Source of the DNA: Spiroplasma endosymbiont of Nebria brevicollis
GTDB taxonomy: Bacteria > Bacillota_I > Bacilli_A > Mycoplasmatales > VBWQ01
Length of the DNA stretch: 64,000 bases
NCBI RefSeq assembly: GCF_964030895.1
Contig: NZ_OZ034986.1
Coordinates: 1-64,000, forward strand
Direction: 5' to 3'
How positions within the stretch are numbered: the first letter of the stretch is position 1; each line of letters starts with the position of its first letter. The notes beneath the pieces were generated by a model. That model was not told the DNA's origin, did no database searches, and worked only from the letters and a program-made list of their open reading frames with translations. The translations under genes and the position numbers were made by a program. This document shows positions 1 to 64,000 of this stretch, one piece after another.

Positions 1-1379
1 TGAATAATATTGATAAAACAAAAGAAACTTATCAAAACATTTGAAATAAAGTTAGAAATTTTTTGCAATATGACGAAATGATTGATCCAAGTATTTTTAA
101 TACATATATCAAAAATACTTATATTTTTGATATTTTTGAAGATAGATGTCTGATAATTGTTGAATCAACGTTTGCTAAAGAAATTTTGACTAAAAATTTA
201 TCTACTAAAGTTAAAGAATTACTAGATAGAATTATTCAACAAAATTTAAAAATTGAGTTTTTAGAATTAAACGAAGTAAAAAAACAAAAAATATATGAAG
301 AAAAAGATTTTGTTGAATTTAATAAAACTCAACAAAATAAAAAACAATTTCAATTTAGTAATTTTATTAAAGGTGATTCTAATAATGAAGCATTTCAATC
401 AGCTTTGTCTATTACTTTAGAACTTGGTAAATATTGAAATCCTTTATTTATTTATGGAAATTCTGGCTTAGGTAAGACCCATTTATTGCATGCTATAAAA
501 AATGAAGTAAATAATAAATACCATGGTGAAAAAAAGATACTTTACTTATCTTCTGAAGAATTTGGTCGAATGATTCCTGACATTATTAAACAAAATATTT
601 CTAATATTGAAAAATTTAAGGATTCCTTCAATCAATATGACGTTCTTTTAGTGGATGATATTCAATTTTTAGCTAATCGTAGTAAAACTAATGAAATCTT
701 TTTTCATATATTTAATAGTTTTGTTAATAAAGAAAAACAAATTGTAATCACTTCAGATAAACATCCTGATGATTTATATGGTTTTGAGGAACGAAATGTT
801 TCAAGATTTCAAAGTGGTTTAAGTGTAGGCATTGTTTCTCCAAATTTTGAAACTGCTTTAATAATATTAAAAGAAAAAATTAAATCTTTAAATTATGATC
901 CAACTATTTTTACAGAAGAATCTTTAAATTTTATTGCTTTAAATTTTAATAGCGATGTCAGAAAATTAGAAGGTGCTTTGAATCGATTAATTTTTTATAG
1001 CATTTTATATATAAAGCCAAATCATCTCATAGTTTTAGACGATGTAATGAAAGCTTTTAAAATTAATAGTAATTTATTAAAAGAAAAACTAACTATTAAA
1101 AAAATACAAAATATTGTTGTTGACTACTATAACATTCCTTTGAAATTGTTAATTAGTACTTCGCGTGTTAAAACAATTACTACTGCCCGCCATGTTACTA
1201 TGTATTTAATAAAAACTTTATTAAATGAAACATATACTAAAATTGGTAACGAATTCGGTGGTAAAGATCATACAACAGTGATGAATGCTTATAACAAAGT
1301 TAAAAAAAATATAGAAAACAATTATGAATTTAAAAAAACAATTGAAAAATTATCTCATCAATGTCTGAAACGTAATTAA
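1..1379 (+). CDS. dnaA: Chromosomal replication initiator DnaA (first base of start codon outside window)
   Basis: DnaA binds the boxes at oriC, opens the duplex and loads the replicative helicase. The frame is open from base 3. Bases 1-2 are TG, so an A just before the window would give ATG and a protein of 459 aa, the usual size. Walker A GNSGLGKTH lies near residue 154 and Walker B LLVDDIQFL near 216. The C-terminal DNA-binding helix-turn-helix has the signature GGKDHTTVMNAY near residue 420. The TGA at 435-437 codes Trp just before Walker A. Downstream lie DnaA boxes and dnaN, the standard origin layout. Identity is certain; only the start codon is inferred. Confidence 0.97.
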
Positions 1380-1564
1380 TCAACATTTTATCCACATTAC
1401 TTTACACACATTTTCCACATATAAAAAATTAAAATTTCCTTTATTTTTAAAGGAAATAAAAGATATTAACATTAATTAACATTATAATAATATTAATAAT
1501 TAAATATAATAATTAATATTATATTTTAATTATTAATTATTAATGTAGAAAACAGGAGAAAACA
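1380..1564. other. oriC: Probable oriC: DnaA boxes plus AT-rich unwinding region
   Basis: This intergenic region between dnaA and dnaN holds a consensus DnaA box TTATCCACA at 1388-1396, a one-mismatch box TTTTCCACA at 1411-1419 and a weaker match TTACACACA at 1402-1410, all in the same orientation. From about 1425 to 1545 the sequence is almost pure A/T and rich in TTAAT/ATTAA words, as expected of a DNA unwinding element. Further boxes upstream of dnaA would lie outside the window. The dnaN ribosome binding site (CAGGAG) is at its right end. Confidence 0.8.
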
Positions 1565-2755
1565 ATGAAATTTGAAATTAAAAGTTCTAATCTACTAAAA
1601 ATATTAAAAAAAATTATTAAAATCACTCTTTCTAATACTACTTATCAAGAATTATCATGTTTTTTATTAGAAATTGAAAATGACAAAATAGTATTTACTG
1701 CATCTAATGGAAATTTATCAATGAAAACAGAATTAGAAAAAAATGACGAATATTTAAAAATTATTAAAACTGGCTCAGTTTTAATAAATGCCAAAATTAT
1801 GTATGATATTTTTAATAAACTAGAAGATGAATGGTTTTTATTTGAACTTAAAATTACTAATTTAATCATTAGTAATTTTAAAAATAATAATAACAATGAT
1901 TTTATTTTTAAACTTAGTACTATGACAATTGAAAAATTTCCAAAAATTACTTTTGATAAAAAAATAGAAAATAAAGTATCGTTTAAAAAAACATTATTAC
2001 AAAATATTAATGATCAAATTGTATTTGCAATTAATACCAATAATAGTAAACCAGCATTAACTGGAATTAATTTTAAATTTTCTAATAAGAAATTGTATAT
2101 TACTGCCACTGATGGGTACTGTTTAGCAAAAAAAACAATTCCTTATTTAGAAGAAATAAAGGTTGATAATAAAGAATTTAACATTCCAGTTTATTTACTA
2201 AATGAAATTGACAAAATTACTAATGACTTAAATAAAAAAGTTAATTTTTATTTTGAAAATAATTTAAATTTAATTATTGAAATTGATAATTTTTTATTTC
2301 AAACTAGAATGATTGAAGGAACTTATCCAAATACTGATAATATTATTAAAAATATTTTAGAAAAAGATAAAACAATTATTGAAATTAATAATGTTAAAGA
2401 TTTTTTAAATATTATTGAATTATCAATTATTCTTTCTAAAAAAGATACTTCGCCAATAATTCAATTTTTAATAAATACTAGAACTAATGATTTTAAAATT
2501 AATTGTTTATCAAATAATGATAATATTGGTGAAGTTATTGAACAATTTAAAAAATTTAATATTATTAAAAATAAAAATATTGATGAACAAATAAAAGTTG
2601 TTTTTAATTCAAAACTAATTATTCATGCAATAAAATCATTTTATAAATGTAAAAAAATATCATTAAGCATTTCCTGACCAAAAAACTATACTATTATTCA
2701 AAGTGATGAAGAAATTGGATTATTGCAATTAGTATTACCAATTGGTGAAAAATAA
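1565..2755 (+). CDS. dnaN: DNA polymerase III beta subunit (sliding clamp)
   Basis: The ring-shaped clamp tethers DNA polymerase III to the template. The product is 396 aa, near the usual 370-400. The frame reads through a Trp TGA at 2675-2677 and stops at TAA 2753-2755. Clamp-like stretches include NSKPALTGINF in the middle domain and the C-terminal LQLVLPIGEK, which resembles the usual MP(M/V)R ending but lacks it. An AGGAG-type ribosome binding site sits 6-9 bases before ATG 1565. The position directly after dnaA and oriC supports the call. Confidence 0.95.
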
Positions 2756-2912
2756 ATATATTTTAATTTAAATTAAAATATAATAATATGTTAAAATTTA
2801 AGAAAATATAACAGGTGAAAAAATGCACAAATTAGAACGAAAAAAACTTATTGTTGAACTGTTAGAAACTAATGGTTTTATTAAAATTAGTGATTTATAC
2901 AAAAATAAAAAA

Positions 2913-2920
2913 TTAAAAAA
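2913..2920 (+). repeat. 8-bp target site duplication, left copy
   Basis: TTAAAAAA here is repeated at 3859-3866 on the other side of the insertion. IS1595-family elements typically make 8-bp duplications. Keeping one copy rebuilds the lacR frame exactly. Confidence 0.8.
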
Positions 2921-2936
2921 CGGACTTCTCCCCACA
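2921..2936 (+). repeat. Left terminal inverted repeat of the IS
   Basis: CGGACTTCTCCCCACA, the exact reverse complement of 3781-3796, directly abutting the left target duplication. Confidence 0.85.
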
Positions 2937-2955
2937 TGTACTTGTGGAGGAAAAA

Positions 2956-3777
2956 ATGAATTGAAATGAATTCAACAGAATATTTCAAACTGAAAAACAA
3001 TGTCTTGCATATATAGCAAGTTTGAAACAAAGCAAATGTATTAGGTGTTCTAGTTTTAATTTGAATACTTCTGATTTAAAAAGAATGAGATGTTTGAAAT
3101 GTCATCAAACATTTAGTATTCTCACGGGCACTATATTTTCAAAGTCCCAAACGTCTTTAATATCTTGGTTTTATCTCATCTTTAGATGAATAAACACCAA
3201 ACATGGAATTCCATCAACTGATGTTGCAAAAGAATTGGGAGTGACCTTGAAAACAGCTTGAAGAATGGGTCATAAAATCCGAAGTGCCATTGCTAAACAA
3301 AAACCTCAATTCATTGTTGAAGGGATAGTGCAAATAGATGAAATGTATCTTTCACATATGGGTTTTAAAAAACAAGGAAGATCCTTGTTAAACAAAACCT
3401 TGATTGTTGGCATTTATCAAAAAACAACCAATAATTTAATTGTGAAAGTATTGAAAAACGCAAACAGTAAAAATCTTTTGCAGTTTGCAAGAAACCACAT
3501 GTCTTCAAAGTGTGATGTACATACTGATTTGTGAAAAGGATATCGCGATTTGAAATCGGTTTTCACTAAGCATGAAACAGTTAACCATCAAAATGGCTAT
3601 GTTTCAAAAACTGGTGTAAATACCAACCAAATTGAATCAGTATGAAAACATATACGAAGAACATTTAAAACACATATCAAAGTTGCAAAACATCATGTTC
3701 ATTTATATGCAAAAGAATCAGCATATAAATTCAATAACATACCTAGTTTTGAAACTGTAATGCTATGTTTGATTTAA
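2956..3777 (+). CDS. IS1595-family transposase
   Basis: This enzyme cuts and pastes the surrounding element. Translated with TGA as Trp the gene is a full 273 aa with no frameshift. An N-terminal zinc-ribbon has paired cysteines (CIRC ... CLKC), followed by the family stretch SILTGTIFSKSQTSL. The catalytic domain shows the acidic residues in VQIDEMY and DVHTDLWKGY and the terminal NTNQIESVWKHIRRTF, typical of the ISXO2/IS1595 group. ATG 2956 has a GGAGG ribosome binding site. It is the only apparently intact mobile gene in the window, so the element may still be active. Confidence 0.9.
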
Positions 3778-3780
3778 AAC

Positions 3781-3796
3781 TGTGGGGAGAAGTCCG
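3781..3796 (-). repeat. Inner right terminal inverted repeat of the IS
   Basis: TGTGGGGAGAAGTCCG is the perfect 16-bp inverse of the left end. It is not followed by the target duplication, which begins 62 bases further on. Confidence 0.85.
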
Positions 3797-3802
3797 TAGA
3801 TA

Positions 3803-3858
3803 GGCTTTTCTCAGCATTTATGTGATAAAATTTAATAGTACATAAAGGGAGAAAAGCC
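3803..3858. repeat. 56-bp inverted-repeat tail, possible MITE or old IS end
   Basis: The segment begins GGCTTTTCTC and ends GAGAAAAGCC, and the arms continue imperfectly inwards (CATTTATGT against ACATAAAG). It contains TGATAAAAT, a possible -10, and GGGAG, a possible ribosome binding site. Its outer end is the true junction with the TTAAAAAA target duplication. Confidence 0.65.
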
Positions 3859-3866
3859 TTAAAAAA
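3859..3866 (+). repeat. 8-bp target site duplication, right copy
   Basis: TTAAAAAA, identical to 2913-2920; the lacR reading frame resumes immediately after it. Confidence 0.8.
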
Positions 3867-4558
3867 TATTTCACCAATGACAATTAATAGAGACTTAAAT
3901 GCCATGAAAAAAGAAGGTATTTTAGAAACAGTTTGAGGTGGCATTCAAATTCCTGGATATAATTTTTGAACTACACAAGAAACAAGCAGAGAAGAAAAAA
4001 TACAAATATCTAGTATTGAAAAAAATAAAATTGCTAAAAAAGCATCTGAAAAAATTAAAGAAAATGATGTTATTTTTATTGGAGCAGGTACAACGCTTGA
4101 AGAAATAGTGAACTTTTTAAATGGTAAAAATGTTACTGTAGTTACTAATTCTCATTTTATTGCGTTAAATTGTTATAAGTATGGTAATATCACTTTAATT
4201 TTAATTGGTGGACGATTAAGAAAAAAATCTGGTGCATATGTTGGAGAATTAGCAAATAAAAATATTAAAACGCTTCATTTTAATCATTGTTTTATTGGTG
4301 CTAATGGTATCGATCATAATGGCATTTATAATTCAAATCTTGAAGAAGGAACCATTAATGAAATAGTTTTAAATAACTCTGAAAATCGTCATATTTTAGT
4401 TACTAATGATAAGTTTAATAAAATAGATTTTGTTGAATTTTATAGTATTAAAAATATTCATTGTGTTATTACTGATAAAGAAATAGAAACAGAAAAATTT
4501 TTATCTTATAATTCAAATCTTAAATTCATAGTCACTTAATAAAGAAAAGGAACATTTT

Positions 4559-4993
4559 ATGAAAATAGCTATTGGTGCATTAGATGTATCAAAAGAGTAT
4601 TATGAAGAAATAGTAAAATTTATTGAAAAAAAATTAAAGTTAACAGTTTACTTGAAATTTATTGATAAAAATGTTGTAAAAGTTAACAAAAAAATCAACA
4701 GTTTATTAGAAAATAAAACTGTTGATTTAGCAGTTATGATAGAACCATTTGGAATTGTATCATTTATGATTGGAAGCAAAAATAAAAATGTAATTTGTGC
4801 ACAAGCATGTGATGAACTAACAGCAATCATGACTAAAAGACATAATAATTCTAATTTATTAATAATTGCTAGTGCCATTACTGGTTTAGAAATGGCAAAA
4901 CAAATTAGTAAAAATTTTTTAACTACACCATATGATGGTGGTAGACATCAAGTGAGGGTTGATATGTTAAATAGTTTATTAGAAGGTGAATAA
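4559..4993 (+). CDS. lacA: Galactose-6-phosphate isomerase subunit LacA
   Basis: LacA and LacB form the isomerase that turns galactose 6-phosphate into tagatose 6-phosphate in the cytoplasm. The 144-aa product has the RpiB/LacAB fold start MKIAIGALDVSKE, the core segment PFGIVSFMIGSK and the strongly LacA-like tail YDGGRHQVRVDMLN near residue 122. Its length is that of LacA (about 142). lacB follows after one base. The gene is open, but the lactose uptake genes beside it are broken, so its substrate may no longer be made. A general RpiB role is possible but fits less well because of the tail. Confidence 0.88.
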   Translation: MKIAIGALDVSKEYYEEIVKFIEKKLKLTVYLKFIDKNVVKVNKKINSLLENKTVDLAVMIEPFGIVSFMIGSKNKNVICAQACDELTAIMTKRHNNSNLLIIASAITGLEMAKQISKNFLTTPYDGGRHQVRVDMLNSLLEGE

Positions 4994-4994
4994 T

Positions 4995-5498
4995 ATGAAA
5001 ATAGCTATTGGATGCGATCATACAGTTACTAATATTAAGAATAAATTGATAAAATTAGTAGAGGCTATGAATCATGAAGTTATTGATTGTGGCACTAAAG
5101 ATAATGAACGTACACATTATCCGATTTTTGGTCGTAAAGTTGGTGTTTTAGTTGCAACTAATAAAGTTGACAAAGGTATCGTTTTATGTGGAACAGGAGT
5201 TGGAATTGCTAACAGCGTTAATAAAATTAAAGGTGTTCGTTGTGCTTTAGTGAGAGAACCTTTAATTGCACAAAAAGCAGTAAGTGATTTTGATATTAAT
5301 ATTATTGCTTTTGGCGGTTGAATTAATGGTATTGGTTTAATTGAAGAAATAGTTACTACGTTTGTTAATACTAAGTATAAAAATAAAAATAAAGACATAA
5401 TAAAAACAATTAATAATTTAATTGTTAATGAAAATTATCAAGATGATATTTTTAAAAAAGAAATTTTACTTTGAGAAGAAGGAAAATATCACGATTAA
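4995..5498 (+). CDS. lacB: Galactose-6-phosphate isomerase subunit LacB
   Basis: This is the partner of LacA. The 167-aa protein begins MKIAIGCDHTVTNIK and carries VIDCGTKDNERTHYPIFG, the active-site stretch VLCGTGVGIANSVNK and RCALVRE, all matching LacB. The frame crosses a Trp TGA at 5319-5321 and ends at TAA 5496-5498. An in-frame GTG at 4986 lies inside the ribosome binding site AAGGTGAA, so ATG 4995 is preferred. It is one base after lacA, implying co-translation. Confidence 0.9.
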
Positions 5499-5555
5499 AT
5501 TCATATTAAATATAAATAAGTTCTAAATAGAACCTTTAAAATTATAAGAAAGGAA

Positions 5556-5900
5556 ACTTTTTTTAAAAAAGAATTATTAAATAAAAAAGATACCAAAATT
5601 AAGGTAATAAGTGCTCAAAAACACGTTTTAATAATTTGTTATGGTTCTGTGTGGGTACGTACTTCAGCTATGTTTGCTGAGTCTGCACGTGTTGGGGCGC
5701 AATTAAAAGGTATTACTAATATTACATTTGATTCTTCAGCTTATGGTAATCATAAAATATTAATGAAAAATATGGACTTAATTGTTTTAGCACCACAGTT
5801 ATCAGTTAATATGGATGAAATTAAACTTGATGCTACAGAGTATGATTCAAATATTGTTGAAACTAGAGGTCATGAATATATTAAAGAATTCCTGAGCTAA
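5556..5900 (+). pseudogene. lacE: Lactose-type PTS IIB domain, probable remnant of LacE
   Basis: EIICB-Lac carries lactose across the membrane and phosphorylates it; its IIB domain passes phosphate from a cysteine. The frame contains LIICYGSVWVRTSAMFAE (candidate Cys), SSAYGNHKILMKNMDLIV, LAPQLSVNMDEIK and ETRGHEYIKEF, closely following the IIB part of LacE (YGAHREMLPEFDLVILAPQ region). The eight-helix IIC domain is absent. No ATG, GTG or TTG precedes the conserved part in a sensible place: after the Shine-Dalgarno AAAGGAAA at 5549 the frame starts with ACT TTT TTT. It is either a deletion remnant or a stand-alone IIB with a lost start. The start given here is nominal. Confidence 0.65.
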
Positions 5901-5902
5901 AA

Positions 5903-6404
5903 ATGAGAAGAAAAATGAAATTAAAAAATCATCATCAGATTGCTTGAATTTATATTATTAGTTTTTTAACTATTATTATTTTGACAACATTAATATTATT
6001 ACCTACAAAAATTTTAATTAATACCTCTTATTTATTAACACTTATATTGTTAATAATAATGATAATATTTAATGTTTCATTTTTCTACCTTCCATTTTGT
6101 TTTAAAAAATTTAAGTATCCTTCGATAAATTTAAAAATTACAGAAAAAAAAGATTTTAAACTTTATTAAACCTAAATTTTTATGAATAATAATTATTCCT
6201 AGTTTAATATCGGTTTTAATTGTTATATTTACAATTGTAATTTCACCTAATAATTTATTAAATGTATATCGAATTTTATTCTTAATTGGCTTTTGAATAG
6301 TAATGTGTATTATTAATTGTTTTTATTTGCTTGTATGTATTAAATTTTATAGTAATTATCAACCAGAAAAGCAAATTGATTTTGTTTTTAAAAGAAAAAA
6401 ATAA
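5903..6404 (+). pseudogene. Four-helix membrane protein gene with a frameshift
   Basis: The family is not recognised. From ATG 5903 the frame gives 88 aa with two hydrophobic helices (WIYIISFLTIIILTTLILL and YLLTLILLIIMIIFNVSFF), then stops at 6169. The sequence after the run of eight A at about 6144-6151 continues in another frame as FIKPKFLWIIIIPSLISVL, another helix pair and a basic tail ending at TAA 6402-6404. With seven A the two halves join into one protein of about 166 aa with four helices. It sits between the lacE remnant and lacF, so it may have been part of the same transcript. Confidence 0.55.
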
Positions 6405-6415
6405 GGAGAAAAAGT

Positions 6416-6746
6416 ATGACTAAAAATGAAATATCCGAAAAAGGATTTGAAATTGTTGCGCTTGCTGGTAATGCCCGTTCATCGTATTTAAAAGCCATTA
6501 AATTAATTAAAAAAAGAGAATATGAAAAAGCTAAAATGGAAATTAGTGAAGCAAATTGATATTTTAAAAGAAGCTTATCAATGTCAAATGGATCTACTAG
6601 CAAAAGAAGGTAAAGGCAAATATTCTGATTTAACTTTAATTATGGCTCATGGTCAGGATCATTTAATGACTACTATTCTATTAAAAGAATTATTGGAAAT
6701 TGTAAATCTTGATTTGTATCAAGATTTACATAGCATTCAAAAATAA
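6416..6746 (+). pseudogene. lacF: Lactose PTS EIIA (LacF) with a +1 frameshift
   Basis: EIIA-Lac is a small soluble trimer that passes phosphate from HPr to the IIB domain. The 5' half from ATG 6416 reads GFEIVALAGNARSSYLKAI ... EISEAN. The 3' half, in the next frame, reads DILKEAYQCQMDLLAKEGK ... LIMAHGQDHLMTTILLKEL, containing the phosphorylatable His of MAHGQDHLMT. One extra T at about 6558 explains the break. Rejoined, the protein would be about 109 aa, the normal LacF length. A clear AAGGAG site precedes the ATG. Confidence 0.85.
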
Positions 6747-6766
6747 CTACGAAAAGAGGTGTCGTT

Positions 6767-7580
6767 TTGAAAAAATATTAAAAACATTATCAATATGTGG
6801 ATTTACTATTATTACACCATTAAGTACAACTGCTTGTTCAACATCCAGAGTAATTAACTCTTTAGAAAACCCCCTAGTGGACATACTATTAAGGCAACTA
6901 ATCCACCAGTTGCAGGTTATAATAACACACAATATTCTGACATTACTTATTGAAGTAATGTCAGAATATCATCAAGTAATTATAAAAATATTTTTATGGA
7001 AAATCTGAATGCTAATTTACTAACACCATCTACAGATTTTAATTATTATAATATGGCTAATAGTGTTAATGGAAAAATTGATAAAGATGCTCATTTAATA
7101 ACAGGTGATGATACTACTAATGTTAATGTAGCAACGTTATTATTGGCAAAATATGAACTAAATTCAACTAAACCAAAAATTACTAATATTAAAGATGCTT
7201 ATAATCAATATGATAAAGATTTTGCAATAAACTTTTATCAACAAAGTGATACATCAACAAATAAATTTACTATTGAAAAAATTGAAAATAAGTATAATCC
7301 AGGTATAACATATAAATTATCATTTTTACTAAGTATTAGCGTTACAGATGAAGGCAATAAAGATGGTTTTGTTGGTGCACGAAAAAATGTTAAAGCTTCA
7401 ACAAATTTTAAAACTGATATTTCAGAAAATTATCAAGAGCGAACAAATCACCAATATTTAATTGATACTAACGATGGAAACTTAACAGGATATAATGAAA
7501 CAGATAATAAAGTTTATTATACAAATAAAAAAGACTTTGATTATCGTTTTGCTATCGATATTGTTTTCACTGTTGTTTAA
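6767..7580 (+). pseudogene. Lipoprotein gene with two single-base deletions
   Basis: A TTG start at 6767 after AGAGGTG fits a spiroplasma lipoprotein, but its frame ends at once. One base missing in the adjacent A run leads into ILKTLSICGFTIITPLSTTACS, a signal peptide with lipobox TTAC/S. A second missing base in the C run at 6870-6874 leads into a 200-aa secreted body (PSGHTIKATNPPVAGYNN ... ITYKLSFLLSISVTDEG ... FAIDIVFTVV). The body has no recognised domain; its beta-rich ending resembles the neighbouring lipoprotein. Both lesions are in homopolymers, so phase variation is an alternative to decay. Confidence 0.65.
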
Positions 7581-7597
7581 TTTAAGGAAAAAAGCAC

Positions 7598-8204
7598 ATG
7601 CGTTTACCTTTAAAAATTTTGCTTTCATGTTTATTAACAACAGTTTTTCCCTTAAACACGATTGCTTGTGGAATTCATTATGAAAGGTTAAATAAAGATG
7701 TTAACAAATGGGATATTGATTCAATTTTTAATAATTCTAATTTATTAAAATCCATTAATAATTCACTTCATAATTTTTATGAACCATGTTTTGTTAATAA
7801 AAATATTGAAAAAGCACATGTCCAAAACCCTAATGTTTACTTTTTAAACAATGCAAAAGGGGTTTATATTCCTGTTTTACCATTTGCTAACCAAGCAATT
7901 GTTAATTATGAAAAACATACTAATAATGGTATAAATGGTTTAGATAATTTAGAAAAGATTAAACAAAATATAAAATTTAGTTATCTGCAATTGGACAATC
8001 ATTCAGAAATTTATGTAAAACCTAATTCTAGTATTGAAAGTGGTTTATTTATTTACACTTGTATTTGATACATCACAAAACACACAAGGTTATCGGTCAG
8101 TTTCTACAACTTTAAACTTAAATTTAATTGGAATTAACGGTCCTGATAAATATTTTGGTATTCAAAATAGCATAAAATTTGGCGTAACTATTTCTTGATT
8201 CTAG
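7598..8204 (+). pseudogene. Second lipoprotein gene with a frameshift near its 3' end
   Basis: ATG 7598 after AAGGAAA begins MRLPLKILLSCLLTTVFPL and a lipobox with Cys in NTIACG, so the product would be exported and lipid-anchored. The first frame runs on past 8068 if TGA is Trp but then looks unlike protein. The next frame from about 8061 gives VFDTSQNTQGYRSVSTTLN ... FGVTISWF before TAG 8202-8204, a plausible outer C-terminus similar in style to the upstream lipoprotein. An extra base between 8045 and 8061 would join them. Function unknown. Confidence 0.6.
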
Positions 8205-8241
8205 TTTTAAAGTTTATTTTTTTAAATAATAAACTTTAAAA
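8205..8241. terminator. AT-rich hairpin after the lipoprotein genes
   Basis: Arms TTTTAAAGTTTATT (8205-8218) and AATAAACTTTAAAA (8228-8241) pair perfectly. No strong T run follows, so termination may be weak. It separates the lipoproteins from the gyrB promoter. Confidence 0.5.
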
Positions 8242-8248
8242 ATACAGG

Positions 8249-8276
8249 TTGTTTTAAAGCAAAAAAAATGTATAAT
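8249..8276 (+). promoter_or_regulatory. Probable gyrB promoter
   Basis: TTGTTT at 8249-8254 and TATAAT at 8271-8276 are 16 bases apart, a good vegetative promoter. Transcription would start about 8283, leaving a leader of roughly 125 bases before gyrB. Confidence 0.6.
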
Positions 8277-8349
8277 TTAATAGAGATATATACTAAAATA
8301 TAATTTTTGAGAAAAAAGATAAATCTTTTTTAAATTATTTTTATAAAAT

Positions 8350-10333
<1,984 letters not shown>

Positions 10334-10365
10334 AAATCAATAAAATATGATCCAGGAGTGAATTT

Positions 10366-12840
10366 ATGAGTGAAGAAACCATAATAAATAAATATAATCG
10401 TAATATTTCTGAAGAAATGAGAAATAGTTTTTTAGAGTATTCAATGTCAGTTATTGTATCAAGAGCATTACCAGATGCCCGAGATGGATTAAAACCTGTC
10501 CACCGTAGGATTTTGTATTCGTTAGCAATTTTAGGAATGACTTATGATAAACCATACAAGAAATCAGCACGTGTTGTTGGTGAATGTATTGGTAAATTTC
10601 ATCCACATGGTGATACTGCTGTTTATGAAACAATGGTAAGAATGTCACAAGAATTTAACTATCGTTATCCATTGGCAGATGGTCAAGGTAACTTTGGTTC
10701 AATTGATGGTGATAGTGCTGCTGCTATGCGTTATACTGAAGTAAGAATGAGTAAAATGGCAGGCGAATTAGTAAAAGATTTAAATAAAGAAACTGTTTCA
10801 TTTGTTGACAACTATGATGGTGCTGAAAAAGAGCCTAGTGTGATGCCTGCTTATTTTCCTAATTTACTTGTCAATGGAACTACAGGTATTGCTGTGGGAA
10901 TGGCCACAAGTATTCCTCCTCATAATTTAAATGAAATTATTGAAGCAATTATTTATGTTGCTAAAAATCCAGAATGTGACATTATTGAATTATTGGATAT
11001 TATTAAAGGTCCTGATTTTCCAACAGGAGCTATGATTTTAGGTGTTAATTCAATTAAAAATGCTTACTTAAATGGTAGAGCATCTATTACTGTTCGCAGT
11101 AAAACTAAAATAGAAAAATTACCTAGTGGCAAGGCAGCTATTATTGTTGAGGAGATTCCTTATCAAACTAATAAAATTAATCTGATAAATAATATTGTTA
11201 AAGCAGTACAAGAAAAAAAAGTAAATTATATTACTGATTTACGCGATGAATCAAACCGTGAAGGTATTAGGTTAGTATTAGAAATTAAAAACATTGATCA
11301 TGCTGAACTTATTTTAAATCAACTATATAAATTTACCTCACTACAAACATATTTTACAATTAATTTATTAGCATTACATAATAAACAACCAAAAGTAATG
11401 AATTTGAAAGAATTAATGGAAATTTATATTACCCATCAAATTGAAATTATTCTTAAAAAAGCTAATTTTGAATTAAAAAAACATGAACATCAATTTCATA
11501 TTATTTCAGGTCTTGTTAAAGCATTAAAAAATATTAATATTATAATTGAATTAATTAAAGCTTCTAAAAAAACAGATGAAGCTTTATTTGAATTGCAAAA
11601 TAAATTAGAATTTTCTGAAAAACAAGCAAAAGCTATTTTAGAAATGAGATTGCAACGTTTAACTGGTTTAGAACAAGAAAAACTAAGTAATGAATTACTA
11701 TTAATTGGAGAAGAAATTACTCGTTTAAGAATTTTAATTAGCGAACCTGAAAAACAAGTTGAATTAATGATTTCACAATTAACAATCATTAAAGAAAATT
11801 ATGGAGATGAAAGAAGAACTGAAATCATTGAAAATTATGAAGGAGAAATCATTGATGAAGCTCTAATAAAAGAAGAGCAAGTAGTAATTACACTATCAAA
11901 AAGTGGATATATCAAACGCTTACCATTAGATACTTATCGTACTCAAAACCGTGGTGGAGTTGGAGTAAAAGGGGTTGGTGGTGACAATGATATTAATAGT
12001 GATGATATTGATAAAGTATTAATTACTTCTACTCATTCTGATTTGTTAATTTTTAGTAATAAAGGTAAAGTTTATCGTATTCGTGCTCACGTAGTTCCTG
12101 CTTATTCACGAACAGCCAAAGGTACACCAATTATTAATTTAATTTCTACTGAAAAAAATGAAACAATTAAAACCATAATTTCATTATCTGACAGTTATGA
12201 TAAAAAAACTAATCTATTTTTTGTTACTAAAAAAGGCATTATTAAACGTTCAACTTTAGACCAATTTGAATCTATCCGTCAAAATGGAAAAATAGCCATT
12301 ACGTTAAAACCTAATGACCAATTGGTTAGTGTCTTAAAAACAACAGGTGACAATGAAATTATTATCGCTGTTGCTACAGGTAGAGCAGTAAGAATCCATG
12401 AAAGTCAAGTACGAGTAATGTCGAGAACTGCAGCTGGTGTTAAAGGAATTGATACAAAAGGGACTCATGTTATCGGTATGTGTGCTAACCAAGACACTAA
12501 TTTGGTTTTATCAATTAGTGAAAAAGGATATGGTAAAATTAGCCCATTTGATGAATATCGTCTATTAAACCGTGGTGGTAAAGGTGTAATTTCAATGAAA
12601 TTAACACCAAAAACTGGAAAATTAATTGAAATAAATACAATAGATAATACTTATAACAGTAATGATTTATTAATAATTACTTTAAAAGGAACTGTTATTA
12701 GATTTTCACTTGAAGATATTAGAACAACAGGAAGAAATACGATTGGTGTAAAACTAATTAGATTTAAAACAGAAGATGATGCTATTTCCTCAATTGTAAC
12801 AATTCCCATTACTAAAGAAAAAACTATTTTTATTGAATAA
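10366..12840 (+). CDS. gyrA: DNA gyrase subunit A
   Basis: This subunit cuts and rejoins DNA during supercoiling. The 824-aa product has the N-terminal breakage-reunion domain with the quinolone-region motif [15 protein letters not shown] and the catalytic Tyr in [11 protein letters not shown] near residue 123. The C-terminal wrapping domain carries the GyrA-box-like [10 protein letters not shown] and repeated beta-pinwheel blades. ATG 10366 follows CAGGAG. No TGA is needed to keep it open. It is followed 13 bases later by serS. Confidence 0.97.
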
Positions 12841-12853
12841 TCAGAGGTGAAAA

Positions 12854-14122
<1,269 letters not shown>

Positions 14123-14131
14123 GTTTAAAAT

Positions 14132-14147
14132 TGTTTCACGTGAAACA
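14132..14147. promoter_or_regulatory. parS: parS site (ParB/Spo0J binding palindrome)
   Basis: TGTTTCACGTGAAACA is a perfect 16-bp palindrome identical to the conserved bacterial parS consensus. It lies between serS and the next gene, about 14 kb from oriC, within the origin-proximal zone where parS sites cluster. ParB loaded here would help segregate the origin; no parA or parB gene is in the window. Confidence 0.85.
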
Positions 14148-14167
14148 ATTTTAGAAGGATTATAAAA

Positions 14168-14689
14168 ATGACAGAAATAGAAAAATTGTTAGAAATGAAT
14201 TATGAATATGTATGCGATTATCTTAAAAATAAATATGGAAATGTTCCAAAAGATTATTTTGTAGATAAAACAATATTGTTATCAACACCTGAATGAGCTA
14301 GGATTTCACCTTTTAATTATCAAAAAGCTGATAGATTAGTTTATTGTAACTTATTAGAACATTTAGTTTTACATATCAAAATATTTGAATACCCTTATCC
14401 TAACAAAAATCCAATGATGGCTGTTGGAGTTGGAGGAATTTTTGAATTTATAGTTCCTGAATTAAATGATATTTATAGTGGAATTCAATATAAACAACCA
14501 TGAAAACAGAAAGTTATTGAAAATATTATTTCTTTAAAAACTGAATACTTCAAATGTATTAAAAAAATAATCGAACTTAATTTTCCTTATTCGTTACTAA
14601 ATTCATTTAATACAAAATATGGTTTATGAAATAATGAAATATACGAACAATTAAAAAAACTAATTTATTTTCAGAAAAAGTTGCTATAA
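14168..14689 (+). CDS. Hypothetical protein, possibly a divergent nuclease
   Basis: The gene encodes 173 aa with three Trp encoded by TGA, starting at ATG 14168 after AGAAGGA. It has no signal peptide or membrane helix. The segment KADRLVYCNLLEHLVLHIKI is conspicuous, with spaced His residues reminiscent of HNH-type metal sites, followed by MMAVGVGGIFEFIV. I do not recognise the family with confidence, so the nuclease idea is only a guess from that spacing. The parS site lies just upstream and the SRP RNA just downstream. It is intact, unlike most accessory genes here. Confidence 0.75.
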
Positions 14690-14690
14690 T
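14685..14690 (+). promoter_or_regulatory. -10 element for the SRP RNA
   Basis: TATAAT overlaps the stop codon of the upstream gene and lies 7 bases before the likely SRP RNA start at 14697. No convincing -35 is seen. Confidence 0.5.
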
Positions 14691-14696
14691 TAATAA

Positions 14697-14775
14697 TGCC
14701 ATTGCAACAATTACATTCGAACCTGGTCAGGACTGAAAGGTAGCAGCCATAAGGATTAGGATTGTGTGCAGTGGT
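14697..14775 (+). ncRNA. ffs: Signal recognition particle RNA (4.5S type)
   Basis: The conserved SRP loop is plain: GGTCAGGACTGAAAGGTAGC followed by AGCC, the part that binds Ffh. Flanking strands GCCATTGC and GCAGTGGT pair to close the hairpin, giving about 79 nt, the short bacterial form. Position just before tadA and dnaX is the usual one in Firmicutes and mollicutes. Ends are estimated from pairing. Confidence 0.92.
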
Positions 14776-14793
14776 TTTATTTTGTAAAATAAA
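14776..14793. terminator. Hairpin after the SRP RNA
   Basis: TTTATTTTGTAAAATAAA is a perfect palindrome directly after the RNA and before the tadA ribosome binding site. It is A/T only and lacks a long T run. Confidence 0.5.
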
Positions 14794-14811
14794 TAGTAGA
14801 GGGAAAGTTAA

Positions 14812-15267
14812 ATGAAAAATCAAAACTATATGGAAATGGCTTTAAAACTTGCTAAAAAAGCATCTGTTAATGGTGATGTGCCTGTTGGGGCTATCATTGT
14901 TGATGAAAACGGTAAAATTATTGGTAGAGGTTTTAATAAAAAAGAAAAAGAACAGGACCCAACTCAGCACGCTGAGATTATTGCTATAAAAAAAGCATGT
15001 AAAAAAAATGGTAACTGACGTTTAATAAACTGTACTATTTATACAACACTAGAGCCATGTTTAATGTGTGTTGGTGCTCTTTTACAAACTAGAATCAAAC
15101 ATATTGTTTTTGCATTAAAAGATATTAAATTTGGTTGTGTAGATTCACTTTATAATTTAACTCTAGATAAAAGATTTAATCATCGTAGTGATTATACATA
15201 CTCTTTAAACTTAGATAGTAAAAAAATGCTTCAAACATTTTTTGGTGAAATTCGTAGTTTACAATAA
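14812..15267 (+). CDS. tadA: tRNA adenosine(34) deaminase
   Basis: TadA deaminates A34 to inosine in tRNA-Arg(ACG). The 151-aa product has the cytidine-deaminase zinc site: HAE near residue 56 and EPCLMC near residue 82, with one TGA Trp (NWRLINCT) between them. GDVPVGAII at the N-terminus fits the family. GAGGGA precedes ATG 14812. The gene lies between the SRP RNA and dnaX as in many Firmicutes. Confidence 0.94.
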
Positions 15268-15325
15268 TAAGTTTTAATAATATAATTAATAAAAAACTTG
15301 TTAGGATAATAGTGAGGTGATTAAA

Positions 15326-17080
15326 ATGAAATACAAATCTTTATATAGAAAATACCGTCCAAATACTTTTTCTGAGATTGTTAGTCAAGAAAATATTGTG
15401 AAAATATTAAAAAATTCAATTGCCAACAATACTTTTAATCATGCTTATTTATTTTCAGGAAGTAAAGGAACAGGTAAAACATCAACTGCTAAAATATTTG
15501 CTAAAGCAATTAATTGCCAAAGTAATATTAAAGGCGAAGTTTGTGATACTTGTGAAACATGTACCAACATTAATAGCGAAAATTATGTTGATATTTTAGA
15601 AATTGATGGAGCTTCTAATAATGGTGTTGATGAAATCAGAAGTATTAGAGAAAATATTAATTTATTACCAATGAACGCTAAATATAAAGTATATATTATT
15701 GATGAAGTTCATATGTTAACAACATCTGCTTTTAATGCTTTGTTAAAAACATTAGAGGAGCCACCACAACATATTATTTTTATTTTAGCAACAACAGAAC
15801 CATATAAAGTCTTACCAACGATTATTTCACGTTGTCAATGATTTGAATTTAAAAAAATAAATGTTGAAGCGACTATTAATCATTTTATTAAAATTTTAAA
15901 TAGTGAAAAAATTGAGTTTGAAGTAGAAGCTATTAATGAGTTAGCTGTCCTAAGTGACGGTTCATTACGTGACGGTTTAAATTACTTAGAAAAAATATTT
16001 AATTATAATAATATTATAACACTTATAAATGTTGAAAAAATATTTTCTGTTCTTTCAATTAAAAATAAAATTAAATTTTTAATCAATATTTTTAATTGTA
16101 ATATGCAAACAGTTATCGAACAATTAATAATATTTGATGAATATACTATTCAATATAAAAAGTTTATTATTGAATTTATATATGTTATTGAAGATATTAT
16201 AATTTATCACTTAACAAAAACTAGAGAATTACTTAAAATACTAAATATTTCACAAGTAAATATTTTTTCTGAAGTTGTAAAATCAGATTTATATACCATT
16301 TTAAATGCTTTTAATGAAGTTTTAATACAAGATAATGTTGATGACTTAAAACCAATTTTAATTTTAAAAATTCTAAATTTAATTAATATTTTTGAAAGTA
16401 AATATACTTTAAATTATGAAGAAATTAGTACTAAACCTGAGGTGGTTACTAACAAATTAGCAATAATTGAACCAGTAAAAACCCCCTTACCAGAAGTAAA
16501 AAAAATGCCAGAAATAGTTGAACCAAAAATTAAAGTGGAAATACTGCAAACACAAATTGATAAAAATAATGAAATTTCTCATGCACCAATAATGGAAAAT
16601 TCCAAAAATAGTGAGATAATTTATAGTGCCATCAATTTAATTTTGCAAGCTGATAAGGACATTAGAAAAGAAGTTAATCAAAAATGAAAAAAAATCACTG
16701 ATTTTGTTAGTGATAATAAATTTCGCAATATTTCTAAGATATATATTAATACTTTAGTTGCTGCTGCTGCAAAAAATGGCATTATTATTATTACTGAAAA
16801 TATTATTCAAGCTGATTTAATAAACCAAAAATTTTTAAATAAAGAACATAGAAAATTTTTAACATTTTTATTAGGTAAAGAATATATGATTTTTGCTCTT
16901 GATAAAATTCAATGACAAAAAACGAGAAAGAAATATCAAGAGTTATTAACAAAAAATATGCTTCCACAAGCAGAAAATATTACAATTTCACAAGTTATTA
17001 CTGAAACTATTGATGATAATGATAAAGACCCTACTTTACACTTTGTGCAAAGAATATTTTCAAAAGTAGAAGAAATATAA
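15326..17080 (+). CDS. dnaX: DNA polymerase III subunits gamma/tau
   Basis: DnaX is the ATPase of the clamp loader. The product is 584 aa, opening YKSLYRKYRPNTFSEIV. Walker A is GSKGTGKTS near residue 45, the zinc cysteines are CQSN..CDTCETC, Walker B is VYIIDEVHML and the arginine-finger motif reads TIISRCQ. The C-terminal third is low-complexity and charged (tau-like). Trp TGA codons occur at 15839 and later. ATG 15326 is preferred to the in-frame GTG 15317, which is inside the GAGGTG binding site. ybaB follows after 19 bases. Confidence 0.95.
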
Positions 17081-17099
17081 AAAATATGAGGTGAAGAAC

Positions 17100-17372
17100 A
17101 TGGATATGAGAAAACTTATGATGCAAGCACAAGCAATGCAAGGCAAACTGGAAAAATTTAAAAAAGAAGAATTCACTTTTTTAAGTAATGATAAATTAAT
17201 TGAGATAGTTATGACAGGTGATCGTGAAATTATTTCACTTAATATTCAAAAATTACTTCAAGAACTTGAAGATGACTATGAAATGATAAGCGATATGTTG
17301 AAAGTAGCTTTAAATGATGCGCTTAAAACTATAGATAAAAAAGAAAAGGCTATTGCTGGTAATTTAAAGTAA
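17100..17372 (+). CDS. YbaB/EbfC-family nucleoid-associated protein
   Basis: The 90-aa protein has the tweezer-like YbaB pattern: MRKLMMQAQAMQGKLEKF at the start, MTGDREIISLNI in the middle and DMLKVALNDALKTIDKKE near the end. Relatives bind DNA as dimers. ATG 17100 follows GAGGTG; an in-frame GTG at 17091 is part of that site. It sits directly after dnaX, as in most bacteria. The recombination gene recR, which usually follows, is absent; tmk comes next after 43 bases. Confidence 0.9.
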   Translation: MDMRKLMMQAQAMQGKLEKFKKEEFTFLSNDKLIEIVMTGDREIISLNIQKLLQELEDDYEMISDMLKVALNDALKTIDKKEKAIAGNLK

Positions 17373-17415
17373 ATATTAATTTCCTTAATAATATAAACTT
17401 GAAAGAGGTAAGATA

Positions 17416-18066
17416 ATGTTATTCATTACGTTTGAAGGTCCAGAAGGTGCGGGAAAAACCACTATTTTAAAAATGATTAAAGAACAATTAAAACAAGATG
17501 GTTTTGATGTTCTTGTTACAAGAGAACCAGGTGGTAGTGAAATTTCTGAACAAATTAGACAAGTGATTCTCAATAAAGATAACACTCTAATGGATCCATG
17601 AACTGAGGTTCTACTTTATGTTGCTGCACGTAGACAACATTTGGTAGAAAAAATTTTACCAGAGAAAAAAAATAATAAAATTATTATTTCTGATCGTTTT
17701 TCTGATTCTACTTTAGCATATCAAGGTTATGCTCGTAATCTTGATATTAATAAAATAAATGTTATTCAAACTATGATTTTTGAAAATTATCAACCAGACT
17801 TAACTGTTCTATTTGATATTAAACCAGAGATTGGTTTGAATCGTATATTATCAAGAAAAGGTGAACATTTAAATCGTTTAGATGAAGAAAAAATAGAATT
17901 TCATCACAAAGTTTATAATGGATATAAAAAAATTGCTGCTAAAAATCCCAAAAGAATTCATATAATTGATGCTAGTTTAAAAGAAAATATTGTGTTTAAT
18001 AGTGCCTATGAATTAATAAAAGATTTAATTGAAGAAAAAGGTTTTAAACCAAAAATATATAAATAG
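17416..18066 (+). CDS. tmk: Thymidylate kinase
   Basis: The kinase makes dTDP from dTMP. It is 216 aa with P-loop [10 protein letters not shown] at residue 7, the substrate motif [14 protein letters not shown], and [16 protein letters not shown] Trp occurs at 17599. ATG 17416 follows AGAGGTAAG. It is 8 bases before holB, so the two are probably co-translated with dnaX and ybaB. Confidence 0.96.
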
Positions 18067-18074
18067 GGGGAGAA

Positions 18075-19031
18075 ATGGAAAACAAAAATCTTGTAGTTTC
18101 TAATAATTTATTTGACACTAATTTTTCTGTTGCTAAAATGAAAATTGTTGATCAAGTTATTTTATGTTATTCTAAAGATAAAATGGCAAATATATATACT
18201 AGTAATGAACTAATAAAGAAAATAACTTGTTTAAATAATGATAAGTGAGAATTGTGTAGTGAAAAAGAAATTTGTAAAAATTGTTTTAAAATTAAAACAA
18301 ATACTTATTTTGATTTAAAAATTTATGACTTTAAAAAAACTGATATTATGAATAAAAATATAACTTTAAACCTTATTACTGATTTTTCAAAAACTAGTTT
18401 TGAATCAAACAATAAAAAGATTTATTTAATTAATCAAATTCAATTTATTTCAATTGCTGCTGCTAATTCTTTGCTTAAAATTTTAGAAAATTTACCTAAT
18501 AATACCCATATTATTTTTACAACTACTAGTATTAATGATATTATCCCTACTATCAAATCCCGCTGTCAATTAATAAATGCTATTAATAGTAAAAATAACC
18601 ACGATAATTTTACTGATGAACAAAAATTATTAATTAAAATTTTTGCTAATCCTAGTTTAATAAATGATAAGAATGTAGCAACAAAATTAAAAAGTTTGCT
18701 TACTATTGTTGAAGATTTTATTACCAATGAAAATAGTAATAAGATTAATAATCAATTATTAGTGAAAAAAATTGTAAATTTAAAAGAAGATATAATTTAT
18801 TTTTTAAAAATTTTAAATTTAATTTATTTTAATAGACTAAATATAGTTTTATTCAAGAAATATATTGCTAGTGATAAAATTATTATTAACTTAGTAGAAA
18901 TTTTAAAAATAAATAATCACCAACAAATAGCTTTTATTTTAAATGAAATAGCTGTGGCTATTCAAGCATTAAAATACAATCCTAATCCTAATTTGCTAAT
19001 AAATGCATTTCTTGTTAGAGTGAGTGGATAA
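18075..19031 (+). CDS. holB: DNA polymerase III delta' subunit
   Basis: The delta' subunit is a non-catalytic arm of the clamp loader. The 318-aa frame begins at ATG 18075 after GGGGGAG and crosses a TGA Trp at 18246. It has KIYLINQIQFISIAAANSLLKILENLP-like AAA+ core sequence and the conserved IKSRCQ, but no Walker A, as expected. The N-terminal 60 residues are diverged. It overlaps functionally with tmk upstream and the methyltransferase 2 bases downstream. Confidence 0.88.
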
Positions 19032-19033
19032 TC

Positions 19034-19765
19034 ATGGAAAATCTGAAAAAAATTTTAATTTTAAATCAAGAAGGTAAACAAATAAAAATTATGCAAAGAA
19101 AAGATATGTTTTGTATTTCTTTGGATACAATTTTATTAATTAATTTTATTAAAATTCGTCCTAGTACTAAAAAAATTATTGATTTTGGTACTAATAATGC
19201 TGTTTTACCTATTTTATTAACTAATAAGTTTGATGGAAAGATTATTGGTATTGAAATTCAAAAACCAGCTGTCGACCTTGCTATTGAAAATGTAGAATTA
19301 AACAACTTAAGCAACAGAATTAGTATTGTCCATGATGATATTAAAAATTATTGTGATAAAAATTTAGAAAAAGTTGATTTAATCATTTGTAATCCACCTT
19401 TTTTTCCTTTATTAGAAAAAAGTAAAACAAAATTACAACCATTAAAAGTAGCAGCTCGTCATGAAGTACATATTAATCTAGAACAAATAATTGCTAGTGC
19501 TGCCAAACTATTAAAAGATAAAGGAAAATTAGTAATGGTTCATGCTGCTCAAAGAATTAATGAATTATTGTTACTGCTACAAAAATATCAAATTACACCT
19601 AAAATTCTCCAAATAGTGTATCCTAAAGTTAATCAAGCAGCCAATGTTTTTTTAATTGAAGCAGGTTTTCTAGCAAATCCAGGAATGATTGTATTACCGC
19701 CATTAATTTGTCATAATAATAATGATACTTATATTGATGAAATAGCAAAATGATATAAATCATAA
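19034..19765 (+). CDS. tRNA1(Val) adenine N6-methyltransferase-like protein
   Basis: This is a class I SAM-dependent methyltransferase of the TrmN6/YfiC group, whose founder methylates A37 of tRNA-Val. The 243-aa protein shows KIIDFGTNNAVLPILL (motif I), IIGIEIQKPAVDLA and the catalytic NPPF (IICNPPFFPLLEK) near residue 118. The frame crosses a final TGA Trp at 19751 and ends WYKS. In Firmicutes this gene sits with holB, as here. Substrate is inferred from family only. Confidence 0.88.
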
Positions 19766-19789
19766 TATAGAAATGTAAAGGTATTTAAT

Positions 19790-21079
19790 ATGCATGTAAA
19801 TTGATTGAATAAACTGAATAAGAAAATGACTTATTTACTAGCTGTTTCTGGTGGTCCCGACAGTATGTTTTTATTAGATAATTTAGTGCGAAATGATTTT
19901 AAAATTATCGTTTGTCATGTTAATTATCATAAACGTTGAAGTAGTAATGTTGATGAACAAATTGTTCGCGACTATTGTACAAGTAAAAAAATCCCTTTAG
20001 AAATTAAAAACATTAAAGAAGAAGAATATAATAAAAAAAGAAATTTTCAAGAACAAGCACGAGTTATTAGATACGACTTTTTTAACGAAATTGCTCAAAA
20101 ATATCAATTTTATAATTTAGTAGTAGCACATCATATTTATGATTTATTAGAAACATACATAATTCAAAAACAACGAAAAGCAATTGTGTCATATTATGGT
20201 TTACGTTTTAAAACGACTTACAAATCATTATCAATTTATCGACCCATGTTAGAATTAAAAAAAGAAGATATTATTGATTATTTAACCTTATATCACATTA
20301 AATATGGTTTTGATGAAACCAATGAATTAATTATTTATGAACGTAATCGTATTCGTCAACAACAAATTAATAAATTAACCGACTTTGATATCAATTTAAT
20401 GTTAAGCGAAATTAAGGAATTAAATAGTGAACAAGAGTTATTGAAAGATGAACTTGATGTTATTTACAATGCCATTATTAATGATGATGTTTTAGCCATT
20501 AATGAATTTAAAAAATATGAATTTAAACTACAACAAATGATAATTTATGAATTTTTAAGCCAATATGATGAAGAATTAGTTTTAATGTTAAAAAAAGCTA
20601 AAATTAAAGAAATAGTGAGAGGTTTAACAAAATCAACTAGACCTAATATTACTATTAGTATTGGTGAAAATAAGTGAGTTATTAAAGAATATAATTTTGC
20701 ATATATTAGTGAAAAAAATGAACCAAAACAATTTAGTTATAAAATTCCTAAAATTAATAATTATCATTTTAAAGAAATCACTATCACTAAAACCGAACCC
20801 AAGGAAGGTGAATTTCAAGCATTATACATTCATAAGTCTGATTTTCCATTAACAGTTCGTACTAATAATGGTGAAGAAGAAATTGAAACTACATATGGTA
20901 CTAAAAAAATTAATCGTTTATTTATTGATAATAAAATTCCTTATCGTGAACGACTTATTTGACCAGTAATTGTAAATTCTAGTGGCAAAGTGGTAGCAAT
21001 TCCAAAATTATCAGTAAATAAAAATAATATTAGTGAGAAACCTAATTTGTATGTGCTAAAATATTATGGTATTATTTAA
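19790..21079 (+). CDS. tilS: tRNA(Ile)-lysidine synthase
   Basis: TilS converts C34 of the AUA-reading tRNA-Ile to lysidine. The 429-aa product begins at ATG 19790 after AAAGG and contains the ATP pyrophosphatase motif VSGGPDSM near residue 25, followed by HVNYHKRWSS and family stretches LVVAHHIYDLLET and YRPML. Several Trp are TGA. The C-terminal half is diverged. It lies just before ftsH, the classic tilS-(hpt)-ftsH cluster. Confidence 0.92.
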
Positions 21080-21119
21080 AAAATAAATTAGAAATTAAAG
21101 CGTAGGTGAAAAAAATATA

Positions 21120-23144
<2,025 letters not shown>

Positions 23145-23148
23145 TTAG

Positions 23149-23205
23149 AATTAATGCAAAACTTACTATTTTTAAATTTGTAAGTTCTGCATTAATTTAT
23201 TTTTT
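23149..23205 (+). terminator. Intrinsic terminator after ftsH
   Basis: The arms at about 23149-23166 and 23180-23197 (AATTAATGCA ... TGCATTAATT with ACTTAC/GTAAGT inside) form a long stem, followed by a T-rich stretch. Confidence 0.75.
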
Positions 23206-23247
23206 TAATTTTTATTATAGTTATAAAATTAACAAGGAGAAACCTAA

Positions 23248-23820
23248 GTGGAAAAACACGAATTAGTTGAAAAAATTTTATTTAATAATGAAATGATTAA
23301 TAGGAAAACTAAAGAATTAGCCGACTTAGTTAGTGCATATTATAAAAATAATACCCAACCGGTAATTTTAGTAGGAATATTAAGAGGTTGTTTGCCTTTT
23401 CTTGCACAATTTATGTTAAATCTTAACATTGAATGTATGCTCGATTTTATGTATGTAGAATCTTATTTAGGAAAAACGCAAGCTACGAATAAGCCAAAAA
23501 TTCGCATGGATGTTATAAATAATATTAAAAATCGTGATTTATTGATAGTAGAAGATATTATTGATTCAGGTAATTCTTTACTAAAGATTCGTACTCATTT
23601 ATTAGAAAAAGGCGCTAAAAGCGTAAAAATTGTAACTTTGTTAGATAAAAAATGTAAAAGAGTAGCAAATATTGAAAGTGATTGAGCTGGTTTTGAAGTA
23701 CAAGATTATTTCTTAGTGGGATATGGTCTTGATTATGATGAACAATTAAGAAATCTACCCTATGTCGGTATTGCTGATATTAATAAAATTGCTATTTTAG
23801 AAAAAAATAAAATTAAATAA
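23248..23820 (+). CDS. hpt: Hypoxanthine phosphoribosyltransferase
   Basis: The enzyme salvages hypoxanthine and guanine into nucleotides, essential in mollicutes without purine synthesis. The 190-aa product starts at GTG 23248 after AAGGAG. The PRPP-binding motif reads [15 protein letters not shown] near residue 95, and [12 protein letters not shown] and [11 protein letters not shown] fit the family. The frame crosses a TGA Trp at 23683 (SDWAGFEV). It sits in the tilS-ftsH-hpt cluster but is set off by the terminator upstream. Confidence 0.94.
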
Positions 23821-23928
23821 TTAAAAAGATATAATAGTATTATATTGCAAACTATACGATGTTTTTAATGTGATAAAATTATAATATTAAAAATCTTTTC
23901 TTGTTTTTAAATAGGTTATGAGGTTACA

Positions 23929-26900
23929 ATGAAAAATCTTTTTGTTAATGTATTTAGAGGAATAAAAAAAAGATTATTCCAATATGTTGGAATTATATTG
24001 TTGCTAGTGATTATAGTTTCTTCACTTTCAGCTTTATACAGCAACTCAGAACGAATAGAAGCTGGTTTTTATATTGTCTTAAATAATAGTGGTAAATATG
24101 ACTATAGTATAAAACTAAAGTCTTTAAATAGTTATAAAGATATAGATGCTTCTACCCTTAAAATAAAAAATATTGTTAAAGAACAATTTAACGGTGATCC
24201 AGTAATTGACGGTCAAATTGATAAAATAGAAGTTACTAACATTCGTAATAACACTTTTCCAACAGTTGATCCTGCTCCTTTAAATCCAAAGTTAGAAACA
24301 TATTTATTAAATTGAGGTCTTAATTATCAAGCTATTTTGTTAAATAATATTTTAGAAACAGACTTAAAAAATGAACCATTATTAAAAAACTATTTAATTG
24401 CTAAATCTTTTTTTAAAAGTTTTGACTATAAAAATGCATCTTCAATTAAAAACCTTTATTTTTCATTTGAAGATGCATTTTATAAAGAATCAGATAACTT
24501 TGATTTTTCACCAATCCGTAATGATTTTAATAAAGTTTATATTTCTCAAGGAACAGTGCCAACTAGTGCAAATGAAGTAGTAATTAATTCTGATTTTGCT
24601 AAGAAAAATAATATTAATTTAAATGACACATTCGAATTTATTCAAGGTGATAAACCTTTAAAAGTAGTTGGTTTTGGATATGCTTATTGGGGAATTACAG
24701 GCAGTCGCTCGGCTACTAACCCTAATCCCACACCTGATAATGCTACCCCCGTATATACTTCACGTGAATGATTTAATAGTTCAATTAAAAATTCAAGTTA
24801 CAGAACAAACTTAGAAAGTAATCTTTTGTTAAAAATAAAAAATAATAATTATTATTTTATTGAAAGATTACAAAATTTACTAATTAAAACATTTAGTTTT
24901 AGTTTTGGTACTATTATTACAACTGATAGCGAAGATGTACGTTCAGGACAAATTTTAGAAACATTTCAAATGCAAAAAATTATATTTAGTGCTATTACAA
25001 TTGTGGTACTATTAGTTATTATCTTTATTATTATGTCCTATGTTCGTAAAGAAATTGATTTACAAAAACCACAAGTTGGCTTATTAAAAGCTTTGGGTTA
25101 TACTAATTTTCAAATTGCTATTGCTTTTGTCTCTTTAATTTTATTTATTACTTTGGCCTCCAATATTGTTGGATTGGTTCTCGGTTTCCCTTTACAAATA
25201 TTATTTAATTCATTAAATAATATTGGGTTTTATATGCCTTTGCCAAATTTATTTTTTAGTTTAGTTTCCCTTTTTAGTGGATTAGTAATTATTCCTATTA
25301 TTTTTGTTTTTGTTAGTTATTTACAATCAGAACTTAAATTACGTGCTAATCCTTTATTATTGATTTATGATCGTCCAAGTAGTACTAGTTCTAGAATGAT
25401 TGCAACTTTAAAATATCCATTTCGTTATTGACCTTTTAAACAACGTTTAGCGATAGCTTTTACTTTAAAGTCAGTAGGAAAATTATTTTTAGTATTTTTT
25501 ACTTTTGTTTTTGTTAGTTTTTTATTATTATTTCAAACTACAGCTACTGATTTATTTGATAATAAAATTAATAATTTATATGGTTATTATAATAAAGATG
25601 TAGAATGAAACACCACAACAACTTCCATGTATACATATGATAATGGTAGTGATTTTAAAATAAAAGATGATGTTTTTGATTGGGCTTCACAAAAAGATAT
25701 TGTTGCCGATCAAGCAAAATCGGGAGGTGCAACTAAATACTTTGAATGAAAAGCAGATGATTTTCATATTGATGATGTAGATAAATTACACAAAATTATG
25801 AATGCTATTATAATAAAAAATAATTTTAAAAATAATTTTATTAGTAGTAAAGAAATTAATATTTTATATCATGCAACCAATGATGATACAAAATGTAAAG
25901 ATTTTATTAATCCATCAGGTTTTATAACAGATGATTGAACAGAACAAATTTGTGTTGGAATCCATAAAATATTTAGCTATCTTTCAGATAGTACAGGAAT
26001 TAATCCTGAATTAACTCCGCTCCCAGGTATTAGTATAGGTTTAAATATTTATAATACTAATTATTATCCTGATATCGAAACTAGTATTGTACCACCAACT
26101 GAATGAGATGGACATAGTCAAGGTGCTATGCAAGCACGAAGAATTAAGGTAACAGGCGTTTACAATAATCCTGATCAAAATTTAGCATGGAAAAATTGAT
26201 TTAATTTTAAAGAAGAAAAACAACGTGATATTGATTCTGTTTTTAATAATAGTCATATTTTAAAAAAAGAAACTATTTCTTATACTAATAATCAGGGTCA
26301 AAAAGTAGTTGGTGATGCTTTTATAGTACCTGCCACTATTTCTAAAACTCTTGCTATTTTAAATGGTTATAAAATTGATAGTCAGTTTTTAATGTTAGCA
26401 AGTTGATATAACTATACAATGCCAATAATTTTTGACGTAAAAGGTATTATTAGTAATAACCTTGATACATCAAATGTTTATACTAATCTTGATGATTTAC
26501 GAACAGCTATTGATTTAGTTGATACTACTAATAAACCTATCCCTGATTCTTTTAATTTTTTAATTTCTAAAGATGCTAATATTTTCCCTCTAAATTATAT
26601 TAATATTGCTCAACCAGAGGGAAAATACGACAGTAGTGAAATTCAAAAACAAAATTTAATTCCAATCAATAAATTACCATTTGTTAATAGTTTAGTTAAA
26701 AAACTTTTAGTACAAATCTTTGATGGTATTAGAACTATTATTAGTATTACTAAATTTTTAACTTTATTTGCTGTTGCTTTTGTTTTAATTATCATTATTA
26801 ATATGATTCTAGATAATAATTTATTAATTATTGCTATGATGAAATCATTAGGATACCGTGTAAATGAAATTAATCGATTAATTATTGGTTCTTATGTAAT

Positions 26901-27129
26901 TGCTTTAGTGGTAGCATTTGTGATAGGTACTATACTTTCTTATGTAATGTGGAATTTTATTACAATGATTATTGCAGCACGAGCCGGAGCTGTCTTTAAT
27001 GTGCCAATTAGTCCATTTACAATTCTGACTTCTTTTGGACTAGTTTTCTTAATTATGATTATCGGTTATGCTGTTGGTTTATATTTAATCAAATATAAAC
27101 CAGTAACAGTTCTATTACAGGGTAGTTAA
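23929..27129 (+). CDS. FtsX-family ABC transporter permease
   Basis: A large membrane protein of 1066 aa, open only with TGA as Trp. One helix near residues 17-37 (YVGIILLLVIIVSSLSALY) leads to a big outside domain. A three-helix FtsX block follows at about residues 345-480 (VVLLVIIFIIMSYVRKEID ... VGLLKALGYTNFQIA). A second half repeats this plan: helix near 515, outside domain, then FtsX block at about 945-1060 with the similar MMKSLGYRVNEINRLI. This is the MacB/LolE-like permease design of two four-helix halves. The ATPase gene follows after 98 bases. Substrate unknown; lipoprotein or peptide handling is a guess. Confidence 0.85.
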
Positions 27130-27227
27130 AAAATACATGTTTTTAATCATTTATATGTAAAAAAAAAAAGTTATTGATAAAATAATTATGTGTTTACAAA
27201 AAACGATTTGAAAAAGGAGAAATAAAA

Positions 27228-28382
27228 ATGACAAAAAAGGACAAAAAAGGTAATAATGAAGTTGTAGATTCTGTGTCTGAAACTACTGATGTCCCAAAGG
27301 CAGATAAAACAGTTATTAAGCAAGAACTAAAAACTCAAAAATTAGCAGCAAAACAAACTAGTGCTTCATCAGAAGATAATGTTAGCGATGCAACAATGGA
27401 AGATTCAAAAACTAAATTAAAAAGTAGTTTTATGAAAAAATCAGTAGGTAAAAAAACAACAGATAGTGAAACTATAGATAAACCACCAATTATCAAACAT
27501 AAATCTCATGATAAACCAGAAACTAAAGAAGAATTGGCCGCTGCTAAAGCTAAACTACAAGTTTTTAAAGATAACCAAAAGGCCATTAAAAAACAAACTA
27601 AAGAACATTCGAAAGCTATTCTTAGTGGCCAAATTGTTTCTATGAGCAACAATACCCCCGATGTTGCTACTAATGTGATTGAACTATTTAATGTTAAAAA
27701 ATCATACTTAACTGGTGATTTAGAATATGAAGTATTAAAAGGCGTTGACTTAAAAATTAAACAAGGTGACTTTGTTGTAATTCTAGGTCCTTCAGGTAGT
27801 GGAAAAACTACCTTACTAAACATTATTTCAGGGTTAGATAAACCGAACTCTGGTGATGTATTTGTGGCAGGTTATAATTTATCTTTATTAAAAGATAGTC
27901 ACTTAACAAAATTTAGAAGAGATAATGTCGGATTTATTTTCCAACAATATAACTTATTAACTAACTTAACAGCCCGTGAAAATGCGGAAGTTGGTGAAAA
28001 CTTAGCAAAAAATAAAAATAAGAATATGGGAATTGATGAAATCTTTAAAGTAATTGAAATGGATGAACATATGAATAAGTTTCCAAGTCAATTGTCAGGA
28101 GGACAACAACAACGTGTTTCCATTGGCCGTGCGCTTGCTAAGAATCCAACCATTTTATTTTGTGATGAACCAACAGGAGCGTTAGATGAAGAAATGGGAC
28201 GTAAGGTATTAGAAATCTTATTAGATGTTAACCGTGAATATAAAACATCAATTATCATGGTTACCCATAATCCTAACTTCCAGTTTGTGGCTAATACTGT
28301 TATTAATGTTAAAAATGGGAATATTGTTAATGTTAAGACAAATGCTAAACCAATGAAACCAAGTGAAATTAACTGAAGTTAA
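27228..28382 (+). CDS. ABC transporter ATPase with a charged N-terminal extension
   Basis: This 384-aa protein is the ATPase partner of the FtsX permease. The ABC domain starts near residue 148. Walker A is GPSGSGKTTLLN, the signature is LSGGQQQRVSIGRAL, and Walker B is ILFCDEPTGALD, with Q-loop FQQYNLL, all typical of the MacB/LolD group. The first 145 residues are Lys/Asp/Ser-rich, predicted disordered, and unusual for this family. AAGGAG precedes ATG 27228. The frame crosses a TGA Trp two codons before TAA 28380-28382. Confidence 0.92.
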
Positions 28383-28430
28383 TAAAAATAAAATTCCTTT
28401 GTTGAAGTTGAATTGTAAAATTAATTAATG

Positions 28431-28495
28431 ATTGTAGTTTTTTCTACTAAAAATTGTTATTATTACTTTTATAAAACAACTACAATTTTATTTAT
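28431..28495 (+). terminator. Hairpin after the ABC pair
   Basis: ATTGTAGTT (28431-28439) pairs with AACTACAAT (28478-28486) around a loop that can fold further; a T-rich stretch follows. Confidence 0.55.
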
Positions 28496-28581
28496 TTTTA
28501 AAAAATAGTTTTTTTAATTTATTTTTTAACTTTAAGTGATTGTGATATAAGCAATACTTTTAAATACAAAGGATGAAAAAA

Positions 28582-30200
<1,619 letters not shown>

Positions 30201-30201
<1 letters not shown>

Positions 30202-30386
30202 TGAGTACTTTAGTAATTATTGGGATTGTAGTAGCATTAACTGCTATTATTGCATTTATTGTTTTAATTAAAATTATTAAATGGCTTGCCATTACAATTA
30301 TCATTTTTGGTTTAATTGCTACAGGGTTATGTTTGGGTTTTGGAATAGTTCCAATAACAGCAGATATTATTAATATTTACAATTAA
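30201..30386 (+). CDS. Small membrane protein, 61 aa
   Basis: The ATG overlaps the lysS stop (TAATG), a sign of translational coupling. The protein is almost all hydrophobic, with two helices (about residues 4-28 and 30-52) and no charged loop except KIIKW. Family not recognised. The tight overlap makes chance less likely. Confidence 0.6.
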
Positions 30387-30506
30387 TGATAATGACACAG
30401 AACAAAAAATATTTTTAAGATTTATTTGCTTTTTTCATTGGTTAATGTTATCATTTTTAAGTACTTTTTATTATATTAAAATAGTTTTTCAAAGCGAGGT
30501 GAAATT

Positions 30507-30830
30507 ATGTCACAAATAAATATCCATCCAGAATATTTTCAAACTAAAGTTACTTGTATAACATGTAGTAATAATTTTATGAGTGGCTCAACTAAAGGTA
30601 AAGAAATTCGTGTTGATACATGTTCAAATTGTCACCCGTTTTATACTGGAAAACAATCTTTTGCTTCAGCAACAGGACGTGTTGAACGTTTCAAAACTAA
30701 AGCAAGTCAACAAGTTGAAGTTAAACCTAAAGTTGTTGAAACAAATAAAACAAAATCTCAAAATTCCAAAACTATTGTTCTGGATTCTGCTAAAGATGTT
30801 TTAAAATTAGTTGATAAAGTTAAAAAATAA
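30507..30830 (+). CDS. rpmE: Ribosomal protein bL31 with C-terminal extension
   Basis: bL31 joins the large subunit near the intersubunit bridge. The N-terminal 70 residues are typical: [40 protein letters not shown], with both zinc-ribbon CxxC pairs present, so this is the zinc-containing form. The product is 107 aa against the usual 65-90; the extra 35 residues are Lys/Thr/Val-rich. ATG 30507 follows GAGGTGA. It has its own terminator. Confidence 0.95.
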
Positions 30831-30838
30831 TTCTGTTT

Positions 30839-30870
30839 AAAATAGAAACTAAATTGGTTTCTATTTTTTG
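30839..30870 (+). terminator. Intrinsic terminator after rpmE
   Basis: AAAATAGAAAC (30839-30849) and GTTTCTATTTT (30857-30867) pair perfectly over 11 bp around a 7-base loop and run into T residues. Confidence 0.85.
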
Positions 30871-31012
30871 TATAATTAAAAAATGATTTAGAACCATTTT
30901 TCTCGTTATTTAAGTTAAAATACTGATATATACTAATTAACATAGAATTTAGGTTTTTATTATGTAACTAATAGTATAATTAATATATGATTTTAAAGTT
31001 AGGACTGGTTTT

Positions 31013-32977
31013 ATGGAATCATCTGAATTTAATATTTTAACTGCCAGTAAAAGTATGAAATTTAAATCAGAACAATCTTTTGAACTAAACTTTAGTATTA
31101 TCAATTTAACTGTTGATAAAGCAGTAAAAAATTGAAGTTTTGAAAGTAGTTATCCCGATTGTTTAGCGCTTTTTAGTAATGATGAAACTAATAGTGAAAA
31201 CTTAATTAAAGCATTAATGGGTAGTGTTCCTATTATGCAAGGTAAGATTTTAATTGATAAAAAAGAAGTTACTTATAATGCTATCGGTTTTGAACGAAAA
31301 ATGGCCTATGTTGATTTACAGTTACAAAGTTGAAATAAACTTTTTAGTGTTCAATATAATTTAGCACGAACAGCAATGCGCAATAAACCATTTTTACAAG
31401 ATATAAGCAATCATAATCAAAAAATTAAAACTGATATTGAAAACTTAAAAGATACTGGTTTAAATTTAGATTGTGGTTATTTTAAAGAAAAATTAATTAA
31501 TATTATTAAGCGTTTTATTCGCGAAACACAAAGTACGCGTATTAATTTCATCAGAGAATATGAATTCCAAATTATTCATTTTCACAAAAACTTTGTACAA
31601 GAAAAATTTAATTTTTCTGGTTGTGAAACTTTATCAGATATTTTAATTAAAAAATTTACTGCCGAAGAAAAAAATATTATTGCTAATAATAACTTATTAT
31701 TTTTACAATCTCTACAAGATCGAATTGCTAGTTTAGAAAATTTAGCAGGTGAATGTTTTTGTGGTTGTAGTCCACCAAAAGAACGACGTTCTCAGTTTCA
31801 ATTACGTGAAATTATTTTTGTTGTTAAAGAAATTAATAGTTATTTAAATAAGAAAGTTACTAATACCCGCAGTGAAATTAGAACAACTTTAAAAACTTGT
31901 AATAATCATAATCAAAATTTCAATAGTGAACTAAATCGTTTGCTTTCATATAAACAAATTAGTTTTACTCGTGCTCAAATTGATCAAATTTTAGAACAGT
32001 GAATTGACTTAGCTGAAGTACAAAGAATTAAATTCAATATGAAACAAGACTTTGTAGCTATGCAGTTACTACCTGATGAAATGCATTTATTGTTAAAAAA
32101 TATTAAAGATGAAATTAAAACTTATCATGATAAAATTTTAAAACACCCCGAATTAGAAGAAAAAGAAACATATCAAAATCATTTAAAATTATTATATAAT
32201 AGTTTGATTGATGTTCGTGATTTAATCAGTAAAAATATTTTTATGTTATTTAAAGAGTTAGAATTAAATCATTTATTAGCAATGCGTATTACACAACTAA
32301 CTGTTTTAGAACGTCAGATTATTAAAATCCTTCAACAATTAATTGTGCCTACTAAGATTTTAATTTTACATAACCCTTTTGAATTATTAAATTATGATGA
32401 TAAAGAAAAATTAACAATTTGAATTAAAAAAATTCAAAAATTTTTAAAAATTATTATTATTTTTACTACTAATACGCAAATTGATATTAATTTATTAGCA
32501 ACTAATGTTACTGTTATTGAAAATGAAATAATTATTCAACAAGGTAATGTTGGAGATGTTACTGATAAACCGCTTTCTTTAAATTTATTAAAGGAAATTA
32601 ATAAACAACACATTAATACTTCTAAGGGTGTATGAAATACTGCTAATTTGTTTTTCTATAATGTTAATCTTGGGAAATTTAATGCTGATAGTCCCCCAAT
32701 AATTGCTTTTAAATCAAATGATGTTTTATTTAGTAGAAAAAAACCAAAATTTGCTTTCTTAAAATCTTCAATAGTAGTTAAAGGTGTTATTAAAGGAATT
32801 ACTAAGATTAATGAAAAAACGTCATATTTAATTTTTGAAACTTTTATTCGTGAAGAATTTGAAGTTTTAAGTAGCAGTGAAAATATTGCAATCGGTGTTG
32901 CTGGTTGAATTAGTATTACTAAAAATTCCATTTTTGTATTTGATGGTAAAAAACAACAATTAATTGGCACATGATAG
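31013..32977 (+). CDS. Degenerate ABC-ATPase-like protein with a helical insertion
   Basis: A 654-aa intact frame (TGA as Trp) that follows the layout of MalK/UgpC/MsmK sugar-transporter ATPases. Residues 45-125 read like the ATPase start: CLALFSNDETNSENLIKALM where Walker A belongs, then QGKILIDKKEVTYNAIGFER and VDLQLQSWNKLF at the Q-loop. About 250 mostly helical residues, including CFCGC, are inserted. ERQIIKILQQLIVPTKILIL then HNPFELLNYDDKEK stands at the signature and Walker B positions. The last 150 residues look like the beta-rich regulatory domain. The Gly-Lys-Thr, LSGGQ and DE residues are all gone, so ATP hydrolysis is unlikely. Start ATG 31013 has a modest AGGACTGG upstream. Confidence 0.6.
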
Positions 32978-32990
32978 AAAGGGAATTCCT

Positions 32991-34016
32991 ATGAGTGACT
33001 TTAAAAAGATAGCAACAGAAATTTACGAACTAATAAAGAATAGTAATCCTATTATTATTCATCGTCATATTAATCCTGATGGTGATGCCCTTGGTTCACA
33101 ATGAGGATTAAAAATTATTATTGAAAATAACTTTCCTAATAAACGTGTTTTAGCACCTGGCGAAATGAATGATCATATGCTTCCATTCTTTCCAACTCCC
33201 ACTTTTGTCAAAAAAGAAGATTATGAAAATGCTTTAGTAATCATTTGTGATACTGCTAATCGTGAACGAATTAGTGGTGAATTTTGACAGCAATCTAAAA
33301 AAATTGTTAAAATTGACCATCATCCTATTGTTGATAAATATGCGAATGTTTCTTTAATTGAAGAAAAAGCCTCTGCTGCTTGCCAAGTTGTAGCAAAATG
33401 AGCAGAAATAATGAAATTAAAAGTATCTGCAGAAGCTGCTCGAAATTTATTCTTAGGTTTAGTTACTGATTCAGGAAGATTTTTATATCGTTCTGTTAAT
33501 GAAGAAACATTTCACGTTGCTAGTTTTTTGATGAAACAAAATTTTAATTTATTAGATTTATATCAAAGTTTGTATACCCAAAATTTAAAAATAGCTCGTA
33601 TTAAAGGTTATATTTTATCTAATTTTAAAATTACAGAACATGGCGTTGGTTATATTGTATTTAATGATACAATAATTAATGAATTGCAAACAACAATCAA
33701 TAAACAAAATAAAGTATTAAAACTAAAAGAAAAAGTAATGCTTAGCAAAGATGATTTAACTAGTCAAGTTAATGTTATGTCAAATATTACGGGTATTAAA
33801 ATTTGATTAATAGTTGCACATGATTGATTAGATAGTACAATTAAAGTTAGTGTTCGTAGCGCTAAGTGAATTATTAATGATGTGGTTGCTAAATTTGGTG
33901 GTGGTGGTCATCAAACAGCAGCAGGAGTTTGTTTGCAACATGTTGATGATATTGAAAAACTAATTAATAGTTTAGATAAAGTTGCAAAAAACCTGCCACA
34001 ATTAATAGTTAATTAA
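32991..34016 (+). CDS. nrnA: DHH-family phosphoesterase (NrnA-like)
   Basis: The family degrades short RNA (nanoRNA) and 3'-phosphoadenosine 5'-phosphate or cyclic dinucleotide products. The 341-aa protein has the metal motifs HRHINPDGDALGSQ near residue 22, ICDTANRERI, and KIDHHPIVD with the eponymous DHH, and the DHHA1 motif GGGGHQTAAG near residue 303. Trp are TGA. ATG 32991 follows AAAGGGA, 14 bases after the upstream gene. Exact substrate is inferred from family. Confidence 0.92.
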
Positions 34017-34040
34017 AAAAAGATATGGAGTAGAGTGAAA

Positions 34041-34631
34041 ATGTATAGTCGTTATAATGAAGGATGAATTGAAGTAATTACAGGATGTATGTTCGCCGGA
34101 AAAACCGAGGAATTTATGCGTCGCATCAATCGTTTACAATATGCTAAACGTAAGGTTTTGGTTTTTAAACCAAAAGTGGATATCCGTTACGATGCTAAAA
34201 AAGTTGTTTCTCATAAAGGAGTTTCAATTACTGCTATTGTTATAAATGATCCTTTGGAAATTTTAAAACATATTAATGAAAATGTTGCTGCGGTTGCTAT
34301 TGATGAAGTTCAATTTTTTAATCCCACAATTATTGAAGTAATTAAACAATTAGCAGATATTAATAAACAAGTTATTGTTGCTGGATTAGATCAGGATTTT
34401 CGTGGTGAACCATTTTCTGTTATGAAAGAATTATTAGCATTAGCAGAATTTGTTACTAAATTAGATGCTGTTTGTGTAGAATGTGGTCAAGCTGCAACTA
34501 GGACACAACGTATTATTAACGGTAAAGAAGCTAAATATGATGATGAAATTATTTTAATTGGTGCACAAGAGCAATATGAAGCACGTTGTCGTATCCATCA
34601 TCGAGTGATAAAAAGCAATCAAAATAAATAG
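34041..34631 (+). CDS. tdk: Thymidine kinase
   Basis: Salvage kinase making dTMP, feeding thymidylate kinase. The 196-aa product has P-loop GCMFAGKTEEFMRR at residue 16, Walker B-like VAIDEVQFF, the base-binding loop and zinc-binding CVEC and CRIHH near the end. A TGA Trp occurs at residue 8. It forms part of the frequent Firmicute order tdk-prfA-prmC. Confidence 0.95.
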
Positions 34632-34646
34632 ACCAGGTGAAGTATT

Positions 34647-35744
34647 ATGAATCAAAAAACATTAGAACAACTATCATTGCTTACTAACAAATATTATGAA
34701 ATTGAATTACAATTAGAAGATCCAAATGCCATAAGTAGAGATAAATATACTGAATTAACAAAAGAGCGAAGTAGATTAGAACCAATTGTTGAACAGTATT
34801 TAAATTATGACAAAATTGTTAAAGAAATTTTTGAAGCAAAAAAAGCACTAGCATTTGAACAAGATATTGAATTACTTGATATGCTAAAAATGGATATTAA
34901 AGAAAATGAAAATCAATTAGAAATCGCTGAAAATGATTTAAAGTTAACTTTAATACCAAAAGATATTAATGATGATAAAAATGTTCTAATTGAAATTAGA
35001 GGCGCTGTTGGTGGTGACGAAGCAAATATCTTTGCTGGTGATTTGTATAGAATGTATATTAAGTATGCTGAAACTCAACGCTGAAAAATTGAAACTATTG
35101 AAGCCAAAGAAGCACTGAATGGTGGTTTTAGTTACATTTCCTTTATGATTAAAGGCAAACATGTATTTTCTAAAATGAAATTTGAAGCTGGTGGTCATCG
35201 TGTTCAAAGAGTTCCTAAAACTGAATCACAAGGGCGCGTTCATACTTCAATCGCTACAGTGGCAGTTTTACCAGAAGTTAATGAAGTAGAAATTAAAATC
35301 AATCCTGCTGATCTAAGAATTGATACTTATCGTTCTAGTGGCGCTGGTGGGCAACATGTTAATACTACTGATTCTGCCATTAGAATTACACACATTCCAA
35401 CTGGTATTGTTGTCACATCACAAGATGGTCGTAGTCAACATGATAATAAAGATAAAGCCATGCGTGTTTTAAGAGCTAAAATGTATGAGCAACAAGTTGA
35501 AGAACAACATCAAAAACTTGGTAACTTACGAAAAAACGCGGTTGGTAGTGGTGAACGTTCTGAAAAAATTAGAACATATAATTATGCCCAAAATCGGGTA
35601 ACTGACCATCGCATTGGTTTATCTTTATTAAAGTTAGAACGTATTATGGAAGGCAGTATTGATGAAATTATTATCTCCTTAATTAGTGGAGAACAAAAAG
35701 CAAAATTAGAAAATATTGAAGAAAATATTAGCACACTAAAGTAA
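34647..35744 (+). CDS. prfA: Peptide chain release factor 1
   Basis: RF1 ends translation at UAA and UAG, the only stops in this code. The 365-aa factor carries the GGQ loop ([13 protein letters not shown]) near residue 234 and the codon-recognising P-x-T tripeptide as PKT in [10 protein letters not shown]. Its Gln-Gly-Arg His-Thr-Ser region matches RF1. A TGA Trp is at 35082. AGGTGAAG precedes ATG 34647. As in all TGA=Trp mollicutes, RF2 is expected to be missing. Confidence 0.96.
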
Positions 35745-35764
35745 AGTTTCGGAGGTAGAGCGTT

Positions 35765-36148
35765 ATGGATTTCAAGGTATTAGAATCAAAAACAAAAATA
35801 TTATTTCTTTTAACTATTATTTTTTTATTTGTAACATTTGCCACCTTAATAACTTGGATATTTAGTGTTGGTAATATTCATATTTTATTCTTGTTATTAA
35901 CTGTCTGATTTGCTTCTACTTCTAGTCTAATCTTTCATTACTTATTGTGAAAAAATTTAAATTTTTTGCAAAATGTTGATTGAGATAATACTAGTAACTT
36001 TGGATTTATTCTTGCCATTGGTAGTTATATAATTCTTTTTCCTATTATTTGTATTTTAACAATTGCTTTCTTATTTATTTTTAGTTCTATTGTTTTTGTA
36101 TTAATTATTGTCAATGCCATTAAAAATAAAAATGTTGTTAAATATTAA
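35765..36148 (+). CDS. Membrane protein, 127 aa
   Basis: No family is recognised. ATG 35765 follows CGGAGGTAG, an excellent binding site. The protein has about four hydrophobic helices (FLLTIIFLFVTFATLITWIF; ILFLLLTVWFASTSSLIF; FILAIGSYIILFPIICILTI; IFSSIVFVLIIVN). It lies 20 bases after prfA and 31 before prmC, so it is in the same transcript. Intact frame with TGA Trp. Confidence 0.75.
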
Positions 36149-36179
36149 GTAAAAATATTTAATTGTGGAGTAATAGGAT

Positions 36180-37013
36180 ATGACATATAAAGATTATTTA
36201 TTAGCTGCTAAACATATTAATCATAATGATGAAAAAGTTAATAAAATTATCTTATTATATTTTATTGAAAAAGATTTATCATGATTGTATGCTAACATGG
36301 ATACAAAAATAGAAGATACTTTTTTAGAACAATATTTACTTTTAATTGAAAAATATGTTGCTGGTTATCCTTTACAATATATTATTCGTTATGAATATTT
36401 TTATGGTAATAAATTCTTTGTTGATAATCGTGTTTTAATTCCACGCAGTGAAACTGAAGAATTAATAAATTATGTTTTTGACTATGCCAAGAACATTTTT
36501 CATGATGATAAGTTATCAATTTTAGATTTAGGAACTGGTAGTGGCGCAATCGCCATTAGCGTTGCTTTAGCAAAACCACAATGAGAAATAGTAGCTACTG
36601 ATATTAGCATTGCTGCCTTGGAAGTCGCAAAAATAAATGGTAAAAATTATAATTTAAATAATATTAAATTTATAGAAAGTGACTTATTTAGTAATTTAAA
36701 AAATCACAAATTTAATATTATTATTTCTAATCCCCCATATATTGATGAAACATCTGATACATATCTTATGTCCAATTTGCAATATGAACCAAAATCAGCA
36801 TTATTTGCTGAAGAAAATGGTTTATTATTATATAAATTAATTTTTCAACATTGTTCTGAATTTGTCACTAAACCATTTTTATTGGCATTTGAATTTGGTT
36901 TTGACCAAAAAGAAGTATTAGAAATATTAGTTAAAAAATACTTATATAATTACCATTATCAGTTTGTTAAAGATATCAATGGTAAATGGAGAATGCTTTT
37001 TGTTTGGCAGTAA
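36180..37013 (+). CDS. prmC: Release factor glutamine methyltransferase
   Basis: PrmC methylates the glutamine of the GGQ loop in RF1, encoded just upstream. The 277-aa product has an N-terminal helical domain, PLQYIIRYEYFYG, LIPRSETEELI, the SAM motif DLGTGSGAIAIS near residue 117 and the catalytic NPPY (IISNPPYIDET) near residue 182. GGAG at 36167 precedes ATG 36180. A terminator follows. Confidence 0.95.
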
Positions 37014-37048
37014 TTATAACACATAAAAGTATTTTCATAACACAAATT

Positions 37049-37074
37049 TTGTCACTTATTTAGTGACATTTTTT
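37049..37074 (+). terminator. Terminator after prmC
   Basis: GTCACT (37051-37056) pairs with AGTGAC (37062-37067), followed by ATTTTTTAT. Confidence 0.75.
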
Positions 37075-37117
37075 ATATTTAGAAAAGGAAAAACTCATTT
37101 ATTCTTGCAATAGGATA

Positions 37118-38836
37118 ATGGGGGCAGTTCTAGTGTGGCGTGTTATCGAGATACTTAAATTTTTTCAAGATTCTTCAGCAGTTAGTATTAATTTTTTAAC
37201 TGACAAGTTTAACGTTACTTCTAGAACTTTGCAAAGAGACATTGTCTTTATTAATAGTTCATTAAAGAGAATAAGCAATTGTAAGATTTTTAGAAAGCAA
37301 AATGAGTTTTTATTTAATGATATTAAAAAACAAAAAGCAATTAAAATTTTGCTGGCACAATTTATCCAAACAGCTAATGAAAATACCTTTGTTAGAATTA
37401 GTGTTTTATTTTTAAGTTTAGTATGACAAAAAAACTATGTAACCAGTAGTGAATTGCTTGCTAATATAACTAGTGCAAATATGTATACTTTAAAAAAAGA
37501 CATTATTAGTTTAAATAATTTTTTAGATAATCATAATTTAAACGTTAAATTAGAATTTAAAACTAATTTAGGTTTTAAACTTATTGGCTGTGAACAAAAT
37601 TTACTATTTATAACCACTATTATGACAATCAATTCTAATAAAGAACTTCCTTCCTCATTAAATGAGAAATCCCTAACATATATTTATGAATCAATTAAAA
37701 CTTTAATTATTAATAGTGGTTATAAAAAATATTATAATGAACAACTAATCTGATTTTTGACTATTGCTATTAGAAGAATGAAATTTAATTATTTTCTTAC
37801 AAAAAATATGTTAATTAAATTCAATGTTCCTAAAATTATAAAAAAAGATATTGATAATCTTTTAACATTAATTGTTAGATAATTTGATATTAAATTAGAT
37901 GCCTTTGCAGAATATTATTTAAACTTGGTATTCTTAATTAATGTTAGAATTGATAATGGATTATTTCCAGAAGTAATATTTAAAATTAATAAAATTACTG
38001 ATGAAATATTTTTATTTATTACTAATAACTATCAAAATCGCTTATATTCCAATATTTTTAAGCAAGTTTTAAAAGATTATCTAACGGACAATTGATTTAA
38101 ATTAGTATTTAACTATAATAGCAACATTAGTTTTTATTTAGTAGATAGTTATGATATTGAAAGTAAATACCAATGAGGTCAACAACTTATTTTAATTATA
38201 AATTCGCAATTAAAAAAATTTCAATTTTTTCCTAATATTAATATTTTAGAATTACAATATCTAGTAATGGCATTTAATAAAAGTTTTATTTCAAATAGTA
38301 ACTGAAAAGTTTCTTTATATATTTTCTCTGTTGATGATTCCTATATTAGAAAGCAAATAGAATTATTTATAAATGCTACATATGAACAAGTTATAATTAA
38401 ATTATTCCAAAATAACCCTGATAATATTTTTAAATTTTATTTACTTAACCAAAACTTCAATATTTTAATTGTTAATATTTACGAAAATGTTTGAAACTTT
38501 CAATTAGAAAATAGTATTAATGAAGCTATAAAATTGTTAATGTTGAAAAAAATTCAACAATCAATATCAGTATTTAATTTTTATAATCACGAAAAATTTT
38601 ATAATATTAAAACATTATTATGAAAATTTCAAAATGCTTTCATTAAAAAATATAACTTAAATTTAGAACTATTAGATATTGACCATTACGTATTAGTAAA
38701 CGAATATGTTAGTAATAACATTTTACTAATAAGTCAATTAGTGTCTCTTCCAAATCATGATTTTCCTATTATCCTAATATATACAAGATATCCTTTGATG
38801 TTAAACAAAAAATACCCAATTCATTTCATTAAATAA
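37118..38836 (+). pseudogene. PTS-type transcriptional regulator (BglG/MtlR/Mga-like) with a nonsense codon
   Basis: Two N-terminal helix-turn-helix units are visible: VIEILKFFQDSSAVSINFLT..TSRTLQRDI (about residues 7-45) and a second with TSSELLANITSANMYTLKKDI (about 107-130). The rest, about 440 aa, has the helical look of PRD-containing regulators. A TAA at 37880-37882 interrupts the frame near residue 255; after it the same frame is open to TAA 38834. One point change, for example from CAA or TGA, restores a 572-aa protein. The first part may still be made as a truncated DNA-binding protein. The start is uncertain (ATG 37118 or GTG 37133). The target operon is not visible nearby. Confidence 0.65.
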
Positions 38837-38880
38837 CAAAAATAATACCCATAACTATTCCTGATTAAAAATTTGAATAT

Positions 38881-38937
38881 CTTTATTTAAAAATATCTCT
38901 AATACAAACATTAAAAGTATTAGAGATATAAATAAAG
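38881..38937. terminator. Long hairpin after the regulator remnant
   Basis: TATCTCTAATAC (38894-38905) pairs with GTATTAGAGATA (38917-38928); outer CTTTATTT and AAATAAAG extend the stem. Confidence 0.6.
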
Positions 38938-38955
38938 TAATTAAATCAGTTATAT

Positions 38956-38993
38956 AACACCTATACACCATACCCTTTGTATAGGTGTTTTTT
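38956..38993 (+). terminator. Strong intrinsic terminator
   Basis: AACACCTATACA (38956-38967) and TGTATAGGTGTT (38978-38989) pair over 12 bp, followed by a T run. It isolates the next gene. Confidence 0.85.
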
Positions 38994-39072
38994 AATTAGG
39001 AAATAAAAAATTTATAATATTTTTTTAAGAGGTGTATAATTTATTTAATCCTTTTGGGAGAAGTGGTGAACC

Positions 39073-39618
39073 ATGATAACTTTTAAACAAAATCAAATAT
39101 TAGAAATAAGTCAAAAATTTAATGATAGTCAAGTCATAGCTTTACCAACAGATACGGTTTATGGTCTTGCTGCTAAATATAATGATGAAAAAGCAATTGC
39201 AGAAATTTATAAAATTAAAAATCGTGGACACAATAAACCTTTACCAATTTTAGTTGGTAGTTGAGAACAAGCTAAATTAGTAGGAATAATCAGTGAAGAT
39301 TTACAAAGATTTTTAACTACTAATTTTAAAGAAGGGAAAGTCACAGTTATTGTTGCTAAACAACCAATGTTAAATACCCCATATTGAATTACAAAATCTT
39401 CAGTTGCTATTAGAGTCAGTGCTTCATCATTTATTAAAAAAATAACTGCTATTTTAGGTCCTTTAGTTGCTACTAGTTGTAATATTAGTAATGAATTACC
39501 TATTACTGACTATAAGTTAATAAACCTACCTAAATTGAAATATAAAGTGATGGGCGAAATACTAGATAATAAACCATCAACTATTTATGATAGTTTTACT
39601 GGCAAAATTATTAGATAA
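39073..39618 (+). CDS. tsaC: Threonylcarbamoyl-AMP synthase (TsaC/Sua5/YrdC domain)
   Basis: The enzyme makes threonylcarbamoyl-AMP for t6A at position 37 of ANN-reading tRNAs. The 181-aa single-domain protein has ALPTDTVYGLAAK near residue 24, IYKIKNRGHNKPLPILV (the KxR..K/SxN signature region), VAIRVSAS and LVATSCNIS. It lacks the C-terminal Sua5 domain, so it is the short form. ATG 39073 follows GGGAGAAGTGG with TATAAT boxes at 39013 and 39035 upstream. Confidence 0.92.
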
Positions 39619-39644
39619 AAAAGACTACTAAGGAGAATAATTTT

Positions 39645-40271
39645 ATGAATTTATGAATTATATTTGCAATTACTGTTAGTGTTTTTTTAATTGTAAGTTT
39701 AATTTTATTAATCATTATAACTAGAAAAATTAAACAAGAAAAGTTATTAAAAATTACCAAAGATATTAACAACTGTTATAATCCTAATTTAAATTTTAAA
39801 AAAATAAGTACAAAAGAATTATCTGTCTCTACCGATAATATAAAAGAAGACATTTATTATAGTGATAAAGTTGTTAATGGCAAATACCAAAATATAAATA
39901 AAATTAAAGGTCAAAATATTAATTTAAAAACTGAATATAGTATAGTTAAAAAAGATAGCAAAGAATTATTTTTACGTTATAAATTGCGTGATGTTAATTT
40001 TTTTAAGTCATCAAATTTTATTCCTTTAAATCAAATTGATATATTATTATCACAAACGTCTATTTATTTTATTGATTCTTTTGAACTACAAATAATTCCA
40101 ATTGCAGAGATAAAAAACATTACTTTTTTTTGAGAAAAAAATAATCATTTATCTAGCAGGAAAAAATTTATTGGAGTTGAAATATTTTGCTATGATAAGC
40201 GATTTTGTTTACTTTTTAATGAGTATGAAAATGCAATAAAATTTGTTACTAATATTATAAAGTTGTCATAA
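39645..40271 (+). CDS. Hypothetical single-pass membrane protein
   Basis: The 208-aa product has one N-terminal helix (WIIFAITVSVFLIVSLILLI) followed by RKIKQEK and a soluble, presumably cytoplasmic domain with no recognised motif. AAGGAG stands before ATG 39645. Several TGA Trp. It ends shortly before a promoter-like TGATATAAT at 40312-40320. Confidence 0.7.
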
Positions 40272-40311
40272 ATAGAATTTGCAAAATATTAACTCATATT
40301 TTTTATGAAAA

Positions 40312-40320
40312 TGATATAAT
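40312..40320 (+). promoter_or_regulatory. Extended -10 promoter element
   Basis: TGATATAAT is an extended -10 box, 29 bases before the next ATG. It probably drives the small membrane genes and the lipoprotein up to 41637. Confidence 0.55.
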
Positions 40321-40348
40321 TATACAAACAATTAATAAGGAGAACGTT

Positions 40349-40606
40349 ATGACTAAACAAAATTTTAAATTTAATTGATGAAAAGCCATTCAATTCAGTG
40401 GTATTTTTTTAATTTTAATAGGTGTTATTTTTGCTTTTGCTTCCCTAAAAGTTAATATACTTTTATATTTTGGTTTAGTAACAGTATTAATTGGTGCCAT
40501 TAATGTTTTAGTTTATTATATTTTTATTGGTTCAAGTAGTCATAAAAAATATTTACAAAAACAAAATATTAATAAATTAAAAATAACAACAAATACAACT
40601 AGGTAA
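40349..40606 (+). CDS. Small membrane protein, 85 aa
   Basis: ATG 40349 follows AAGGAG. Two helices (FSGIFLILIGVIFAFASL and LLYFGLVTVLIGAINVLVYYIF) are flanked by basic ends (KFNWWK; HKKYLQKQ). The plan resembles the next gene, suggesting related four-element membrane pairs. Family not recognised. Confidence 0.65.
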
Positions 40607-40612
40607 TAAACA

Positions 40613-40933
40613 ATGAAAAATAAAACGAATAAAAAACATACTATAAAAACTATTTTAATTTTAGTAGTAGGAATAATTTTCTTACTTACTGGTATTACTT
40701 TAATAGTTATAAATCAAAATAAACTAAATTTTTCTCTATCTGTCCAACATAGTATAACTTTTATTCATGAAAAATTAGCATTAGATTATATTCTAATCAT
40801 TATTGGAACACTGTTATTATCAATTCCCATTCTTTTCAAAACTTTAAATAGTGGTTATACTCAAACTAAAAAAGAAATTAAGCCAGAAACTATTTGAAAA
40901 CGTAAAAAACAAAAAGTTAGTGAAGAAGGATAA
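40613..40933 (+). CDS. Small membrane protein, 106 aa
   Basis: Starts at ATG 40613, 6 bases after the previous stop. Two helices (TILILVVGIIFLLTGITLIVI and YILIIIGTLLLSIPILF) with a basic C-terminus reading IWKRKKQKVSEEG through a TGA Trp. No recognised domain. It belongs to the same unit as its neighbours. Confidence 0.65.
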
Positions 40934-40950
40934 ACATAGGTGATTTAATT

Positions 40951-41637
40951 ATGAGAAAAATTTTAACAGTATTTAAAGCAATTATTTTAACTTCTAGTCT
41001 TGCTATATTACCTATTGCTTGCATCAAAATTCAAAATCATCAAAGCAATGTTGATATTAGTCATATTACTATTGCTCCTACAAATGTTAGTGTTATTCTT
41101 GACCAAGATACTTATGATAAGGCATTAGATAACTTTAAAAAACAAGTTGCTAAAAAAATAACTGACCTTACTAGTAAAGGTCAAAAACCACAATATGGTC
41201 GTGATTATAAAATCATTATTGCTAATCATGATTTATATTCTAAAATTGAACTGTACGGTTTAATTGATGTTACAGTTCAAGCTGCTGTTACTACTCACAT
41301 TTTAACAGGTCAATTTACAACAAAAATAAATTTAGTAAAGCCAGTGCAAGATATTAGTAATATTAAAATTCAAGAACAAACTTATAGTTCTACTGTCATT
41401 GGCACTACTACTTTTAAAGAAACTATAGCAAATTTGCTACCAATCATTCAAACCCAAATCAGTGCTATTGATAATAGTGCCAAAAAAGATATTGATTATG
41501 TTGTTAACGTTGAAGGACATGAATTAGCAGCAGTTATTACAAAACTTGGTGAAGTGAACATTAATGTTGATGCTATTGATGATGAATATCATTGTTTACT
41601 AACTGGTACTTTTACTTTTGTCTTAACTATTAGTTAA
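40951..41637 (+). CDS. Spiralin-like surface lipoprotein with two tandem domains
   Basis: The 228-aa product has a signal peptide and lipobox LPIAC with Cys at residue 24, so it is a membrane-anchored surface lipoprotein. The mature part contains two similar units: ISHITIAPTNVS ... ILTGQFTTKINL (about 36-132) and ISNIKIQEQTYS ... LLTGTFTFVLTI (about 136-227). Spiralin, the main surface protein of Spiroplasma citri, has the same length class, Cys24 and repeated beta-rich units, but similarity here is of design and not proven. Intact frame, unlike the lipoproteins at 6767-8204. Confidence 0.7.
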   Translation: MRKILTVFKAIILTSSLAILPIACIKIQNHQSNVDISHITIAPTNVSVILDQDTYDKALDNFKKQVAKKITDLTSKGQKPQYGRDYKIIIANHDLYSKIELYGLIDVTVQAAVTTHILTGQFTTKINLVKPVQDISNIKIQEQTYSSTVIGTTTFKETIANLLPIIQTQISAIDNSAKKDIDYVVNVEGHELAAVITKLGEVNINVDAIDDEYHCLLTGTFTFVLTIS

Positions 41638-41649
41638 AAATTTAAGTGT

Positions 41650-41655
41650 TATAAT
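41650..41655 (+). promoter_or_regulatory. -10 element upstream of the secreted protein gene
   Basis: TATAAT about 77 bases before the next ATG; no clear -35. A possible transcription start for the gene at 41732. Confidence 0.35.
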
Positions 41656-41731
41656 CTAAATTAGGAAGGTTAGAAATATATGTTATTTTTTCAAAAATAA
41701 AATTTTGTTTAGAAGGACATAGATTGATTAT

Positions 41732-42337
41732 ATGAAAAAAATCTTAATGTCAGTCGCAACACTAGCATTATCAACTAGTTCATCAATAACATTGATGACT
41801 AATAATACTAAAATAAATCAACTAACTACTAATAATGAAAAAACCGTATCACCCATTACTACAAGCATTGGTTATAGTAATTATTGAAGCATGTGAGCAA
41901 ATTGAAGTACAACTGAGACTTATACTGATGATACATCTTCATATTTAGCAATCGACCATTATGATTATATTGATACATGAAGTGATTTTATTACTAAATA
42001 TCCAAGTGTTACAATTGAAACGTCAGGAAAAGCTGTTTCACCAGCAACGTTTGGTGATGTGGGAAACGGGAAATTTGGTACATTTCATTTTGATACTGTT
42101 ACTTTTGTTGATACTGAACAAGTTAAATATATAAATTTTGTTGATGCCAATGATAGTAAATCTTCATCATATAATATATCAGTTACTATTGGGTTAGGAT
42201 TTCAAAGAGTAGGAACAAAATTATATTTACATCCAAAAATTAGTGGCACTATTACTAGTGTTGGAGCTTATGTTAGAACATTAGATTTTGGTTTAAGTGT
42301 TTCTACTATTACTTTTAACCCAAAGCGAACTATTTAA
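41732..42337 (+). CDS. Secreted protein, 201 aa
   Basis: ATG 41732 begins MKKILMSVATLALSTSSSIT, a signal peptide without a lipobox cysteine, so the product may be released or anchored by the uncleaved peptide. The mature part is rich in Ser, Thr, Trp and Tyr with alternating beta-strand pattern (YNISVTIGLGFQRVGTKLYL, LDFGLSVSTITFNP). Similar beta endings occur in the lipoproteins at 6767 and 7598. Five or more Trp are TGA. Function unknown. Confidence 0.7.
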
Positions 42338-42346
42338 ACATAAAAT

Positions 42347-42390
42347 AATTAGATATGCAATTAAATTCGCATATCTAATTTCATAATATT
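42347..42390 (+). terminator. Terminator after the secreted protein gene
   Basis: AATTAGATATGC (42347-42358) and GCATATCTAATT (42369-42380) are a perfect 12-bp stem. Confidence 0.65.
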
Positions 42391-42409
42391 CATTTAAGGA
42401 GTAACTAAT

Positions 42410-44075
42410 ATGTTTAAAACAAAAACTTATGAACATAAGTTTTATTTAATCACTATCAAAGACCTTTTAAAAACAAAAGTTACTTAATTTTTTTCAACAT
42501 TTCTATTTATAGTTTTATTGTTATTTACCATTTTTAGTATTAACACATATGGTAATCCAGAAAAAAATATGTTTAAAATCATTAGTTTTTATCAGCGGTT
42601 ATTACTAATTTTGTATTTACCATTAATAGCATTTTATTCTGCTTATATTACAATTAAAATTTATAGTCAACAAATTGATAATGGTATTATATTAGTTTAT
42701 ACATCATTGCCACTATCAAAGACTAAAATTTCATTTTATAAAATTTTAGGATTAATATCATTTTTATTAGTAATATCTGGGTTTTTTGCTGTTATAAATG
42801 GTAGAACTTATTTTAATGCTTTAATGTTAGATATTATTAAAACCTGACCTTTAATTAGTATTTTCCTTTGCACCTTTGTATCTTTAGTTTTTTTAATTTC
42901 GGTTTGGTGTGGTTCTAAACTAACAATATTATTATCATCTATTTTTACTTTTATTTGTGCCATTTCAATGGTTATTTTACCAATGCTACAAGCAGTAAAA
43001 GAGTCTCAACACTCTTATTGAAATTTTTCACAAAATGAAAAATTTAAAGATGGTCTAAATAATGCAAACCTTAGTTCCAATTTTATTGGCAAAGATTTAT
43101 TTAACATTGAAGATATTAAATATTTATATCATAATGGTATCTTATCTGATCAACCAAATCCAAATTTACTTGATGATAATAATCCTTTTACTTTTAGTTT
43201 GTTTGATAGATCAACAAAAAGCAAAGTTGATTTAAAAACTCAATTTAATAACACAACTCATATTAAAACTAGTGCACAAACTTTAATTAATATTTTAAAA
43301 AAATCAATCACCAATTAAATAACAGTATAGCAGTTTTGTTTATAGTACTGACATTACTCCAACTAGTAAGTTTAACCAAGACACTTATGATGAAGAAAAT
43401 GATATCATAAATAACGTAAATAACACTAATTATAAAAACCAACTTAACAATGATAAAGATGAATGAAAATCAAAAACTAATAGTTTGAAAAAATATGACA
43501 TTAATTATCAGTTGGACTATCGAGACTTTGCTGTTGTTTTATGAACAATTTATCATCAATTAGGCTTAACAACAACACTAGCAGATATTAAATCAAACTT
43601 AACTGAAACTTAATTTCGAACTAAAATTAATTTAATCGGTAATCTTAATATTTTTAATTATATTTTAGATAAAACAATTGAATATACTAAACCTCATAAA
43701 TATAAAAATAGTTCAACATCACCAGAATATCCAAATCTTTATACAGATATAAAAAAAAGTATGAAGTCAAACTGAAACTCTTTTGCTATAAATCCGCTTA
43801 TGAACGTTGCTACTAGTTTACTAATGATGCCAACTAATGATAATAAGAGTGATAGTAACCTTTTAATTGGAATTATTTCATCTCCTACTTTAGTATACCC
43901 CTATACATATGATATTAATAATATTTATGAATTAAACAATGATACTGTTATTGTAACTAGTGCTGAACAAAAACCAATTATTAATATTTATGGAGTGGGG
44001 GTCACTTATCTTATTATTGCCTTATTATTTTTCACTATCAGTTTTGTTATCATTCAGAGAAAGGATGTTAGTTAA
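42410..44075 (+). pseudogene. ABC-2-type exporter permease, multiply broken
   Basis: The 5' part has the layout of an ABC-2 permease: a cytoplasmic start MFKTKTYEHKFYLITIKDLL, then helices (FLFIVLLLFTIFSI, LLILYLPLIAFYSAYITI, ILGLISFLLVISGFF and two more), including the typical SLPLSKTKISFYK loop, and a long outside domain. Lesions seen: TAA at 42485-42487 (a Trp TGA changed to TAA fits), a stop near 43316 with the frame shifting by one, and TAA at about 43611. The last helix (YLIIALLFFTISFVIIQ) leads to TAA 44073. The ATPase gene behind is also broken. Substrate unknown. Confidence 0.75.
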
Positions 44076-44076
44076 T

Positions 44077-45002
44077 ATGAGCAGTAATCAACAAGTTTTA
44101 ACTATTACTAATCTTAATAAAACTTTTAAAAGTAACCATGTATTAAAAGACTTAAGTTGTACCCTTGAACAAGGCAAAGTTTATGGATTAATTGGAAAAA
44201 ATGGTGCTGGCAAAACTACTTTAATTAAATGTATTATTGGAGCTTTACTTACTGACAGTGGTAAAATCTTAATCAATAATATTTCTAATCAGAAAACTAA
44301 AGAAAAACCACCAATTGCTTACATACCTGAAAAAATACTTTTCCCAATGAATATAATACTAAGCAATTTCTAACCCATATTGCTACCATTAAAGGTAATA
44401 GTAAAACTCAAACTAAATTAATAGTAAACAATATTTTACAACAATATAATTTATCTAATATTGCTAAAATTAACCCTAATAAATTATCTAGTGGTATGCA
44501 AAAGCAATTAATGATTGATGCTATGCTTATTGGTGACCCCAATATTATAATTATGGATGAACCAACTGTTAATTTAGACCCCAATAACCGTTTCATTTTT
44601 TTTACTAAAATTAACACTTTTAAAATTCAAAACAAGACAGTAATTATTTCCTCACATATTCTTGATGAATTAGCCAATGTTGCTGATGAATTTTTAATTT
44701 TAGATGAAGGGAAAATTACTACTAAAGAATTTATTAATAAAAATGATAATTATTGTGTAATTAAAACCTTTACCGAAGATGATTTTACAAAAATATTAGA
44801 TGCATTAGAAAACCAAATCGTACAAATTATTAAAACTGATAAAACAAATAACGAAGCCATTTTACAATTAAAACTTAATATTAAAATTCAAGATATTAAT
44901 TATTTAGCATATAAAAATAAAATCACACTTGCTAAGTGTGAAAAATATCAAGATCAAATTTCTGATATTTATCATATTTTTAATTCTAATGAACCAAAAT
45001 AA
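44077..45002 (+). pseudogene. ABC-2-type exporter ATPase with a frameshift
   Basis: The first frame from ATG 44077 has Walker A GKNGAGKTTLIKC and runs to a stop at 44373. The next frame carries the rest: FLTHIATIKGNSKTQTK, a signature-like LSSGMQKQLMIDAML, Walker B NIIIMDEPTVNLDP, and the H-loop SSHILDELA. One base is missing near 44345. Rejoined it would be about 308 aa, normal for this family. All catalytic motifs are still present, suggesting a recent lesion. Confidence 0.85.
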
Positions 45003-45192
45003 AATTAAGATTACTTATTATTAAAATTAGTAAATGTTATACTTTTATTTTCATTTATTTATTTTTATTGTTCTTTTTTTAACATTATTATAAGATGATG
45101 ACATTCATAATTTGTAAAAGTAATGTTTTATGAAAAAACGTTGAAAACTATGGGGAATATGATAGTCTTTACTTATAAACATAGCAGTTTTT

Positions 45193-45229
45193 AACCCATT
45201 ACCTTTATTCTTAAAGTGAATGGGTTTTT
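45193..45229 (+). terminator. Terminator in the debris region
   Basis: AACCCATT (45193-45200) pairs with AATGGGTT (45219-45226), followed by TTT. Confidence 0.65.
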
Positions 45230-45261
45230 ATGTTGAAATGAGAAGAAAAGGAGACAAGATA

Positions 45262-45742
45262 ATGGGAAATGAAAGTATTTTAAGTGTAATTGAAAAACAA
45301 AAAATAGAACTACAAAAAAACAAGAATCAAATTCAAATCAAATTAAAAAAATAGTGTTTGAAAGAGATTTTTAATTTGCCTTAGTTGTGGTTTATATAAT
45401 CCTATTGCTAAATTAAAAGAACAAAACAAAAACCTTACTTTAGAAATTGAACATTATGATGATTTACTTGAATTTTCTAATAAAGGGGTGGTTGTTTTAG
45501 AAGAAAGTTGTACAGAACTTCAAAATCAAGAAAAATTAAATGATGGAGTTATTAGCAGTAATAAAGAAAAATCAAAAAAATACGTAGAAATATTAACAAA
45601 TAAAGAAAATCTTCTTGCTGAACTTGCTGTTAAAAAACAAACAGAACCTGCTGATATTTTTGATAGCAAAGTGAAAAGAGATATAAATAAGGAACATGCC
45701 AATACTGGATCACCGTTTAGTAGTATAGTTAAAACCTACTAA
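45262..45742 (+). pseudogene. Coiled-coil protein gene with a frameshift, unknown
   Basis: From ATG 45262 after AAGGAGA a 30-codon Lys/Gln-rich helix ends at TAG near 45353. The next frame continues WKRFLICLSCGLYNPIAKL, then a coiled-coil stretch (EQNKNLTLEIEHYDDLLEF) and a charged tail ending TGSPFSSIVKTY at 45742. One base missing near 45345 would fuse them into about 160 aa. The family is not recognised; position next to transposase debris suggests a mobile-element passenger. Confidence 0.4.
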
Positions 45743-45792
45743 AGATATCTAATTAATTTTAATGGCTAGGTACTCATTTACGACGGCTAGTT

Positions 45793-46185
45793 TTGTTTCT
45801 TTTGAATAAGTCTTATAAGTTCATTGTTTCCTCCTATAGTGTTAATTATAAGTACAAATTGAAATATTTATTAAACTTATCTAGCTCATGCCGAAAAGAA
45901 ATAGTCAGACTATTTAGAAATGGAACAAGTGTAAAAGAATTAGCTAACAACTATGGAGTTTCTACCCATCAAATTAGTAATATCTTAAGAGATTTCATTA
46001 AATATGGAGATAAAAGTTTTACAATTAGAGAATCAGGTAAACAATCTTTTAATACCCTTCTTAGTGAAGAACAGCAAAAAATTCATTTATTGGAAAAGAA
46101 AATTAAGAAACTAGAGGTGCAAGAGGAATTATCAAAAAAATTGGAGACTTATCTTGAACAAATAAAGACCAACAAAAGTGAATAA
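45793..46185 (+). CDS. IS3-type transposase OrfA-like protein (element remnant)
   Basis: The 130-aa product has a helix-turn-helix (RKEIVRLFRNGTSVKELANN then YGVSTHQISNILRDF, residues 35-70) and a leucine-zipper-like coil (EEQQKIHLLEKKIKKLEVQE), the plan of IS3-family OrfA. No OrfB integrase domain follows, and no terminal inverted repeats are visible, so the element is truncated. The first 30 residues do not belong to the family and suggest a start further in. A general DNA-binding protein is the alternative. Confidence 0.5.
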   Translation: MFLLNKSYKFIVSSYSVNYKYKLKYLLNLSSSCRKEIVRLFRNGTSVKELANNYGVSTHQISNILRDFIKYGDKSFTIRESGKQSFNTLLSEEQQKIHLLEKKIKKLEVQEELSKKLETYLEQIKTNKSE

Positions 46186-46431
46186 TTGTTAACTTTATTT
46201 TAAAAAACCAAAAACAATACGGAATTCATCCCATATGCGATAATTAAATTTAATTCTTCATCGATGAATTAATTTAAAGGACAATGATAATGTCTCATTT
46301 CAGTGTGCAAAAATTTATTTACTTTTTTATTGTTATTTTATTGATTTATAAATTAAAAGGCGTAAAATTTCATATTAGTATATATTTTATTTTTTGAAAT
46401 ATAAACATTAAAAAATGAAGGAGTATTTTTA
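46186..46431. other. Intergenic region upstream of upp
   Basis: 246 bases with no convincing gene. It contains an imperfect palindrome AATTCTTCATCGATGAATT near 46250 and A/T-rich promoter-like sequence close to upp. Possible leftover of the truncated insertion sequence; nothing more can be supported. Confidence 0.4.
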
Positions 46432-47076
46432 GTGGAAAATAATAAAAATTTATTTATTGTAAACCATCCTTTAATACTAGATAAGCTAACAAGAATTAGA
46501 AATCAGAATACACAAAAAAAAGATTTCAAAGAAAACTTGAGTGAAATTTCTACTTTAATGGCTTATGAAGTGTTTAAAAATTTACCAGTAGATGACATTG
46601 AAATCCAAACTCCAATAACTAAAGTTACTGGTAAAACATTAAGTAAAACTATTATTCTTTGTCCTATCTTACGAGCAGGTTTAGGAATGACGAACGGTTT
46701 TGAATATGTAGTACCTAATGCTATTATTAGTCATATTGGACTTTATCGTAATGAAGAGACATTAAAACCACATAATTATTTTTTTAAGTATCCAAAAAAT
46801 ATTGCTAACATGGATGATGCTTTAGTATTCATTTTAGATCCAATGCTTGCCACAGGTGGCACTGCTAATGCTGCCATTAAAGAGTTAAAAAAAGTTGGAT
46901 TTAAACACATTACTTTAGTCGCCATTGTTGGTGCACCAGTTGCCATTAAAAAAATTGAACAAAAAAACCCAGATGTTAAAATATACCTATCAGCATTAGA
47001 TAAAAATTTAAATGATGATGGTTATATTGTTCCTGGTTTAGGTGATGCTGGTGACAGAATTTTCGGAACTAAATAA
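46432..47076 (+). CDS. upp: Uracil phosphoribosyltransferase
   Basis: The salvage enzyme makes UMP from uracil and PRPP. It is 214 aa starting at GTG 46432 after AAGGAG. Conserved stretches are ILCPILRAGLGM near residue 78, the PRPP loop VFILDPMLATGGTA near residue 127 and GLGDAGDRIFG at the C-terminus. Position just before the ATP synthase operon matches Bacillus. Confidence 0.96.
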   Translation: MENNKNLFIVNHPLILDKLTRIRNQNTQKKDFKENLSEISTLMAYEVFKNLPVDDIEIQTPITKVTGKTLSKTIILCPILRAGLGMTNGFEYVVPNAIISHIGLYRNEETLKPHNYFFKYPKNIANMDDALVFILDPMLATGGTANAAIKELKKVGFKHITLVAIVGAPVAIKKIEQKNPDVKIYLSALDKNLNDDGYIVPGLGDAGDRIFGTK

Positions 47077-47131
47077 AGAAAAATGACTTTTTAAAGTTAA
47101 AAATAATTTTTTTTTAGCAATATTAGCGACA

Positions 47132-47473
47132 ATGGTCAGTTATTGATTATTAATTAATACTGTATTAGTCATAACTGTTATAATTAATACACAATATTGA
47201 TTATTGTTTAGTGGCTTTAATGTTGGATTCTTAGGGAGTGCCATTGGTTTTGGATTTCTATGTTTAGCATCAAGATGATTAACCAGTGGTAAACCCTTTC
47301 GACAAACTTTAGCTTATTTTGGTTTCATATTAAGAATGATTATTTATGGCACAATTATTATTTTAATCATTTTTTTCCATTTTGCTAATTTAATTACAAC
47401 CATTGTTGGAATGTCAATATTAATGGTAGCTACCATTACAGCACAATTATGTGTATATCAAAAGAAAAAATAA
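47132..47473 (+). CDS. atpI: AtpI-like protein of the ATP synthase operon, start uncertain
   Basis: The small membrane protein between upp and atpB is usually AtpI, a helper in c-ring assembly. The frame encodes four hydrophobic segments (LLINTVLVITVIINTQYW; FLGSAIGFGFLCLA; FGFILRMIIYGTIIILIIFF; TIVGMSILMVATITAQ). The in-frame upstream part lacks a start. ATG 47132 has no binding site. If one T in the T run at 47088-47092 is extra, ATG 47083 would give MTFKVKNNFFLAILATM joined to this frame, so a frameshift near the start is possible. Confidence 0.6.
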
Positions 47474-47488
47474 AAAGAAGGAATTTAC

Positions 47489-48289
47489 ATGCAGTTGTTA
47501 GCAGGGCTAGATAGTTGGAATTATCTCCAAATTATGCCCCAACTCGTAACAATTTTTATAACTACTATCTTTATAGTCGTTATTAGTTATATTTATTATT
47601 ACAAAGTTAAACGTATGAAGGCTGATGAAGAACCACGAGGAATTGTCTTAGTTGTTGAGTTAGTTATCAAGTCAGTAGAAAAAAATGTTGTTGATGTACT
47701 TGGTAGCAAATACAAAAACTTAACAATTTATCTATTGTACGTAATGAGTTATATTTTGATAGGTAACTGATTGTCAATTATTGGTTTTGAATCACAATCT
47801 TCAATGTATACAGTTACTCTGTCAATGGCCATGGTAACATTTGTTGGAATATATTTTGTAGGAATTAAATTTCAAAAATTATTATTTTTTAAAAAGTTTG
47901 TTGTTAATCCCTTAGAATTAATTACTCAATTTGCACCTTTAATTTCATTATCATTCCGTTTATTTGGTAATATTTTAGGAGGAAGTATTATTATAAGTAT
48001 GCTTTATGGTGTTACTGGTATGGTTTGAGGTGAAATACCAATCATTGGCCAAATGAACTTATTGATTGGTCTTATGGGTCCTTTCTTGCATATTTATTTT
48101 GATTTATTTGCCGGAAGTATTCAAGCTTTAATTTTTGGAACGTTAACCCTTGTTTATTGGAAATTGCAAATGGATGAAGCGAGTCATAAAAGCGAACTCA
48201 CTGTTAAGTTACCAAGGAAATTACGGAAACAACAAATGGATTCTGATGAGGAAATGTGCTTAGAACGCCTTATTATGGAACGTAAATAA
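47489..48289 (+). CDS. atpB: F0F1 ATP synthase subunit a
   Basis: Subunit a forms the proton half-channels beside the c-ring. The 266-aa protein has six or so helices. The key region FRLFGNILGGSIII holds the essential Arg, near residue 175, and HIYFDLFAGSIQALIFG is the conserved last helix. Two Trp are TGA. It begins at ATG 47489 after GAAGGAA. The C-terminal 40 residues are charged and longer than usual. Confidence 0.94.
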
Positions 48290-48315
48290 AAAAAAGAAAA
48301 AGAGGAGAGTTTATT

Positions 48316-48597
48316 ATGGAAATATTAACACACTTAGTGCACTGATTTAATTTTTTAGCAGCAGCAGACGGATTAACAAACTTAAAATATGTGGGAGCAG
48401 GATTATCAACTATTTCTTGTGCTGGTAGTGGGATTGGTCAAGGTTTTGCCGCTGGTAAAGCTGTTGAAGCGGTATCACGTAACCCTGAAGTTGAATCAAA
48501 GATTAGAACGCAATTTGTTATTGGTGCAGCTATTGCCGAATCTGGTGCTATTTATGGTTTAGTTGTTTCACTAATCTTAATTTTTGTAGCAAGGTAA
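48316..48597 (+). CDS. atpE: F0F1 ATP synthase subunit c
   Basis: The c-subunit ring turns with ion flow. The 93-aa hairpin has helix 1 (VGAGLSTISCAGSGIGQGFAAG), the polar loop SRNPEVESK and helix 2 with the ion-binding Glu in GAAIAESGAIYGLV. A 20-residue N-terminal leader precedes helix 1, as in other mollicutes. ATG 48316 follows AGAGGAG; the ORF crosses a TGA Trp. Confidence 0.95.
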
Positions 48598-48630
48598 AAT
48601 ATAACATAGTTACTAAAGAAGGTGAATTTT

Positions 48631-49158
48631 ATGAATTTTAATTTTAATGCTATTGTATCTGGTGACGATATAGTAAACCAACTATTTCCTAACTTACCTG
48701 TATTCATAGCTCATATTTTTGCATCAGTAATTTTATTACTAGTACTTTGAAGATGAGTATATGCTCCTTTTCGAAAAGCACTGCACGGTCGTCATTTAGC
48801 AATTAAAGACAAACTTGATGATGCTGCTAGTAAACAATCACTAGCTAACCAAGATCGTGGAGAAGCTAGTCAAATTTTAAAAGTTGCTAAAATCGAAGCG
48901 CAAGAAATTATTGTTAATGCTCAAAATGATGGTTACAACAAACGTAAAGAAATTATTGATAAAGCACAAGATGAAAGTATGCGTATTACTAATCAATCAA
49001 AACGTGATTTAATTCGTGCTCGTAAAGAAGCAGAAGCTCAAATTAACGAACAAATTAAACAAGTAGCTTTAGAAGCTGCTAAAAAGATTATCGGTTCAGA
49101 AATTAATGCTAAAAAACATGAACAATTGATTGATGACTTTATTAAAGAATTAGAATAG
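48631..49158 (+). CDS. atpF: F0F1 ATP synthase subunit b
   Basis: Subunit b is the peripheral stalk. The 175-aa protein has one N-terminal helix (VFIAHIFASVILLLVLWRWV) and a long Ala/Lys/Glu/Gln-rich coiled coil ending AAKKIIGSEINAKKHEQLID. ATG 48631 follows GAAGGTG. In mollicutes the b subunit is often a lipoprotein; no lipobox is seen here. Confidence 0.93.
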
Positions 49159-49174
49159 TAGGTGAAAGATAACT

Positions 49175-49717
49175 ATGATGGATGAAGATGTAGTTAATCA
49201 ATGAAGTAATGGTCTTTTTCAACTAACAAAAGAAATAAAAAAAGTTACTGAGTTTGCTGAAGAAAGTAACCAATTAATTGATATTTTTGTTACTTACCCC
49301 GATTTTATTAACATTGCGAGCAGTAGTAATTTAACAACTGAATTAAGAAAATCAATTATTATTGCTACTTTTCAAAATCGTATTAAGCCTTATTTGTTAA
49401 ATTTTTTCTTATTGTTAATTGACCAACATCATTTCCGCTACGTACGATTAATTCTTAAAGAATTTCGTAAGATTTGTAATGAATATCATGATATTCATTA
49501 TGGAATTATTTATTCTGTTGTTAAACTTTCTTCACAACAAATTAAAAAAATTCAAGTTAAGATTGAAAAAATTATTAATTATAAAATTGAAGTAGTGAAT
49601 AAAATTGATGAATCACTAATTGGTGGTATCAAAGTTAAAGTTCAAAATCAAGTTTTTGATGGTTCAATTAAAGGTCAAATTGAACGATTAAAATCACAAT
49701 TATTAAATCATGAATAG
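49175..49717 (+). CDS. atpH: F0F1 ATP synthase subunit delta
   Basis: Delta joins the stalk to the top of F1. The 180-aa product has the N-terminal helical bundle and the family ending KIDESLIGGIKVKVQNQVFDGSIKGQIERL. A TGA Trp lies near residue 10. ATG 49175 is followed at once by a second ATG; both are possible. AGGTGAAAG precedes it. It ends 12 bases before atpA. Confidence 0.92.
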
Positions 49718-49729
49718 AGGTAAAATTAA

Positions 49730-51313
49730 GTGTCCTTAAATGTTAATCAAATTTCAGAAATTATTAAAACCCAAATTAAAAATTATGGTAAAAAAATTAG
49801 TGCCAATGAAGAAGGTACAGTTGTTACTGTGGGTGACGGAATTGCCTTAGTTCATGGTTTAGATAAGGCTATTAATGGTGAATTAGTGCTGTTCCCTAAA
49901 AGTAATGTCTATGGTATGGTTCTTAGTTTAGAAGAAACTGCTGTTGGTGTGGTGTTAATGGGTAATGATACAGAAATTTGTGAAGGTGATAGTGTTAAAA
50001 GAACTGGTAATGTTGTAGAAACGCCAGTCGGTAATGCTTTACTAGGTCGTGTTGTTAATGCCTTAGGTCAAAAAATTGATGGTAAAGGTCCTATTAAAAC
50101 AACAAAAACTCGTCCTGTGGAAAAAATTGCCCCAGGAGTTATGACAAGAAAATCAGTCTCACAACCATTAGCTACTGGATTATTATCGATCGATGCTATG
50201 ATTCCTATTGGTAAAGGGCAAAGAGAATTAATTATTGGTGACCGTCAAACTGGTAAAACAACAATTGCTATTGATACAATTATTAATCAAAAAGGCAAGG
50301 ATGTTAAATGTGTTTACGTTGCCATTGGACAAAAAGCCTCAACAGTTGCTCAAATTGTTGATAAACTAACACAGTTAGGCGCTATGGAATATACAACTAT
50401 TGTTTGTGCCACTGCTAGTGAAGTAGCACCGCTCCAATACATAGCTCCGTATACTGGAATTACTATTGCCGAAGAATGAATGGAACAAGGTCAAGATGTA
50501 CTAATTGTTTATGATGATTTAAGCAAACATGCCGTTGCTTATCGTGCTATTTCATTACTACTAAGAAGACCACCAGGACGTGAAGCATATCCTGGAGATG
50601 TTTTTTACTTGCATTCACGTTTATTAGAACGTGCAGCTCGTTTAAATGAAAAACATGGTGGTGGGAGTATTACTGCTTTACCGATTATTGAAACACAAGC
50701 AGGTGATATTTCTGCCTATATCCCTACTAACGTTATCTCAATTACTGATGGTCAAATCTTTTTAATGTCAGAATTATTTAATGCTGGAATTCGTCCTGCT
50801 GTTGATGTTGGTCTATCAGTATCAAGGGTAGGTTCGTCAGCCCAAATTAAAGCCATTAAACAAGTTGGCGGAACGTTAAAATTAGAACTAGCCCAATTTC
50901 GTGAATTACAAGATTTTTCTCGATTTGGTTCTGATTTAGATGAAAACACAAGAGATATTATTGAACATGGAAAACGTTCAATTGAAATTTTAAAACAAAA
51001 ACAAAATGAACCGTTAAGTCAAATTGATCAAGCAATTATTTTATTAGCAGTTAAAAATAAAGCTATTAGATGATTGCCAGTAGAAATGATGGATACGTTT
51101 AAAAAAGAAGTTATTATTTATTTCCAAAAACAACAACGTAAAAGTTATTTAAAATTACAACAAGAGCAAGCATTTTCTCCTGATTTACAAATAGCTATTA
51201 GTGAAGGAATCATAAATGTTGTTTATAATTTAGTTAAAAAACTTAACAACTATAATCCTAAATTATATGGTAATCCAGAACAATGAGAAGAATTAACTAA
51301 GAATTTCAGATAA
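49730..51313 (+). CDS. atpA: F0F1 ATP synthase subunit alpha
   Basis: Alpha is the regulatory nucleotide-binding subunit of F1. The 527-aa protein starts at GTG 49730 after AGAGGT. The P-loop is [11 protein letters not shown] near residue 171; [20 protein letters not shown] and [14 protein letters not shown] are family signatures. Trp codons TGA lie at 50477 and 51071. Length and domains are normal. Confidence 0.97.
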
Positions 51314-51339
51314 TTCTTCAGAAAGGTAAGGCGTAATTT

Positions 51340-52188
51340 ATGGCACAAAGTATGGAACAAATTCGTTGACGAATTAAATCAGTTAATATTAGCTATAAAA
51401 TAACTAAAGCCATGCAATTAGTTTCAACTGCTAAGTTAAAAAAAGTTGGTAAAAGAATTGAAGTTATTAAACCTTACTATTCTGAAGTTTATAACACTTT
51501 TAATCAACTAATTCCTAAACTAAATAATTCCATTTATTTAAAATCAAAAGACCAAGTAATTAATAAAACCATTTGATTAATCTTTAATTCTAATTTAGGA
51601 CTATGTGGTGGTTTTAATAATAATCTAAATAAAGTAGTAATGGAACAGTATCAACCCCAAGATGAAATAGTTATTATTGGTAGTAAGGGAGTTTCGTATT
51701 TCACAAATCATCATTGTAATATTATTCAAAGTTATATTGATTTTAATACTGAATCTTCATATAATGATTCCCAAGAAATATCATTACTATTGCTTTCTAA
51801 ATTTAATAACAAAGAAACTGATGGAATTAAAGTTGCGTATACTAAATATGTAAATACCGTTACCACAATTCCTACTATTATTGATTTATTGCCAATTGTC
51901 CCTATTAAAACTAATCAAAAAACACTAATTCAAACTGATTTTGAACCAGACCCTGAGACAGTGATTGCTAGTGCTATTCCCCTATATGTTGGTTCAATTA
52001 TTTATGGTGCTTTAGTAGAATCACAAATATCAGAACAAGCATCACGAAGATTAGCCATGGAAAATGCTTCTAATAATGCTAATGATATTAAAAATAATTT
52101 ACTAGTAACATATAATCGTGCCCGTCAAGGAGCTATTACCCAAGAAATATCGGAAATTATTGGTGGCGCCAGTGCCCAAGAATCATAA
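51340..52188 (+). CDS. atpG: F0F1 ATP synthase subunit gamma
   Basis: Gamma is the central rotating shaft. The 282-aa protein has the N-terminal coil SMEQIRWRIKSVNISYKITK with family KAMQLVSTAKLKK, and the C-terminal signature SRRLAMENASNNANDI followed by YNRARQGAITQEISEI. Trp are TGA. AAAGGTAAGG precedes ATG 51340. Confidence 0.95.
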
Positions 52189-52194
52189 TAGTAA

Positions 52195-53952
<1,758 letters not shown>

Positions 53953-53967
53953 TGGTTGGTGAATAAT

Positions 53968-54285
53968 ATGGCATTAAATTTTAAAATTATTACTCCCAAC
54001 GGTATTCTTTTTGATGGTGAAGTTGAGTGAGTTAACGTTAAAACTACGGAAGGTTATATCGGTATTTTTGAATGACATATACCGTTAATTGCAAATATTC
54101 AAATCTCTAAGATGTCATTTAAAGTTAAACAAAAAGTACGTAATTTAACAATTTCAGGTGGTCTTTTAGTTACAGATTTACACTCTGTTCGTATTATTAG
54201 TGATAAAGTTGAGTATACATCAATTTTAAAAGCAAAAGAAACGCAAGTATCAGATGAACGTATTAAACGCGTTAGTGGTGCTTAA
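53968..54285 (+). CDS. atpC: F0F1 ATP synthase subunit epsilon
   Basis: Epsilon regulates F1. The 105-aa product has the N-terminal beta-sandwich (FKIITPNGILFDGEVEWVNV, EGYIGIFEWHIPLIA) but almost no C-terminal helical hairpin, so the inhibitory arm is short compared with the usual 130-140 aa. Trp are TGA. TTGGTGA precedes ATG 53968. It is two bases before the next gene. Confidence 0.93.
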
Positions 54286-54287
54286 TT

Positions 54288-54515
54288 ATGATTAAGGATC
54301 CCACTTTAGTTAAATGAGTTATTGAAATATCAATTTATCTTTTTAGTTTTATTGCTAGCGCTTTTGCTATTAGATCAGTTCCCTTTAATAAGTTTTTAAA
54401 TCATAGCCGAGTTAAAGAAGCATGAGTATTATATATGTTAACAACATTGGTTTTTACATATTGTATAGGTACTTTAATTATTAATTTTATTGGTTTAGAT
54501 ATTTGGTTTAGTTAA
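54288..54515 (+). CDS. DUF1146-like small membrane protein
   Basis: The 75-aa protein starts two bases after atpC. Helices IYLFSFIASAFAIRSV and VLYMLTTLVFTYCIGTLIIN with a short basic loop (NKFLNHSRVKEAW) match the DUF1146 (YwzB-like) family that commonly closes ATP synthase operons in Firmicutes. Role unknown. Confidence 0.7.
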
Positions 54516-54540
54516 ATATTAGTATAAATTTCGAATTGAA

Positions 54541-54562
54541 TTTTTTCTGTTTTTTGAAAAAA
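54541..54562. terminator. Weak hairpin after the atp operon
   Basis: TTTTTTC (54541-54547) pairs with GAAAAAA (54556-54562). It is short and A/T-rich, but it is the only candidate terminator here. Confidence 0.4.
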
Positions 54563-54585
54563 TATATAACATTTCTTTATTATTA

Positions 54586-54613
54586 TTGCTAATTAAAAAA
54601 GTAAGTGTATAAT
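54586..54613 (+). promoter_or_regulatory. Promoter of the glucose-type PTS gene
   Basis: TTGCTA (54586-54591) and TATAAT (54608-54613) are 16 bases apart, about 35 bases before the ATG. Confidence 0.6.
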
Positions 54614-54647
54614 TTTTTTATAATTAGGTTAGAAAGGGGGTGAAAAA

Positions 54648-56696
54648 ATGAAAAAATTTTTTCATAAGAGAAACTCGTCTGGAGATAGCAATCCTAGTTT
54701 TAGTTTTAAAGGTTCTTTTAATAAACTAGGTGGTTATATGTTTGGTCGTATGCAAAATTTAGCAAGAGCTATTGTCTTGCCCATTGCTACTTTACCGATT
54801 GCTGGTCTATTACTAGGAATTGGTGGTGGAGTTGCTACTGCTTTAGGGAAATTACATAATGCTGATCATCTAACAGCATTGATTAGAATTTTTGGTGTTA
54901 TGCAAGCAGCAGGTAATGTTGTTTTTGCTAACTTAGGTTTAATCTTTGCTATTTCCATTGCTTTTGGTTTTGCTAGAGCAAGTAAAGGTGTAGCAGCGTT
55001 ATCTGGATTTATTACGTTTGCTGTTATGACATCAGTTATTAATGGTTTATTCTTTTATGATTCTGAGACAGGAGTTTTAGGATTTGATCCATGAAATTTA
55101 GGTGGTGGTGTAAGTATCAAAGATGATAAATCAGGAGTATTTGGTAATGTTTTAGGATTATTTCCAACAATTGATACTTCAGTTTTAGGTGGTATTCTTG
55201 TTGGGTGATTAATTTCTGTTGTTCACAATCGTTCTTATAACATCCGTATGCCAAGAGTATTAGCTTTCTTTGGTGGCGAAAGATTTGTACCAATTCTTGC
55301 TGTTTTTCTTGGATTAGGGATGGGATTAGCGTTCTTCTTTATTTGACCAGCATTATTAGTTGCATTTAGAGCCATGGGCCATGGATTAGCAACAGGTATG
55401 AATACAGGGACTTTAACCGATAATACGTTAACGGGGGGTCAAAACTTTCATCCAACAGCTGGTGGTGCCTTTATTGCTATGTTCTTTGGTATTACTGAGC
55501 GTTTACTAATCCCGACAGGATTACATCACGTACAATACACACCATTTTGATATACATCAGTTGGTGGTACTTGACATTATATTGATAAGGGTGCTTCTAA
55601 GACCGCTGTTGGTGCTTACAATATTTTCTTTGCTCAATTTGCTGCAGGTGGTACTGGTCATATGAACCAAACACCAGGGACAATGTTTATGAGTGGTCGC
55701 TTTGCTTTCATGCAGTATGGTTATCCATTTGCTGCCTTAGCAATGTGGAAATTAGCAAGACCAGAAAATAAAAAACTGGTTGGTGGAATCTTAGGTTCTG
55801 CGGCGTTAACTTCATTCTTAACAGGTATTACTGAACCAATGCTATTTTCATTCTTATTTGTGGCACCGTTATGTTTCGCATTTCATGCCTTTATGGCGGG
55901 AATTAGTTTCATGATGGCATATTTACTAAATATTGTTGTCGGTCAAGGTTTTGCTGCTGGATTTATTGACTTCTCATTCTTCGGAATTTTACCAGCTGCG
56001 CTTGGTAAAGCAACAGGATTCTACTGAATCTTTGTTATAGGATTAATAATGGCGCCAGCTTATTACTTTGGTTTCTATTACATTATTAAGTGACGAAACT
56101 ACAAAACTTTAGGACGTGAAGAAGGTGAACTTGCTACAAACATTGCTATGCAAAGTGTTGAGGCTTCATTGGATAAATCTTCTAAAAAAGGAAGAACAAA
56201 AGCAGGGAACTTGTTACTTGGCCTTGGTGGTGCATTAAATATTGTTGATATTGATGCTAATGATAAAGTGCTAACAGCTACTTTAGAAGATGCTAATATA
56301 TCTTCAAAAGCATTGCTAAGACTAAGTGGTACTAAGTCAGTAAAAATAGTTGGTAATAAAATAGAAATTATTTATCCTGATGGTGCTCAGGATATGCACA
56401 CACAGTTACAAGAAGAAATGACAAAAGCACCAGTTGCAACTTCAAAAGATAAAAATAGCGATATGTTAGAAAGTATCTTTTTAGGTCTAGGTGGTCGCGA
56501 TAATATTAAAATTTTAGATAATTGTGCAACAAGACTACGAGTTACGGTTATTGATGAAACTAAAGTTGATGATAAAATCTTAAAATCAACAGGAGCAGCA
56601 GGTATCTTTAAAAAGGGTATAGCTATACAAGTAATCTATGGACCACAAGTAGGTAACATCAAAAATGATTTACTAAAAACTTGATCACCAAAATAA
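54648..56696 (+). CDS. PTS glucose/N-acetylglucosamine permease EIICB with tandem IIB domains
   Basis: This permease imports and phosphorylates glucose or GlcNAc. The 682-aa protein starts GYMFGRMQNLARAIVLPIATL, with about ten helices of the Glc-family IIC domain to residue 480 (LTGITEPMLFSFLFVAPLC includes the sugar-site Glu). A first IIB-like unit (about 520-600: LLGLGGALNIVDIDANDKVL) lacks the phospho-cysteine. The second (about 605-680: FLGLGGRDNIKILDNCATRL) has it. There is no IIA domain, so a separate EIIA is required. AAAGGGGGTG precedes ATG 54648. Substrate choice between ptsG and nagE cannot be made from sequence reading. Confidence 0.92.
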
Positions 56697-56722
56697 ACTA
56701 TTAATTATTATTAATAATCTTC

Positions 56723-56810
56723 GGACTTTTATACTTTACAGATTTAATGTATCTACTCCTAATAAACGGATTAAATATATTGTCCACAAGGTGTAAAAGT
56801 CCATTTTTTT
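56723..56810 (+). terminator. Long-loop terminator after the PTS gene
   Basis: GGACTTTTATAC (56723-56734) pairs with GTGTAAAAGTCC (56791-56802, one G-U), followed by a T run. The 56-base loop can form its own stem (GATTTAAT with ATTAAAT). Confidence 0.7.
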
Positions 56811-56838
56811 ATGAATAATAAGGGGGTAAAATTAAAAT

Positions 56839-57082
56839 ATGAAATTAAATAAAGTTCTATTATTGACAGTTATACCTATCTCAATTGTAAGTTCTACGAT
56901 AACCAATACTTATAGAAATATTAACCATATTAGAATTTCAAGTCTAACCAATGAAGATAATAGAAAATCATTAACATTAACAATAAACTTGATAATACTA
57001 TTCACACTGGTGAAGAAACTAATTTACAACATACAAATATTTCTGAAATTATAGCAGCTATTACGCAAGAAATTGCAACATA
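56839..57082 (+). pseudogene. Truncated secreted protein gene
   Basis: ATG 56839 after AGGGGG starts MKLNKVLLLTVIPISIVSSTI, an export signal without lipobox cysteine, then NTYRNINHIRISSLTNEDNRKSLTL. A frame change near 56985 leads into NNKLDNTIHTGEETNLQHTN and ISEIIAAITQEIAT, the style of spiroplasma surface proteins, ending at TAG. The whole is only about 80 aa, so it is probably the cut-down start of a larger gene. Confidence 0.45.
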
Positions 57083-57162
57083 GAGGTGACCCTCTCACAA
57101 ATTGAGATATAAACATATAGTTAAATTAATTATCAAATTGTAATCCTAAGTGTAAAATTTTT

Positions 57163-57203
57163 AAAATCTTTAAGTCCAAAAATAACACTTAAAGATTTTT
57201 TTT
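57163..57203 (+). terminator. Strong intrinsic terminator
   Basis: AAAATCTTTAAGT (57163-57175) and ACTTAAAGATTTT (57187-57199) form a perfect 13-bp stem with an 11-base loop and a T run. Confidence 0.85.
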
Positions 57204-57308
57204 CAATTTTTTAAGTATCAATTTTAAATAATGTTATTATCTATAACGTAAGGACCACAAAAGGAACAGTTTTTATGAAAGTAGAAATTACTTGAAAGGA
57301 AATATAAA

Positions 57309-57989
57309 ATGGATAAATTTACCAATATTATGAATGAATTAACAACTATTTTTACTAGTAATGCCAATAGTACTATTAAAATTAAACAAGAAAAGTTTTT
57401 AGTAAATAATTTTTCTTTCTATGGTATTTTAACTAGTAAACGGAAACCAATAGTAAAACCAGTTATTACTAATTGTAATAAAATTTTAACGTTGCAAGAA
57501 AAGAAAATTTTATTTGAAAAAATGTATAAACAACCAAATCGTGAATTTCAATATACAGCAATAGAATTTTTAAAATTTTGATGAAAGAAAAATTTAACTT
57601 TTAATGATTTAAATTGATTGTTACCAATTATTAAGTATAATATTTGATGAGATACTACTGATTACTTTGATGATATTTTTGGAGTTCTAATTTTTAGTAA
57701 TGATGATGTTAAAGTTAGAAATGAATATTTATTTAAATTAATTAATGATGAAAATGATTGAATTAAAAGAATTGCTATTCAATCACAATTAATGTTTAAA
57801 ATAAAAACTGATATTGATTTACTTCTTACATTAATTAAGCCCTTGTTAGTAACAAATAATTTTTATTTAATTCGCAGTATTGGATGAGCATTACGAAATG
57901 CAGCACTTATTAATCCAACAAAAATCAACCAGTTTATTAAAGAAAATAATGTTAGTAAAAAAATAATTAGTGTTATTAATGAACACTAA
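57309..57989 (+). CDS. DNA alkylation repair protein (AlkC/AlkD-like HEAT-repeat glycosylase)
   Basis: The family flips out alkylated bases such as 3- and 7-alkylpurines. The 226-aa protein is all helical with HEAT-like repeats. Family stretches are YGILTSKRKPIVKPV near residue 34, REFQYTAIEFLKFWWKK near 78, WWDTTDYFDDIFG near 113, WIKRIAIQSQLMF near 154 and FYLIRSIGWALRNAALINP near 187. The conserved aromatic and acidic residues WWDTTD and the final RSIGWALR are visible. Many Trp are TGA. GAAAGGA precedes ATG 57309. Confidence 0.85.
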
Positions 57990-58145
57990 TTAATAATTGT
58001 AGTATAGTAATTAAATGAAAACAAAATAATTTGTTTCAGCACTAAAAATTTCCTAACTTTTATGTTAAAATGATAAAGGTTTTATTACAAAAAAGTAATA
58101 AATATTATTAGAAAGTAATACAGAAAATAAATGGTGATTTAATCT

Positions 58146-60530
58146 ATGTGAGACCGTAAAATTTTACGAAAAATTAATAAACAAGTAAAAGCTATTGTTG
58201 TTCTTGATGAAACTATGCGTAAACTTAGTGATGAAGAATTGTCTAATAAAACTGTTGTTTTTAAAAAACGACTAGCAGAAGGGGAAACACTAGAGGATAT
58301 TTTAGTAGAAGCTTTTGCTTCAATTAGAGAAGTTGCGCGAAGAGTTACTGGTATGCATCCCTATCCGGTTCAGTTAATTGGTGGAATTGTTTTACACAAT
58401 GGTGATGTTGCAGAAATGAGAACTGGTGAAGGTAAAACTTTAACTGCAGTTATGCCTATTTACTTAAATGCCTTAAGTGGTAAAGGTGTTCATGTTATTA
58501 CCGTTAATGAATATCTAGCTGCCAGAGATGCGGAACTAAACCGACCAATTTTAGAATTTTTAGGTATTACTATTGGTGTTAGTTTACGTGATAATAATCC
58601 TCAACAAAAACGTGATGCATATTTACAAGATGTAACTTATACAACTAACTCTGAGTTAGGATTTGATTATTTACGTGATAATATGGCTAGAAATTTTAAT
58701 GATAAAGTACAGCGTCAACTTAATTTTGCAATTATTGATGAGGCTGACTCGGTATTAATCGATGAATCAAGAACCCCATTGATTATTTCTGGAGGTGCAA
58801 AAAATAGAACGCCTTTATATCAAGCAACAGATGTCTTTGCTAAAACATTAATTCCTGATGACTATAAAATTGATTGAGAATCACGTCAAATCGCCTTAAC
58901 AACTAGTGGTGTTAATAAAGCACAAAAATCTTTTAACTTAAAAAACTTATTTGATATTGATAGTTCTGAATTATTTCATCATATTCAAAATGCATTACGT
59001 GCTAATCATGTTTTTAAATTGGATGTCGAGTATGTTGTTAAAGATGGTGAGATTGTTTTAGTTGACCAATTTACTGGTCGTTTAATGCCAGGACGTGTCT
59101 ACAGTGATGGTTTACATCAGGCGTTACAAGCAAAAGAACAGGTTACTATTCAACAAGAAACAACTACTGTTGCTACTATTACATATCAAAACTTTTTTCG
59201 TTTATATAATAAATTAAGCGGAATGACAGGGACTGCTAAAACTGAAGAAGAAGAATTTGTAAAAATCTATAACATGCGTGTAATTAGAATACCAACTAAT
59301 AAACCTATTATTCGTGAAGATAAACCTGACCATGTTTTTGCTTCATTAAATGCTAAATTTAAAGCATTAATTGCTGAAGTTAAAGAACGTCATGAAAAAG
59401 GACAACCGATTCTGATTGGTACTGCTAACGTTGATGTTTCAGAACGAATTGCTAACATGCTAGAAGCACAAGGAATTAAACATGAAATCTTAAATGCCAA
59501 AAATCATGCGCGTGAAGCTGAGATTATTGGTCGTGCTGGTGAAAAAGGTTCTATCACCCTAGCTACTAATATGGCAGGACGTGGAACAGATATTAAACTT
59601 GGCGCAGGAGTAATTGAAGTTGGTGGACTTGCAGTTTTAGGAACAGAACGAAATGAAGCAAGAAGAATTGATAGTCAATTACGAGGACGGGCAGGAAGAC
59701 AAGGTGATCCTGGGTTCTCACGTTTCTATGTTTCAATTGAAGATGATTTAATGTTACGTTTTGGTGGTGAGAAATTAAAAAAAGTTTTTGCCAGTTTAGG
59801 TGAGGATTTTATTAAATCAAAAATGTTAACACGTTCTATCACTAGAGCACAACAAAAAATTGAAGGTTTAAACTTTGATGCTCGTAAAAACTTGTTAGAT
59901 TATGATAATGTTATTGCGCAACACCGTGAAGCAACATATCATCAACGTGATAATATTTTACTTTCTGAGGTGCTTTTAGATTTAATTAAAAGTATGCATA
60001 GAACAGTAGCCAGAGATTTGTTAAATATTTTCAATAAAAAAGTTGGTAAAGAACAGTTTGTTGATTACGAACAGTTAGTTAAAGGAATTGAAAAACGCAT
60101 TATTAAACCCGATGATTTAAAAATTGATGAATTAAAACGCATGAGTTATGAGGATGTTATTGATTTAATAAGGGATAAATCTAATATCTTTTACCTTGAA
60201 AAACGGGAAAAATTGAATCCAGTAATTATTAAACAAATTGAACATAATGTTATCCTTCAAACTTTTGATCAATACTGAACTGATCATATTGATAGTTTAA
60301 GTAAATTACGTGCGGGAATTCATTTACGTGGTTATGCCCAATTAAATCCATTACAAGCTTATATTGAAGAAGCATCTAAATTATTTAATCGTATGAAAAT
60401 TAATGTTGCTCATCAGGTTATTATTATGTTACATAGTATTGACCCAGACCAACAACAAATTCGTGGTGGTCAAGATGTGCTTGATACAGTACTTGCTGCT
60501 AATGTTGAAACAAAAACCAAAATTGGATAA
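58146..60530 (+). CDS. secA: Preprotein translocase ATPase SecA
   Basis: SecA powers export through SecYEG. The 794-aa protein starts at ATG 58146 ([16 protein letters not shown]). Motifs: Walker [13 protein letters not shown] near residue 100, DEAD-type [30 protein letters not shown] and [13 protein letters not shown] with helicase motif [15 protein letters not shown]. It lacks the C-terminal zinc-finger tail of longer SecA proteins, common in mollicutes. The export substrates include the lipoproteins in this window. Confidence 0.97.
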
Positions 60531-60730
60531 TATTTTACCTTCATAATAAAACAAAACTTGACTTTTCTAAACAACTTTTTGCATATTATCCCATATTAGT
60601 TTTATCTGCATTAAAGATTAAATCCCTTTTTATAAGTAAAAAAGTAATAGTAAAGTTTTTTAAACAAATGATAAAAAATTTTAGAGTTAAGAACTAAAGT
60701 AATTTAATCTCAAGAAAAATAAGAGAAAGG
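60531..60730. other. Intergenic region before the restriction-modification genes
   Basis: 200 bases of A/T-rich sequence with no gene. TTGACT at 60558 could be a -35, but no matching -10 at the right distance is convincing. Confidence 0.4.
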
Positions 60731-61709
60731 ATGAATGCCTTAATGGAAAAATACAATGTTTTATCTTTATTCTCAGGATGTGGAGGTTTAGATTTAGGTT
60801 TTAAAAAACAAGGATTTAAAATTGTCAAAGCTATTGATAATGATCCAACATTAATTGAAACATATAAAAAAAATATTGCTAATCATATTGAATGTTTGGA
60901 CATAAAACAAATTAATGGATTAACATATTTAAAAGAATATAAAACAATTGATGTTGTTATAGGCGGCCCACCATGTCAGGGTTTTTCTTTAGCAAGCAAT
61001 TTAGTTAGAAATTTTAAAGATGATCCTAGAAATTACTTATATAAAGAATATATTAGAATTATAGAACAGGTAAAACCAAAATTTTTTTTAATGGAAAATG
61101 TAAAAAACTTTTTGAGTTTTAATTCAGGAAAGTTTAAAGATGATATTATAGAAAATTTTAAAACTATTGGTTATAGTATAGAATATAAAATAATTAAATC
61201 TGTAGAATATGGTATTCCGCAACAAAGAGAGAGTGTTTTTTATTGGTACTAGGTTAAAAAATTTTTCTTAAATTGAACAGAGTAAAATTAAAAGAACACT
61301 ATATGATGTTATTTTTGATTTAGAAAATAAAGAATATAATAGTTCTTGAAATCATGTACCTATGAATCATTCAGAACAAATGTTATTAAAGATGAGTTAC
61401 GTAAAAGAGGGTAAAGGACGAGAATGTATCCCTGAAGAATTAAAACCAAAAACAGGTGATATAAGAAAATATATTAGATTAGACAGCAACAAACCGAGTT
61501 TTTGCATTACAACAGATAATAGAAAAGTTTTTCATTATTCATTAAATAGAGCTCTTACCATAAGGGAGTTAGCAAGAATTCAAACTTTTCCTGATAGTTT
61601 TATTTTTTATGGTAATAGAAGTTCACAAGAAAAACAAATAGGTAATGCTGTTCCACTTAAATTATCAGAAAAATTTGCAAAAAAAATAAAAGAGTATTTA
61701 AATGAGTAA
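60731..61709 (+). pseudogene. DNA cytosine-5 methyltransferase, broken
   Basis: This was the C5 methylase of a restriction-modification system. Motif I is LSLFSGCGGLDLGF, motif IV with catalytic Cys is GGPPCQGFS, motif VI is FLMENVK and motif VIII is IPQQRES. At 61236-61241 a run of six T shifts the frame: VF..IGTRLKN needs five. TAA at 61269-61271 then stops the restored frame. The rest, from 61272, is open with motifs IX-X (RELARIQTFPDSFIF, QIGNAVP). Rejoined it would be about 325 aa with a short recognition domain. The start may be ATG 60731 or 60743. It overlaps the next gene by 9 bases. Confidence 0.9.
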
Positions 61710-62766
61710 TTTTCCAAAAATAAATTACATTGGTAATAAATCAGCTATTGTTGATAAAATATTAAAGCAAATTCAAAATGAAGATAAAAATTTAACAATA
61801 ATGGATTTATTTGGTGGAAGTGGAGTAAGTTTCTTATCATTTCAAAAAAAATAATTTTAATGTCATTGTTAATGATTCTTTATATTCAAATTATGTTATT
61901 TATAAAGCTATTATTGAAAATAATGAAGAAAAATTACTTATAGATGAAATTACTCATTTGTATAATAAAGTAAAAGATGATGAAATGTTTATTTTTCAAA
62001 ATTCTTTCAATGAAAAGAAAGATAAAATAGATTCTTTTATAAGAGAATGAAATAATTATTTTTTAGAAGAAGAATTAAAAATATTAATAAAAATGTCTTC
62101 TTATTTTGATGGTTATAAAATATATATATATTTTTAAGTTTATTAAGGAGATCTATGATAAGAAAGATGCCATATTCTCGTTTTAATATACCGTTTAATA
62201 AAATAATTTAGTTACGTGATGAAAATTTTAGTTATGAAAAGTATGGAAGAAAAAGAGCATATCATAATATACCTTTTTTAACTCATATTTTAGATAATCT
62301 AGATAGTTATAATAATGCTATTTTTAAAAATAATAAACAAGTTATTTGTACTAATTTAGATTTTATTGATGTTATAAAAAATTATTCATTTGATATACTT
62401 TACTTAGATCCTCCTTATCCTGGTACATTAAATAAATACTATGATTTTTATGGCCCTATTGATGTTTTATTTGGTAATACTAAATATAAACAATGTAAAG
62501 ATTTAACAAATAGAGAAAATTTTAAAATATATTTTAAAGAAATAGTAGATGTAGCCATTATAAAGGCAAAATATATATTGTTAAGCATAAATGATAAGTC
62601 TTTACAAGAAAATAAATATATTATTGAAGTTCTACAACAAAATTTTAAAATTGAAGAAATAAATATTGATCATCAATATAAATTATCAGGAAAGTTAAAT
62701 AAAAATACTAGTAAAGAAAAAATTATAGTTTGCACTAAAAAAAGGAATAAAAATGGAAAAAACTAA
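61701..62766 (+). pseudogene. DNA adenine-specific (D12-class) methyltransferase, multiply broken
   Basis: The start NFPKINYIGNKSAIVDKIL requires dropping one T near 61740. Motif I follows as IMDLFGGSGVSFLSFQKK, then an A8 run (61844-61851) shifts the frame into NNFNVIVNDSLYSNYVIY. TAA codons interrupt near 62136 and 62209. The catalytic motif is clear in the last frame, FDILYLDPPYPGTLNKYYDF at about 62392-62451, running to the stop at 62766. D12-class enzymes methylate adenine N6. Rejoined it would be about 350 aa. It overlaps the nuclease gene by 15 bases. Confidence 0.85.
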
Positions 62767-63760
62767 AATTTATGATTCATATTGAAAATTAACATTACAT
62801 AATACAAATTTTTTTGGTACAAAATTTATTGATGGTTTAAAAATACTATCTATAAGAAAAAAAAATAAAGATTTTAAAGAACAACAACTTTTTTTCAGAA
62901 ATGAATTAAAGTTAAAAATTAATGATATTTCTATTAGAAAGTGAATTAATCAGTATACTAAATTAGGTTTAGCATATAAAGATAATAACAATTGCGTAAT
63001 ACTAAATCCTATAAGTTATAAAATTATCAAAGAAGAAAGAATAAAATTAAGAAAAATATATTTATCTGAAGCATTTTATGAAGCATCTTTTAATCAAAAT
63101 AATATAAAAAATATAAAATTTTAATAAATGTGATGTTACAAAATAATAATTGTATTTCTGAAAATGAATTAATTTATTTAATGCAATGAGAGTATGATGA
63201 AAATATGTCTATTGAAGAAAATTCATCTGCTTTTTTAGATAATTTTCAAAATAAAGTAAAAGATAGTATTTTTTTTAAAAAGAGAAAATATAATCAAATC
63301 AAATATTTATTGACAATATTAGATTTTTTAGATTCTTTTGAAAAAAACAAGATAAAAATAATAAATTATTATTTTTTAAATTAAATGTGGATATTGATAA
63401 AGGTATTTTATTTATAGACGATGATAGAGAGGGTAAAAAATTTGATCAATATTTAAGATTAATGTTTAAAAAAGCAACTTCTTATTGAATTTAATAATAC
63501 TTGTGCATTATTAAATATTTCTTTGCCAATATTAATAGCTAGTCATATTAAACCATTTTCGCAATGTTCAAATAATTTTGAAAAAGCTGATAACAATAAT
63601 GGAATATTAATTAATCCTTTACATGATTCTTTATTTGGTAAAGGTTATATTTCTTTTGATGAGAGTGGTATATTAATTTTATCTGAAAGAATTAAAAATG
63701 AAAATTGAGTTAATGATGGATGAATTACAAATAGATTTTTAGAAAAAAAAATTAGGTATA
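62752..63760 (+). pseudogene. HNH-family restriction endonuclease, broken
   Basis: ATG 62752 after AAAGGAAT opens a frame of 210 codons (TGA as Trp), stopping at TAA 63382. The next frame continues LNVDIDKGILFIDDDREGKK, then a further shift near 63480 leads into LLIEFNNTCALLNISLPI and the HNH core ILIASHIKPFSQC, NNGILINPLHDSLFGKG, YISFDESGILILSERI. These match the PF13391-type HNH domain of type II and IIS restriction enzymes. The end merges into lipoprotein-coding sequence near 63742, so the natural C-terminus is unclear. It completes a three-gene restriction-modification set. Confidence 0.85.
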
Positions 63761-64000
63761 GTAGGTGCTATAACTTTAACTACAGCTGCAACTACAAATA
63801 TAGTTGCTTGTTCTACACAAACATTTGATGAAACTTATGATCCAGCAACTGAATATAAAACAGCTTATATGCCTGATGCTGACATAGGTAGTCATTATAG
63901 AATTTTATGAGAAGATCACTTTTTAATCATTTTTAATAACTTATATGAAAAATTTAAAAATAAATTAGAACCTTACATAAAAAAACAGATAGTGTGTCTA
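63743..64000 (+). pseudogene. Lipoprotein lacking a start codon, runs out of the window
   Basis: The frame reads KKLGIVGAITLTTAATTNIV then ACST, a classic spiroplasma signal peptide and lipobox, then TQTFDETYDPATEYK ... DIGSHYRILWEDHFLIIF to the window end. The codon before the lysines is TAG (63740-63742), so no ATG, GTG or TTG is available. The gene start appears to have been lost where the HNH nuclease sequence joins. If the A run varied in length, translation from upstream could rescue it. The 3' end is not seen. Confidence 0.6.

Follow-up and report, generated by a model that had tools for sequence, protein, structure and literature searches.

A conserved ABC-type pseudo-ATPase with a large helical insert, encoded next to nrnA in three mollicute families

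The gene and its ABC ancestry

We investigated a window of 64,000 nucleotides (the whole stretch of DNA analyzed) from a Spiroplasma endosymbiont whose genome is a single 1.49-Mb contig. At 31013..32977 on the forward strand, as are all features of this locus given below, the window encodes a protein of 654 aa under translation table 4, which we term X. As a preliminary description of this DNA had claimed, the frame is intact: it starts with an ATG at 31013, ends with a TAG at 32977, and contains seven TGA codons read as tryptophan under code 4. The conserved upstream neighbor is rpmE, encoding L31 (30507..30830), followed by a terminator-like hairpin recognized by eye (30842..30869; an 8-bp stem, ATAGAAAC/GTTTCTAT, then T6). 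An nrnA-like gene for a DHH phosphoesterase begins 13 bp past X (32991..34016; ribosome site AGAAAGGG), and is followed by tdk (34035..34631), prfA (34647..35744), and prmC (36180..37013). The nearest named relatives are Spiroplasma sp. AdecLV25b (94%), S. ixodetis SHM (74%), and S. platyhelix PALS-1 (51%). Elsewhere in the window, a run of short ORFs at 43761-46432 could represent a transporter gene that has decayed or been split; within it, 44409-44750 shows a match to the C-terminal part of an ABC ATPase.

X was described as keeping the order of an ABC sugar-transporter ATPase, and our searches place it with the MalK/UgpC type. In single-sequence searches, NCBIfam GlcV matched aa 403-642 (E 7e-11) and a GlcV/MalK-type PDB entry matched at E 2e-7, while Pfam ABC_tran (E 0.011) stayed under the Pfam cut-off. 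A profile of 26 relatives searched against PDB recovered ModC (3d31, E 9e-18) and also GlcV (1oxx), at positions 395-624. Judged by sequence comparison, the ABC homology is thus real, weak by single sequence and firm by profile. Aligned with active UgpC-like ATPases, X matched over 593 columns spanning the NBD and the C-terminal domain (hhalign, 99.7%, E 1.6e-26); in X the latter corresponds to a beta-rich region that a low-confidence model presents as MalK-type regulatory/TOBE-like (32603..32974). The importer ATPases MalK, GlcV, and ModC share this NBD order as well as the C-terminal domain, as the profile matches show, but they are catalytic, lack an insert, and depend on MalFG-type permeases. 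An AlphaFold2 run on a five-sequence input gave a full-length pLDDT of about 41 (40.8), and MalK was among the top VIA matches of this model at Z 6.8, in the unreliable range; this agrees with the sequence results, and we give it little weight. Membership in ABC-F was rejected, since X has one NBD, split by the insert, and ABC-F needs two NBDs per chain. Neither Pfam nor NCBIfam holds a dedicated family for X, and no relatives were found in the viral contigs searched.

The claim that each catalytic motif is replaced was confirmed by aligning 38 X proteins with 14 paralogues that keep the ATP site. X has no Walker A, Q-loop, signature, Walker B, D-loop, or switch His. In the protein of this genome, Walker A GPSGCGKST has become SNDETNSEN (aa 55-63, 31175..31201), the signature LSGGQQQR has become LTVLERQI (aa 429-436, 32297..32320), and Walker B LLLDEP has become LILHNP (within ILILHNP, aa 449-455, 32357..32377); the Q-loop Gln is replaced by Leu and the switch His by Asn. 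Across the alignment, Walker A Gly4/Gly6, signature Gly2/Gln, the Walker B Glu, the D-loop Asp, and the switch His occur in 0 of 38 X proteins versus 14 of 14 paralogues. Likewise, none of the 38 has a P-loop of the form GxxGxGK[ST] or an LSGGQ signature; five have a Lys in the Walker A Lys column, without the surrounding P-loop. G70 and G77, which lie outside the catalytic motifs, are kept in 36-37 of the 38.

Distribution, gene order, and selection

We searched 320 genomes of the order with the A4 profile (26 members) at a threshold of E 1e-40. Matches at or beyond this threshold were found in 74 genomes, one locus each, comprising all members of three families (f1, 9/9; f8, 60/60; f10, 5/5), and the other 246 genomes gave no match at E 1e-40. 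X is therefore a single-copy orthologue, of 611-709 aa where intact, in 74/74 genomes of these families, which we read as Spiroplasma-, Mesoplasma-, and Mycoplasma mycoides-type, taking g37 as the mycoides group and g31 as Mesoplasma-like. The first order-wide scans scored three candidates per genome; patchy loss (in g31 and parts of g36/g37) was considered and rejected, as X was present at all ten f8 tdk loci lacking a clear hit.

Reading the loci one by one revealed the conserved order rpmE-X-nrnA(DHH)-[tdk]-prfA-prmC at nearly all of them; in some g32 genomes additional genes separate rpmE and X, and at one locus (L092) tdk is not labelled in the block. Wherever X is intact, nrnA is the immediate next gene, at a distance of -40 to +33 bp across 47 loci. 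Two further gaps, of 552 and 998, apparently belong to a split copy of X in G174 and to a tandem second DHH gene in G151. The tandem DHH pair of G151 lies between X and tdk (L140, 3524-5455) and groups together in the DHH tree, hence a local duplication. Only two broken copies of X were seen among the 74 genomes, one with internal stops (G169; L047, 4181-6120) and the split one (G174; L100, 4772-6710); the downstream DHH gene is retained in both.

Purifying selection on X is evident from pairwise dN/dS (NG86, code 4), in line with the earlier claim of a maintained frame: 0.14 and 0.28 against L003 and L004, relatives of 94% and 74% identity, respectively. These values are similar to those of its neighbors in the same comparisons (nrnA, 0.18 and 0.22; prmC, 0.16 and 0.27), and the lowest are found in the insert (0.05 and 0.18). 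A recent pseudogene was thus rejected, both by these ratios and by the orthologues in all 74 genomes. The loss of the ATP site is older than the split of the three families, so X did not arise through erosion of this genome. The preliminary description was right to see a maintained, non-catalytic ABC relative; its suggestion that this is peculiar to an eroding genome does not hold for a gene that is universal, single-copy, and syntenic in three families.

The helical insert and its origin

The NBD helical subdomain of X is interrupted by an insert of about 271 aa (aa 124-394, 31382..32194), predicted with low confidence to be helical, which is the most conserved region of the protein. Large spacers are also found in active UgpC-like ATPases of mollicutes, where 258-484 residues separate the Q-loop from the signature, versus 48 in this genome's PotA. 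When aligned with the active insert, that of X matched end-to-end (95%, score 62, 245 columns; reversed and shuffled controls scored 11-15), and by this comparison the insert is ancestral and homologous to that of the active proteins. The idea that it had been added to an eroding protein must accordingly be abandoned, given that active ATPases bear it too. The insert had no match in Pfam, and we treat its fold search as giving no result (best E 0.14, mainly long-helix and coiled-coil matches).

Seven residues are invariant in 38 of 38 X proteins (a set with 31 representatives below 80% identity and a median pairwise identity of 27%): D236, C248, C250, W330, Q345, L353, and H372, all within the insert. 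The A4 set shows D236, C248, C250, H372, and N535 as invariant. Asp236 is encoded at 31718..31720, C248-x-C250 at 31754..31762, and His372, a candidate third ligand within Y371-H372, at 32126..32128. The CFCGC of the insert (aa 248-252), proposed earlier as a possible metal site, stands in part: its first two cysteines are conserved family-wide, and the third, conserved only in this genome's own family, was rejected as part of the motif. In 5 of the 31 representatives the whole protein has no other cysteine. Since the C-x-C is absent from the insert of all 14 active paralogues, the invariant site is particular to X. In the AlphaFold2 model the insert reached a pLDDT of 65, with the C-x-C and the His in its weakest stretches. 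Metal or thiol chemistry would be the natural reading of a C-x-C/His pattern, and we consider that the insert probably carries such a site.

The active proteins most similar to X are mollicute UgpC-like ATPases (L037, L040, L043, L045), which resemble it end-to-end, with the same insertion point and C-terminal domain, and some of which, like X, share an operon with a DHH gene. Unlike X, they have all ATP-site motifs, permeases, a surface lipoprotein, and sometimes an SNase lipoprotein, and their insert is without the C-x-C; one of them (L043) matches NCBIfam UgpC at E 8e-104. Several active paralogues reside in importer operons with UgpA/UgpE-like permeases and a large surface lipoprotein, and a DHH gene lies near an active paralogue in g36/g37 and in one f7 genome. 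In two f7 genomes, the gene for an SNase lipoprotein is found between those for an MG185-type lipoprotein and a UgpC-like ATPase (L114, 3261-4028; L116, 2429-3370). From this operon make-up, the substrates of these "UgpC" importers would appear to be products of nucleic-acid degradation, and not glycerol phosphate. An insert-bearing UgpC-like ATPase of G201 (L044, 6120-7913), with the odd signature LSWGQQQR and the Walker B context LLMDEALSHLD, is possibly, from its motifs, another with altered activity.

In a tree of ATPases, X forms one clade (SH-aLRT 100) among the insert-bearing ATPases, apart from PotA and the insert-less UgpC types; this was a quick search, and the stem of X is long. Likewise, DHH proteins encoded near X and those encoded near active paralogues fall into separate clades (90 and 98). 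This mirrors the ATPases and, with limited sampling, fits a duplication of the ATPase-DHH pair.

Possible roles

With its catalytic motifs gone and its insert the best conserved part, X is very probably a non-catalytic protein working through that insert, and the regulatory or scaffolding job suggested for it earlier is possible. Our overall explanation, which we favor on balance, is that X is an ancient pseudo-ATPase acting via its insert, most likely as an accessory of NrnA. The starting point would have been a mollicute ATPase of the UgpC/MalK type, bearing a large helical insert, whose gene was duplicated beside a DHH (NrnA) gene. The duplicate would then have been stripped of its permeases and of every ATP-site residue while retaining the ABC scaffold and the C-terminal domain, and its insert would have acquired the invariant D...C-x-C...W...Q...L...H constellation. 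The resulting protein would neither hydrolyze ATP nor drive transport; it would be a cytosolic accessory, with C248/C250/H372 of the insert holding a metal (probably Zn) that is structural or redox-sensitive. Its likeliest client would be NrnA, the nanoRNase/pAp phosphatase encoded directly downstream.

NrnA is the best single client because nrnA is the constant, closely spaced next gene, though we propose it only tentatively. The persistence of nrnA in the two genomes with a broken X indicates that NrnA has no strict need for X, and a position in this operon can be without functional meaning, given that tdk, prfA, and prmC lie in the same block. A more specific form of this idea, in which X founds a distinct family, a dead ABC ATPase converted to a metal (Zn) or thiol-switch sensor that binds NrnA and controls it, universal in the lineage and kept in a minimal cell, we regard as unlikely.

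The same neighborhood leaves room for a cytosolic role in translation or RNA biology other than through NrnA, for instance binding of the ribosome or of RNA via the insert. X lies between rpmE and the block with prfA-prmC, and RNA-binding Zn proteins often have C-x-C/His sites. However, the terminator-like hairpin parts rpmE from X, and the insert resembles nothing in Pfam or in the fold search. We consider such a role less likely than not.

Another alternative draws on the end-to-end homology of X with transporter ATPases, C-terminal domain included: X could be a non-catalytic transporter subunit, either paired with an active NBD as the dead member of a heterodimer or capping a permease. Heterodimeric ABC exporters indeed include degenerate NBD partners, ABC domains that, like X, have lost catalytic residues; these, however, sit in an exporter next to a competent NBD, whereas X lacks every motif, and we found no transmembrane partner for it. 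Only two pairs of BPD permeases are encoded in the genome (332-333 kb and 906-907 kb), one adjoining a PotA-like ATPase and the other a second ABC-ATPase match, so the check for a paired permease, proposed with the original claim, yielded no free one for X. No insert-bearing active paralogue was found in this genome or among the genomes of its family either, and X never adjoins a permease across the conserved-block loci read. We thus rejected a transporter subunit in this genome, and regard the alternative in general as quite improbable. Least credible of all is that X is a fading relic, a chance survivor in slowly eroding genomes, as its great divergence and the two broken copies might suggest, since 72 of 74 copies in three families show no sign of breakage, its dN/dS is far below 1 with domain-specific constraint, and it is retained in JCVI-syn3.0 if it corresponds to MMSYN1_0138.

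That correspondence is very likely, judging by gene number, order, and description. MMSYN1_0138 of JCVI-syn3.0 is described as ABC-like with a non-conserved ATP site, in a main-text passage that is silent on its family, insert, C-x-C, and evolutionary context (PMC6629657). Like X, it precedes an NrnA-type gene, the quasi-essential MMSYN1_0139, which encodes a DHH protein (PMC6609329, PMC4993169). X stands directly before the NrnA-type DHH gene in L131 and L132, two g37 genomes.

A minimal-cell gene regarded as ABC-like and doubtful would thereby become a defined family, lineage-universal, catalytically dead everywhere, and with nrnA as its constant neighbor. One of its domains, a legacy of an active transporter ATPase, bears an invariant site that is new, and the family now offers testable specifics: residues C248, C250, and H372 and one partner. 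X clearly exemplifies an ABC ATPase that has left transport and that a whole bacterial lineage appears to have kept for another job.
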